This document shows positions 1 to 64,000 of a stretch of 64,000 nt of DNA, in pieces. Position 1 is the stretch's first letter; each line of letters begins with the position of its first letter. The stretch spans positions 10,992,001 to 11,056,000 of the forward strand of contig NC_057916.1 of NCBI RefSeq assembly GCF_018873765.1, written 5' to 3'. The position numbers and the translations under genes are program-made. This stretch comes from Telopea speciosissima (taxonomy: Eukaryota; Streptophyta; Magnoliopsida; Proteales; Proteaceae). The notes under the pieces were generated by a model. That model worked only from the letters and a program-made list of their open reading frames with translations. It made no database searches and was not told where the DNA came from.

Positions 1-11
1 AATTTTTGCAG

Positions 12-1932
<1,921 letters not shown>

Positions 1933-2974
1933 CCAAAGATGCTGATTTTATGACCCCAGAAATGCTGTTGAGCTAGATACATGTACATTATGATCTCAAT
2001 TTATTTTTAGCTCTCTAATCATTGGCCATTTCTCTGTCTTTATCTCTCTGTGATTGCCTAAGAGGATTGACACTGTGTTATTGGCATGGATGAAATGTGA
2101 AGAAGATGATGTTTGGTCTGAAGACCTTCCTACATGGCGGTTCTTTCAGTGGGATGGCTTCTGTTTCTATTGTAAGACAACTCGCCAAAGGCGTTTACAT
2201 CTCTTGTAATCATTCTTAATGATGGGCTTTGAGAAGATTTATCACATTTATTCCCCCCTTGAAATTTTTGTTTGAAGTTTGAAAACGGTGTGCTGCAACC
2301 TTTTGCAGGCTTTAGTGCATTAGAAAATTCACACCAATGCTAGTTACTAAATTAAACTCAATGAGGTTGTGAAAAGTGTTCCTATGGCTTTTGGAAAAGA
2401 TAGACTCAACAGAATCTTTTCCTTTCAGATAGCTTCCATCTTACATTGGATTTCATCTTTCCAATATTTAGTGGATACTTGGATATTGCATTTTTTTGTT
2501 GTCTACATTTTTTTCATTTATCCAAATCACTTGGGTGCTGGAGTCTAATTCTATTTTTCATTCAGGGTTTCATCCAGGGCTATGACGCAACCAATCAGTG
2601 CTTTACATGCTTAGAAGGCAACCAAAAGAAGGTACCCTGGTTGTTTTTTAGGCAGCTTATTGTGAAACCCTTGAAACTACTTTGCATGCTCTTAACTATA
2701 AAATTGGGCTCCTGAACTGTCTTCAGACTTGGAGGAATTAACCAGAAGAATTTTACAACCTGAAGTTGAATGGTCCATTTCTTCCTTGCCTATCAGAGCT
2801 CTCATGCCTGTTTGCATGTACATGTTCCTGCTTTGTGTGCGTGCGTGTATGTGTAGAAATAGAGGTTCAATTTCTGTAATATGAAATATTTTAATTGTTA
2901 TTGGTACACCCTCCTACAAGTAACAAAAAAAAAGATTCTTAAGGTGAATAATCATAGTTTATATTCTGGTAGTG

Positions 2975-3367
2975 GCTAAATTATGATTAGAAACCTTTGT
3001 TCTGTTTGCCCTCATTATTTTTTGTGAAACTGCATTACATCTGATCTAGGTTTGGTGGTTCTGGAGGCTTTTGCACTGGCAATGAGAGGTTGCAGTTAAT
3101 GTTCAAATTGGTTAGTAGTTGCGTCTGATTTTAATTTTTTTTCTTTAACATGATCCATGAGTTTTAACTTTTTCATGTTTTTCCTGATAGGAAACATAGG
3201 TTTAGTGTTGTCTCTTCATTCTGTGGTGTATAACAATGCTTTTTGGTTTTTCTAGGACATAGGTACTAAGTTCATGGAATTCCAGCAAGTTCTTCATCTC
3301 TAATCCTATTACTCCATTTTGTCATGGTTCTGGTTGTTTCAGGTATTTCGTTTCTTGCATATTTATA
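2975..3367 (+). repeat. Internal direct repeat, left member (copy 1)
   Basis: A stretch of about 390 bp beginning TTATGATTAGAAACC that recurs at 4603-4968, about 1.63 kb downstream. The left member has about 30 bp near 3120-3150 that the right member lacks. The same pair is present in duplication copy 2 (12355 and 13990), so the internal repeat predates the larger duplication. No coding content recognised. Confidence 0.85.
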
Positions 3368-3419
3368 CGGAGATCATGTAAATGTTGTTACTTGTATGGT
3401 TGAGCATACTCAGGAAACC

Positions 3420-3710
3420 TTGGAGATTTGCACATTAGTTGGATGCATTCCTCATCTTGCCTCTAGCCTGCATTGCTCTTTTCAATGACAGCCTAGAGTG
3501 GTCAATGAGATGGCTGATGAGTTGACCAAGCAAGGCATTTTACTTTTGAGATTCTGTTATGGGAATACCATTCCATTATGAGGTGTTGGCTTGTATAGGG
3601 GGCGGGGGTGTATTCTTTGTTGTTGTATATTATCTGTGCTCTTGCCTCCTTGGAGGCCTGTTATACCATATTATCTTTCTTTTTATAAAATTTATGTTAA
3701 TGGAAAAAAA
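3420..3710 (+). mobile_element. LINE 3' end fragment (RNase H tail), copy 1
   Basis: A short frame around 3490-3570 reads RVVNEMADELTKQGI followed by about 15 residues to a stop. This matches the end of the RNase H domain that closes many plant L1-type LINE ORF2 proteins. The following 3' UTR ends in a TTTATAAAATTTATG tail and an A run, as expected of a LINE 3' end. Only the tail remains, a typical 5'-truncated insertion. The same fragment lies at 12800-13100 because of the segmental duplication. Confidence 0.65.
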
Positions 3711-3880
3711 ATATTGTTAATGTTACCAATTAAAGTGTTCCATATGTTTCAGATATTCTTTTTTCCGTCCAAATCATATCCCTCATAGATATCTTCTGAA
3801 CTTTTGACTCATGAGGAGGTTTGATTTGTCTGTTGCTTGATATACATTCAGAGCTAGTCTAGGTATCCCTTATTCATGTA

Positions 3881-3954
3881 CACCATACTTTACAAAATCA
3901 GGTTCTGATGGTGCTTTCAATTTTTGGGACGAGGACAGTAAACAGAGACTTAAG
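3881..3954 (+). pseudogene. RAE1-like WD40 fragment, copy 1
   Basis: The frame at 3902-3954 reads SDGAFNFWDEDSKQRLK, matching a late WD40 blade of the mRNA export factor RAE1 (BUB3/RAE1 family). The upstream part is frameshifted relative to the better-kept copy at 13281. No other RAE1 exon is seen nearby. This is an isolated fragment, not a gene. Confidence 0.6.
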
Positions 3955-4602
3955 GTTTGGTTACCCTCTTTCTGTTTTATTCTTATCTAACCCCAATGGT
4001 TGTTGTTGGTTTCATTGAATGGCAATTATTTTTATATAATATTTCACTACTAATACCAGCCTGTTTGTGGAGGATAAGCAAATTCTTAATGAGAAGATGG
4101 TGTAGAAAAGATTCACCAAAATCTGTGGAATATGAGTTGGAACCTAAGAAAAATGCTCATTGGATAATTCTCCTGGTGCATGGTCTGAAACCCAACCCTA
4201 AATTGAGATTAGGGCAGAATTTGCAAAGGCTCTAAAAGGACAGTATAGGCTAATTAGGAAATAAGAAACACTGACTACAGGAATTGGGTAGGCCACAGAA
4301 ACAGCATATATGGTTAGAAGATTAAAACAGAAATGAAGGAAATCGAAAGCTCATTAACAGAATGGGGGATATTTTGTTACTCAAAACTACAGAGCTTTTG
4401 AGCCTGAAACTTGGGTTGAGTAACCCTTTAGATCAAACCTATCAGTGGTTAAAACAGGACAGATATCTCTGGCTAATAATGGCAGGGTGTGATCGGGGCT
4501 GATATGGGAACTAACAGAAACAGAGCAGGGGTGTGGAAAGTGGTAACAGCAGGTGTTAAAGTAGTGTTAGAAGATCAGAATCAATAGAGAATGAGGGGGG
4601 CT

Positions 4603-4968
4603 TAATTATGATTAGAACCTTTGTTCTGTTTGCCCTCATTATTTTTTGTGAAACTGCATTACATATGATCTATGGTTTGGTGGTTCTGGAGGCTTTTGCA
4701 CTGGCGATGAGAGGTTGCAGTGTTGCATTTAATGTTCGAATTGGTTAGTAGTTTTAACTTTTTCATGTTTTTCCTGATAGGAAACATAGATTTAATGTTG
4801 TCTCTTCATTCTGTGGTGTATAACAATGCTTTTTGGTTTTTCTAGGACATAGGTGCTAAGTTCATGGAATTCCAGTAAGTTCTTCATCTCTAATCCTATT
4901 ACTCCATTTTGTAATGGTTCTGGTTGTTTCAGGTATTTCGTTTCATGCATATTTATAAGGAGATCGTC
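4603..4968 (+). repeat. Internal direct repeat, right member (copy 1)
   Basis: Second member of the 390-bp direct repeat that starts at 2975. It stops abruptly at about 4968, where the sequence changes to duplication Y. That makes 4968/4970 a rearrangement junction. Confidence 0.8.
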
Positions 4969-4969
4969 C

Positions 4970-6690
4970 ACTCCCAAGCTAATTGTGTTTTCTATATTTT
5001 GATGTTTCGGAGTTTTATTTATAGTTTATGACTGCTTTCTTTGTGGCCTTTATTCATTGTTCATACTAAACCATAAATGCTTTGGATCAGAGAATGGTTC
5101 TCTCAATGTCGACAAGGCAGCAGAACAGAAACTTCCTCCAAAAGCGGTTAATTCTACATCTGTCGCTTCTGAGGGTAGGAATGATAGTCCCGAGCCTACA
5201 TTTTCTGTATAGAAATCACCTTCATGTAATGGAACTTTGGCACATGAGAGCACTTCTGGTGCTGGGGGTTTAGGGGATGGGACTCCAAAGGTTTGTAGAT
5301 GACCAATTAACAACTAGATATTTTTTAAATTTCTTGCATATGTGGGTAAGCATGATTTACATGAATCAACCCCAAGCTTGTCCACCATGGTTCTTTTTAT
5401 TCCTTATGTTACCTTTGATGGTTTATTTTTAATTTTTTGAGCCTGGATATAATAACTGCGATTACTTAAAGATGTTAATTTCCACTGCTTCATAGTCACA
5501 ATTTCACCAATTTGTGCAAAGTGAGAGATCAGCAGATATGTTCTGTGATGATATTTTCGAAGAGAGACCTGCTGAAGTTCGTAAAACTATAGATGTCGTT
5601 CTATTTCCTCTCCCCTCTAATTGCATTAGGCTCTTGCATTCTCACATTCAAAGTGTTGGCTTTCTTCTTTGTTTGCTGAACATTTAATGTAGATAATAGA
5701 AAGTTGAACTAGGTTTCTGGAAAATCGTGTATAATAGAAAACTGATTTGAATAACTAAATGAGGTATATGGTTTTTCCCACCTGAGATAGCATGTTCAAC
5801 TGAAGCCACTTTGGACTGCTGATAATCCCATGTTCTCTCCTTTTTCTTGTAATTTGTACATGCACCACATGAGCAGTATGTTATGGGTTTTTAGTGATGG
5901 CCTGCGATTGCGGTTAGAGAAATGTGTTCTGGCATTAATGGATGCTTTCCATAGCGATGTATTGTAAATTGTAATCCAACGATTGACAGAATATTTCTTT
6001 TATTTGTTATCATCTATTTTTCTTATAAATTTGTTATTTATTGTGACTTTGTAAGATTGAAAAAGGTTTCATTGGTGAACCATAGCTAGAGACTTCTAGG
6101 ACTTTATCTATAGTTGGTTGAATGTGATCACATCTTCGTGAAGATATTGATCGAACACAAAATCCATCAGTAAAGCAATAGTATTTTTTAGTAACTAGCT
6201 AAAGAAAATAGGTAAAGACCTCTTAGGGAGTTGCCTAGTTTGGGAGTTTTATCGTGTTAAAAAAATTGAGTGCAACTCTGGATTTAGGAGTCAAATACAA
6301 CAGTTAACACTTAGACAACCCAGCACTTTAATATGAATAACAAATTAAAGTGGATGAAACTTAAATCTGATTCCAAATTAACATCTGAACCATTAAACAA
6401 TCCGACACTATTACATTGAGCAAATTAAACTTGATGAAACTTAAATTTGATTGCAAATGAACATACTATGCTAATTTTAAAGGGAATTGCATACTTATGC
6501 TAAACTTCTAAAAAGTTGCTTGGTATTGCAACTTATTTAAATAAAAAAAAGCTGGGTATTACAATGATTTTGTAGATCAAAAGTAAACTTCTAGTTCAGC
6601 TGGCCTATAAGAAAACCTCTTTGACCTGACGTAGTCTGTTGGACCTATGGAAAAGCCATGTGTACTGACTTAAAGAAAAAATGATCAGGA
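4970..6690 (+). repeat. Segmental duplication Y, copy 1
   Basis: Matches 8876-10330 over about 1.5 kb. It starts at the sequence ccactcccaagctaatt and ends near gaaaagccatgtgtactg. Copy 1 keeps about 170 bp (5015-5190) that copy 2 has lost, and has about 80 bp near 6550-6630 that copy 2 lacks. It holds two PRP4 exons (5091-5290 and 5522-5588), then AT-rich non-coding sequence with no recognisable gene. Confidence 0.9.
5091..5588 (+). pseudogene. PRP4K: PRP4 N-terminal region pseudogene fragment (in Y copy 1)
   Basis: Two exon remnants from the region just before the kinase domain. The first (5091-5290) encodes NGSLNVDKAAEQKLPPKAV through GTSGAGGLG-type sequence to DGTPK and ends at a GT donor. 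A TAG at 5209-5211 replaces the Trp codon that copy 2 still has (FSVWKSP). The second (5522-5588) encodes SERSADMFCDDIF. Its acceptor reads gcaaag instead of gcag/ag, and its donor is AT where copy 2 keeps GT, so both splice sites of this exon are damaged. The flanking exons of a full PRP4 gene are absent. It is a dead fragment. Confidence 0.85.
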
Positions 6691-8284
6691 ATTTTACTTG
6701 AGTTCTTGCAAATGGTAACATTTACTGAGCTGATTGTGAAGGCATTTATTGTATCAACTGTGAGGAGTATAAGGTGGTACTCGTGCTTGCTTTTAAAAAA
6801 TCTTTGTTGCTTTACCAACTCTTTTACCAATATTTGCCATGTATGAAGTGTAAAAACTCCTAGGTAGACACATGCAGAGGTTCTGCCAGCTGTGCCCAAG
6901 CAGATGTAGAGATGAGATTCACCATTCAACCAACCAGCAATTCTTTCAAAGGACAAAAAATTTGACCCGATAGAATGTATAATGTTGATCACACAATTAT
7001 TTTTGTAGATATGACAGACACAAATATCTGTCATAGAATTGATTTCTTTTGAGTACATATTGTGCTGTATAGGTTTATGGCCATGATTAAGAATATAATG
7101 GATGGGGAGGCTATAATCATATTTTCGGTGGAGGATCGTTCCCTGGTGGAAGCCAATCAATTATTGGCCTTTCCCCTGCATTTGTACCATATGTATTGAT
7201 ATGCTTTTAAGTATAGGCTGTCCTCATTTTCTAACTGTTAACTATTATTTCTATTTGCATATACTGTTATTTATGTTCTTTTATTTCATTCCTAGACCTC
7301 AGGGAGGTTGAATATTGTGTCCATTGTATGTCTTCTCTATTGGCATTGATTTTGTGATTGAATGGAGTATAAAGAATAACCACTTTCGGCATTTGCTGGA
7401 ATATGTCATTACTGCCTTTTAAAGACTTAATTCTTCTAAATATTCCCTTGGATAATTTGATGAAGAGTCATGTTTACATTTTCTAAACACAAAATTTCCT
7501 ATATTTTGCTCTGGTTAAAAATGCAGGATGAGAAGGAATTACTTGAAAGCAACTGTTGCCCCAGGCACCTAAACCCTTGCATATGAGAGGAGGACAACTT
7601 CTTCTTTGCCTTATCGAAGTATCAAAAATCCTTGGAAGAAATTCTAAGTCAAAATCCAAACTCCGTGCAGCCTTCTTTTCGTTTGAATGAGGTGAGGATG
7701 ATAAACTTCCCCCTTTGGTTTGACTGAATTGTTCACTTTTCCCTCTCTCTGTGTCTTCAATGATTGCTAACATGAAATATGGATAACAGTTTTCAGCGGT
7801 TGATTGGGTTAACATTTTCCCCCATTCCTTTATTGACTAGATTATTCTTCTTTTTTTTGGGGGAGCACACCATTGTTTTGGAAGTAATCATAAATATCAC
7901 AGGAACCTTAGAGAGAGAATTAAGAACATTATTTTACAAGCTGAACTTACAAGACATACTTTTTTGCTCTAGCATACGATTTTAAAGCTTACTAGGTGAT
8001 TGTTTTGTTTTAAGAGGGTTGTGTGGAGCTGGAAAAATAAGAATCAATCAATTTCTTTTGAGGCCAAAATAAATGTTTCTTCAAAGCATGAAACCTCCAT
8101 GGGATAGAAGGTTACAGAAAAATATGGAAGGTGGATTAGTTTAGGTTTTCATTTATTTATTTTTTATCATTATTGTATTTGGTGGCAGAAAATGTAATTT
8201 TAGTATGTCGGGCTCAATGTTCTTGTTTGGCTTTGGATTTTGGGTTTTAAATCTTAGTCCAGTTCTTAGTCTCATAATAATTTT
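6691..8284 (+). other. Unassigned spacer between Y copy 1 and PRP4 unit B
   Basis: Mostly AT-rich sequence with no convincing gene. The longest open frame (171 codons on the minus strand, 6645-7160) has no recognisable domain and overlaps duplicated non-coding DNA, so it is not called. A short frame at about 7604-7692 (KYQKSLEEILSQNPNS) ends at a plausible GTGAGG donor and may be a stray exon from an unrelated gene. I cannot name it. Confidence 0.5.
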
Positions 8285-9324
8285 TAAAAGAGAGGGAGAG
8301 AGAGAAGGAGAAAGAAAAGGAGAAGGATCGTTACAGGGACCGGGAGAGAGATAGGTACAGGAATAGGGAGGGGCAGAGGGAAAGGGAGAGGGAAAGAGTT
8401 CGGGATAAAGTTAGAGGTAGGGAGACTGAGAGTGGTTGGATGGGCAGACATCTATATGATGGTCATAATGATGCATATGGTGGTCGAGATAGGTCGAAAG
8501 ATTCTAGGCATTTGAAAGATGAACCGGTTTACCACTACAGTAAAGGAAAAAAAGATCTAGTAAAGGTGCCCAACATCATGCATGATGATCCGGAAAGGCG
8601 TGAAAAGAAACCACTGAGGTATACAATGTCATTTAATCATTGGATGTATCCTAGCTTACTTCAAATTTATCTTATATGCTGCTCTCTGCTTTTAGAGATG
8701 AAGAGGTAGAAGAAGATTATGAAGATCAACTAGCGGAACAAGAAAAGGAGGATGTTGACAGAATTAAGGAGGAGAGCAGGAAAAGAAGGCAAGCCATACT
8801 AGAAAAATATAAACAACAGCAACAGCAGTCACAAAAGCTGGTTGTACCTCATGGTCAAGCCTCAACTAAAGGTGTCATCCACTTCCAAGCTAATTCTGTT
8901 TTCTATATCCCGAGGCTGATGTCCCCGAGCCTACATTTTCTGTATGGAAATCACCTTCACGTAATAGAACATTGGTACATGAGGGCACTTCTGGTGCTGG
9001 GGGTTTAGGGGATGGGACTCCAAAGGTTTGTAGATTTCCAATTAACAATTAGATATTTTTTAAATTTATTGCATACGTGGGTAAGCTTGATTTGCATGAA
9101 TCAACCCCCAAGCCTGTCTACAATGGTTATTTTGATTCCTTATGTGACCTTGGATGGTTTATTTTTAATTTTTTGAGCCTGGATATAATAACTGCGATTA
9201 CTTTAAGATGTTAATTTTTACTGCTTCATGGTAACAATTTCACCAATTTGTGCAGAGTGAGAGATCAGCAGATATGTTCTGTGATGATATTTTTGGAGAA
9301 AGACCTGCTGGAGTTCGTAAAACT
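8285..9324 (+). pseudogene. PRP4K: PRP4 N-terminal exons, unit B pseudogene
   Basis: Exon-like blocks at about 8285-8618, 8696-8871, about 8926-9030 and 9256-9324. The first is a charged RE/KE/RD-rich tract of the kind found at the N-terminus of PRP4 kinases (EREKEKEKEKDRYRDRERDR, then MGRHLYDGHNDAYGGRDRSK). The second continues EDQLAEQEKEDVDRIKEESR with a Gln-rich run. The third keeps FSVWKSP and GGLGDGTPK but has lost about 170 bp including its 5' half and acceptor. The fourth (SERSADMFCDDIFGERPAG) has good splice sites. The following exons are missing: the next PRP4-like sequence, at 10865, is already the penultimate exon. The reading frames here are better preserved than in unit A, but the gene is internally deleted. 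Whether any transcript is made cannot be seen. Confidence 0.85.
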
Positions 9325-10330
9325 GTAGATGTTGTTCTATTTTCTCTCCCCTCTAATTGCATTAAGCTCTTGCATTCTCACAAGTGTTGGTTTTCTTCTT
9401 TGTTTGCTGAACATTTAATGTAGATAATAAAAAGCTGAACTAGGTTTCTGGAAAATCGTGTATAATAGAAAACTGATTTGAACAACCAAATGAAGTATAT
9501 GGTTTGTGCTGCCTGAGATAGCATGTTCAACTGAGGCCACTTTGGACCAGCTGACAATTCCATGTTCTCCCCTTTGTCTTGTAATTTGTACATGCACCAC
9601 TTGAGCAGTATGTTATGGGTTTTTAGTGATGGCCTGCGATTGCGGTTTGAGAAATGTGTTTTGGCATTCATGGATGCTTTCCATGGCGATGTATTGTAAT
9701 CCTGCGATTGACAGAATATTTCTTTTATATGTTTTCCTCTATTTTTCTTATAAATTTGTATTTATTTTGACTTTGTGAGATTGAAAAAGGTTTCACTGGT
9801 GAACCATAGCTAAAGACTTCTAGCACTTTATCTATAGTGGTTGAATGTGATCACATCTTCTTGAAGATATTTATAGAACACAGAATCCATCAATAAAGCA
9901 ATAGTATTTTTTAGTAACTAACGAAAGAAAATTGGTAAAGACCTCTTAGGGAGTTGCCTAGTTTGGGAGTTTTATCGTGTTAAAAAAATGAGTGCAATTT
10001 TGGATTTAGGAGTCAAATACAACAGTTAACACTTAGACAACCCAGCACTTTAATATGAATAACAAATAAGGTGGATGAAACTTATATCTGATTCCAAATT
10101 AACATCTGAACCATTTAACAACCCGACACTATCGCATCGAGCAAATTAAACTTGATGAAACTTAAGTTTGATTGCAGAACATACTATGCTCATTTTAAAG
10201 GGAATTGCGTACTTATGCTAAACTTCTAAAAAGTTGCTTGGTATTGCAACTTATTTAAATAAAAAAAATGACGTAGTCTGTTGGACCTATGGAAAAGCCA
10301 TGTGTACTGCCTTAAATAAAAAATGATCTG
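8876..10330 (+). repeat. Segmental duplication Y, copy 2
   Basis: Second copy of the 4970-6690 block, with the 5015-5190 and 6550-6630 segments missing. From 9325 to 10330 it is non-coding AT-rich sequence parallel to 5589-6690. From 10331 to 10687 there is a short unique stretch without recognisable content, after which duplication X copy 2 begins. Confidence 0.9.
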
Positions 10331-10864
10331 GAATGTCTTGAAATTGACCATTCTGCCCTTTTTTTTTTCCCTCTTGACTCTTGGAAAATTATATCTTCTG
10401 ATCCTTACAAGGGTGTGGGTTGGTGAAGCTACAATGATTTACTGAACAGAAAATGGAATATCTAGGACTGAGATGTCTATGGAATTGCTATTCCTTTGTT
10501 GTTTTATCTTTTCTCTTTTAATTTTTTAGGGTTATTCTGCTTTGCTCTTGTTGGGTCTTTATAAAATTTCTTGTTATTTATCCCTGGGTGGGTTGTCAAT
10601 TTTTTTGTTTTTGCTATAAAATGCATAATAATGTGGTAGTGGAGTTATTTTACTCCCACTTGTATTATACTTCATTTATCTGTTTTCTTCAGATTCCCTG
10701 CAACCCTCACGAGGGGTGTTTAAACCCTTTATTTTTTGCAGTTTTGTTTCCATGGTCATCAATATCTTTAGCTTATTATTTTAGGTTATTGAATGGAAAT
10801 ACTATGTTATGATTCTTATTTTTATTGCTTGCGCTGATTTCAACATCTGTTGCTTTTTCTACAG

Positions 10865-11299
10865 GGTGGATTTACCAATCAGTATTTTGACCAGGATTTG
10901 AATTTTCATGCCTCTGAAGAAGATCCTGTTACAAAGAAGGTGAGAAGTTACTTGTCAATGAAATCTGTAGTGATTATGTCTCAGTGACTGTTTCTATTGT
11001 TTTCCCTACTACTGCAACCACCCTCTTCCCCCCCCCCCTCCCCAAAAAAAAAGAAAAGGGGAAGCATCATTGCCCTCATTTTAATTTAACCTTATAAACT
11101 ATGTCTGCAGACTGTGAAGAGGCTGCTTCTCAACATTAAGCAAAAAGTAATTGGTTCCTTAATTACAAGCTCCCCTGGTGAGGATCCGAAGATGTTGGCG
11201 AATTTCTAAGATCTTCTAGAAAAAATATTTGTCTTAGATCCAGAGAAGAAAATGACAGTATCTCAAGCATTGAGGCATTCATTCATCACTGGCAAGTGA
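10865..11299 (+). pseudogene. PRP4K: PRP4 kinase C-terminal exons, unit B pseudogene
   Basis: The last two PRP4 exons, 10865-10939 (GGFTNQYFDQDLNFHASEED) and 11111-11299, ending with the FITGK-stop tail. The final exon has the same internal TAA after MLANF as unit A, so the stop was already present before this block was copied. The kinase exons between DDIFGERPAG (9324) and GGFTNQYF are absent in this unit, so there is no ATP site, catalytic loop or DFG. Confidence 0.88.
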
Positions 11300-12799
11300 C
11301 CAAAGATGCTGATTTTATGACCCCAGAAATGCTGTTGAGCTAGATACATGTACATTATGATCTCAATTTATTTTTATCTCTCTAATCATTGGCCATTTCT
11401 CTGTCTTTATCTCTCTGTGATTGCCTAAGAGGATTGACACTGTGTTATTGGCATGGATGAAATGCGAAGAAGATGATGTTTGGTCTGAAGACCTTCCTAC
11501 ATGGCGGTTCTTTCAGTGGGCTGGCTTCTGTTTCTATTGTAAGACAACTCGCCAAAGGCGTTTACATCTCTTGTAATCATTCTTAATGATGGGCTTTGAG
11601 AAGATTTATCACATTTATTCCCCGCTTGAAACTTTTGTTTGAAGTTTGAAAACAGTGTGCTGCAACCTTTTGCAGGGTTTAGTGCATTAGAAAATTCACA
11701 CCAATGCTAGTTACTAAATTAAACTCAATGAGGTTGTGAAAAGTGTTCCTATGGCTTTTGGAAAAGATAGACTCAACAGAATCTTTTCCTTTCAGATAGC
11801 TTCCATCTTATATTGGATTTCATCTTTCCAATATTTAGTGGATACTTGGATATTGCATTTTTTTGTTGTCTACATTTTTTTCATTTACTCAAATCACTTG
11901 GGTGCTGGAGTCTAATTCTATTTTTCATTCAGGGTTTCATCCAGGGCTATGACGCAACCAATCAATGCTTTACATGCTTCGAAGGCAACCAAAAGAAGGT
12001 ACCCTGGTTGTTTTGTAGGCAGCTTATTGTGAAACCCTTAAAACTACTTTGCATGTTCTTAACTATAAAATTGGGCTCCTGAACTGTCTTCAGACTTGGT
12101 GGAATTAACCAGAAGAATTTTACAACCTGAAGTTGAATGGTCCATTTCTTCCTTGCCTATCAGAGCTCTCATGCCTGTTTGCATGTACATGTTCCTGCAT
12201 TGTGTTCGTGCGTGTATGTGTAGAAATAGAGGTTCAATTTCTGTAATATGGAATATTTTAATTTTTATTGGTACACCCTCCTACAAGTAACAAAAAAAAA
12301 GGAAAAAAAAAAGATTCTTAAGGTGGATAATCATAGTTTATATTCTGGTAGTGGCTAAATTATGACTAGAAACCTTTGTTCTGTTTGCCCTCATTATTTT
12401 TTGTGAAATTGTATTACATCTGATCTAGGTTTGGTGGTTCTGGAGGCTTTTGCACTGGCGATGAGAGGTTGCAGTGTTGCAGTTAATGTTCAAATTGGTT
12501 AGTAGTTGCATCCGATTTTAATTTTCTTTTCTTTAACATGATCCATGAGTTTTAACTTTTTCATGTTTCTCCTGATAGGAAACATAGGTTTAGTGTTGTC
12601 TCTTCATTCTGTGGGGTATAACAATGCTTTTTGGTTTTTCTAGGACAACGGTGCTAAGTTCATGGAATTCCAGTAAGTTCTTCATCTCTAATCCTATTAC
12701 TCCATTTTGTCATGGTTCTGGTTGTTTCAGGTATTTCGTTTCATGCATATTTAAAAGGAGATCATGTAAATGTTGTTACTTGTATGGTTGATCATACTC

Positions 12800-13100
12800 A
12801 GGAATCCTTGGAGATTTTCACATTTAGTTGGATGCATTCCTCATCTTGCTTCTAGCCTGCATTGCTCTTTTCAATGACAGCCTAGAGTGGTCAATGAGAT
12901 GGCTGATGAGTTGACCAAGGAAGGCGTTTTACTTTTGAGATTCTGTTACGGGAATACCATTCCATTATGAGGTGTGGGCTTTTATAGTGGGGGGGGGGGG
13001 TGTAGTTCTTTGTTGTTGTATATTATCTGTGCTCTTGCCTCCTTGGAGGCCAGTTATACCATATTATCTTTCTTTTTATAAAATTTATGTTAATTAAAAA
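12800..13100 (+). mobile_element. LINE 3' end fragment, copy 2
   Basis: Duplicate of the LINE tail at 3420-3710. It contains RVVNEMADELTKEG and the same 3' UTR ending in an A-rich tail. It arrived by segmental duplication, not by a separate insertion. Confidence 0.62.
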
Positions 13101-13280
13101 AAATATATTGTTAGTGTTACCAATTAAAGTGTTCCATATGTTTTAGATATTCTTTTTTCCCTTCAAATCATATCCCTCATAGATATCTTCTGAACTTTTG
13201 ACTCATGAGGAGGTTTGATTTATCTGTTGCTTGATATACTTTCAGAGCTTGTGTGGGTATCCCTTATTCATGTACATCAT

Positions 13281-13349
13281 ACTTTTGCAACATCAGGTTC
13301 TGATGGTGCTTTCAATTTTTGGGACAAGGACAATAAACAGAGACTTAAG
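13281..13349 (+). pseudogene. RAE1-like WD40 fragment, copy 2
   Basis: 23 codons in frame: TFATSGSDGAFNFWDKDNKQ followed by RLK. This resembles the conserved GSDG-FNFWDKD blade of RAE1, an mRNA export and spindle-checkpoint WD40 protein. It keeps the frame better than the copy at 3881-3954. There are no neighbouring RAE1 exons. Confidence 0.65.
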
Positions 13350-14242
13350 CTTTGGTTACCTTCTTTCTGTTTTATTCTTATCTAACTCTAATGGTTGTTG
13401 TTGGTTTCATTGAATGGCAATTATTTTTGTCTTATATTTCACTACTAATTACCAGCCTGTTTGTGGAGGATAAGCAAATTCTTAATGAGAAGATGATGTA
13501 GAGAAGATTCACCAAAATCTGTGGAATATGAGTTGGAACCTAAGAAAAATGCTCACTTTGGATAATTCTCCTGGTGCATGGTCTGAAACCCAATCCTAAA
13601 TTGAGATTGGGGCAGAATTTGCAAAGGCTCTAAAAGGACGGAATAGGCTAATTAGGAAACAAGAAACACTGACAGGAACTGGGTAGGCCACAGAAACTGC
13701 ATGAGATTAAAACAGAAATGAAGGAAATCGAAAGCTCATTTACAGAATGGGGGATATTTTGTTACCCAAAACTACAGAGCTGTTGAGCCTGAAACTTGGG
13801 TTGAGTAACCCTTTAGATCCAACCTATCGGTGGTTAAAACAGGACAGATATCTCTGGCTAATAATAGCAGGGTGTGATCGGGGCTGATATGGGAGCTAAC
13901 AGAAACAGAGCAGGGGTGTGGAAAGTGGTAACGGCAGGTGTTAAAGTAGTGTTAGAAGATCAGAATCAATAGAGAATGAGGGGGCTTAATTATGATTAGA
14001 AACCTTTGTTTTGTTTGCCCTCATTATTTTTTGTGAAGCTGCATTACATATGATCTATGGTTTGGTGGTTCTGGAGGCTTTTGCACTGGCGATGAGAGGT
14101 TGCAGTGTTGCAGTTAATGTTTAAATTGGTTAGTAGTTTTAACTTTTTCATGTTTTTCCTGATAGGAAACATTGGTTTATTGTTGTCTCTTCATTCTGTG
14201 GTGTATAACAATGGTTTTTGGTTTTTCAAGGACATAGGTGCT

Positions 14243-14440
14243 CCATCAGGTTAAACCTCGATAAAAGTCCTAGTCCAATACAGTGAGGCCCACTGTTATC
14301 TTTTGGCATTTTCATTGGTAATTTTGGTTCAATTTCAATGCCTCGCTTCACTTTGTTGTATTGGGTTCATTTTATTTTCCTTATTTTGTTTTTGTTGCAA
14401 TTGCTATGCCTCTCGTCTCTCTCTTTTTTCCCTTTAAACA
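14243..14440 (+). other. Unique sequence before the aquaporin exon
   Basis: T-rich sequence with no recognised gene. It lies between the end of duplication X copy 2 and the GT repeat and could be intron of the aquaporin-derived fragment. Confidence 0.4.
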
Positions 14441-14459
14441 GTGTGTGTGTGTGTGTGTA
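14441..14459 (+). repeat. (GT)n microsatellite
   Basis: About nine GT units immediately upstream of the aquaporin exon acceptor (tacag). This can shift the effective polypyrimidine/acceptor spacing. Confidence 0.9.
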
Positions 14460-14462
14460 CAG

Positions 14463-14743
14463 GAGGGCATAATAACCCAGCAGTGACATTTGGACTTTGT
14501 TTAGCCCATAAAGTGTTACTAATACGTGCTGTGATGTACATGGTGGCACAATTCTTGGGTGCAATGTGTGGTGTAGGGCTAGTGAAGGCCTTCCAAAAGT
14601 CTTACTATGTGCAGTATGGTGGTGGGGCGATCGAGATCGCCGATGGCTACAGCGAAGGTGGGGGTTTTGCAGCTGAATTTATTGATACTTTTGTTTTGTT
14701 TGCTACTGATCCCAAGAGATGTGCCGGAGACTCCCATGTCCCT
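14463..14743 (+). pseudogene. PIP aquaporin exon 2 fragment
   Basis: A single exon encoding the middle of a plasma-membrane intrinsic protein (water channel). It contains the first NPA box ([10 protein letters not shown], where families usually have HINPAVT), [24 protein letters not shown], and the loop [12 protein letters not shown]. Both borders match the usual PIP exon 2: an AG acceptor before the second Gly of GG-H and a GTAAGT donor after HVP. Compared with the usual FVLVYTVFSATDPKR it reads [10 protein letters not shown], which removes about five residues from membrane helix 5. No first exon or NPA-2 exon is visible nearby. It is an orphan exon, probably a captured or deleted gene remnant. 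Confidence 0.85.
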
Positions 14744-15849
14744 GTAAGTTCATCTTGGTGGGTGGGACAACCAGGTTTTTTTATCGCCACCACAATTGAA
14801 TTTCTTCCTTCTTCCTCTTTTCTCTTCCTTTATTTTTTAGTCATTCCCTCGCAGTGCACATTCTAATTTGCGCTATTTTGAAGTGAAGCATTTAATCTAA
14901 TCTTTATGCATTTCTTCCTCATCTTCCCAGGGCCATTTTCTGGAACCAGTTTTCAGTGGTGTCTCGTTGGAGTCTCCTCTCCTTACTATCTCTCTTTGTC
15001 TGTTTGTCTCTGTAGTTCATCGTCTTCCGCCGTTCTCAGATTCGTCGATCGGACAACCCATATTTCACAATCCATGACTATGATGATCCCTCCACCACAA
15101 GATGTTTAATATGTCTCTGCTTCTCCTTTCTCTTTCTACCTTTCTTTTATAGGAAAAAAAAAAACCCTAATTATCGATATTTTCATTTTGTATTTGCTTT
15201 TGTGTTCAATCAGTCTCTCATTAGTTCTCTCGGTATTGTGATTTAATTTCATCGATTTTGTGTTTTAGGGTTTTGTTTCTGATGCAGGGGTTCTGAATTG
15301 ACTTCAATCCTCAATTGCACCAATTCCATTTCAGCTTCATTCGATATTTAGGGTTTTCATTCAATTGACAGGATTTGGATTTTGCAACAAAGAAGATGAT
15401 GAGATGTCAGTCCCTCATTTGGATTTTGCAGACAGTCCCCAGCCGACGGAAGATGGATACTTTTAGAATTTTGTGACATAAGTCTCAGTTTTTTCTTTTT
15501 CTTTTTTTTTCTGATTAGTTTGTTAGAATATGGGTACGGCTGAGAATCAGCTAATCGAGGATCCTCCATCGTCAAGTCAAGGTTAACGTGGATGATAGAA
15601 AATTTTTAGGTTGACCAGCAAGAAGCACTATTATATTTTCTGCAACTTTCGGTGACTAATTATTGCGATTCGAGATATCGAAGCCGATGAATATCTGACG
15701 GAGCAAGAGAAGGCCAGACAATTATATTTTACATATTTTTTAGAAACAAACGGTGGAAAAACATGTCAAATTTTACAAACAGAGCCCAAGGGATTAGCTT
15801 CCATAAAATTGTACCTCTAGGATTAAAAGCCCAACACAGATTTTTTAGG
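14744..15849 (+). other. Unassigned region between aquaporin exon and MITE
   Basis: Pyrimidine-rich sequence resembling plant 5' UTR and intron. Possible short reading pieces are MGTAENQLIEDPPSSSQG at 15531-15584 and EADEYLTEQEKARQL near 15680-15725. I cannot place them in a family, and stops separate them. No complete gene is supported. Confidence 0.35.
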
Positions 15850-15996
15850 TGCGCTGCCCTGTCCTGCCTGTGTTGCACAGACACAGGGTCACATGCAATG
15901 ATCGCCTTACACTTGCTCGGGCAAGGCACTCCGGTAGGGTAGGTCAATGCGCACCGCCTTGTGTCTGCACAGCATGGCAGGACGGGCAGCCCCTGC
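15850..15996. mobile_element. GC-rich palindromic miniature element (family M), copy 1
   Basis: Two arms of about 55 bp face each other. The left begins gcgctgccctgtcctgcc; the right ends ggcaggacgggcagcccc. Both contain a cagacaca block, and the interior contains atgatcgccttac and cgggcaag. The same interior words occur at 56425-56575 and 59684-59873. It has no coding capacity. A foldback MITE is the simplest reading. Confidence 0.7.
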
Positions 15997-16296
15997 CATA
16001 GAAGATCTAAATCCTATCCACCCGGATGAAGAACCTGGTGAGTGAGCTGTGATCTGAAGATGAGCACCATACATCTTCTCAAAAAAGAAGAACCATTCAC
16101 ATTAGAGAAGATCTTGCAACTAGCATCAACCGCAGGGAGCCAGACATAACTGAAGAGCCGGTAACACATTGCGTTGATCACTGTTCTTGGTTTGATTTCT
16201 TATTTGTTTTCTTTATCCTTGTGTTAGCTTACTGGTTCCATATTTTCAAGTATGCCAACAGATTTACTTGTTTTGATCCTTCTTTTTATCTTAAAA

Positions 16297-17159
16297 ATGT
16301 TAATCCTTAGTTGGAATGTTAGAGGTCTGAAAAGGAAAATCACCAGACACTCTCCAGGCTGTCATGTTTTCAATTATAATCCTGATGTAATCTTTTTGTA
16401 CGAAACTAAAATGACAACCCCAACCCTCAAGTCTCTACCTGGTGCTTGTAAATTCTATTCCACTCTTGCCTTTGCTGAAGGATTGGGTTCGAAGGGGTTT
16501 AACGATGGACTTTGGGTGTTGGGGAAACCAAACCTATCAACCCAAAGTGTTGAATGCTTCGACATATTCATCTGCATCACCATCACCGATACCCACCAAT
16601 CCGCAACCTGGTGCCTGATTTGCCTTTACTCTCCACCGAGACCCTCTGAGAGGCTGCTCTTTTGGGCTACACTACAATTCGGGCTTTCTTCTTTAACTAT
16701 GCCTTTCTCCTAATTGGGGACTTTAATGAACTTCTTGAACCTAAGGACAAATTTAGGGGTAGGGAGGTACTCGTGAATAGTCCTTCCTCTGATGCTCTAG
16801 CCCACTTTCTCAACTCCCTCGAGCTCGAGGAAATATGCCCATCTGGTTCGTGGTTCACCTGGTCCAATAAACAAAAACCACCAAAGACCATCCTCGAACA
16901 CTTGGATAGATGCATTGCCTCCAATGATTGGCTCACAATTTACCCTAATGCTACTCTTAGTACCTTGCCCTCAACGGGCTCCCTCACTCTTAATATTGCA
17001 CCAGTTTGCAGGTTTTATAGGAAGTTGTTCCATTACCAAGCCGCTTGGACCAAACACCCTAACTTCCTCCCTTTCTTCAATTCAAAATGGGACCCCAACT
17101 TGTATCACAACCTACCTACCAAATTGACGGGGATGTCTTCGTTACTCAAACAATGTTAA
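16297..17159 (+). pseudogene. LINE ORF2 endonuclease domain remnant
   Basis: Starts ILSWNVRGLKR, followed by the metal-binding Glu motif (FLYETKM), GDFNELLEPKD, WFTWSNKQ and HLDR. These are the ordered blocks of the APE-type endonuclease that nicks target DNA for target-primed reverse transcription. A frameshift lies near 16710, where the upstream frame ends and LIGDFNE starts in another frame. The position of the usual SDH catalytic block reads LTLNIAP, so the catalytic His is gone. The best start is 16297 or the in-frame ATG at 16252; family alignment favours 16297. Confidence 0.82.
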
Positions 17160-17579
17160 TAACCAAATCTTCAAGAGGATCCTGGCTCTTAAAAATTCTC
17201 TTGTCAATTCCATTCAATCCCTGGAATCGGCTATCCCCATTACTGAAACGATAACCCTGCTGGCTGAAGAAGAAGCTGAACTCAATACCTTACTTGAGGC
17301 TGAAGAAATTTTTGGATGCAAAAATTGAGACTCTCCTATGTGGCTGATGGGGATCAGAATACCAAATTTACCACTCTGTTGCTAAAGCAAACATCCGATC
17401 CAATAACGCAATCTTCCTCCTAACGGACTCCGGTGAAAAAATAACTAATCCACCTTTACTAGCTCATAAATTTGCTGTCCATTTCCAACAAATCTATTCT
17501 TAACCTGGATTTTATCTCCTCCCTAGTCAACCCCTTTATCTCCCAAACTCAGGCTCAATACTTTACCTCTACACTCTAA

Positions 17580-19383
17580 GGTGGAAATCCGAATTGCTGT
17601 TTTTAGCATTGGGGCCTTCAAAGCCCTAGGGGCGGATGGATTCCCTGCCTACTTCTATCAATTCCACTAGGATACAATCAAGAATGACATGGTCAAATTG
17701 ATTCATGACTTCTTTGAATCCCAATACCTCCCCCCAGGCATCAACCACACACTCATTATCCTCATCCCAAAAAAACCCAATGCTTGCTCTGTGGAAGATT
17801 TCCAGCCTAACAGCCTTTGCAATGTCTCTTACAAGATCATCGCCAAAATTCTAGCTCTCCGCTTAAAACCACTACTCGACTCCTTCATCTCACCCCATCA
17901 ATCTGTCTTCGTCAAAGGAAGACTAATTAGCAACAACATCATCATTGCCTATGAAATTTCCAATTACTTGAAAAGGAAAAAGAAAGGAACCACAAGGTAC
18001 TTCACCCTAAAGCTAGACATGTCCAAGGCTTATGACAGAACTGAATGGGGTCTCATCAGAGTGATCTTTGTTTTCCTCGGGTTTCCAGAACATTAGTGTG
18101 ACCTCATTTGTAAACTGCTAAGCTGCACCTTCTCATTCAAAATCCAGGGTAGTTGCTTCAATAATTTTGACCCTTTCAGGGGACTTCGACAGGGATGCCC
18201 CCTAAGCCCTTATCTTTTTATCACGGTAATGGAATGCTTTTCTAGACTCATTCAAACCTACAGGGAGCTAAATATGTTCAAAGGCATACTAATTGCTAGA
18301 GGTGCATCTGAGATCACGCACCTATTCTTTGCTGATGACACTCTATTGTTCTGTCGATCCACTCTTGAAGATATCTCCACCCTCCAATCCATCATTGCAC
18401 TGTTTGAGGACCTTTCCGGCCAACAAATCAACTTGGCTAAGAGTAGCATGTACTTTAGTAGTAACATCCCCAAAACCCAAAGGACAGCCATTAAAAACCA
18501 GCTGGGGATCAGGGACATGGATTTAAATGCAAAATACTTGGGAACACCACTACTCCCAACCAACTTCAAAACCTCGAGTCTCCAGTACATTGTCTCCAAG
18601 GGGCACTCTAAACTCACTTGTTGGCGTAGCCATCTACTCTCACAAGCAGGCAGAACCATTCTCATCAAATCAGTTCTCAATTCCATCCCATCCTTTGTGA
18701 TGTCTTCCTTCCCCTTCCCTCACACAATCTGCAACCAATTGGGCTCAATAAATGTCAAATTTTGGAAAGGAAAAAGCTTGGAACAGAAAAACTTATCCTT
18801 GATTTCTTGGAGATCTATTTGCTCACCTAAACAATCGGCTGGTCTAGGCCTCCGTCCATCCAAAATTCATAACAAAGCCTTGTTGATGAAACTGGGGTGG
18901 AAACTCATGACTGAATCCGAACCACTTTGGATTCAAACCCTGAAAGCAAAATATTTTCCAAACAATTCCCTCTTGGATTGCCATACCAAAACAAAGAAAA
19001 ATGCATCCTGGGTATGGAAGGACATCTGTTCCATTTTAAATGACCTGTACCAATTTTGCTGTTGGAAGATTGGTGATGGAAAGCACACCCCTATATGGGG
19101 ATCCCCTTGGATCTCAACACTACCAAATCATTACATCCCTGGCTCTATCACCCCTCATCCATCTTATCATAGCGTAGCTGATCTTATCATTAACCAAACT
19201 TGGAACCAACCACTTATCTACACAATTTTCCCGACACCTATTGCACAGGCTATCACCAACATCCCCCTACCCATCCAACCACACCCAGATTTCCTCATTA
19301 CTACCCATAATAAATCTGGCAAATTCACCACGAAATCGATAGCTCAATTCCTCAATCACCAAAGCCCAACTGAGCCCGACATC
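17580..19383 (+). pseudogene. LINE ORF2 reverse transcriptase remnant
   Basis: Shows GADGFPAYFYQ, then LIPKKPNA, NVSYKIIAKILALRLKP, HQSVFVKGRLI, LKLDMSKAYD, RQGCPLSPYLF and the catalytic FADDTLLF, in the usual LINE RT order, followed by a long thumb/connection region. Breaks: a stop at 17671-17673 inside the first block, a TAG at 18094-18096 after GFPEH, and a TAG at 19384-19386. The catalytic Asp pair is intact, but the protein cannot be read through. Confidence 0.88.
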
Positions 19384-20355
19384 TAGAAAGCAATTTGGAA
19401 TCTCAAAACACACCCCAAATTCAAACTCTTTGCGTGGCATGTCATTAAAAAAGGAATCCCTACAAAAATGAGAATCCAAAAGTTCTGTAACTCTAATTCT
19501 CTTTGCCCACTCTGTAAACTTGCTAATGAAACAGATTGGCACCTGCTTTTCTCTTGTGAATTTTCAAAACGAATTTGGACGGCTGGATCTTTAGGCCTTC
19601 GGACAGAATTCCTATGATCAACTGACCTAAAAGATCTTCTTCTTTCCTTCCTTCAGAATACGACATTCACAAAAGAACAAAAAAGTACTATCCTCAATGT
19701 GACTTGTATCACAGGCTACTTCCTATGGCAGGCAAGAAACCAAGTGCTTTTCTAAGGAATTCAAGTACATCCCATAAATATCATCAACAACATCAAAAAA
19801 TGGGAAAGCTAGGGACCTGAATATTCTCAATTATACACTCCCCCACATGAATGACACAAAGATGATGGAAAAAGATGCAATACTTCCAACAATAGATTTT
19901 TACTACAGCCTAGCAAATGCCAATGAATGTATTATCATCACGGATGGCAGTCATAATGACAAATTAGGTATCGGGGGCTGGACGGCTGCAATTTTCTCTA
20001 ACCATTACCTTCTGTCTGCAAAAATGGACTTTGGTTGACAGGTTCAGCACAGGAAGCAGAAGCAAGAGGAATCGAACAAAGAATCCAAAATGCAATTTCA
20101 CTAGGAAAGATAATAGAAATCTGGACAGATTCAATCAACTTAGTAATGTGGCTCTCTGATCCGACAGACCATCCATGGCCATGGCAGCTTTTTACCCTTT
20201 TATTTAATATTAAAACTCTCCTTTTCAAATTTGATGATGTCTGTATCCATAAAAATCCTAGACTTGACATTTCAATTGCACACCAGTTAGCACACACAAC
20301 ACGTACTCATTGTCTACAAGGCAATGTAATTGAGGACATCTCTATTTTCTACTAA
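19384..20355 (+). pseudogene. LINE zf-RVT and RNase H remnant
   Basis: After the stop, the sequence continues with FAWHVIKKGIPTK, CPLCKLANETDWHLLFSC and RIWTA, the zinc-binding tail shared by plant LINE proteins. From about 19930 an RNase H fold begins (IITDGSHNDKLGIGGW). It is split by a frameshift near 20036 and continues AEARGIEQRIQNAI, EIWTDSINLV and the C-terminal SIAHQLAHTTRT. The A-rich tail follows within 40 bp. The terminal RNase H and the lack of ORF1 agree with a plant L1-like lineage. Confidence 0.8.
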
Positions 20356-20444
20356 ATAAATTACTTTCACATAAAAAAAATTAAAAAAATAAAAACCAGG
20401 GATCTCCCCTGCCACACCAAAAAGAGATGGAAAATGGTAACAAT

Positions 20445-20645
20445 AATGTTAAGCCATGGACTTTTTTATATAAAATAATAAAATTAAAAAAACAATACAA
20501 ATCTTTGAATGATTACATACCCTAGAAAAATATAAGGAAAAAGATTTTTTTGGGTAAATATATAAAGGAAAATGAGTAATACTTACAAGGTGGCCATTAC
20601 AAACTAGGACCCTAGATTTGACACTTGACCAACTCATCACATTTT
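20445..20645 (+). repeat. Dispersed direct repeat R1, left member
   Basis: About 200 bp ending tttgacacttgaccaactca. A diverged copy lies in the same orientation at 21160-21345 and ends tttgacatttgaccaactca. It is probably an old transposon pair or a tandem duplication separated by an insertion. Confidence 0.65.
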
Positions 20646-20882
20646 AAGTTCCCAAGTCCAGAAGCAAGCATAAATTCCTCACCCAGCCCACACGCAAGAA
20701 CTGGTGTTGACTGTAGAAGAAGACTAACATTACCTCTCATCCCATACGCATGAACCTTTGAAGAGGATTGATATTTCTGGCTTTGTGTTATACCAAGAAG
20801 TTATGGAGGCGGGATCCCATTCTCGTACGAGAACTTACAAGAATGCCTCACAGGTGTACAAATGGAATCTACTTCATGTGAA

Positions 20883-20912
20883 GGGAGGGAGGGAGGGAGG
20901 GAGGGAGGGGGG
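20883..20912 (+). repeat. (GGGA)n microsatellite
   Basis: Seven near-perfect GGGA units ending in a six-G run. Confidence 0.9.
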
Positions 20913-21159
20913 AAGAGAGTTAGTTAACTGAATAGGGTTTCCCATTACCTCATCAATGATGGTCCAAAAAATGGTATCATTCAAAAGGGTTCACATAGTT
21001 ACAGAAAAAAGAGAAACATAATAACGAAATATGAGAGGGCATACATAATATTAGTTGCGTGGAAAACTTTTTCTTAAAAAAATTGGTAAACGTTTTGTGT
21101 TACTATAAAAATTGAGGCCTCTAGGAATTGGATTCAAAATTGACAAACAAAAAAGAGAT

Positions 21160-21345
21160 GGAAACAATAATATTAATAATATAAGACAATAGTTTTTTTT
21201 TTTTCCTTGATAAAATAAAAAAGGAATATAGTACAAATAGTTCAATGATTTCATGCCTATGATAATATAAGGAAAAATGTATAATACTTAGAAGGTGGGC
21301 AATACAAATTAGGATCCCAAATTTGACATTTGACCAACTCATCAC
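21160..21345 (+). repeat. Dispersed direct repeat R1, right member
   Basis: Partner of 20445-20645, roughly 75-80 per cent similar by eye, with small indels. Confidence 0.65.
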
Positions 21346-22462
21346 ATTTTTTGGGTATGGATTTTTTTATGTGCTCTACCAGAGTTGCATCCTTTTTTTA
21401 TATTATTATACAGTTTTATTTATTTTTAACACAAAAAAGTAGTAGAAACCTGACCTATAAATGTTGGAAAATGACATTACAATTAAATATATAAATTATT
21501 ATTGTCATAAGAATCTGTTTTTTTTTTTTTTTTTTTTTCTTTCAAAAGTTACAAAATACCTATTCTGCCATGTGGACACATGATGTGCCCATTCCAACAG
21601 TTTGATAGAGAGGATTTGGTCTAGATTAGCTGTGTCTCATGGATTATAATTTAATTCAATCAAATATCCCTTTGTATTGACATGCATGTATATCAATAAT
21701 ATTATGGACTCTCCGAACTCCATGGTTTAGATTAAAAACCATAACAATAGATAATTCAAATTTGTTTTTATAATTTTTAAAAGCATCACGTTCCATTGTT
21801 ACATGAATAACTATCCAAATAATTTGAACTTGCAATACACAAATGAGATAAAAGACAAGCATTCGACTGCCTAATACATGCCTTTTCACATCTCTCTCCT
21901 TTTTTTCTCATTTAATGTGTGGGTCCCTTATATAGAGAGTTCATAACCTACCAAAACCCCCCATTCTTCTCAATGGCATGTATAATGCTTATCCCTCTCC
22001 CTAAACAAATACTAATAATGAAAATTTTGTTCTCATCTATAGTATACTATTGAGATCATTTTCACAAAAATATTTTGTTCATTTTTCGCGAAATAACTAC
22101 AAAGGGATTGCAATTTATATGGGTTGTGCTATAAATTATATGCACCATTTGGTTGCAAAGGAAATTGAAGGAAAGTGTAGTGAAATTTTCAAACCTAATA
22201 AAGAAACTATTATAATAAAAAATTTGGTAAACAAATTATTATAATCATTACCCCACATGGTTATGTTACAAACTCCAAATAATTCAATATATAGTTATTA
22301 AATTTTATTGTACTTTGCATCTAAATCTCGTAGATTTGATAAGTAAATTAAAATTGGGCAAGAGATTGCTACGTAGTCATGTAACCCCTGCATCATCGTG
22401 GGGGCAATAAGAGTGTGCACACACGCATCAGCTTGCATGCATTTTTTATTTCAATGAGGTCT

Positions 22463-22708
22463 AAATAGTAATTGTGCATGTTTCTGTGTCTAGGCACATG
22501 AACCATGCGAACAGGTAGCATTCTTTTTTCTAATAAAATTACACCTATAAAGTAGTGTTGCTAAATATAGTAAGAAATTTAAGTAATTGTACAGATTTTT
22601 GTGTCTAGGCGCAGGAACCACGCGACCAGATAGCGTTCTTTTTCTCAATAAAATTACACCAGTAAAGTAGCATGACTAAACAAAGTAAGAAATTTAAGTA
22701 GTTTATAC
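22463..22708 (+). repeat. 115-bp tandem repeat, two copies
   Basis: The word gtgtctaggc and its flanks recur with a 115-bp period (22471 and 22586). Each unit includes aataaaattacacc and ends in gtaagaaatttaagta. The copies differ at scattered positions, so the duplication is not recent. Confidence 0.8.
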
Positions 22709-23671
22709 AATCATGTCGGGTAATGGTTACAAAAGTATCTTTTTAAGTTTTGAAAATTTTCAATTCCCTTTTTTTCACTTTACATTACAACCACACAGAA
22801 CCAAGAAAAAAACTTCTCCACGACATCGGAGTGCAATTTCCCCCCTTTACATGATTTTTTTTATTGTTATTATTATTATGGATGAAAGACAATGTCTGGA
22901 TTGTCGCGTGGCCCTTGCACTAGTGCCCTTGCACCAATGTGGTAGCCAATGAAGGGATGCACAGGGGTGTCGATAAGGGGATTTTTCATTTGTTAGGAGG
23001 TGGGGCAGTCATTTTAAGAGGTTGTTTGGTTGCATACTTGCACGCGATCAGACATTCTTTTCCCTAATTATTATAAGGGAAAAAGAACATTAAATCGCTA
23101 ATCGGTCTCATGGTTTCTGCACCCAAACACAAGACTATGTGAAATTATCGCTCAACCCCTAGTGAATTAAAAAAATCTCATCCAATGAAATGCTCTACAC
23201 GTGATCTTATTAGCCCCCACACTAGTGTAGGCGCTTCCGGGACCAAACACCGATCTCTTACCCTTATTATACTAAGTGGATCCCATTTGGACGATCCCTT
23301 TTTCAAAACAATTATTGGTGTAGTATTCAGAGAGTCGTAGGGAACCTTCTTCCTAAATTCTAATACATTTATAAGGCTATGCCTTCAAATTTAAAATGGT
23401 TCACAATCACAGATAAATAGGATCCAACGGACAATGAAATGGTTGATGTTAAAGAGTGGCAACTCGATCGGACGATCCAAATTAAATTACTAAAGGGAAC
23501 AAAGGCTCCGGCTTACCGCCTAACCCGGCGAGGGAGCAATCTCGATTGAACAAAAACCAAGCAAATGAAATTTCAGAGTCAGAGGCTCAGAGCTCCTTCC
23601 TAGGACCGAAGCCAAAGGCTTTGCGTGGCAGGTTTTAACGGTTAGTTTTCTAATAAATCCGTAGCGATCCT

Positions 23672-26600
23672 ATGACAGATTCACCGATCAAATCTCCTCC
23701 CGACGACATTCCTGAAATCCCAGTTGAGATCGTGAGCGAAGAAGAGATGGCTCTCATCGAAGCTGCCTTTTCTGCTACTCGTTGCTCTCTTCCCTCCTCT
23801 TTCATATCTTCTGCTGCTTCCTCCTCCTCCTCTCATTCTCGATTGTCGCTCGTCTCTTCTGTTTCATCTATTACTTTTCACTCGAAAAGGAGATTGTCAG
23901 TCTGTTCGGAGGCTCATACAGTTGGTGACATTGAAGATTCAGGCCGTTTAGGCGCTGCCCAGAAGAAAAGTAAAGTACCCCAGTCGTTATTGGACCGATT
24001 TCGGAGAAGAAAAGGACTGGCCATCACCGATCTCACTGCTTCGGTATGAAAATTTTCTCCTTATGTATATTTCTTCTTCTTATTTGATTGTCTTCATTTT
24101 ATTTTAGTGAGCTTGATCAGAGTGCCTACTCATAGGATGTTAACCATGAAGAAAGATTTTAGTTGTTTGAACTCTGAAAAATATTTTGTAATTTTCAAGC
24201 CTCCTGTTGCAATATTTGGGAGTGACCCAAGACGAATAAGGATGTACTTCGATTCTGTTCGTGTGGTGGAACCTCAATTCCTCAAATATGACCTCTTTTT
24301 TGTTTAGTTGTAACATCTAATGCTCATATCATATCTTGTCTGACTCAGTTTCCCAAACCCAAGCTTTGAGAGGTCCCATTATTGAAATTGTGTTTTCTGT
24401 CCAATACGTTCCCCCTCCCCCTCTCTGTTTTCTATTATTCCCTATAATATGAAATGAACCTTAAAGTACTTGCAACACTTGAATTTGTTACCAGGCCATT
24501 TTGATGTCTTATGCTCTTTCAAGTATTGACATCTATACAGACGAAATTCTAGCATTAATTGCTTATTCAAGTCTCTACTTTTTGTTCTTTTAGTTCTATA
24601 ACTTCAAACTAATCGGAGTTCCATTGTTCTTCATTTCCTATTATTGACACTAGGAGTGGTGTGAAAAGCAAATGGAATTTTCTCTTCTCTATGGGAAACC
24701 TAGAAGAACTAAAGCTATGAAAGCTGGCAGTGATCGGCATGCTAAACTGGAAGAAGAGGTAATTTTCAATCTGTAAACCAATTGTTTATCCTCTTATCTT
24801 GCTATCTTCATAGCTATTTTAAGATAATCACTCTTTTGTTTTTTGTTTTTTTTTTCTCTTTCTCCGAACTCTAATAATGAGACCATGCTTTAGAAACCTA
24901 CTATAATTTAGCTCACACTTAGTCATATATCATGTTATTTGTGATCTACAAAATGCTTTTTGTCAAAATTATAATATCATTTTAATTAAGTGAAGTAGAG
25001 TCTTATTAAAAATCTAAACAGGGATCAACCATGATTCTACAAAGTAGTACCATACCATGAAGGGCTACAATCACATCTAGAATTTGCTTGTTTGATGTAA
25101 TTCAATCTTCATTCAGTTGTTTGCTCATTTCCGCATGAGCATTCTTACAAATACTACATAGTGCACTTTGAAATGTTTCTGGAGTATTTGGTACAAGTGT
25201 AAAGAGGCACCACTTTCATTCATGAAAAAAAAGACGCACCATTTCTGAATGAGCATTCTTACAAATACTACATAGTGCACTATGAAATGTTTCTGGAGCA
25301 TTTGTTACATGTGTAAAGAGGCACGACTATCATTCATGAAAAAAAAGTGGCACCATTATTGCATAATTAGTTATTGATCTTATTTGTTCTTAAGTTTTCT
25401 TGGTTACTGATACTACTATTCCTTGAGCATGATTTAGTTTTTTCGTAATTCAACATCACCATATTGATCTATCAGCTCATTGGGCCTCCCTAAGTTTTCT
25501 TCAATATCGTTTATCCACTTCTGAGATTAACATATGGTCCAATCCATGTCACAAATCCTCAACTTCTTCACTTTCAGCATGGGCAGTAGCATATCATTCA
25601 AGTTTCTCTTCTAGGGTTTATGCAGTAAACATAACCCTCAGGAAAAAAAATACCATTTACTAAATGCTTGTTTGTTTGATCTCTACGTTGTGTTGAGAGT
25701 GCTTATTTGTTTCAAATCATGCATATCTAGGCCACTGAATTTCCTTTTATGCATATTTATAGCATAGGATTTGTTGTCCTAACACTGTACCTTATTGGAC
25801 CACAGGTTATCAAAAAAGTAAAAGTTCGAGTAAAAGCGGTTGAAGATGCCTGGGGTCTGAAGCTCATGAATTTTATTGTAGGTTCAAATCAACTATTATT
25901 TGAAGGACTAACACGTGAGCTGCCTCTGTAAGTTAGGGTAATTAAGATAATTCTAGTTTCATCCTTTTTATTATCAGTGTGAATTGTTTCTAGTTTTGTG
26001 CATCCCCCCCCCCCCTGCCATCAGATTGGTTGAGGTAGTATGGTAGGACATGAAACGGAGGATATAAGATATTGTGTCCCACAAACCTTTGTTTCTAATG
26101 GATTCTTAATATAGCATTCCTTTTATTCATGGTTTTTGTGCTATGGTCTAGTGGCTTGGATGTAGTTGCATCCAAATATTTGATTTTGTTATAGATGTGT
26201 GTAGGGATGCAGTGCAACTTATTCATATGTCAGACCTATTTTCGAGGGGCAAGCTTATAAGATCTTTAAATTCTCTTTTCTCAGGGAGTTCTTCCTCTAT
26301 GTTGTTTCCCCCTGTATCTTTTAATAATTCAGTAGGCCTTTGACTTGCACAGCAATTAAATTTTGATAATTCTAGTATCCTTGTTAATGGATTATAATTT
26401 TACATTATTTCAGAGTAGGTCTTGTAGATGGTGTCTGGATGGTTGGGGTGATTGATGAAATTAGAATGCCTTTAACAGAAGAAATCAGGACCCCCTCATT
26501 GGTGGACACAAAAACTCGTGTTCAAGCTTCACTTCCCTCTGAACCACAGAGAAGAAATGGAAGGTATGTGTATTTTCCATATGTTATGTCAATAAATTGT

Positions 26601-29100
26601 TTGCTAATCTAGCAGGATAGGTTTCTTGACAGCATTATTTAATGTTGTGATCTATCTGAATTAAAGCTTTTCCCTTTCAGTTTGAGAGTTCATGAATATT
26701 CAATTTTTTTGTTCTTTTTGGGTGGCAGACTTCAGTTAATGTGCTACAAGTATTTGTGGGATAATATAGTTGCTGATAGCTTCCCTTCAGACCATTTCTT
26801 TGATTTCTTTGGATTGAATCCTCTTCACGTTTTGTCCGAAGATATCATAGAGCACGCTGCTAGCTCAGGTTTCCCTGTGAAGGTAAATGACTTTGCTCCT
26901 TGACTGTAGTAATCCATTGATCTATGTTTCTTGTGACACCTTAATACCTTTTCTCATCTATAATTAACCGTTTACTCCATGTATTTTCCCTATTGGCCAA
27001 TCCATCTCCCCCGTTGTGTTAGTTGGTGAACCCCTTGGAAGGGATATGACTGACATAGTGACATATGAATGGACACCATAATTTCATGATATTTGAACTT
27101 CTTTACTGCCAACTTCCTTCAAGAATAGTTCTTACCTATATTTTAGCTGTGGATCAGAAGTTTAAGATATTCAGTTCTATTTGGTCAAATTCTGAGGTTA
27201 TTCTCCATTTGAATGATGTCCATTGGCTGGATGGTCCTCAGCAACGACTTAGTAGTCATCTCCATGATAAAAGCGGCATTTGAAGATGATAGTGATGATG
27301 TATTCATTCTCCAGTATAATTTTGTTAAGTTTATCCCAAGTTACTGAGCAGCTTCTTTCTCCAGTATATTTTTCCTTATTTCTGCTGCTTCAGTTTGAGA
27401 GGTGCTCAACCTAAACAAAACTTGGTTTTAACCTATAGTGGGATTACTCCAACTTAACCTGGAAAATCTTCTCCTGTTGCTTTCTACTTCCTCTTCTTGA
27501 AGGCTCATTCTTTTGGGTCGGGCAAGGTTGAAGCATATCCGAAACTCAACATGGATTTAACTGGGCATGGGTTGGCCAACCTGAAACTTGGAGAACCAAT
27601 TAGATTGTCAGTACAGTTCATGAATTATCACCCTAGTCCATATGTAACCCTTCAATCTTCTAAGGGATTACAGTATCTTCATGAGCCCTTAATTGTTCCC
27701 CTTATTACTCTGTCTTTTTCATATCTTAGCATAGATCTCCTGTTGACATCAAACTTGATGGTTCGAATGTTTCATTTTGTGTGTGGTCAGCTATGTTCCT
27801 GAATCAATGTGCTATAATGTCATGTGTTAAAGGCTTGAGGAGCGAAACAAGATATGTCTAATGGGATATGTATGCGATCTGGAGAGCCTTTTGTTAATGT
27901 GGAAAAATGTCCTGTGAGAGAAAGTTGAGAACACTGTGTCAAAATGAAGACATTCTTGACATAAGATTAAAGAAACATTTGGATAGAATAAAATAATCAA
28001 GTCTTTAGTGAGTTGTTTGTATCAAAAGATAGGCATTCTGGCTATGGTACACCCAAGAGCTTTCCTACTTATTAAATGTAATGGATCAATACAGAAACAA
28101 AAATTTTGGACATGTAGGGTAAAATCCTCTCATAGACATTATTGCTTTCCGGTTTATGATGATATTCTGAGTTTGCTTCATTTACATGTGCAGACCCTTG
28201 AAGATCTAGTTACGTGCTTTAGAAATGCGTGTTGCTTGATGCCTTCTGCACACGACCAGCTTCTGTTGAGGTGATTAGAAATCTAAACTTAAAACTTTAG
28301 ACTATGTTATTAGTTGGACCTCTTCTAGCTGCAAACTAGTCCATGGAAGATGAAAATATTCCTATTTAAGGATAGGAAAGGTTTTAGCTATGTTCCATCT
28401 TGAGAAACATTTTATAGAGAGCAGCAATGTTGCGTATGACAGCTGGAGAAGTCACTTCTCTTGTTCCTTCAAAGAATTAGTATTCCAGTAACCATTGTCC
28501 ATGGGGAAAAATATAGTACAAAACATAGTATGGGGCTTATGTGGTCATGGATATTTTCTACATGGCCACCTCAGGCAGTTGCTTATGAGATGGCTGGATG
28601 TGTGGGTATTCATTGGCTGCTGCACCATCTTTCCATTTGGCTGAAAAAGTAGTTTTGTCCCGAGAAGGCTTCTATGCTTTTAATATTCAGTAAGGGTAAT
28701 TAATTTAGATGATTTGAACTGCCCAATCTATCTCATTCTTTTGAATGCTTGGCCAAAAATTTGTATGGTTATGAAAAGCCTATTGGGTATTTTGTACGAG
28801 GCTTTACTGGTCAGAGTCCTCTTCTATTTTCTAAGATCATCTCTCCACATATTTGGGGTCACCTTTCTGCTTCTTGTTTGCTGCAGATATGAACTCCAAG
28901 AAGATCATTCATTGCTAGGTGAAGATAAGTTTGCTTATGATTCTGATTGGCTTAAAAGTCAGATCCAGTGCTGTCTTGAGTTCTGGATGGGAAACCGAGA
29001 AGCCAGATATGTCCCAACAGAGGAGCGCTGGAAGTGTCGGTATTGCAAGTTTGCTTCTGTTTGTCCAACAAATGCAAGCACCAATAGTATGCCAAGCTAG
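23672..29100 (+). CDS. EXO5: Exonuclease V (EXO5/DEM1 family), 7 coding exons
   Basis: Single-stranded DNA exonuclease of the PD-(D/E)XK/Cas4-like fold with a 4Fe-4S cluster, acting in DNA repair in nucleus or organelles. Predicted exons: 23672-24043, 24654-24758, 25806-25927, 26414-26563, 26729-26882, 28194-28270, 28887-29100. All have GT/AG borders and matching phases and give 397 residues, near the usual plant length. Visible features: a first cluster cysteine in ITDLTASEWCEKQ (Cys127), the nuclease core [16 protein letters not shown] (Asp214) and LVDTKTR (Asp231, Lys233), the [13 protein letters not shown] helix, and the last three cluster cysteines in [13 protein letters not shown] (377, 380, 386). 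All catalytic and cluster residues are present, so it looks functional. The start is the first Met of a frame beginning MTDSPIKSP and continuing [16 protein letters not shown], which fits the family N-terminus. No transit peptide is obvious. Intron 5 is about 1.3 kb and contains an open stretch (27503-27660) that might be an alternative exon but is not needed for the family alignment. Confidence 0.93.
25131..25360 (+). repeat. 114-bp tandem repeat in EXO5 intron 2
   Basis: gcattcttacaaatactac and its flanks, through ttcatgaaaaaaaa, occur twice with a 114-bp period (25141 and 25255). It is intronic and non-coding. Confidence 0.85.
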
Positions 29101-29453
29101 AATTTAGCAGCGATGTTATACTCCTATCCTAATTCAATCAGCCTACAAGAAGTTGTTGCTGTATGTAGCCACTTTTTGCAGAAGTGACAGAGAGTACGGA
29201 ACCACCCAAGTTCCCACTGTATTTCACTTGGATTGGCAGACCATTACGTGGGGCACCCCAAGAAATAACAGGATCCTGTACAACTTATTTGTGTGTAGCC
29301 ATATGCATATAGCATGCCATTGTTGTTGGCAGACCTTCCATGCTCTGTTTAATAATTCTTCTTTTTCTTTTTCTTTGTTTCGGTACCCATTTATAGATTC
29401 ATTCATTGTTGTAAAATGGATACTTAATTAACTGTACATTTATTTTTCATTCC

Positions 29454-29459
29454 AATAAA
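29454..29459 (+). terminator. Candidate EXO5 poly(A) signal
   Basis: AATAAA about 355 bp after the EXO5 stop, in a T-rich context. The distance is reasonable for a plant 3' UTR. Plant signals are loose, so confidence is moderate. Confidence 0.4.
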
Positions 29460-31171
29460 TATAAATTTCTGCTGCTCCTTCAAGGAGTTTCCTCTATACT
29501 TTGCGCATGTATGATGTTACATAGCTGGACAGTAGATGTAAACTGAGCAGTTGTCCTACAGAATGCTCTCATGACTGTGATTAGGGGCAGTCCAACCGCG
29601 AGGGCATTCCTATGGTTTCATTAGTTGTTAAGTGTTGATCAGATGATCAGGATGCACCACTCAATGTAACCCACTGCATAAACCGAATAGATCTGTGGCC
29701 ATTGGCATGATGAGATGGATGACATTCAAGGGGAGTTCTCCACTGCCTTGAGTCTCTTGGCTTTCTATGTTGAAAATTTTTGGACATTGCTCATCATTCA
29801 TAAAGAAGATTCACATATCATGAAACCATAGACTTTACCTTCAGACTCCAAAAATTGTCAAGGAACACAGTAGGGGGGGGAGTGAAATGTCTTAGTTCAT
29901 CTGGGGAAAAAAAACTGAATCTTCCTTTTTCAAAGCTACTTTAGATTGGGTGAAACTGAACCATCCTGCCAAACATCAGGATAGGCACCCAGTGTCAGGA
30001 CAAGCGGATCAACCTGAATTGAGGTCAAGGTTTTAAGTATCTGGATCGGATTAGACAGATTAGGTGTCTTGATCAGGATCAGGTGGCAGTGCTACACTGA
30101 TATTTTGTCAAATAATAGTCAATATTGGGTTGGATCATCTGATCAGGATCAACATTGGTAGTTTCCAATCCAGTCTACTATACCAGTTTGTAGAACCTTG
30201 GTGGAGGTGATTTAGGTAGAGATGGCCGGAGAGCAAAATGACAGAGTATGCAAACACATGCTGATCTTACAAGGTTATGCATGCGCGAGTCCAGAAACTC
30301 TGCACTCGTATTTCCTTTTTTGATGGTTAATCACTCTGCAACAAACTCATTTACCTTTTGATGGATTATTTTGGTAGAGACCCAGAAATCTGTGATCAGG
30401 TTTGTAATTTTCTTGCAGTGTGAGTACTGGGAAAATCTAAATATAAGTTCCATTTCTGTTGATGATTGTATTCTTAAATGTTTTTTTTTTAATTGGTTAC
30501 AAGTTTTGAAATTTCTTTTTTTAATTTTTTAGAGTCAAATAGTTATAGTCTCATATCGGTTTATTCACGTTTTTTGTGCCTTCATATACTTGAGGAGCTA
30601 TCTCCATTTAATGCCTTAAGGTGTTGGTTAAACCCTCCAACATGCTGAGATGACTTATCGATTTCAACAAATGATGGGAAGTTAATTACAATTTCTAGGT
30701 TGGCATGCTTGTACAAAAATCAAAATCACTTCTAATTCCAAAGCATTGCTTCTTTCTCTTCTCTCTTCTTTCATCCCCTTGTCTGTGAGAAAATCTGCTG
30801 CTGGTTCTATTTGGCCTTCATCAATGTGTGAACATAGCTGGAGAAGAGAACTGATTACAATAAGTTCCTACTTACCTACTTCATCTTGCTTCCATTGTTG
30901 TGAAGTTACAGTGTTCATTTCTGTTATTTCCATAAATTATCTTAACCCAAAGGACTTGGCACCTATATTTTCAAGTGTGGATAAATGTTAAAAACAAACA
31001 CCAAAGAAACACGAAGAAACAAAACAGCATAAGCAGGTTTTGTGCACAATCCACAACCATGCACAAAATCTTTTGCCAAAAAATTATTATCAAAAAAATA
31101 AGAGAGCATTCGGTGGGTCAAAGAACCTTCTCCATCCCTCTCCCCCTTCCCCCCTAATTTTTATCCTCTTC
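29460..31171 (+). other. Intergenic region after EXO5
   Basis: No gene recognised. About 30010-30190 is rich in ggatc/gatcagg words (for example gtatctggatcggatta and gatcaggatcagg), which resemble the more regular GATCGG-type repeat at 31445-31690. The rest is ordinary AT-rich spacer. Confidence 0.5.
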
Positions 31172-31325
31172 TGTTCGCTACCCGAACAAGACCGTCCTGT
31201 CTCTTCATATGGGGTGCGAAATGATGACTTAACCTCCCTCGGCCAGTGTGTTCGGGCAGGGGGTTAGGTTGTCATTTCGCACCCCCATGTGAGGGGACAG
31301 GACAATCCTGGTCGGGCAGCGAACA
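31172..31325. mobile_element. Palindromic miniature element (foldback)
   Basis: Arms of about 66 bp. The left starts tgttcgctacccgaacaaga, includes cctgtc, and ends ggtgcgaaatgatgact. The right includes gtcatttcgcaccccc and ggacaggac and ends gggcagcgaaca. The hairpin is nearly complete apart from a short centre. It has no coding capacity. It shares the gggcag-end style of family M but not its interior, so it may be a separate subfamily. It lies about 620 bp upstream of the predicted TIM14 start. Confidence 0.75.
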
Positions 31326-31444
31326 AGAAATGATAACGATTCCCCTCCCCCCCCCCCCCCCCCCCACCCCCAAAAAAAAGAGAGGGTATAATAGTAAATT
31401 CAGCAAACACCACCTGGTCGGCACAATAGCATCCATTCCCCAGG

Positions 31445-31690
31445 GTTTTAAAAAACGGAATCGGATATGAATCGGTCAGGGCCGGTTCTAATCCAGATTG
31501 ATTGGAATCGCATGGAACCGGCCGATTCTAAGCTATTTGGAGGTGAAAATGTTATCGGCTCAAGAATCGATTCGATTGAACTGGCCGATCTGATTTCAAA
31601 TTTTCAATGCAACCATTAACAATTAGGATCGGTGTCAGCCGATTCGATACTCTGATCCGATACCCGATTCCCGATTCATTAAGGCATGCC
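31445..31690 (+). repeat. GATCGG/CCGATTC-rich repeat tract
   Basis: A degenerate tract with many copies of words such as gaatcgg, ccgattc and tcgattcgatt in both orientations. Similar words recur at 46430-46930 and, as TATCG variants, within the insertion at 37405-38714. No gene content. It probably belongs to a degenerate transposon class with internal palindromes. Confidence 0.6.
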
Positions 31691-31779
31691 CCAACACGGC
31701 TACACCCCTCTTCCCCCCCCCCCCCCTTCAAATAAAAAATAAAAAAAACGCATGAGAAAAACTTAGAAGAACTTCTGGG

Positions 31780-31949
31780 GAAGTCCATTTGCAGCTTCGG
31801 TGAACCTCTGAAAACCCTAAGAATGGGTTCTTGTTTTCTAAATCAGGCGTTAAGACGGAGCAACAACTTCACAGCTTAAAAGAAAAGACCAAATAATTTA
31901 TTTACAAACCGATGTTCTTTTCTTCAACCCTGAACCTCTCGCGGATATG
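31780..31949 (+). promoter_or_regulatory. Presumed TIM14 5' UTR and first exon
   Basis: About 170 bp of less AT-rich, UTR-like sequence (cttcggtgaacctctgaaaa to ctctcgcggatatg) ending in ATG and a strong donor. Only position and splice logic support it; the transcription start cannot be seen. Confidence 0.5.
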
Positions 31950-34900
31950 GTGAGTTGAGACCCTCTTTGTTCCATTTTCTGTTTTCCAATGTGAAATTCT
32001 ATTTCTTCTTTTTTTCCCCCGTTTTCAAACACCCATTTTGCTGCTTTGAGTCATTAGGTTTTTATTGATATTTGTTAAAAGACAAGGCAGTTGTAAGAGA
32101 ATGGAAACATCTCCATGGCGATTTGGTGTTCGATTATTGAGTGCTCCTTCTTTACTGTTTCCCCCCCCCCCCCCCCCCCGTTGTTCTCTTGTTGATCATC
32201 AATTAAAGAAATTATATTGGCTACTAATGAGCTAGATTGAATTAAATTCTTCCAGTGAGTTGCTTCAAATCTAAATTTGTTTAACATCCATCAACCATGA
32301 GATCTGTTGTCTCTGAGTTTGTGGGTTTTTTGCAGAGCCTTTCACATCATTTTCGATGGAGTTATCTAGAGCCTTTCACAGGCTTAATACATCTCCTTCG
32401 GTCCTGCACAAGTTCGCACAGTAGTGAAAGACTTTTTTTTTTTTTTTTGTTTTATTCGGCTAGCATGTTTGAAATTTTGGACAGAGATCACCAAATCTTA
32501 TCCATCTAGGAGACAACCAAAACCACTATTAGATTCATTGGGTGGAAGTTTGACTCTAATTACATTGTTAAGGTGATGTCTTGAAAATTTCTTTGTACTG
32601 ACCTTTGTGTGTTCTTTTGTGGCTTGATGATAAAATAATTGATATTGGTCCTGAGATTCAAACAGAAGCATCTCGGATTGGAATATTGCTGGAAATTAAA
32701 GCCCATTAGGAACCAACTGTAGGCTTCAGATTTAGGCTAGGATTTTATTTTAGTGGAGAGGGTGACATCTAAATGTCCATTGCAAAAGATGTAAAGTCTG
32801 TTCTTTATTCGATTGGATTAGGTTTAACAGTTGCGTGCTGGGCATGGCGATGGGCTATGCTTTTAGGAGAATAAAGTTCAAAGTGGTCAAATCTTACTTG
32901 AAAGCTTTAGGACATCTTGATCTTTGGTAGAGAGTGGATCTGGTATATTTATATCAAATCTTTTCTTTGCTGCCTCATGTGGCCCTATTAACAGTTGGGT
33001 GCATAGTCTCTTAGAAAAGAGTCCCAGTGCCCCTAAAATGGAAGGATCTTTGCTGGGAAATTGCTCACTGAAAGGTTAATATATGTTATGCGCTACCAAG
33101 GAGGCTCTACGATAGCATCATCTGTCTCATGTTTGCTACATATGCAATGTGGGCAAGGAATAAGTTGGCCGTTGGTTCTAAACTTCTAATTGTCCATTCG
33201 CCTTTAAGATCTGGTTCCATTTCCTCCCCCCCCCCCCCCCCCCCCGGCGTTAGGAGGTTTCACCCATGTCATTGTTGCTCTGATGGGGATTTGTGAGGGG
33301 TGAGCCTCTTCACACGATTGTCCTTTATACTGATATTGTGACCCTTTACAAGGAGAGTATTTATTAATTGTTTCTTGGCAGTTTCATCTCTGTTGAAATG
33401 ATTATCATAATAATTTCTTCTCATGTGGCACATGGGCATTCTCTTGTCATTTATCTTATCTGGAGTGATTCTTCCCTCGCCCCTACCAAACTCCTGTCTC
33501 TTCCCATTCTAATGTCTAGGAATATACAGTTGGAGATCCCCACCTTTAGTTGTGAAGCTTTACTTTTATGGTTAAACCCTTACCAATCTCTGGCCTTCTA
33601 GGTTTGATGGTTTGTGATTTTACTAGCTCTTGGATTATATCCCTATCATTTGCTCTTCCAATGATAAAGGTTTGAGTCACATAAGCATTGTGGAGACTCA
33701 TAATTTTATTGCCTGGACGCAAAGGGAGGTTCAATACTTCTGCTTAACTAGGTACATACATGATCAGTGACTGCTTATTAGCATCTTGTTCCACTCAAAC
33801 ATTGGATCTGCGAAGAATATTGCTGAATATTTTGTTAAGTGTTTTCGGTTGTCTACCATTATTTCTTTTTTACATTTTTTTATGGCCAAAGGTTATGTGC
33901 ACAGCCGTGCATGTGCACAGTCGAACACATAACTGTGCAATAGAGACTAACGTGGGTCAAAATTACCAAAACCTCCCTCCCCCCCCCCCCCCCCCATTTG
34001 AAGAATTGTGTATGGGTGGGGTGTTGTGCATGAATCCCCTAATGAAAGAAAGAAGGATCTACACACTGCAGCTAATATTTTTATCTTACTCGCCAAGTCA
34101 ATAGTTGATAGCCAAACGGTATATTTAATAAGGAGAGAAAAGGGGGACCCACATATTTAATGAGAGAGGGAAGAGAGGAGAGTAAACACTGACAGCGTGT
34201 ACTTCCTTTTCCCAATAAATAAAAAAAGAAGGTTACAAAGTGACCCTCCACAGTGCTTGGGAGTCCTACTACTTGAGACCTCTCCTCCTCTTCCTCTTAA
34301 ATTCATTAATTCATGAAATAAATAAATAAAGAAGGTTTACAAAGCGATCCTCCACCAGTACTTAGAATCCTACTACTTGAGACCTCTAAACTCCTTAAAC
34401 AAGATGGACCATTCAATGAAATAGCAGCATGCATCAAAACAAATTTCAGGAGTTGGCCTCTCATCACTCTGGAAACTTCCTTCCAATGCCTCAGCAATTG
34501 GAGTACTTTGAGTCCAACCATGTATCGAGTATAAATAGTGTTAGAGATATAGGCCAGAATACCGTAGGGGTATTCTGGTCCTTTCCTCCTTTTTATTTTT
34601 CTTCTTATGTTATTTATTCTCTTTCCTTTGTTTATACTTATGTCAGCTATATAGGGGCATAAGTGTCTATGTAATTCTCTTTTATTAGTATAAATACAGG
34701 GCTTAGGGAATCATATTGATTCACTTAAGCATTAAACCATTCTATTTCTCAACTTTGCATTAGAGCAACGACACTTCTGATTTTTTTTCTCTTCAAAACC
34801 CCTCCCTCCCATCGTGTTCTCTTCCCTTTCCCTTCTCTCTCGATTTTTTTTCTCCCCCTTCTCCTTGCTTCTTCTCCTTCTCTAAGGGCAGCACTGCAGA

Positions 34901-37900
34901 GGTGATCACATGATCCAGCTGCTGCCCCTTCCCACCTCTTTTATTCCTTTTTTTTCATGACCTAAACCTTTTCTCTCGATGGCTGCTGGTTCCATATTGC
35001 GCTAATTAGAGTTTCCTGTTTTTTTTTGGGAAGATCAGTCCTCGACTGATTAGGACTGCTTCTCCTTCTATTGGAGACCCTCTTGCGACATTGGACTGCT
35101 ACTATCGAGATTACAACAGAAACTGAAGACCATCTCCCCCAATCGAGACCTACTTTCAGTATATTGGACAGCGTGGATAAGCCTTCTTCAACAATTTTTT
35201 TGTGGGATTTCCCTGCCCCATCGATCTCTGTTTTTGGGTTTTCTTCCATAACACTCACACACTCGATATTGGGGAGGGCTCCTATTTTGCTGTTGGACAG
35301 ATCTTCTCTTCACTATGGGTGACTCCACTGATATTTCGACTGCTACATCTGATCAGGTTAGCCATGACAAATCTGATTTCCATGATCTCCACCCTAACCC
35401 TATCAAGTTAGACGGCAACAATTATCTTCTATGGTCTCGATCAGCCTCTTTTGCTATTGCTGGACGTGGCCTCACTGGTTATATTGATGGGACTATCCCT
35501 ATGCCGACTGCCCCTGGTATTGCCAAGACTCGATGGTTAGCCAACAATGGTCTTCTTATGTCATATTTTGTTGGTTCTATGAATTCAAATCTAGCCCAGG
35601 GATATCTTCTACTTGATACCGCTTCTCAGATTTGGGCAGCATGTAAAGAGACATATGGGCAGCTTGGTAATGATGCTCAGGTGTATGAGCTTCGCAAAAA
35701 GGTCCTTCATACTACTCAAGGGGACTTCACGGTGTCTAAATATTATGCCACTCTCTGCAGCCTCTGGCAGCAATTGGACCATTTTTTAGATTATCACCCT
35801 GATACAGCTACCAACATCGTTGCCTATAAGAAGCATGTTGACAGGATTAGGGTGTATGACTTTTTGGCCGGGTTGAATGTTGAATATGACCAGATTCGTG
35901 TTCAAGTGTTGGGCCATTTTCCTTTTCCCATACTTGAACAATCCTATGCTCTGGTCTCTTCAGAAGAAAACCGCAGGGCTGCTATGTTACATCCTCCTGT
36001 TTCGGACAGATTGGCTCTCCAGACTGTTGCCCAGGCTACTGCTGCCCCTATTGGGACTTTATCTGTTGGTAGTTCTCCGTCAGGTCCTATTACCTGTGAC
36101 CACTGTCATAAGTCTTATCATACCAAGGACAGGTGTTGGAAGCTTCATGGGAAACCGACTGACTTTGAAGCCAAGCGGGTTGCCAAGAAAAAGCCTAAAA
36201 GCAAGGCACATCAATCTAAATCTGTTGATACAGCCCCGGCTACAGACATTGGTCTATCTCAGGACGATTTACAGGCTTTCCTGCGTATGCTATGGTCTTC
36301 CCGCTGCTGCTGCCTCTACTACTTCCGCTGCCACTTGCCAATTCCTTAGCTCCTTCAGGTTCATATTTTGCCCGGTCAGGTATCCCTTTTGGTGGTCATT
36401 GTGCTTCTGTAGCTTCACATCCCTGGATCATTGATTCCGGGGTTATAGATCACATGACTGGTACTTCTAGCTTATTTTATAGATATTCTCCCGCTTCTGG
36501 GAAAGACAAGGTCAAGGTGGCTGATGGTTCCCTTTTTTCCATCTTTGGAAAAGGAATCATCAACTGTACTTCCAACCTCCCTTTGTCTTCTGTTTTACAT
36601 ATACCTAATTTTACTACTAACCTCCTTTCCATTAGTAGTATTACTCGTGATCTTAACTGCAAGGTAACCTTTTATCCTTCCCATTGTGTTTTTCAGGATC
36701 TGGCGTCGGGGAAGACGATTGGATTGGGTAAAGTTCACGATGGGCTGTATCTGCTTGATGATGGTTATCTTCCTTCACCGCTGCCTTCTCCACTCCATCA
36801 GAATTCCTTGGTCTCTTCTGAACTTTACCAATGGCACTCTAGATTAGGTCACCCTCCATTAGGAATTTTAGCGCATTTATTTCCATCTTTGGTCACCAAA
36901 TGTAATAAGGATAATTTTTTTTGTGAGGCTTGTGTTCTAGCCAAACAGACACGTGCAACTTTTTCTTTATCTAATAAAAGGAGTTCTTCTTGTTTTCATT
37001 TGGTGCATTTGGATGTTTGGGGACCTAGTCGTAAGACCTCTATCTCTGGCCATCGTTGGTTTGTCTCATTTATTGATTGTCATTCTCGAAATACTTGGAT
37101 TTATCTTCTTCAGTCTAAAAACCAAGTTTTTTCTTGTTTTCAACATTTTCATAAAATGATCCAGACCCAATTCCAGGCCACTCTTAAGGTTTTACGGAGT
37201 AATAATGGCACTGAATATAAGGAATCCCAATTTCAAAAGTACCTTGCTGATCATGGGATTATACATTAGACTAGTTGTGTTGATACTCTGGCCCAAAACG
37301 GTGTGGCCGAAAGAAAGAATCGCCACTTATTGGAAGTGGTAAGAGCATTAATGTTTGCTCGACATGTTCCATCCAAGTATTGGGGTGATGCGGTTCTCAC
37401 TGCCAAAGATTTAAGTATCGGTATTGGGTATCGTATCGGTCAGGTGATTTTAAGAGACGTATCGTATCGAAGATATGTATCGATAAGTGCAGAAATGCAT
37501 GAAAATGATCAAAATACACTTTTGGACACAAAAAACAATATAAACAAGCAATTTGTGTCATATATCATGCATATATACTAAGAATTGTGAATAATCAATA
37601 ACCAGACAAGTGCGGCACTTTGAAATTGTTATAAAAGATTAAAAGATGAAATTCCTTACATGTAGAGTCACTCTATTGCCATGAAGAATGTCGGAGTGGA
37701 TCAAAGTCATGTCTGTAAGGGTCTTCAACAATAGGAGCGACTAGGATGATGTTGTGTACTGTCCGAACATAAGCACAATACTGAGCCCAGTCAAAATACT
37801 GATGGTAGTGACTCTCCCACTCATGGTATATAGATTTTAGGGTAAATGTATAATCTTCTTGGGATGTCATACATCTATACATAATGTACTCCATATATTA

Positions 37901-40900
37901 TAAACATTACCATTTGTTTTAAAGTTAAGAAGGAAAAAAAAAAATCATTTTAAAGAAGGAATTTTTGGTTTTGGGTAAAAATGGCCAAAGAAACATGGAT
38001 TTGAAACTAAATCTTTGTAAATGCATACAAAGAATGCAATTTTTATGTTAGTTTAACATATTCTCTTTGCTTCATACCAAAAAACATACCAAAAATCAAA
38101 GATTAAAGCAAAAGATTCAAGTTTTTTTCAAAAAACTTACCTAACCCTTCAAGAACAGCTTTTGAATTCGAATGTGGGCTGTTAGATCCACCAAATGATG
38201 TGATTTCAGCTCCTCAAAGTTCGTTTTTGGCAAAGAATTGAAAGCTCTCAAGAAATCTTACCCAAAAAGCAAGTTTAAATGTGTTTTTGGAAGGGATTCT
38301 CAAAGCAGGGAAGAGCTTTTTTCCGCCAGGGCTGCTAGAAATCGAGTTTCAGGTGACAAGAATGAAATGGCCATATGTTTTTTAAGTTAACGATACGTAT
38401 CGAGACGTATCGAGTTGTCTCGATATGTATCGCTATGTATCGGTCAATATATATCGATACATATCGAGACGACTCGATACGTCTTGATACGTATCGTTTT
38501 TAAAAATATAATAAAATAAAATTTTTTATAACTCTCCTCTGTATTGATACGTATCAATCGTATCGTATCATATCGTCTCGGTCGATACGTCTCGATACAG
38601 TCGAGAAATTAACTTAAAAAAAAGATACGTCTCGACCTGTATCGTATTGACCTCAACCGATACCGAGACGTATCGGCTGAGACGATACGATACGCTTCGA
38701 GACTTAATTCCTTGCTCACTGCCGCTTACCTTATTAATAGGTTACCTTCCCGGGTTCTGGATTCCCATAGCCCATTTGACGTTTTACTTGGTGATTCCTC
38801 CTTTGTGGTACCTCCCAAAGTCTTTGGCTGTATCTGTTATGCTAGGGATACTCATTCCCTTGGCAAACTTGAACCTCGTGGGTTACAGTGTATTTTTTTG
38901 GGTTATTCTCCAACCCATAAAGGATACAAGTGTTACCACCCTCCTACCCGCCGTACTATAGTCAGTATGGATGTGGTTTTCCATGAAACCCTTTCATATT
39001 ATTCCTCCCCACCTCTTCAGGGGGAGCGTTCTAGTGAAGATGTGGTTCATACTCTTGGGTTTCCCCTCCCCCCATCACCTATAGCCACCGACCAACACTC
39101 CCCGGCTGCTGTCCAGCCTCCCGAGGCTGCTGTCCCTTCACTTGAGGGGAATCCAATACAGGGGGAGATCATGAAAACAGATGGTGGTAATGTTCCTATT
39201 CAGGGGGAGCTGACTTCAGTACAGAGGACCATTCGTAACTTTCAGAAGACCATTGACAATTCCCCCATTCTCACTTACAACCGGAGATGTTCTAACAGAG
39301 AGCAGAATTAGACCACTGCAGCACCGATACCCATCCAGTTGCCGCCTCAGGATCCAGATCCTCCTTCTCCTGGTGAGCCTTCCTCTTCTGATCTACCCAT
39401 TGCTCATCGCAAAGGTTTCAGGACCTGCACTTTACATCCTATTTCCCGTTTTGTGTCTTATAGTTCTCTTTCTCCCTCTTTTCGTACATTTGTTACCTCC
39501 CTTTCTTCTGTTTCCATTCCTAAAAATTGGCAGGAAGCATCTACAGATGGAAAGTGGAAGGCAGCAATGTTGGAAGAAATGAGAGCATTGAACAAAAACA
39601 ATACGTGGGATCTTGTAGTTCTTCCTCCAGGAAAAAGACCAGTGGGTTGTAAATGGGTGTTTGTGGTCAAGCAGAAGGCAGATGGTACAGTGGATCGGTA
39701 CAAGGCACGTCTGGTTGCTAAAGGCTTCACTCAGACTTATGGCATTGACTACCAGGAGACTTTCGCACCGGTAGCAAAACTCAATACTGTACTAGTATTG
39801 CTATCCTGTGCAGTGAATCTTGGATGGGATCTTCAGCATTTGGATGTGAAGAATGCCTTCCTCCATGGTGAACTAAAGGAAGAAGTGTATATGGGCATTC
39901 CTTCAAGTTTTTCAAGTCCCGCTACCAAGGGTAAGGTGTGTCAACTGAAGCGTGCACTCTATGGCTTGAAACAATCACCTAGAGCTTGGTTCGATAGATT
40001 TCACAAGGCTATGTTGTCCGTGGGCTACCAGCAAAGCAATGTTGATCATACCTTGTTCATCAAACGTGTGGGTGCTAAGGTTACTCTCCTCATAGTCTAC
40101 GTTGATGATATTGTAGTGACCGGTAATGATGCTGATGAGATCAACAGGTTGAAGTTATTCCTTGGCCATGAGTTTGAAATTAAGGATCTCGGGACTCTGA
40201 AATATTTTCTCGGGATAGAGGTTGCTCGTTCTTCAAAGGGTATATTTCTGTCTCAAAGAAAGTATGTCCTGGATCTACTATCTGAAGCAGGGTTGCTAGG
40301 GTGTCATCCTTCGGCAATTCCCATAGAAGCTACGACAAGACTCAAGGAGAAAGAAGGCTCACCTGTTGACAAAGGTCGTTATCAGTGGTTGGTGGGCAAA
40401 CTTATCTACCTATCTCACACTCGGCCAGACATTGCCATTGCAGTGAGTATGGTCAGCCAGTTTATGCATGACCCTTATTCTTCTTATATGGAGGTCGTCC
40501 TTCGCATCTTACGATACTTGAAGTCTGCTCCAGGACAAGGGATACTCTTATCTCCCAATGGTCATCTGAAGGTTGAAGCATACACTGATGCGGATTGGGT
40601 TGGTTCCAGTGATAGGAAGTCCATCTCTGGATATTGCTCTTTTGTTGGTGGGAACCTTGTCACCTGGCGTAGCAAAAAACAGAATGTGGTGGCCAGGTCC
40701 AGTGCTGAGGCTGAATTTCGTGCGATGGCTCATGGTATCTGTGAATTGTTGTGGCTTAAGGGGTTGTTGCAAGATATTGGAGTTGCTGTCCAACTTCCAA
40801 TGATGTTATATTGTGACAATAAGGCTGCCATAAGCATCGCTCATAATCCTGTCCAACATGACCGTACTAAGCATGTGGAGGTGGACAGACATTTCATCAA

Positions 40901-43900
40901 GGAGAAACTTGAAGCTGGACTCATCTGTGTTCCCTATGTGAAGTCTGCTGATCAGCTGGCTGATGTGTTCACAAAGGGGCTGACTGGCAAAGTGTTTCAT
41001 CCTTTTCTAGCCAAGTTGGGCATGTGTGACATTTTTGCACCAACTTGAGGAGTGTTAGAGATATAGGCCAGAATACCGTAGGGGTATTCTGGTCCTTTCC
41101 TTTTTATTTTTCTTCTTATGTTATTTATTCTCTTTTCTTTGTTTATACTTATGTCAGCTATATATGGGCATAAGTGTCTATGTAATTCTCTTTTATTAGT
41201 ATAAATACAGGGCTTAGGGAATCATATTGATTCACTTAAGCATTAAACCATTCTATTTCTCAACAAATAGATTAGATGTAGGTTACAAGTACAAAAAAAG
41301 AGAGAACTTTTCAGGTTCAACAAGAACTGAAATGAGGATTGGTTGATGATCTTCAGGCATCTCATGTCAGTGCTTGAGTTTCTAAAAGTGATTGGTTTGA
41401 CTGTAACTAGCCACCTTTATTGGAAAGAGCTGAGCTGAACCTAGATCTTACTAGAGGGAATGGGAAACTCAGTTATTTGATGACTACTTATTCATGGTTT
41501 TATCAGAAATATCACATTTATCTTTCTTAACAGCTCTGGTCAAGGAAACAGAACTGTTGATGAATAATGTTTTCAATATCACTTCCAGAACTCATCTACT
41601 TGTACTTTAATGTTGATAGCACAAGCATTTATATCAGAAATTCAAAATAATGAACATTGTATCTCTCGTGTGTATCAGACTTCACCGTTTCTAGCTGGAC
41701 TTGCTGTAGCAGCTGCTGCTCTTGCTGGAAGATATGGGATCCAAGCTTGGCAATCATTTAAGACTCGTCCAGCTACACCTATCATCCGAAAGTTCTATGA
41801 AGGTGGTTTCCAACCTACAATGACAAAAAGGGAAGCAGCTCTTATTCTTGGCATTAGGTAAGGGTGGCATCTTATGAAAAGGGATTTAACTTCTAGGATC
41901 TTTTTGCCTTGTATTGATGCTTATAGAATTTTATGTAGGGTCGTGGGGGAGATCTGCAATAAGTGAGGAATCCCACTCTCTGGAAATAGTGATGATGATG
42001 AAACATGATAACAGAAAATTATCCCCCTCAAGAAAATCCAGGAATTTTATTTCCTCACTGACTCTCTGTGATCAATACTGCATGATTGTCTAGTGATAAT
42101 AGAACTCTCATCCCAAATTATGACAAACCAAAGGAAATCCCAAATGTACGGAAATCATAGCTGCAAGATTTTCAGTGTGGCTCTCTGCTGGATTTTTTCA
42201 CCACTTCTTCCATAGGTTTATGGGGTTAAGGGCTTAATTGGCTTCTTTGGAGTCATTAGCTTGTAGGCCTTCTTTTGTGGACACTTTGTTATGTCTTGCT
42301 ACTTCTGAAAGTTCTGTCAGTCACATACTTCTTTTTCTCGGCTGCTGGTACTGTATTACTGGTGTCTAGGTCCAGCAATTGAGCTGCTAGCTAATAATAG
42401 GAAGAATCTGCCAGACAAGACGCTTTGCCGCTTAAAAACCAGTCATCTTTTTGTCCTAGCTCAACTCAGCTTTATCCCCACCATTTGGACAATGTTGGGC
42501 CAGTTCTTCTGCTAACTCACAAATACTTGTCCTGGCTTACCAATTCAATCCATTCAACTTCCCTCCTGTTGTTTTACTATTTCTAATATGCATCATATCA
42601 CTCCTCACCTGTGCTAGCTACCGTCTTCAGTTATGTTATTCTTCCTTAAGGGTCAAAATTATATTTACTTCTGTAATAGCTTTTTTTTTTTTTTTCAAAA
42701 AAAAGTAAAGCAGTGGCTTTGTGAAATCAGCTTTCAGAAGGAAGAATTATTAAAATATTTATTTCTCCACTTGTCAGACCTTTCTATTGGTTGCCAAACT
42801 AGCCTGTGTGTGCAAAGAGAGAGCAGTAATGTGGGGAGCTGGCACCTGTGCAATAGGATAAAGACATCAAGCTTTAAGCTTCAGCCTTCAAATATTGCAA
42901 ATCTATGTTTCATTCAATAAATCTCTAATTCTCACAAGCCTGATCTCTTCCCCCACTTGCACCCCAGAACCTAAAATTTTAAAATGAATCTTTCAAAAAT
43001 AAAGCCTCAAGTTGAAATTTCCCTTGACATTGGTTTAGTTAATCACCTAAACCTGAGGGTGATAAACATGTCCAATTCTTACTGCTGAAAAAATTGCCAA
43101 CTTTTTAGTATCAATCCTGAAAGGACTTGAGTTTTCCTTCACCCATGGTAAAGAGAAAATAATGGGGCTAAACTTACTAAAACAGTAAGTAGTTAAACCC
43201 ACCCACAAGGTAGAACCGTAGGGTATAGAATAAGACCAGAATATACAAGTAACAGTAACTAACAAACCATAAATCTGATGGTCTTGAGACTAGGGTTGAA
43301 CAAAACCCTAGTATAGGTGAACAAGCCCTCAAAAGATGGCTGTGATCCAACGGTCAGATTAGGACATATAGGTGGGTTACTGAAATTAGTAAGTAGCCTC
43401 ACAAATTAGCAACTTACCAATAACTAGCAAACTAACCAGCTGATGTCACTCAATCCTTGGTCGAAGGTAGGGTACTAACAATGGAGCAATGCTTCAAACC
43501 CTATAAATAATTGATGGTCGGATGTGAAGATAACACCAAGTTCTGAATTTAGAAACTGGGACAGGATTAAACTCTTACAGACTTGAATGAGATCCAACCA
43601 CTGGATGTGGCTGAAAATGAGATCGAAAGGAGGTCCCAGAGGTAGGAGTACACGCTCAAAATAAGGGTTGGATCTGTTAGCCAGAATAGGAGTTGTTGAG
43701 GTCTGAAATTTTGCTGTAATAGACTCCACATGCAAGTGCTGCAGGTCAGGTTTGATGCCACAGTATCTTCTTGGTGCTGGCTTGATGAGAACTGAAATCA
43801 CACTTCAACTTATAAACAACAAAGGCACCAAGCCAAAGCAATCTTCATTCATAAAATCGTGGGGGGTTAGGTTCTAAGGCCCTTACAATATATAGAGGGT

Positions 43901-44920
43901 ATTAGTGCCTCTAGAAAAGGTAAACAACAAAATAGGTAGTGTCTAAGAACAGTCTTACACATGTAGTAGGGCTGCCTCGTACAGTAAAGAAACTAGAAAA
44001 TAGTAACTAATAGGATCCATATATGCAGTAAGATAGGTTTCCTATTTACAGCAACCACCTTAGAAATAGAGTGTTACTAATCTAAAGATGCTAGAAATAA
44101 AATTAGAAACAATATACCCACGCAAGGACTAGATACCATGTAGTAATGTGCCCCAAACTTGGCCCATGAATTGGACCAAACCCAGCCGCCATGAAGGCTG
44201 GCTGGCCATCTTCATCTTCTCTTCCTCCTCCAATCTACATCAGAGAATCTCTTAATCCATGGGTTCTGATGGTTGGAAGTGGCTCCTGGAATAGTGCCAA
44301 GGGCATTCAAACTTCACATAGTTGGGGAGCGAGAGGGGATAATGACACTCCAATGGCTACATTCTCTTCTACCGCTATGTAGAAATTTTTTTGCCATAAA
44401 ACTTATTCTTCGGTGTTCCCTGAAAGTTACACTGTATAGTTGGAAGTTGGAACAAGGCTTGTTGAGTTGGCGGGGCGTAATTGTACTCTGCACTGTGCTA
44501 GAGGTCACCCTTTAAACCATTCTTTATTGTAAAAAAATAAAAAATCTCACTATGTATATGAAAATAGATATTTTTTCTTAGCCAAACAATAATAATTTTT
44601 CTGGTCAAATTTGCCATAGAGATCCATCTGTTCATTTTCACTAGATTGAACTTATTAACTTTATGTCAGATTAATATTTATTGTTCCAATCCAGAAGAAA
44701 AAATTTTATGTACCTTATTTAGCTATTTCCACTCTCTTAATCAGAATGTTTTTTATTTAACAGGGAACATGCAACTCCAGACAAGGTTAAGGAAGCTCAC
44801 AAAAAGGTGATGGTTGCAAACCACCCAGATGCAGGTGGCAGCCATTACCTTGCTTCCAAAATTAATGAAGCAAAAGACATAATGCTTGGAAAGACAAAGG
44901 GAAGTGGATCGGCCTTCTGA
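31947..44920 (+). CDS. TIM14: TIM14/PAM18, J-domain subunit of the mitochondrial import motor
   Basis: Inner-membrane J-protein that stimulates mtHsp70 to pull preproteins through TIM23. Predicted coding pieces: ATG at 31947-31949, 41679-41857 and 44764-44920, total 112 residues, the usual plant TIM14 length. Exon 2 starts after tatcag and reads [20 protein letters not shown] (single membrane anchor, about residues 4-20), then [20 protein letters not shown]. Exon 3 gives the J-domain core with HPD at residues 81-83 ([12 protein letters not shown]) and ends KGSGSAF. Exons 2 and 3 are certain by family. The first exon is inferred: the family begins M-(A/T)-(T/S)-P-F, exon 2 supplies the residues after Met, and the ATG at 31947 is followed at once by a GTGAGTTG donor in phase 0, with a UTR-like sequence upstream. 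The alternative start at 41610 would add 23 residues unlike the family. Intron 1 (9729 bp) contains a whole copia element; intron 2 is 2.9 kb. Confidence 0.85.
34228..34388 (+). repeat. 103-bp tandem repeat in TIM14 intron 1
   Basis: gaaggttacaaagtgacc through tactacttgagacctct occurs at 34228 and again at 34331 with a few changes. Confidence 0.8.
34534..34538 (+). repeat. Copia target-site duplication, left (aatag)
   Basis: AATAG directly before the 5' LTR, repeated directly after the 3' LTR at 41266-41270. A 5-bp duplication is standard for Ty1/copia integration. Confidence 0.85.
34539..34754 (+). repeat. Copia 5' LTR
   Basis: Begins TGTTAGAGATATAGGCC and ends TTTCTCAACt; the last base differs from the TG...CA rule, which the 3' LTR keeps. 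It contains a TATA box and a pyrimidine-rich middle. Confidence 0.93.
34689..34696 (+). promoter_or_regulatory. TATA box in copia 5' LTR
   Basis: TATAAATA followed about 20 bp on by gcttagggaatc; a typical LTR promoter. The 3' LTR has the same box at 41200-41207, which could fire towards TIM14 exon 2. Confidence 0.6.
34755..34767 (+). other. Copia primer-binding site, degenerate
   Basis: TTGCATTAGAGC lies directly after the 5' LTR. It resembles the usual initiator-Met tRNA site TGGTATCAGAGC at 8 of 12 positions. The leader from here to 35314 is non-coding and T/C-rich. Confidence 0.55.
35315..36349 (+). pseudogene. Copia gag
   Basis: A 344-codon frame starting MGDSTDIS. It contains the copia capsid signature ([28 protein letters not shown]) and a CCHC zinc knuckle ([14 protein letters not shown]). 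The C-terminal end is shifted out of frame at about 36290, since the protease continues in another frame. Gag itself is open and may still be translatable, but the gag-pol join is broken. Confidence 0.88.
36350..37404 (+). pseudogene. Copia protease and integrase, 5' half
   Basis: Contains the aspartic protease site ([13 protein letters not shown]), the pre-integrase zinc region ([17 protein letters not shown]) and the integrase core (HLDVWGP). The second catalytic block reads RSNNGTEY, where the family normally has an Asp, so integrase is inactive. A TAG lies at 37267-37269. The ENG-type Glu block ([11 protein letters not shown]) follows. The frame is cut at 37404 by the nested insertion. 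Confidence 0.9.
37396..37404 (+). repeat. 9-bp target duplication of nested insertion, left
   Basis: CTCACTGCC, repeated exactly at 38715-38723. Removing one copy plus the insertion puts the integrase reading frame back in register across the junction, which confirms the borders. Confidence 0.92.
37405..38714. mobile_element. Non-autonomous Mutator-like element nested in copia
   Basis: A 1310-bp insertion with a perfect 9-bp target duplication, the size typical of Mutator-like elements. Terminal inverted repeats are imperfect (left aaagatttaagtatcgg; right reads caaggaattaagtctcg from the other strand). Both ends, especially 38380-38700, are packed with short palindromic words of the tacgtatcga/gtctcgata type. 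The centre (about 37480-38380) is AT-rich and encodes nothing I recognise; the longest minus frame (37673-37894) has no domain. There is no transposase, so it would depend on an autonomous partner. Confidence 0.85.
38715..41048 (+). pseudogene. Copia integrase C-terminus, reverse transcriptase and RNase H
   Basis: Resumes with [11 protein letters not shown] and continues in one frame except for a TAG at 39309-39311. The RT shows [36 protein letters not shown] and the catalytic YVDDIVV. RNase H shows [26 protein letters not shown] and [11 protein letters not shown], and the C-terminal [12 protein letters not shown] is intact. This part is well preserved (569 codons open from 39339), much better than the upstream integrase. 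Confidence 0.93.
41053..41265 (+). repeat. Copia 3' LTR
   Basis: 213 bp, TGTTAGAG...TCTCAACA, followed by AATAG. It lacks 3 bp (ctc) present in the 5' LTR and differs from it at two internal sites. Confidence 0.95.
42630..44560 (+). other. TIM14 intron 2, repeat-like content
   Basis: Non-coding. About 43040-44180 has the look of a degraded retroelement (short stop-rich frames on the minus strand, words such as gggctgcctcgtacag), but I cannot define ends or a family. No exon is needed here for TIM14. Confidence 0.35.
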
Positions 44921-45359
44921 TACCATTGAGTTCCAATACCTCTCCAGCCTTGTTTGTCAAATCTTGGAAGTTGAGCTAGAAGAGTGAAACACTGTCTATC
45001 AAAATGGAAGAGGGAGTAGTTTTTTCTGTTACTTTATAATACATGTTCAATCTAATTCTTGGGCGTTTGTATTAGTCATGCGATTATTGAAGCAAGAGAT
45101 TTTCCAATTCTTTTATGACCAAAAAGGTTTATATATAAATTTTTCCATGTATTAGATATGAAGAAATCATTTAAGATAGGACCATGGATTTATTATTATT
45201 ATTTAGAGCAATGGAGTAAGCCCACTGAGCATCCATTTTTCTTGAGCTTTGTAACTTTTTTTGTTTGGTTCCAGAAATGAAAGTATCATTGGCTTGGGAA
45301 GCCTAAGACTGAATTTAGCAGATTGTAATGGGCGTATCCAGTATTTGCTGCCTTTGCTT

Positions 45360-45436
45360 CTTTTGATGTTTCAACACATTCCTACAGATCAGTGCACTTT
45401 TTGATGTTTCAACATATTCCTACAGATCAGTGCACT
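45360..45436 (+). repeat. 38-bp tandem duplication
   Basis: ttttgatgtttcaacacatt through gatcagtgcac occurs twice in a row with one change. Confidence 0.85.
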
Positions 45437-46429
45437 TGCAATAACATCAAATCTGCAGGGGCTCAACAGCCCTTATTCTAACTGTTGAATAGAGGACATG
45501 GTTTGGATTGGCCAAACTAATTCTCTTGCAGCATGTATTGGTATGTTAATCTGTGTAATATCTATGCACGCCTAGTAATGGTCCAGAATTTTTTAAAGCC
45601 CCAACTTCTCACTTGGCAAATTCGTTTGGGTTATGTGAACAAATGATTTCAGGATTTACGTGTCCACAAAATTTGGGTCCCAACTGAGCTATCATATGGC
45701 AATTTTGGTAAAGCTTCCAAGTATAGCTCATATTACACTATACACTGTCATTGTGCCACTTGGCCTGGATTAACCAATTTCAAAACCTAGTTTAATGAGT
45801 TACCCTACCTTGTGTTGATGGCATACCATTAATATTAATAATATCCATGCAGGTTGCCTATTTGTGCACTTTCCCATAGACCTGATTTTCAAAGCTTTAT
45901 TTTGTTGCCTGATAAATTCCGTTTGAACTGAAATTTAAATGTGAGCATTTTATGGAAGAGTGGATAGAGATGTAACCATTCTTTCTTTTTTTTTTGGTTT
46001 TTTTTATGAGAGAGATGTAACCATTCTTGGTACATTTTTTGTTAGTTGTAATGATTCACAGATAAAACCATCTAGGTGACAACATTTCCAATCTCACATT
46101 CTAGAAGGTTCTTGTACATCTTCTTCATCATCCCTAATCATCTTATGCCTTGAAGCAACATTTTTTTTGCAGTTGCGTCCATTCCAATATTCATTTCTTA
46201 TCAATCTCCCTGTAACACTAATTTTTCTCCTTTTTATGCTCCGGTAGGATATTCGTTCCTAGTTATTATCATCCAAAAGGCTTTTTTTTGGGTTTTTTCT
46301 TTGGGTAAAAATCCAGAAGGCATATTAGTCACAATGATTCTGCCTCGACAGAACGGTTTACACCTTCTACAGGCCACTGGGGCATTAAGGTCTAAAGCCT
46401 AGAATTGGACATGGTATAAGCTTTGATTG

Positions 46430-46930
46430 TTCCAATCCATGGACTTACTTAGCCCGGAATCGGTTGGAATTGATTGGAACCCTAAAAATTGGAATCGAGA
46501 AGAAGTATTTTCATATATTCATGATATTTTTTGAAGTTTTGGATTCAAAAAACTTGCAAAAGGTAAATTTAATTAATTTTCTACTATTTTATTATGGGAG
46601 AAAGAATGTTAATTGGTGTGCCGCAAGGCAGCGTGTACTTACGCCAGGTACAATCACGCGCAAAATGAGATGTGCCAAATTTAGAAAATTACATTGGTAT
46701 CGTATGTATTGGTGTGACTGTATGGGGTCATATAGGACTATTTTTCCCTCATTTTTTAATTTCAAAGCTGTATCCGGTCATATCGGATGATTTTCATCAA
46801 TTTTAAATTTTTTTTTTTTTTTAAAATCGATTTTAAACAAATTTACCCTTATTATAGGCCAGATATCAGTATCGGCCTCAATACGGCGGATCCAATACCG
46901 ATATTTGAAAACATGTGCAATCCACAACTT
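46430..46930 (+). repeat. GAATCGG/TATCGG-rich degenerate tract
   Basis: Contains gaatcggttggaattgatt, gtatccggtcatatcgg and gatatcagtatcggcc, separated by AT-rich DNA. The word content matches the tract at 31445-31690 and the palindromic ends of the nested insertion at 37405-38714. Probably remnants of the same broad element class. Confidence 0.45.
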
Positions 46931-47181
46931 CCCAACCATCCGGAACCGGATTGGTCAAAGGCAAAATGTCTGTTATATCCAATAAGCATGAAGCAATAGA
47001 AAGGTTTCCCACTCAGTTTCAAATACCAAATATTTAGCAACTTAGATCCTTCCAACTGACCAAATGGTTTGGAAGTTGAGACTTCGTATCCAAACGAAAA
47101 CTAAGTACAGCAGATTCAGGAGAAGACTGAAATAACACAAAATACTAAGGTTTCCCCAAGTTCGTCAAAGCAATCTCAAAT

Positions 47182-47685
47182 ATGGGTACTGGACAAACCT
47201 CACCAGCTCTTCCTTCCTGTAATTGCAGATGGAGAAACTATGGTCGCCAAGGCATTCGATACCGGTTGATCATTATTCATTCTATTTTGATGACATTTGG
47301 GGGAATCCTTCTCTTCCGTCTGGGTACAGCCAACACACAAAATGGGCCTGAAGTAGAGATCTTTGCCGTTGCAGGGGCAGTGTTAGCTACTCTTCCTTGG
47401 ATTCTTCAACTTTTGGTCTCTGCAACAGTAATTTTATCTTACAATATGGGGCTCTGTGATCTCACATGGCTCGTCACCCTTGATAAAGGGCCACATAACC
47501 ACTCTTGCTCAGGAGCTATTGCTCAAGATACGGCTGTTTCAAGCGAAGAAGATGGAGAGAAGGATAGTGTGTGTCGGGTTCATGAGGAGAGCGAGCAGGG
47601 GTTCCAAATGGCTTTTGTTAGGCCACAATCAGTTGCAGAACATCATGAAGGTGCTCTTCAGTTGCAAGGCACTGGAATTGTCTAA
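47182..47685 (+). CDS. Unrecognised protein with two hydrophobic segments
   Basis: A 167-codon frame starting at an ATG. It has a hydrophobic stretch at about residues 27-46 (IHSILMTFGGILLFRLG) and another at about 61-90 (VAGAVLATLPWILQLLVSAT), then a polar, acidic C-terminus (SSEEDGEKDSVC). I do not recognise the family. The membrane-like segments and the length suggest a real or recently broken coding sequence, possibly a single exon of a membrane protein, but a chance frame cannot be excluded. It lies 786 bp beyond the 3' end of the hydrolase and points towards it (convergent). Confidence 0.35.
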   Translation: MGTGQTSPALPSCNCRWRNYGRQGIRYRLIIIHSILMTFGGILLFRLGTANTQNGPEVEIFAVAGAVLATLPWILQLLVSATVILSYNMGLCDLTWLVTLDKGPHNHSCSGAIAQDTAVSSEEDGEKDSVCRVHEESEQGFQMAFVRPQSVAEHHEGALQLQGTGIV

Positions 47686-48470
47686 TGTAAATGCAATTCT
47701 TCTGCCCGTTTATTTAATCTTTTGTGTGGATTTTCATTCTGAAACCTTGAAGAGTTTTTGTTCTAATTAAACTGTTATAGTGGAATACATGATAAACTTA
47801 AATATTTTCATTTTCAATTGGATTCTTTATTTTCTTATACCAATCCTACCAACTTGGTTGAAAAATGAAACACAATCTAATTGTTTTAAATTAGTCACAC
47901 AATCATTATTAGTAATGATTCGAAATGTTTCTATTTTATTTCCTTTTCATTCACTTGAAACCCATCAAAACTGAAACGGATCCATCAATTGAATCACCAA
48001 CTTGCACATTACACTGGAGTATGCATTGTTCAAGCACCCACATAAAAATGAAAAGAACACATTCTGATTGTAAAGATTTTGCAAATTACTGCCATTGTGC
48101 AACTTTATTTAGTTGTCTTGTCCACTATAGATTTTGAGAATTTTCACATTCTCATCATAGAAATGATAGTAAACCTTCACCAAGGATGAAAATACAAATC
48201 AGAAAGACTATTTCCATTAACAGGGGAAGGGTGGAAAAATATAGAAACTCCCTTTGTCCTTTTCTTCAACACCTCATCCAAAACTGTCCATGCATTCCAT
48301 ACCCATAGCCTGCTCAAGAATTAAATACAGAAATGGGGAAATGGTAGATTATTTGTTAGAATTTTTTAGCTTTTTCTTTCACATTTACCTACTCGAGCAA
48401 AGCAAATGGGGGTATTTACAGATTCCTTTTTTCGTCATTACCTGAACCTAACGTGGAAATTAAAAATACT
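47686..48470 (+). other. Convergent intergenic spacer
   Basis: Short AT-rich spacer between the unrecognised frame and the 3' end of the hydrolase. It should contain the hydrolase 3' UTR and poly(A) region on the minus strand. Confidence 0.5.
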
Positions 48471-51400
48471 TCAGTCCGTGGCTATAAGAGACACCTCGTC
48501 TAATTCTTCAACTTCTTCTTCAAATGAAGTTAGATCTGTTTCCACAATCTCATTGAGTGGACCTAGGGGTGCTCCAAAAAGTGTTGAAAATATCTGCCTA
48601 TGGCATTCATCACAGAAACAGAAATAGGAGAAGTGACCCTCACCAGAGAGCTTATGAATTGTGGCCCCTGGTAAAACTCGGTGCACATAGTCAGTCATTG
48701 ATGGTGGAACAATCCCATCATCCATCCCCTGTTCAACAGCAAAAGATTATTTATTAAAAAAAATATAAGAAACCAAAATGATAATCTTTCTGTGCTCCAA
48801 AGAAAATTCCATTCATAGTTCAAAGACTTATAGATGATTAGAATGATCAGGTGCAATCAGCATTCTTGTGTGTGCACTAAGGAAATCTCCCAGGCTGAGT
48901 GACCTGAATCGATGATTCTAATCTATAGCATTTTTCTGGAAAATCATAACAAATATAGTGCCTAATGAAAAAATTATTAATATTTTAAGAAATAAACTGT
49001 GTCGCACATTAGGTAGAAAGAACCAGATTTGAGTCAGCATTTGCAGGTGCACCAATTAGATTTCCTAGGTCAAATAAGCTTAACATGAACCAATGACATC
49101 CAATATATAGCATGTTTCTGGAACTCAGTAAGAAACATGGTGTGTAAATGGGAATACCATTTATAGTTGAAGAAATATGCAGAGTTACTCATTGGCTAGA
49201 AGGACTGTGTAAATACACCAAGGAGATCTCCTGGAAAAATAATTAGTAGAACCAATGGTACTAGCATCCATTCTATATGGCCCCTTCTGGATCAGAAGAA
49301 TTGTCGCGAGTTATCCAGGAAATATTAGATAGAACATGATCCACTGAGGTAATTGTGACATGTATCTCATAGAAGTGACACAACAAATGGTAAAGAGAAC
49401 CCCAAGCCGGCAGTACATAACTAGATATACAGCTATACCTTCAGTGTGCATTCTAACTATGGCAAAAAAGTACTTCGGATTTCCTAGTAAAAGTATCTGT
49501 CATGTGCTAAATGGAGTTCATCAATAAAATCATAAAAGGTAGCATAACCAAGTGAAAGAAACAAGGACTGGAAACTGCACAGACCTGCCAAATGTGTATT
49601 GGGCCAAGAAAGCCTGTTAATTCACTTTCAGATTGACTGTACAGGGATTTTATCCAACTCAGAATGCCTTTTCCTTTGTGCTTCTTCTGCACTTGAAGGT
49701 CAGCAAGGCTGAAACCCCAGTTTGACACCTGTAACACAGCTTCCTCCATAAATGGCTTAGGATTTTCCTGACGCACTGATTCTTCCACATCCCTCTGCCA
49801 AAATTCTTCAAAAGCTGGCTCCTCTACCAAAGCTTTATCCTGGTAAAAAAAAAAAATAAGTGTTGTGTTAAAGAGTCCTCATGAATTAGGTGCAGTCATC
49901 AATAGTAGCATATGGTAGGCTATTTTCTAAGAATAGCATGGCTCTATCAACACAGAATGTCAAAAACAGATAGGAAGAATCCTTGTGGGGCATCAGAATG
50001 AGAAACACATCGAAATGGGCTGCCACAATTTGATTCTAAACCAAGGTCTGTCCAGAATAACTGAACACAAGCTATTATTTACCACATGGTAATCACTTGT
50101 TGTATCACAAAAAGGTTTGGTTAAAGATCCATTACAAGCCTGCTTTAAATTGGAACAAAGCTTTGTCAAGTTAGCTTGCTGGTTTGGACATTAATATTGT
50201 CCAAAGGAGGTTCAGAATCACCCACCACAGAAAAAAATTTGAGGTACCAGCACCACAATCAATAGGGGAATGGTACGACGACCAAACAGTGATATGTAAT
50301 TGCGTTTAGGGAAGGGGGGAGGGGAGGGGAGGGGAGGTGAGCCCCAAAATATCTTGAATGATCCAATAGTTGAATTACAAGATGTCTCCAATATTCAGGT
50401 TCAGAAAATAACCCCAAAAACAGGGGTACCACAAGTTAAAATATGGGCAGAAAACAACTCCAAATGGTGGAACCATGAGAGAGGATATATTCAGCAAAAT
50501 AAAGGGGCTATGAGCAGTGTACTTCAGACCAGTGAAAAAAACTCCAAACAGACACAGCCGTATGAGCTCCAAAAACCAGAAACCATCATAACCATTGAAT
50601 ATAACTCCAAAACAGAGGAGCCGCAAGGTAGGAAAAACTCTAGGGAAAAAAATCCAAACAAACACTGCCGTATGGGGTAATATAATCAGAAAAGAAGTAC
50701 CAAAAATAGATTAGCCGTAGAGATATTCTTCAATCATTCAGAAGAAAAGGAGGGCTCCTCAACAGCAGCAACTGAGATTTCAGCAGCCATTCTTGTGCAA
50801 AAGGGGGGGGGGGGGGGGGTACTGCAACCTTTAAAAAATATACGCATTAGTTTATGCCTTCAACAGCAGTGATCATCATATATAAACCTTATTCTTTCAT
50901 GGTTCTTCACTAGGGTTCAAGAAGAAAAGTGCAGCATAGGTTGCTGCCAACCAAGGAAGAGAAGAAACTTAAGAGAACCCTCAAAACAGAAAATAGGAGT
51001 GCACTTTATTGATCAAACCCACTCTGATACCATGTGAGAATATCAAACGAGGTTAGATCAGTACCTGTACATGAAGAAGAAGGAAGAGAAGAAGAGAGAG
51101 GAGAGAGACACAGAGAAGAAAGTCCCTACCTCACAGTTTGTGTAGATATCAAGAGTAGTAGGGTAGTATATCACATAAATATATCATATAAATAACTAAT
51201 GACTCCTTAGAGTCATAACAGATTACAACTTATCCCCTTATAGATCTCTTCTACCGTACAACTTAACCATACCCCTTAAACTTCACCAAAAACTCTAAAC
51301 ACCTCGTGTAGTTAAATGTCACCAAATAAACTAAACATGACCATAAGACTAAAACTATAACAGGTCCGACAATGCATCTTTTGCATAGACTAAAGTGAGC

Positions 51401-54400
51401 TAGTTCCACACCTCACTCGTTGAATTTAGAGGGTTGAGGGGGTTCAACCACTTCAATGAAGTTTCTAAATCCTAATGTGTATAATGGAAACAGGGAGCTC
51501 AGTCTACATTTTGGTTACCTTGCTTCTACATGTCTATAAATTTCTACCCTTCCTTTCTGATGCAGGAGAATCTTGGACCGGACTGGCCCAACTGGTGCAC
51601 TACCTTGGACCGACCCAAACTCAATTGAACCGGGTTCAATTTGAACTTTTTGGATCTAGTAGGATTTCAGGAATTTATCTTATTTGGGGAAATAATGTGT
51701 TTTAGTTTATCTTATTCTCTCTTTATTTTAGAAGTTAGTTACGTAGGATATTTGGTTTCCAATTGTTTTAGTTTCCCTTCTGGATAAGTTTTAGTTAGAG
51801 GGTTTTTTTAGGAATCTTTTATTTTTCTTTATAAATGATGTAAACCCCCATCATTGAGATATGGAAGAACGAATTGAAAAGTGAGTTTGTGTGTGTGGAA
51901 CCCCCCCCCCTCTGCTTCTTCTTCTACGGTTTCTTCTCTTCCCCTCTGCAATTCTGATTTCTTTCTATCTTTTCCTTTCTCCTTTCCGGTCCCCCATTAT
52001 CATTGGACCCGGTTCAATTGAGTTTGGGTCGGTCCAAGGTAGTGTACCAGTTGGGCCAGGCCGGTCCAAGAATCTCCTGCATCTTCTTAGAGGGGGGGGG
52101 GAAGATAGCTATCCAATTTCTAGGCATCCATTCATAAGTAAGAATATTGACTGAATAGTCACTGGTAATTAACCACTGCTTCATTAATGCAACTTACAAC
52201 ATTCAAAGGCTACAAACAAAGAGTACATAAATTAAAATCACGTCTTAGAAGCTTGTACATGTAAGATAAAAATCAGATTTAAGTCACTAAAATAAAAGTT
52301 CTAGTAATAAAACATCAAAACCAATGTCACGAAGCAATCTTTTCTCAATCTGTGATATTAGATTATCCAACTCAGTTCTAGTTAAGTTCAGCTTGTCCAC
52401 CAACAGAGAAGCAAAAAGAAATCAATTACAAATATCATAAAAGAGAATTGGGGGAAATGCACTCACTCTCTTTCCCAGCGACACCGATAACCACTTATCA
52501 ATCTGACCATGCTTTCCAGATAGGAAACTACGGCGGTAGAAGAAACCAAGAAATCTAGGGAACCTCCGGGCTAAGAAGTACATCAATTTCCTTGTTGATG
52601 TCCACTTCTCCCAGGTTCTTTGTCTCTCTTCCATTGTCATTGTTGATTCATATGGATTAACCATTGGGGCAAACATGGCTGCACCTGCAAGGTTTTGTCA
52701 CTGATGGGTCAGAAAGTTTACTGTAATACAAAGAAAGTCACAGTTTCTTGTGGAACATATCTTTTATGTATGCCAGCATATCCATATCAATCGTTAAATA
52801 AATAAGAATAAGTGAAGAGGTATTCTACTTGGGCTGGTTAGAGGAGCTTCTTGTAAAGAGTCATCTATTTGAGCCGTATGGATCGCTGATGAGGCCATTC
52901 TAGCTGTTAGATAGATGGCAGTATTCACCCATATGGCCACCATGTAGCAAACATTTCCCCTCGTATTGGTCATCCAACCTTTTTCTAAACTTCTTCAAAC
53001 TATTGATCTTTTCCACTATTTTCAAATTCCAATCTGACAATCTGTCATGTGACAAACTCTGTTTGGGCTGAACTTGCAACATGAGTAAAAAGTAATTGGA
53101 TGGTATATTTCAAAAAAAAATCGGATGCACACTAAACTGCATTTAGCAGAATCACAACCCTCTTAGAGAAGGATTTCTATGTGACACTGAGAAATAGAAT
53201 CATGCTGACAATAGAGCGGTCACTAAGACAAAGTTCCAAGTGGACTAGGAATCTGCTATGTAGCAGCTTGTTCACACCCAGTTCTGTGGACAAGTGGCGC
53301 ACACCACCCTACTACTGCAATATGTTTCAACCCAAACAGAGTTTTGCTAAGAGTTGCAATATAAAGGTTCAAAAGTCATCCTTTTGAAAATGGTTTGACT
53401 GTTAAGAATACAAAGTGAAAACTTCAATTCATGAGGCCCAAATGGTTTGAAGTTGGGCCACCAGATTCGGCATGGTGAATCAAGTGGACCTCCTTATCCA
53501 ACAGCTGGAATATCCAAGTCATCTCTCCATGTGGCCCTCCATTTCCTACTATTATATGATGACAATGACAAGGAAATGTCCCATTCCCAACATCAAGGGG
53601 CTGGATCAAGCAAGGACCTGTAAGATCTACTTAAATTGGCAACGAAAAGAATGAATGCAAGAAGCCAACTCTGTAATTTTTCTTTTTGAGAGGGGGGTTG
53701 AGGATTATAACCTGCAATCCTGTCAGGAATATATTTGAGTGCAGCCCAAGCATGAATGCTTCCACCTGAGTAACCCATCACCCAGAACTTGTCACTGGCA
53801 CCAACAGCATCCGTGATATATAACATATCCAGAGCCGACGAGTTAAGATTCCTGCTGGGGTGAGGATCACTCTCCCCAAAGCCAGGAAGATCATATGTTA
53901 CCAAGCGGACACCAAACTCCTCCAGTAGTGATGCTTTAACTCCAGGAATTCCTGTTTAAGAACAAAGTACACAATAAAGTTCGATGAATTCACCAGGGAC
54001 AACCACTGACCTTTTCCAAATATACTCAATGCCAATACTGAATTAGTTGATTTACCTGCAAGTCGTGAGGAAAGAAATGAATGTGGAGCAACCAGAGAGA
54101 ATCTAGCTCTGTTAGCTGGAACACCTTGCTCATGATATGCAATGTGTCTTCCATCAGGAAGTTGTATACGACTAGCATTAGAAGGATGTATATACACTTT
54201 CTTTATCAGTGGTACAGATATATCCTGTCCAGTATTTACATTCAATGCTGCACATTGACAATGAATTAGATATTGTTAAAGATGAGAAGAAAAGATAGAA
54301 TTACAAATTCCAAATATTAGCAAAAACTATAAACTTCTTGGATTTATAAGATTGATAAGAATACGATCGAAAAGTAACCTTTCATATCCCAAACTAGGGA

Positions 54401-55411
54401 TGGCGACAGCAAAAGATTGTAGGAAGTTCAAACAAATGCTTGAGAAGGCTGATAAGATGATACAATTTGGAATCAAAAAGAGAAAGAGAAAGAGAACGAG
54501 AAAAGAAACATAGTATGACATGAAATCGGAGAGTAGAATACTGTTTGTGTAATGTGTGGTAGCTCTACTTTTTCTCTAAAGTTATCTTCTTTGAGTCTCG
54601 CAGATTGAGCTAGCATGCCTTCATTTGGCTTTATGTGAATTGTCTTGTAAGTTGTCTATATTCTCTTTTCACAGGCTACCCTCTATATTCTCCATTTCAC
54701 AGTCCCTATGTTCATTTTTCTTTTTCTTCTTTTCACTATAATTAATTATAGAGAAATCATTAATCGGATGGAAAAGCATGAAAACACAAGAACGTCAAAA
54801 TTCAAAACAACTAAACAATCTTACAGAGAAAACAACAAGACTCTCATCAAAACAAAAACAAAAAAAGAAAGAACAATAAGACGCAAAACCCAAAACTTGA
54901 GATAAATTTGTAGAAGGAAGCAATCCAACAAATTTTGGATTGCACAACCGAGCTCTCTCTTATATTTATGAAATGCTAATGATCCAGAAACGCCACAAGT
55001 ACCTGATAATGCGAGAATGAAAACGAAAAAAATGATCGACCAGGCGTGAACTGGGTCCCGATCCTCCGGCAAGTACTCGTTCAGGAAACTAAGTCTACGA
55101 GAAACCTTTGCCAAAGGCCCTCCGAACTTCCGCACAACATAAGAATCTTCATTCCCAAGATTCTGCAGTACCACATCCCTGCAACCTCTGGCCAATTCCA
55201 GCAGCATTTCGGCGGAGGCCGTCAGGAATCCTTTAAATTGATCCTTAAAGCTCTCTGCTTCAGCCGTATCGCCTTCGAGTCCCTCATCACCACTGAAACT
55301 AGTCGCTGTCGGCGCGACTCCAATGCCATCATCGGGGTACCTAATCCCCGTGTCTTCCACAAGGCTTGCGAGCTCATCTCGCCATGACCTATTCACTGTA
55401 ACTTCGGACAT
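48471..55411 (-). CDS. Alpha/beta hydrolase with N-terminal membrane segment, 6 exons
   Basis: Predicted exons, in coding order: 55411-55003, 54247-54056, 53951-53712, 52684-52467, 49839-49585, 48728-48471. GT/AG borders and phases agree throughout, giving 523 residues. An acidic soluble N-terminus precedes a membrane segment (HAWSIIFFVFILALS, about 122-136). The hydrolase fold starts with RIQLPDGRHIAYHEQGVP, then PHSFLSSRLAGIPG, YDLPGFGESDP, the nucleophile elbow GYSGGS (Ser262), the acid WQGMDDG (Asp441 or 442) and SGEGHF (His470). The triad is complete, so an active serine hydrolase is likely; substrate unknown. The start at 55411 (MSEVTVNRSWRDEL) fits the plant family better than the upstream in-frame Met near 55510. 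Intron 4 (2627 bp) carries a reversed LTR and a foldback element. Confidence 0.9.
50300..51021 (-). mobile_element. Probable internal remnant of a minus-strand LTR element
   Basis: Sequence next to a reversed primer-binding site. It is full of loosely repeated words (aactccaaac, gccgtatgagctcc, aacaactccaaatgg) and holds a 17-base G run at 50803-50819. No gag or pol domain is recognisable, so it is called from position only. Confidence 0.4.
51022..51032 (-). other. Reversed tRNA-Met primer-binding site
   Basis: On the minus strand this reads TGGTATCAGAG, an exact match to the common plant LTR-retrotransposon primer-binding site, and it abuts the LTR-like block at 51033-51362. Confidence 0.7.
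51033..51362 (-). repeat. LTR remnant, minus orientation
   Basis: About 330 bp beginning TGTTATAGTTTTAGTC and ending GATATTCTCACA when read on the minus strand, directly followed by a primer-binding site. A TG...CA layout and the right distance support a 5' LTR. No matching second LTR is visible in the intron, so the element is truncated. Confidence 0.65.
51559..52083. mobile_element. Element with 79-bp terminal inverted repeats
   Basis: Left arm starts gatgcaggagaatcttggac and contains cggtccaaggtag-type words; the right arm is its reverse complement, ending gaatctcctgcatc. Arms are about 79 bp and roughly 93 per cent identical by eye. The core (51640-52003) is T-rich with ttataaatgatgtaaa-type sequence reminiscent of a small LTR, and a 10-C run at 51901. 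It has no coding capacity. A foldback MITE or a rearranged retroelement is possible. Confidence 0.75.
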
Positions 55412-56424
55412 TCCTACTAAAGACAAGCACCTATAAATTAGTACGAAGTGACGAAGAAGCACAAACTCTAAGGCTGCATCATTTTGGATCCAAAACTCGG
55501 ACTTAGGCAATCAAAATAGCGCAGAAAACGAAGTTAACGGAACCAAAATGACAGCTCTTTAGCGTGATATTGAAGTTGCATCGATTAGTGTTAAAACCCT
55601 AGCGGACAATATCTATCGAGATTCCAGAAGCTATTAGAAAAGGGCCAAAAGGCCAAGGCAAAAGCATCCACCGTCTTTTTCTTTCTGACAGAGACGTGGA
55701 TGCTGAAATCCGTTCTGAAGAGACAAACCGACATTTAACCGTTATCGCCATTAATGGCCATTTCCGAGCTCCTTAATGGTCCGAGCACGACTCACAGACT
55801 CAGAGTCTCACAGAGACATGCCAAGTGCGAACCAGTGGGCTTTGGAAATCACGAATTTGGTGAGGCTGGATATCAAAATCGACGTTCAGGATTCGTCCAC
55901 GTCGACAAATAGCCGCCTTTGCAGTTAACTGCCGTTTACCGTTTGTGCAGGTGCGTGGCGGAGTTAGTGGTGTCATGGATGTACCTGCAATTGCCAGTTA
56001 ACGATGTACAGAGTGTCTTGACATCGTGGAGCGATTTGCGGTGTGTTCATGTGACATCTAACGAAGAATGGTTACGCCGCCCCTCCTTCTCTTTCCTTTT
56101 TTTCGTTTTATTTTATTTTATTTTTTTTTTCCTGGACAGAATCGAAGGAATTGAGATTTGGATCCTCTACGGTATGGAGTATTGCGGCCTAAAGTTGAGC
56201 GGTCATCATCCGGCGCTCAAATTATAGGTCACCACATAGAATTAATGTCAATCCAATGGTTAGTTCATTATGATAATGTAAAATTTTTTGTCATCCACCG
56301 TCAACCAATTATTGAATCGACATTAATTTTACGATGGTCATTTAACTCCAGGCCAAATAGGTCTCTAATCCTCTTTTCTTTTTTTTTTTTTGTAAAGGAG
56401 AGGGCAATTCGATTCTTCTACTTT
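55412..56424 (+). other. Region upstream of the hydrolase
   Basis: Should contain the minus-strand hydrolase promoter and 5' UTR; no clear TATA box seen. A small inverted repeat (attaatgtcaatcc against attgaatcgacattaat) lies at 56241-56330. No gene recognised. Confidence 0.5.
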
Positions 56425-56575
56425 CGCCTGCCTTTACTATTGTGTGCTTCCCACACACAAGCAAGGCGGAATGCACCGCCTTACCCTTGCCCGAATGCCT
56501 TGCCCAAGCGAAGGTAAGGCGATACTTTCCATCGTGCTTGTGTGAGGGATGCACGGCAGTACCCAGCAGGCTTCC
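56425..56575. mobile_element. GC-rich palindromic miniature element (family M), copy 2
   Basis: Arms include gcctgcctttactattgtg and cccacacacaagcaaggcg on the left, with their reverse complement on the right (gcttgtgtgaggg, cagcaggc). The interior has cgccttacccttgcccg and gcccaagcgaaggtaaggcg, shared with 15850-15996 and 59684-59873. Non-coding. Confidence 0.7.
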
Positions 56576-59399
56576 AAAGTGGAGGAGTAGGATACGAGGA
56601 GAGGGAGTGACCATGAATGCGCAATTGAGAGATTGAAGTGTAACCAATGGGCAATGACAGGTTACTTGAAAAATGGGCAAATCTTACTTTTTGCTGCTTG
56701 TGATGGTTGGTGGGGATAAACGCCTTGCCACTTTAATCAGATGATGTGATTATTTTTACTTTGAATAGAGAGATTATGCCACTATGGTCTAAATTAGCAA
56801 TAAATAAATCTTTTTGTTTTAATTCAATTAAATACTCTCTTAAAATATTGACATGTATTTCATGTATGTCTATAGAACAATAATAACTTAGTGTTATCCC
56901 TGAAACCCCAAGTTCTCTTGCTCTGATAAAAAAATCAAATATAATTTCTTCTTAATTATTTTGTGCACACTTTTGGTTACAATAGACACCTAGTTTTTCT
57001 TCATCGTGGAGATCTGACCCTTTTGTTGGCATTGGAGAAGGATATTTTTAACACGTATACTGGGGTTTGAAGTTAATAATGATATAATAATCCAATCACA
57101 ATTCACAAGTGGTGAAAAAATTCTTTAATTCTCTATGAGTGAAGGTAGATTTAATTCATTAGATATTGAGAATTTCTTATTTATAAAATCTTTTAAGGCA
57201 TTAAATAATTTGTTAGTATACTTTTTACCCTTTTAGCATAAATACTTTTTTTTTTTTCAACGAGGGTAAATCATGTTTTTTTCACACGTATATTAAAAAA
57301 TTGTGCAAGAAAATTACATCTTTTGATAATGACAAAAGACGATTTCCCCTCCCTATGGTTTTGGGTGTCAGGAACATTGGGGATGGCATCATCCACTTCG
57401 TATGACCTTGAAAACTTTCTTAAGGATAAGTCACTTTCAAATTCTTTTGAAAAGTCATTTTTACCCTGTTAGCTTAAATAATTTTTAGGAATTAGATAAA
57501 GAGCAATCAGAAGAATGTTACAGGTTTTAAGTACATTTATAGACGTGTTATCTAGAGTGTCCCCTAAATATTAAATAAAAGATAACAAGTTTACCATGCA
57601 ACTAATGCATTAGATACTCTCTCACATTTTTATTTTATTTTTTTGGTTGTTATTCATATAACAAGGGTGAGTTACGTTTGGAAAAATAACAACATGGTGA
57701 AAAGATGAATACATAACGAGCAATGAGACATTAAATGATCAATTAAGTAGGGCAAATTAGACATTTCATTTTCTTTCATATAATCTCATGGTTATAATTT
57801 AAATTGACATTTAAAATGGCATTTCTGTCATTTCATAATATACTCCAGCCTCACCCTTCTTTCTCCGTCGTTTCGATGTTGCAACATCTACAACCTCCTC
57901 CTCCACAAAGACAACGATCCCATCATCTTCTTTCTTCCTTTTTCTCTCTTGTTGTCCAACCCCACCTGAGAGCAGTAGGTAAGCCCTTGCCTTTCCTATT
58001 GTTCTTCTCTAATCTAAAACCTAATCGCCCCCGTGAAGCACCGATCTCAGAGTTGAAGGGCAACTTGTTAAAGGTAAGAATCTAAGGTCGTGTTGATCCT
58101 TACATCTACAGAAATTACCATCTTCTTCTTCTTCTACTACTACTACTAGTGCTACTAGCTCACTGGAATTTAATCGATGTGTTCCTCAGTCAAACCCATA
58201 CTTTTTTCTTACTGAGAAGCGCATTAGTACTTCCAAGGGAAAAGGAAACAAAAACATTAGGGGTGAAGGATAGGACAGAAATTTAACACTGAGGGGTGAT
58301 TTTAGTCGATGAGACTGTCTTGCATTTTCATATTCATGAATCACATAATGATGGCCAAAGAGGCAAAGATATTACAATATGGCGGTTTGAGGAAATGCAG
58401 CACTCGAGATTTCATTGTCTGGAAAAACCTACCCAAAAGAGCAAATTTGCAAAACACAAATTGTTAAGAGTGGGGAACAGATATAAAAAAACATTTAAAC
58501 GGGCAAACCATGCTTCTCTGCGCCTGCATATTAGAGTTTGGGGTTCCTTCGTAGAGACATCGACTATTAAGCAGTGAGATTTACTGCCAAAGAGAACGAT
58601 GCAGCCAAAACCTAGCATTCTGATACAAGATTTAATCAACAACCTATAACCTTATAGGAAAAGAGAGAGAAATGGGTAAGAGGGTTTTTGGACTAAAAAG
58701 CGAGAGAGAACGAGAAAAGAGAAATTGGGAGTGAGCGGAAGATTTGCCGGTAACAGAGAGAGAGGTTAGATAGATTTTGGGGAAGATAGGTGGTGATAAA
58801 TTACAATTTAACCTTTTATTAAGAAATCCCGTTAAAGTTCCTGATTTTCTTCAAATTTTTTTTTATATTTCCAATCGTGGCTGTGATTTAATTTAACTAT
58901 CCCATAAATTTATTTCTAATATCTCTCGACTGTAGTTTTAAGAGGGTAATTGACGTGGGTTAGGGTAAATAACAGACCCTTGTTACCGTAATAAGTTTCT
59001 TTTTTTTAATTATTATTTTTCCTGTTCCATTGATTATTTGGGCTCATGCGAATGATTGCGTTTTTTATATTGCCATTGATGTGATGTGGGGGGTTGACAA
59101 TGTAGAAACTCTGCATGAATACAAAAAAAGGGGGAGGAGTTTCCTATCTTGGAGCTTCACCTATACTAGCATCCGTGGGCCTCTCTCTGTCTCTTCCCCT
59201 AATAAGGGTTAGAAATGTCATTTCACATGAGAAATTGAGGGAGATAGACACAGCGGAGCATTGGCATAGGCCACACTATTGTAGAAAAACATTTTCCCTA
59301 TAAAATCAAGAAGGGGATCATTGTCAAACTACATGGCCCTTGCACCAACGCAAGAGCCAATGAAAGCGCATGCAAGTGCATTCAATAGGGGCCAGATTT
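56576..59399 (+). other. Intergenic region, mostly AT-rich
   Basis: No gene supported. An open frame at 57804-58085 (93 codons, Pro/His/Ser-rich) and one at 58296-58577 have no recognisable domain. A CTT/CTA microsatellite lies at about 58122-58147. Around 59318-59395, ggcccttgcaccaacgc and gagccaatga recur in altered form at 22912-22990, suggesting another dispersed repeat. Confidence 0.5.
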
Positions 59400-59683
59400 T
59401 TCAAGTACTTCTAACTTTGAATTTTTTGGATTTCCATCTAGATAAGAATTTTTGAAAACTGAGCTATTTTTATAGGATGTCTCTTTAAAATGAGAGTGGA
59501 ATTCATCATTTGTTTTTTTGTTTCCATTCATTTGGATCTTTTCCGTTTCATCTATTTTGTTCGGGATCCTCCTTTTCTTTCGAATAAAAGGAAGGATAAG
59601 GGTCTTCTTTAGTGGATCCCTCTCCAATAGGGATGAAAATTTTCATTTCATTTAGGGGTGCCCCGATCATTTCGGGATCCAAA
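59400..59683 (-). pseudogene. ycf1: Nuclear plastid DNA insertion: ycf1 (TIC214) fragment
   Basis: Read on the minus strand, this gives plastid Ycf1-like protein: KEKEDPEQN, then after a one-base frameshift near 59550 [40 protein letters not shown] and [10 protein letters not shown]. The word order DEF-HFKE-Y.NS.YLDGN-NSKLE is highly characteristic of Ycf1, a subunit of the chloroplast protein translocon. A small piece of a large plastid gene in a nuclear retroelement-rich setting, with a frameshift, is a NUPT. It ends exactly where miniature element copy 3 begins. Confidence 0.8.
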
Positions 59684-59873
59684 TCCTCTACTGCCGAGCT
59701 GCCCGGCAAGACCGTGCTGCGCGATAGGACCATACTGCCTAGACACGGTACTGCATGCAATGATCGCCTTACCCCCAATCGGGCAAGGTGTTTGGGCAAG
59801 AGTAAGGCAGACATTACGCGCAACACCGTGTCTGGGCAGCATGTTCTCGCCGGGCAGCTCGGCAGTAGAGGAT
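59684..59873. mobile_element. GC-rich palindromic miniature element (family M), copy 3
   Basis: Near-perfect terminal inverted repeats: left atcctctactgccgagctgc, right the reverse complement (gcagctcggcagtagaggat). The interior shares atgatcgccttac and gggcaag with copies at 15850 and 56425. Flanking ccaaat on both sides may be the target duplication. This is the best-preserved copy and therefore the best model for the family. Confidence 0.8.
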
Positions 59874-60118
59874 CCAAATTGATCATTTTGACCTTACTAT
59901 ATGTGGGCGCTGGCTCCACGTAGCATGGGATCCTTATATATAAAAAAAAAAATCTTATTTTTCCAAAAAAACTATTCAACAAGACACACACTTTAGGATT
60001 TACCAGAAAACTAAACATACACACAGTGGTTAGAACCGAAAAAACTTCCTTTTATAGGGTCGTTCCCACCATTTAAATGCAATCGCAATCGCAATCGCAA
60101 GTCCATTTACACGGAAAA
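59874..60118 (+). other. Short spacer
   Basis: AT-rich with a (GCAATC)n run at about 60078-60098. Nothing else recognised. It may contain more plastid-derived DNA beyond the miniature element, but I could not match it. Confidence 0.4.
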
Positions 60119-60291
60119 TTGTCACCTCAATTTGCCTGCCTATCAATTTCCTCAATTCCCTCTAATAGAGGGACGTGGATCCCACTAGGGCAATGTCTTC
60201 GGACAAGGGATAGGATGATCATTTCCGCCCTCTATTAGATGGAATTGAGGAAATTGAGGGGCAGGTAAATTGAGGGGATAAAGATGTCCCC
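60119..60291. mobile_element. Inverted-repeat element near SAMTL promoter
   Basis: Arms of about 55 bp: left from gtcacctcaatttgcctgcc to ccctctaatagaggg, right from ccctctattagatgg to gaggggataaagatgtcccc. The loop is 45 bp. The ends differ from family M. It lies within about 700 bp of the SAMTL-like start and may be part of that promoter. Confidence 0.7.
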
Positions 60292-60339
60292 TGTTCTACG
60301 CGGCCCCTGCGTCAGCTTTATCTGTTCCGGAGGTTAAAA

Positions 60340-60962
60340 ATGGGAGGAAAAAAAAGGAAAAAACAATCCTCCCGTTTTGCCTTATTTTTTTTGTTCAAAT
60401 TTATTCATTCCATTCTCTGCGTCTCTTCTTCTTCATCTTCATTGGTTTCGGTCTTTTTTTTTTCTGCTCTCACCGCCCAATTTTCGCGGAATTTCGACGC
60501 TAAACTTCGCAGGTATTTCCCCCCGGAGCCATTGGATTAAAATCCTCCAAACTTAGATAAGAGAAATTAATCAGCTAAGCTCTACTCTGCTTATCGTCGA
60601 GCTCGAATCTGATTTGAAAGGTTTGTGTATCGAATATCGATGGAGGACATTTCCGACTTCCGCCAATGATTTTGATCGGCCTCGATGAACTTCCTTTCGG
60701 ATTCTTAATACTTTGTACTGTTAGGGTTTTTTAGTTTCAGACAGGATTGTTTTCTTGCTTCGTTCAACAGATCTCATTCGCTTGTTGATCGGAACGACCG
60801 GATTTTTTTATATTGAATGTCTCGGGTAAATCGTCTATTCTTCGTGGTCTGCTCCTGTCCTGTCGGATGATGTTGTGATTCTTTTAAGCAATGCAAGTAT
60901 TGACTGCTTTATTTGTTTGATTTGCACTATTAAATCTAGTGCTGCTTTCCATTGTATTAGTA
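60340..60962 (+). promoter_or_regulatory. Presumed SAMTL-like 5' UTR
   Basis: CT-rich leader (cgtctcttcttcttcatctt) and TTAGGGTTTTT-type sequence typical of plant 5' UTRs. It may contain an intron. The transcription start is not determined. Confidence 0.4.
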
Positions 60963-62100
60963 ATGGTTTCTGCGAATGACCCAGTAGATTCCTTCTTTAA
61001 TTCCCTTCACGCTGTTAAGGGTGCTCTTTTACCACTTGAAGCTGGAATTCGTCGCGCTGCTAAGGATCTAGAATATTGCTGGGCGGGTCCGAGAAGTGGG
61101 GCGAATAATCTTGAATTGTTCCCCAAACTGAATTTCGGTGCTGCCGAGAACAGTAAGAGGAGTTCTTCTCTAAAGAAGAAACAGTGCGAGGAAGTTGTTG
61201 ATGACAGAAAAAAAAACTTATTGTTAAAATTTCCGATCAAGACGTTCTTGGGAACGTTTATTCCCAACTCCGGAGCCAATGACCGCAGGGCCGAGCTTCT
61301 GAAGAAAGGATCCAAAGAAAAGGACTCAGTTGGAGAGAAGGTCTCTTGTACTAACTGCTTGCAGTTTGCAGTTACCTGGTCTTTGTTGCTTAACAATTTT
61401 GTTCAGGCGTTTCCAAGTCCATTCAAAAACGTAAGGAAACGTTTTCAGAAACAGGGTGCCCAAGACAATAATTGTTCAGATTCATGCAAAGAATCAACAT
61501 CGTCAGGGGTGGCATCTAAACCGAAGCAGAGGGATGATGTTCAATTTTCTGGGTCATTTCAGAACAAGGGCACAACGTGCAAGGAAGGGGACAATTTGTC
61601 GTTGGAACTCCTTATAGGTTTAATATTTGACCAGATCACCCAAAATCTTCAGATATTTGACCAGGGTAACCAGCAAACATGTCATAAGAGTGGTCAAGCC
61701 GAAACTTTGCCTAAATTTGATCACTTAGGGTTAATTACAGGTATACTTAAAGGGAAAAAGGCAGATGTTGATTACTTTCTTGGGAACTTGAGGTTTGCAA
61801 AAGTCGGAGGTGTGCCATCAAGTCTAGTAGGAGCAACTTCTTCTGTCAAAGCAGAGAGTGAAGATGACGTCTCTGCTGGTAACAGGGAAGAAACAGAAAG
61901 CAGTTCACCTAAGAAGCCCGCAAATGGGTTGCTTAACATTCCATTATCAAATGTTGAGCGATTGCGGTCCACACTCCCTACTGTTTCATTGACAGAACTG
62001 ATTGAGCTTCTCCCTCAAATAGGGAAGTCCTCTAAAGAACATCCTGACAAGAAAAAGTTATTCTCTGTGCAGGATTTCTTCAGGTATACTGAGTCTGAAG
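60963..62100 (+). CDS. SAMTL-like mitochondrial carrier, first coding exon (partial gene)
   Basis: N-terminal extension of a calcium/EF-hand-type mitochondrial substrate carrier resembling Arabidopsis SAMTL (S-adenosylmethionine transporter-like). The exon runs MVSANDPVDSFFNSLHAVKG, LEAGIRRAAKDLEYC, LKFPIKTFLGTFIPNSG, a low-complexity Ser/Lys-rich middle and a conserved end SLTELIELLPQIG, KKKLFSVQDFFRYTESEG. It closes at a GTATGTAC donor in phase 1, as expected before the EF-hand-like exon. The carrier repeats themselves are outside the window. Start: the Met at 60963 is preferred over 60939 because the family starts MVS-NDP. No break is seen in 379 codons. Confidence 0.85.
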
Positions 62101-62650
62101 GTATGTACCTCTGTAATCAATAGGTTACAGTTAATTCTGGGTTGAAGTTTGACAGCAAAACCTTATATCTTGAACTATTATTTTTACTTACTACTCAATG
62201 CTTAAGCTGTTTGTGTGGGCCAGCAAGGTTTTGATTGCGGGACTGTGGTTCTTTGCTATGCTATACTTTGTGTACACATAACTACATATAATTCACACTA
62301 CAGTATGCTTTTCTAAAATTTTATATTGGATTCTTGGATGATATATTTAAGCATTTATGTAATACACAAATGCAAGTGAATAAAATGATTGTCAGCAAGA
62401 AGAAGTTCATGAGTGAAAAAGAATGTTGATCCAATCATGGAAGTGCTTTTCAGAAAGAACATAACATGGAAATAATTGTAGAATGTTGGAATGGAGTTGT
62501 TTTTAACACAACAAAGGTACAACATTGGCAATAATAGAACAGCCAACTATATACTGAAGCATTTAAAAATCCAATTTGAATTATGGTAACAATGAAAAAG
62601 AAACTTGAAAATGCATAGATGATATCCAGAGTTAACAATTTTTTTAGGGA
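62101..62650 (+). other. Start of SAMTL-like intron 1
   Basis: AT-rich intronic sequence after the donor at 62101. No exon recognised before the LTR element. Confidence 0.5.
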
Positions 62651-62653
62651 AAA

Positions 62654-63060
62654 TCTGTTCGTAACCACCTTGGTTACAGCAATTAGTTCTAAACATATTT
62701 GTTTATTTATTTAGTAGGTTATTTATGTAAGTCTTTTATTTGTTTTGGGTTGACTACATAGGAGTTAGATAGAGTTTGAGTTTGAGTTGCAAGTTATTTC
62801 AGTTTTATAGTTAGAAAAGGAGTCTTTGTTATTTCCCCTTTAAGTACTTGCATTGTAACCAATGTGAGAAGATAGATTAAATTGTGGATATTGAATTTGT
62901 TGGTGCTCAACTTTGTGTGAGTTTGTGGGTGATATCCTTTACCCTTCCCCTGCATATATTTCATCTCAGAATTCTATTTCCACTGGGAATTCCCCACTGT
63001 CCCCTCTTTTTCTACTCTTAAACTTCGATCGAACCTCGTTATGGTTCCGCCAACAACAAC
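62654..63060 (+). repeat. Probable 5' LTR of a Ty3/gypsy element
   Basis: Sequence with typical LTR composition (ttgtaaccaatgtgagaag and ggtgctcaactttgtgtg before a pyrimidine-rich stretch), followed by a non-coding leader and a gypsy-type gag frame. Borders are approximate; no clean TG...CA or primer site could be fixed. A 20-plus A tract follows at about 63080. Confidence 0.5.
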
Positions 63061-63629
63061 CCATTAAAAAAGACACAACCAAAAAAAAAAAAAAAAAAAA
63101 AAAAGACGGAAGAAGAATTCAGAGGTAGGAGATTGATTGGACATACCTGATCCATCCTCACCTTGCGTCGCATTGCAGTCCTTGCAGTTCTCCTCGACCT
63201 TCAAGTCCCAGTCGAACTTCCCCAACTGCTTGTTCGAGGCTCGATCTCCTTGTAGTCGATCTTGTTCCAACTTCCAACGCCATTCTCACCCTCAAGAGGT
63301 CAAATATGACCTAGACTCTACCAGCGAGAGATAAGTACCCTTCTAAAAACCTATTATTCCTATATTACCCTCCACTCCTTACGTCCTACTTTTCTTTTGA
63401 GTGTTACGTTTTTTTTTCTTTTCCAGAATTACCCCTCCCTTCTATTCTTATTCTAGTTTGTTTTTTTTTTATTTAACTTCCAAGTTTGCCTCTCCACATA
63501 CATTACCTTGTGTTTCTAATTAAATCTCAATGTTACTGTACCGCCCTTCTATTAGGAACTTCTATTTATTTACTATTGTGCCATTACCCTTTTGAGTATT
63601 CTCTTGTTTGTCTTAACCATGGTAGCCAA

Positions 63630-64000
63630 TAGTGAAATTCTCCAACAGCTCAATTCATATAAAGGTGAAACCGATGCAAAAAATTGATACTCTCATTGCC
63701 CTTGTCAGTTCCATTAAGACAATTATGGAATTTATGCAAGCTTCTATTGACCGACTGGTGGCTTCTGATAAAGGAAAGAGTCCCATGTAGTATGAGGATT
63801 CTTCCAACTCCTTCCCACAGGACCTGTCTTATGGTATACCACCACTACCACTACCACTACCACTACCACAACTACCTTATGGAGTTGGTCAATATGATGA
63901 TTATGGAGCTAAAAGAGAAGCAAAGCTGGACGTCCTCGATTTTTATGGGGATAATAATCCAGAATAGTACTTTGATTGGATTCACAGTTTGGAGACCTTT
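63630..64000 (+). pseudogene. Ty3/gypsy gag, 5' part, runs off the window
   Basis: In one frame: KIDTLIALVSSIKTIMEFMQ, a Pro-Leu run encoded by a CCACTA repeat (63838-63872), then AKREAKLDVLDFYGDNNPE, a stop, and YFDWIHSLETF. The DFYGDNNPE-YFDW block is the retrotransposon gag signature of plant gypsy elements. Stops at 63788-63790 and 63965-63967 mark it as defective. It lies in the SAMTL-like intron, same orientation. Confidence 0.72.

Follow-up and report, generated by a model that had tools for sequence, protein, structure and literature searches.

In a TIM14 gene of Telopea speciosissima the start codon very probably stands alone on exon 1, before an intron enlarged to 9.7 kb by a copia element

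Introns lying directly behind the start codon form a published class (Nielsen and Wernersson 2006, PMC1626468). These start codon introns are in phase 0 between codons 1 and 2, occur in flowering plants as well, and the plant proteins concerned are typically short and conserved, with a mean of 152.9 aa against 211.2 aa without such an intron; TE content is not discussed in parts 1-3 of that article. First-intron retrotransposons have also been described. In the Arabidopsis gene RPP7, COPIA-R7 lies in intron 1, upstream of the coding sequence, and it was established experimentally that premature polyadenylation at its 5' LTR is suppressed by EDM2 and H3K9me2 (PMC7529245). In Arabidopsis, gene bodies contain about 3% of the TEs, and proper transcription requires that TEs within introns carry heterochromatic marks (PMC4417168). 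In grapevine, introns have been enlarged by recent LTR retrotransposons, as reported in a genome survey whose abstract names no single start-codon intron (PMC3058033).

The gene described here is located in a 64,000-nt stretch of the T. speciosissima genome (the window; NC_057916.1, positions 10,992,001 to 11,056,000). Like the introns of the published class, its first intron is predicted to lie in phase 0 between codons 1 and 2, but it reaches 9.7 kb because of a copia element, and growth by an LTR element is what was reported for grapevine. As in RPP7, a first-intron copia would have to be transcribed through; however, RPP7 is an immune receptor gene whose control is experimentally known, whereas the window TIM14 has a housekeeping role, is one of three copies and is seen here at the level of anatomy. 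Each part, the start-codon intron and the first-intron copia, is thus of a known kind, and the combination appears neat rather than surprising. We found no report in the literature of a start-codon exon for TIM14, Pam18 or DNAJC19, and the words 'exon' and 'intron' are absent from the main text of a study of plant Pam18 proteins (PMC3806816). Nothing was found on a retrotransposon inserted between a first and a second codon, which is weak evidence of novelty.

The window gene is a nuclear gene of three exons for TIM14 (Pam18), a mitochondrial import protein (Table 1). Comparison with yeast TIM14 (PDB 2guz) revealed a J domain at residues 40-101 with the HPD motif aligned (E 9.8e-18); the Pfam scores for DnaJ (23.0 bits) and Pam16 (24.2) were below the cut-offs of 27.8 and 30.3, respectively. 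A short N-terminal membrane segment was recognised by eye, and among 31 plant Pam18 rows tabulated in PMC3806816 (Table 1), 19 have a TMpred segment that starts at residue 1. The initial annotation had exon 2 beginning right after the Met with a clean acceptor, and this is correct: the acceptor AG occupies 41677-41678 and the donor GT follows from 41858. Exons 2 and 3 together encode 111 residues, whereas the Arabidopsis Pam18 proteins At2g35795, At3g09700 and At5g03030 have 112 aa each (PMC9695410); therefore, the simplest candidate for the missing residue is the initiator Met, which requires exon 1 to end in ATG. The resulting intron 1 follows codon 1 in phase 0, runs from GT to AG and is longer than 73 nt, as expected of a start codon intron. 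We consider it very probable from these features, and from the paralogue comparison below, that the TIM14 ATG is alone on exon 1 and is joined to exon 2 over the 9.7-kb intron.

Table 1. Features of the TIM14 gene and of the copia element in its first intron (window coordinates)
Feature	Position	Strand	Details
Putative 5' leader/promoter stretch common to window and C2	31751-31946	+	BLAST, 76% over 213 nt
Exon 1, coding part (predicted; start codon only)	31947-31949	+	ATG/GTGAGTT aligned to C2 paralogue, L004 7555
Intron 1 (predicted), phase 0, directly after start codon	31950-41678	+	9,729 nt
Target-site duplication AATAG, 5' copy	34534-34538	+	
Copia LTR retrotransposon	34539-41265	+, sense to TIM14	6.7 kb
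5' LTR	34539-34753	+	215 nt through CAAC
gag	35252-36349	+	ORFs, Pfam
Pol_BBD/gag-pre-integrase/integrase (rve)	36229-37269	+	Pfam
Nested insert	37404-38714	.	1,311 nt, 8-nt duplication CTCACTGC, imperfect terminal inverted repeats
SH3-like	38613-39311	+	Pfam
RVT_2 (reverse transcriptase)	39312-41048	+	Pfam
3' LTR	41053-41265	+	end 41264/5
Target-site duplication AATAG, 3' copy	41266-41270	+	
Open in-frame stretch with ATG, adjoining exon 2	41610-41678	+	23 codons
Exon 2, codons 2-61, last codon split after two bases	41679-41857	+	179 nt
Exon 3, HPD motif and stop	44764-44920	+	

ATG 31947 had been chosen from the letters of the window. In the interval from the 3' part of EXO5 (Pfam Exo5) to TIM14 exon 2 (29101-41678), it has the top donor score among 20 ATG/GT sites, as scored with an approximate donor matrix. 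The sequence ATGGTGAGT at 31947-31955 is the sole ATGGTRAGT in the window on either strand, with 1.20 expected by chance in 64 kb. Neither an ATG with a GC donor (ATGGCRAG) nor ATGGTATCCT was found in the interval. When 29101-41678 was dinucleotide-shuffled 200 times, 66 of the shuffles contained an ATG with a donor at least as good, so the case made by this single sequence is weak and not significant; for shorter intervals the counts were 24 of 200 (29101-34538) and 25 of 200 (29101-34538 plus 41265-41678). The argument offered for this ATG was right but insufficient by itself.

We searched the species' own assembly (822.9 Mb, 1,287 contigs; all three first-look candidates scored) for TIM14 exon 2 and obtained three matches, namely the window and two paralogues, C2 (86%) and C9 (70%). 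BLAST aligned window positions 31751-31962 with C2 (L004 7364-7570) at 76% over 213 nt (E 1e-33), in a block that spans the ATG/GTGAGTT junction. Further collinear blocks were located at 32188-32363, 32387-32449, 32695-32795, 41460-41699 and 41610-41857; the six window blocks within 31751-41857 correspond to L004 7364-9418. When the whole window was compared with C2, 10 of 11 rows were collinear (31751-45396), the stray one being 20634-20723. In C2, intron 1 measures 1,682 nt, this being the distance from the homologous ATG/GTGAGTT to the homologous acceptor, and exon 2 is identical in length. A second ATG/GT site in C2 (L004 3530) scores equally but is outside the aligned gene. The predicted start codon at 31947 is made secure by this alignment, and the proposal of a lone ATG 9.7 kb from the rest of the coding sequence is borne out by it.

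In C9, no ATG occurs in the frame over the 25 codons that precede exon 2, which likewise speaks for a lone start codon. The best-scoring among the sites listed there is ATG/GTAAGG, 1,453 nt upstream of exon 2; the C9 start is a prediction, because it is taken from the donor score, with the leader unaligned. The three-exon structure and the 179-nt exon 2 with the same phases are common to the window gene, C2 and C9, and one Met, supplied by the model, brings each of the three proteins to 112 aa. The first introns of C2 (1,682 nt) and C9 (about 1,450 nt, predicted) are too short to hold a 6.7-kb copia. Between the window and C2 coding sequences, Ks was 0.132 and Ka 0.050, with 100 of 112 residues identical, so that constraint is visible but not strong; between the window and C9, synonymous sites are saturated. 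In the 17 kb taken around C2 or C9, neither the C-terminal piece of EXO5 nor the 47-kb protein was matched. Since the homologous junction, leader and intron blocks are found in C2, the start-codon intron would be older than the window/C2 duplication. We concluded from these comparisons that the predicted splice junction before codon 2 is old in this gene family, and that intron 1 is inherited, having been present before the window and C2 copies separated.

The element within intron 1 had been described as a full copia. Structurally it is one, with two LTRs flanked by the 5-nt duplication AATAG, and the integrase precedes the reverse transcriptase on the strand of the gene, which is the copia order. 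Its coding capacity is not full: the internal region (35252-41048) is in pieces, and the gag-pol frame is disrupted, with stops, a frame change and the 1,311-nt nested insert in it. The LTRs agree at 212 of 217 aligned positions and are distinguished by two substitutions and a 3-nt indel. If the terminal bases of the element are CA, the LTRs differ in their last base, a T in the 5' and an A in the 3' LTR. The sequence TATAAATA occurs in both LTRs, at 34689 and 41200. The poly(A) signals ascribed to the element were not recovered in its LTRs, as AATAAA is in neither; the element has two internal copies of it, at 36973 and 38510. One seed for an initiator-Met tRNA primer site, TGGTATCAG, had no match in the window.

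The LTR family is multi-copy, with at least 40 matches of 93-100% (40 scored of 362 candidates). Pairs were defined as two LTRs no more than 10 kb apart on one strand of one contig; among the matches listed, 11 of 14 other pairs had spacings of 5,274-5,557, against 6,514 here. The distance between the two LTRs (K ~0.0095) corresponds to an insertion age of roughly 0.4-0.7 million years, using substitution rates of 1.3e-8 and 7e-9. Compared with the Ks of 0.13, this makes the insertion much younger than the window/C2 duplication. Once the element and one copy of the target duplication are subtracted, about 2,997 nt of intron 1 remain. Thus, the copia appears to have inserted in the sense direction into the window copy after the duplication and to have stretched intron 1 from about 3.0 to 9.7 kb; as the intron was inherited and belongs to a published class, the retrotransposon would have lengthened it and not created it.

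If so, the production of TIM14 from the window copy would need transcription through the element and splicing of 31949 to 41679, and unspliced or early-ended RNA would yield Met-Val-Ser only from ATG 31947. The claim that initiation depends on splicing across a retrotransposon would hold to this extent for the window copy but not necessarily for the whole cell; since there are three TIM14 genes in the genome, the cell may make TIM14 without relying on this one. The element might be tolerated through intronic heterochromatin read by factors of the EDM2/IBM2 type, by analogy with Arabidopsis, or through the redundancy of the two other genes. The locus offers a natural case of three paralogues with a predicted start-codon intron, which in one of them has been tripled in length by a young LTR element. 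It allows asking whether a retrotransposon between the start codon and the protein lowers output, with C2 as a built-in control. An exon of one codon that lies 9.7 kb off may escape gene finders, which would then annotate the window copy as N-truncated or place its start at 41610.

It is also conceivable, though on balance unlikely, that the insertion silenced the window copy, which would then be a pseudogene in the making covered by the two further TIM14 genes, both of them intact. Against silencing, the exons, splice sites and reading frame of the window copy are intact as well, although with so young an element intact exons say little. Also against it, comparably large plant introns that carry long retrotransposons are reported to undergo transcription and splicing, both in Arabidopsis and in grape (PMC4417168, PMC3058033). 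Still more doubtful, in our view, is a role of the copia as a switch, in which RNAs ended at the 5' LTR would carry the leader and Met-Val-Ser, output would follow heterochromatin masking, and an N-extended form from ATG 41610, driven by the 3' LTR, would be a second isoform.

That unspliced start would add a 23-residue N-terminal extension to TIM14. We regard it as very improbable that this is the main form, made from a promoter near exon 2 such as the 3' LTR with its TATAAATA at 41200. In the window copy no stop interrupts the frame between 41610 and exon 2, and in C2, where 158 nt are tandemly duplicated, an ATG stands at -23 in both copies and the frame before the first copy is open for 46 codons. 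However, the C2 copy adjoining the real exon 2 has a stop six codons before it, and the corresponding C9 frame, as noted, has no ATG. The pN/pS values (12.5/55.7 over 5.5/13.3 for the extension, 9.5/131.8 over 7.5/45.2 for exon 2) gave no clear difference; the small counts prevent them from separating the two. Relative to C2, 18 or 20 of the 69 sites in the stretch itself are changed, whereas exon 2 has changes at 17 of 177 (Fisher p 0.002 and 0.0003), and the changes in the stretch are spread over the codon positions as 7/5/6, which is intron-like, the flanking intron blocks having 70-77% identity. Moreover, the interval from 41235 to 41610 contains nine ATGs, and the Arabidopsis proteins of 112 aa leave no room for an extension (PMC9695410). 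A start at ATG 41610 is thus disfavoured by the comparison, although it may serve as a minor LTR-driven form.

A different first exon, with an unseen upstream ATG and donor or a longer coding part, is least likely of all, since, although four of the 14 phase-0 open initial exons with a donor score of at least 6.5 between 29101 and 41600 outscore 31947 (30361-30399 and three inside the element), all four are outside every C2-aligned block, whereas 31947 is inside one, and each would add 13 to 31 residues that are absent from the 112-aa plant proteins.

A scan for promoters and terminators of bacterial type was uninformative for plant DNA. A telo-box (AAACCCTAA) at 31812, upstream of the preferred start codon at 31947, was considered as promoter evidence and set aside, being absent from the matching place in C2. 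The motif occurs five times in the window, against 1.23 expected.

Two ATGs, at 31823 and 31912, lie upstream of the TIM14 start in the window, and their positions are common to the closer of the two TIM14 paralogues of this assembly, that on contig C2 (7437 and 7520 in L004, the sequence piece carrying that gene). In the predicted spliced RNA of the window copy, the frame opened by the second ATG is stopped by a UGA that is created at the splice junction and overlaps the TIM14 AUG (AUGA), whereas its C2 counterpart continues for 22 residues. The tandem duplication in the C2 gene doubles the exon 2 acceptor together with the initial exon 2 bases, resulting in a decoy acceptor.

Features in and around the TIM14 genes (window positions unless L004 is given)
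Feature	Position	Location
Nested insert, 1,311 nt	37404-38714	within copia of TIM14 intron 1
EXO5 (exonuclease V), C-terminal part	28684-29100	upstream, same strand as TIM14
Open frame from ATG, 167 codons	47182-47685	downstream, same strand as TIM14
Tandem duplication, 158 nt, copies 89% alike	L004 8951-9108 and 9104-9261	C2 TIM14 gene
Short pieces, inspected by eye	32921-33190	old part of TIM14 intron 1

The downstream 167-codon frame had no match in the 17 kb taken around the paralogue on C2 or that on C9. The insert nested in the copia retrotransposon is probably a DNA transposon. Its terminal inverted repeats are imperfect, its interior holds numerous GATACGTATCG-like repeats, and the 8-nt duplication that goes with it reads CTCACTGC. 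Outside copia, the short pieces in intron 1 look like a decayed non-LTR element.
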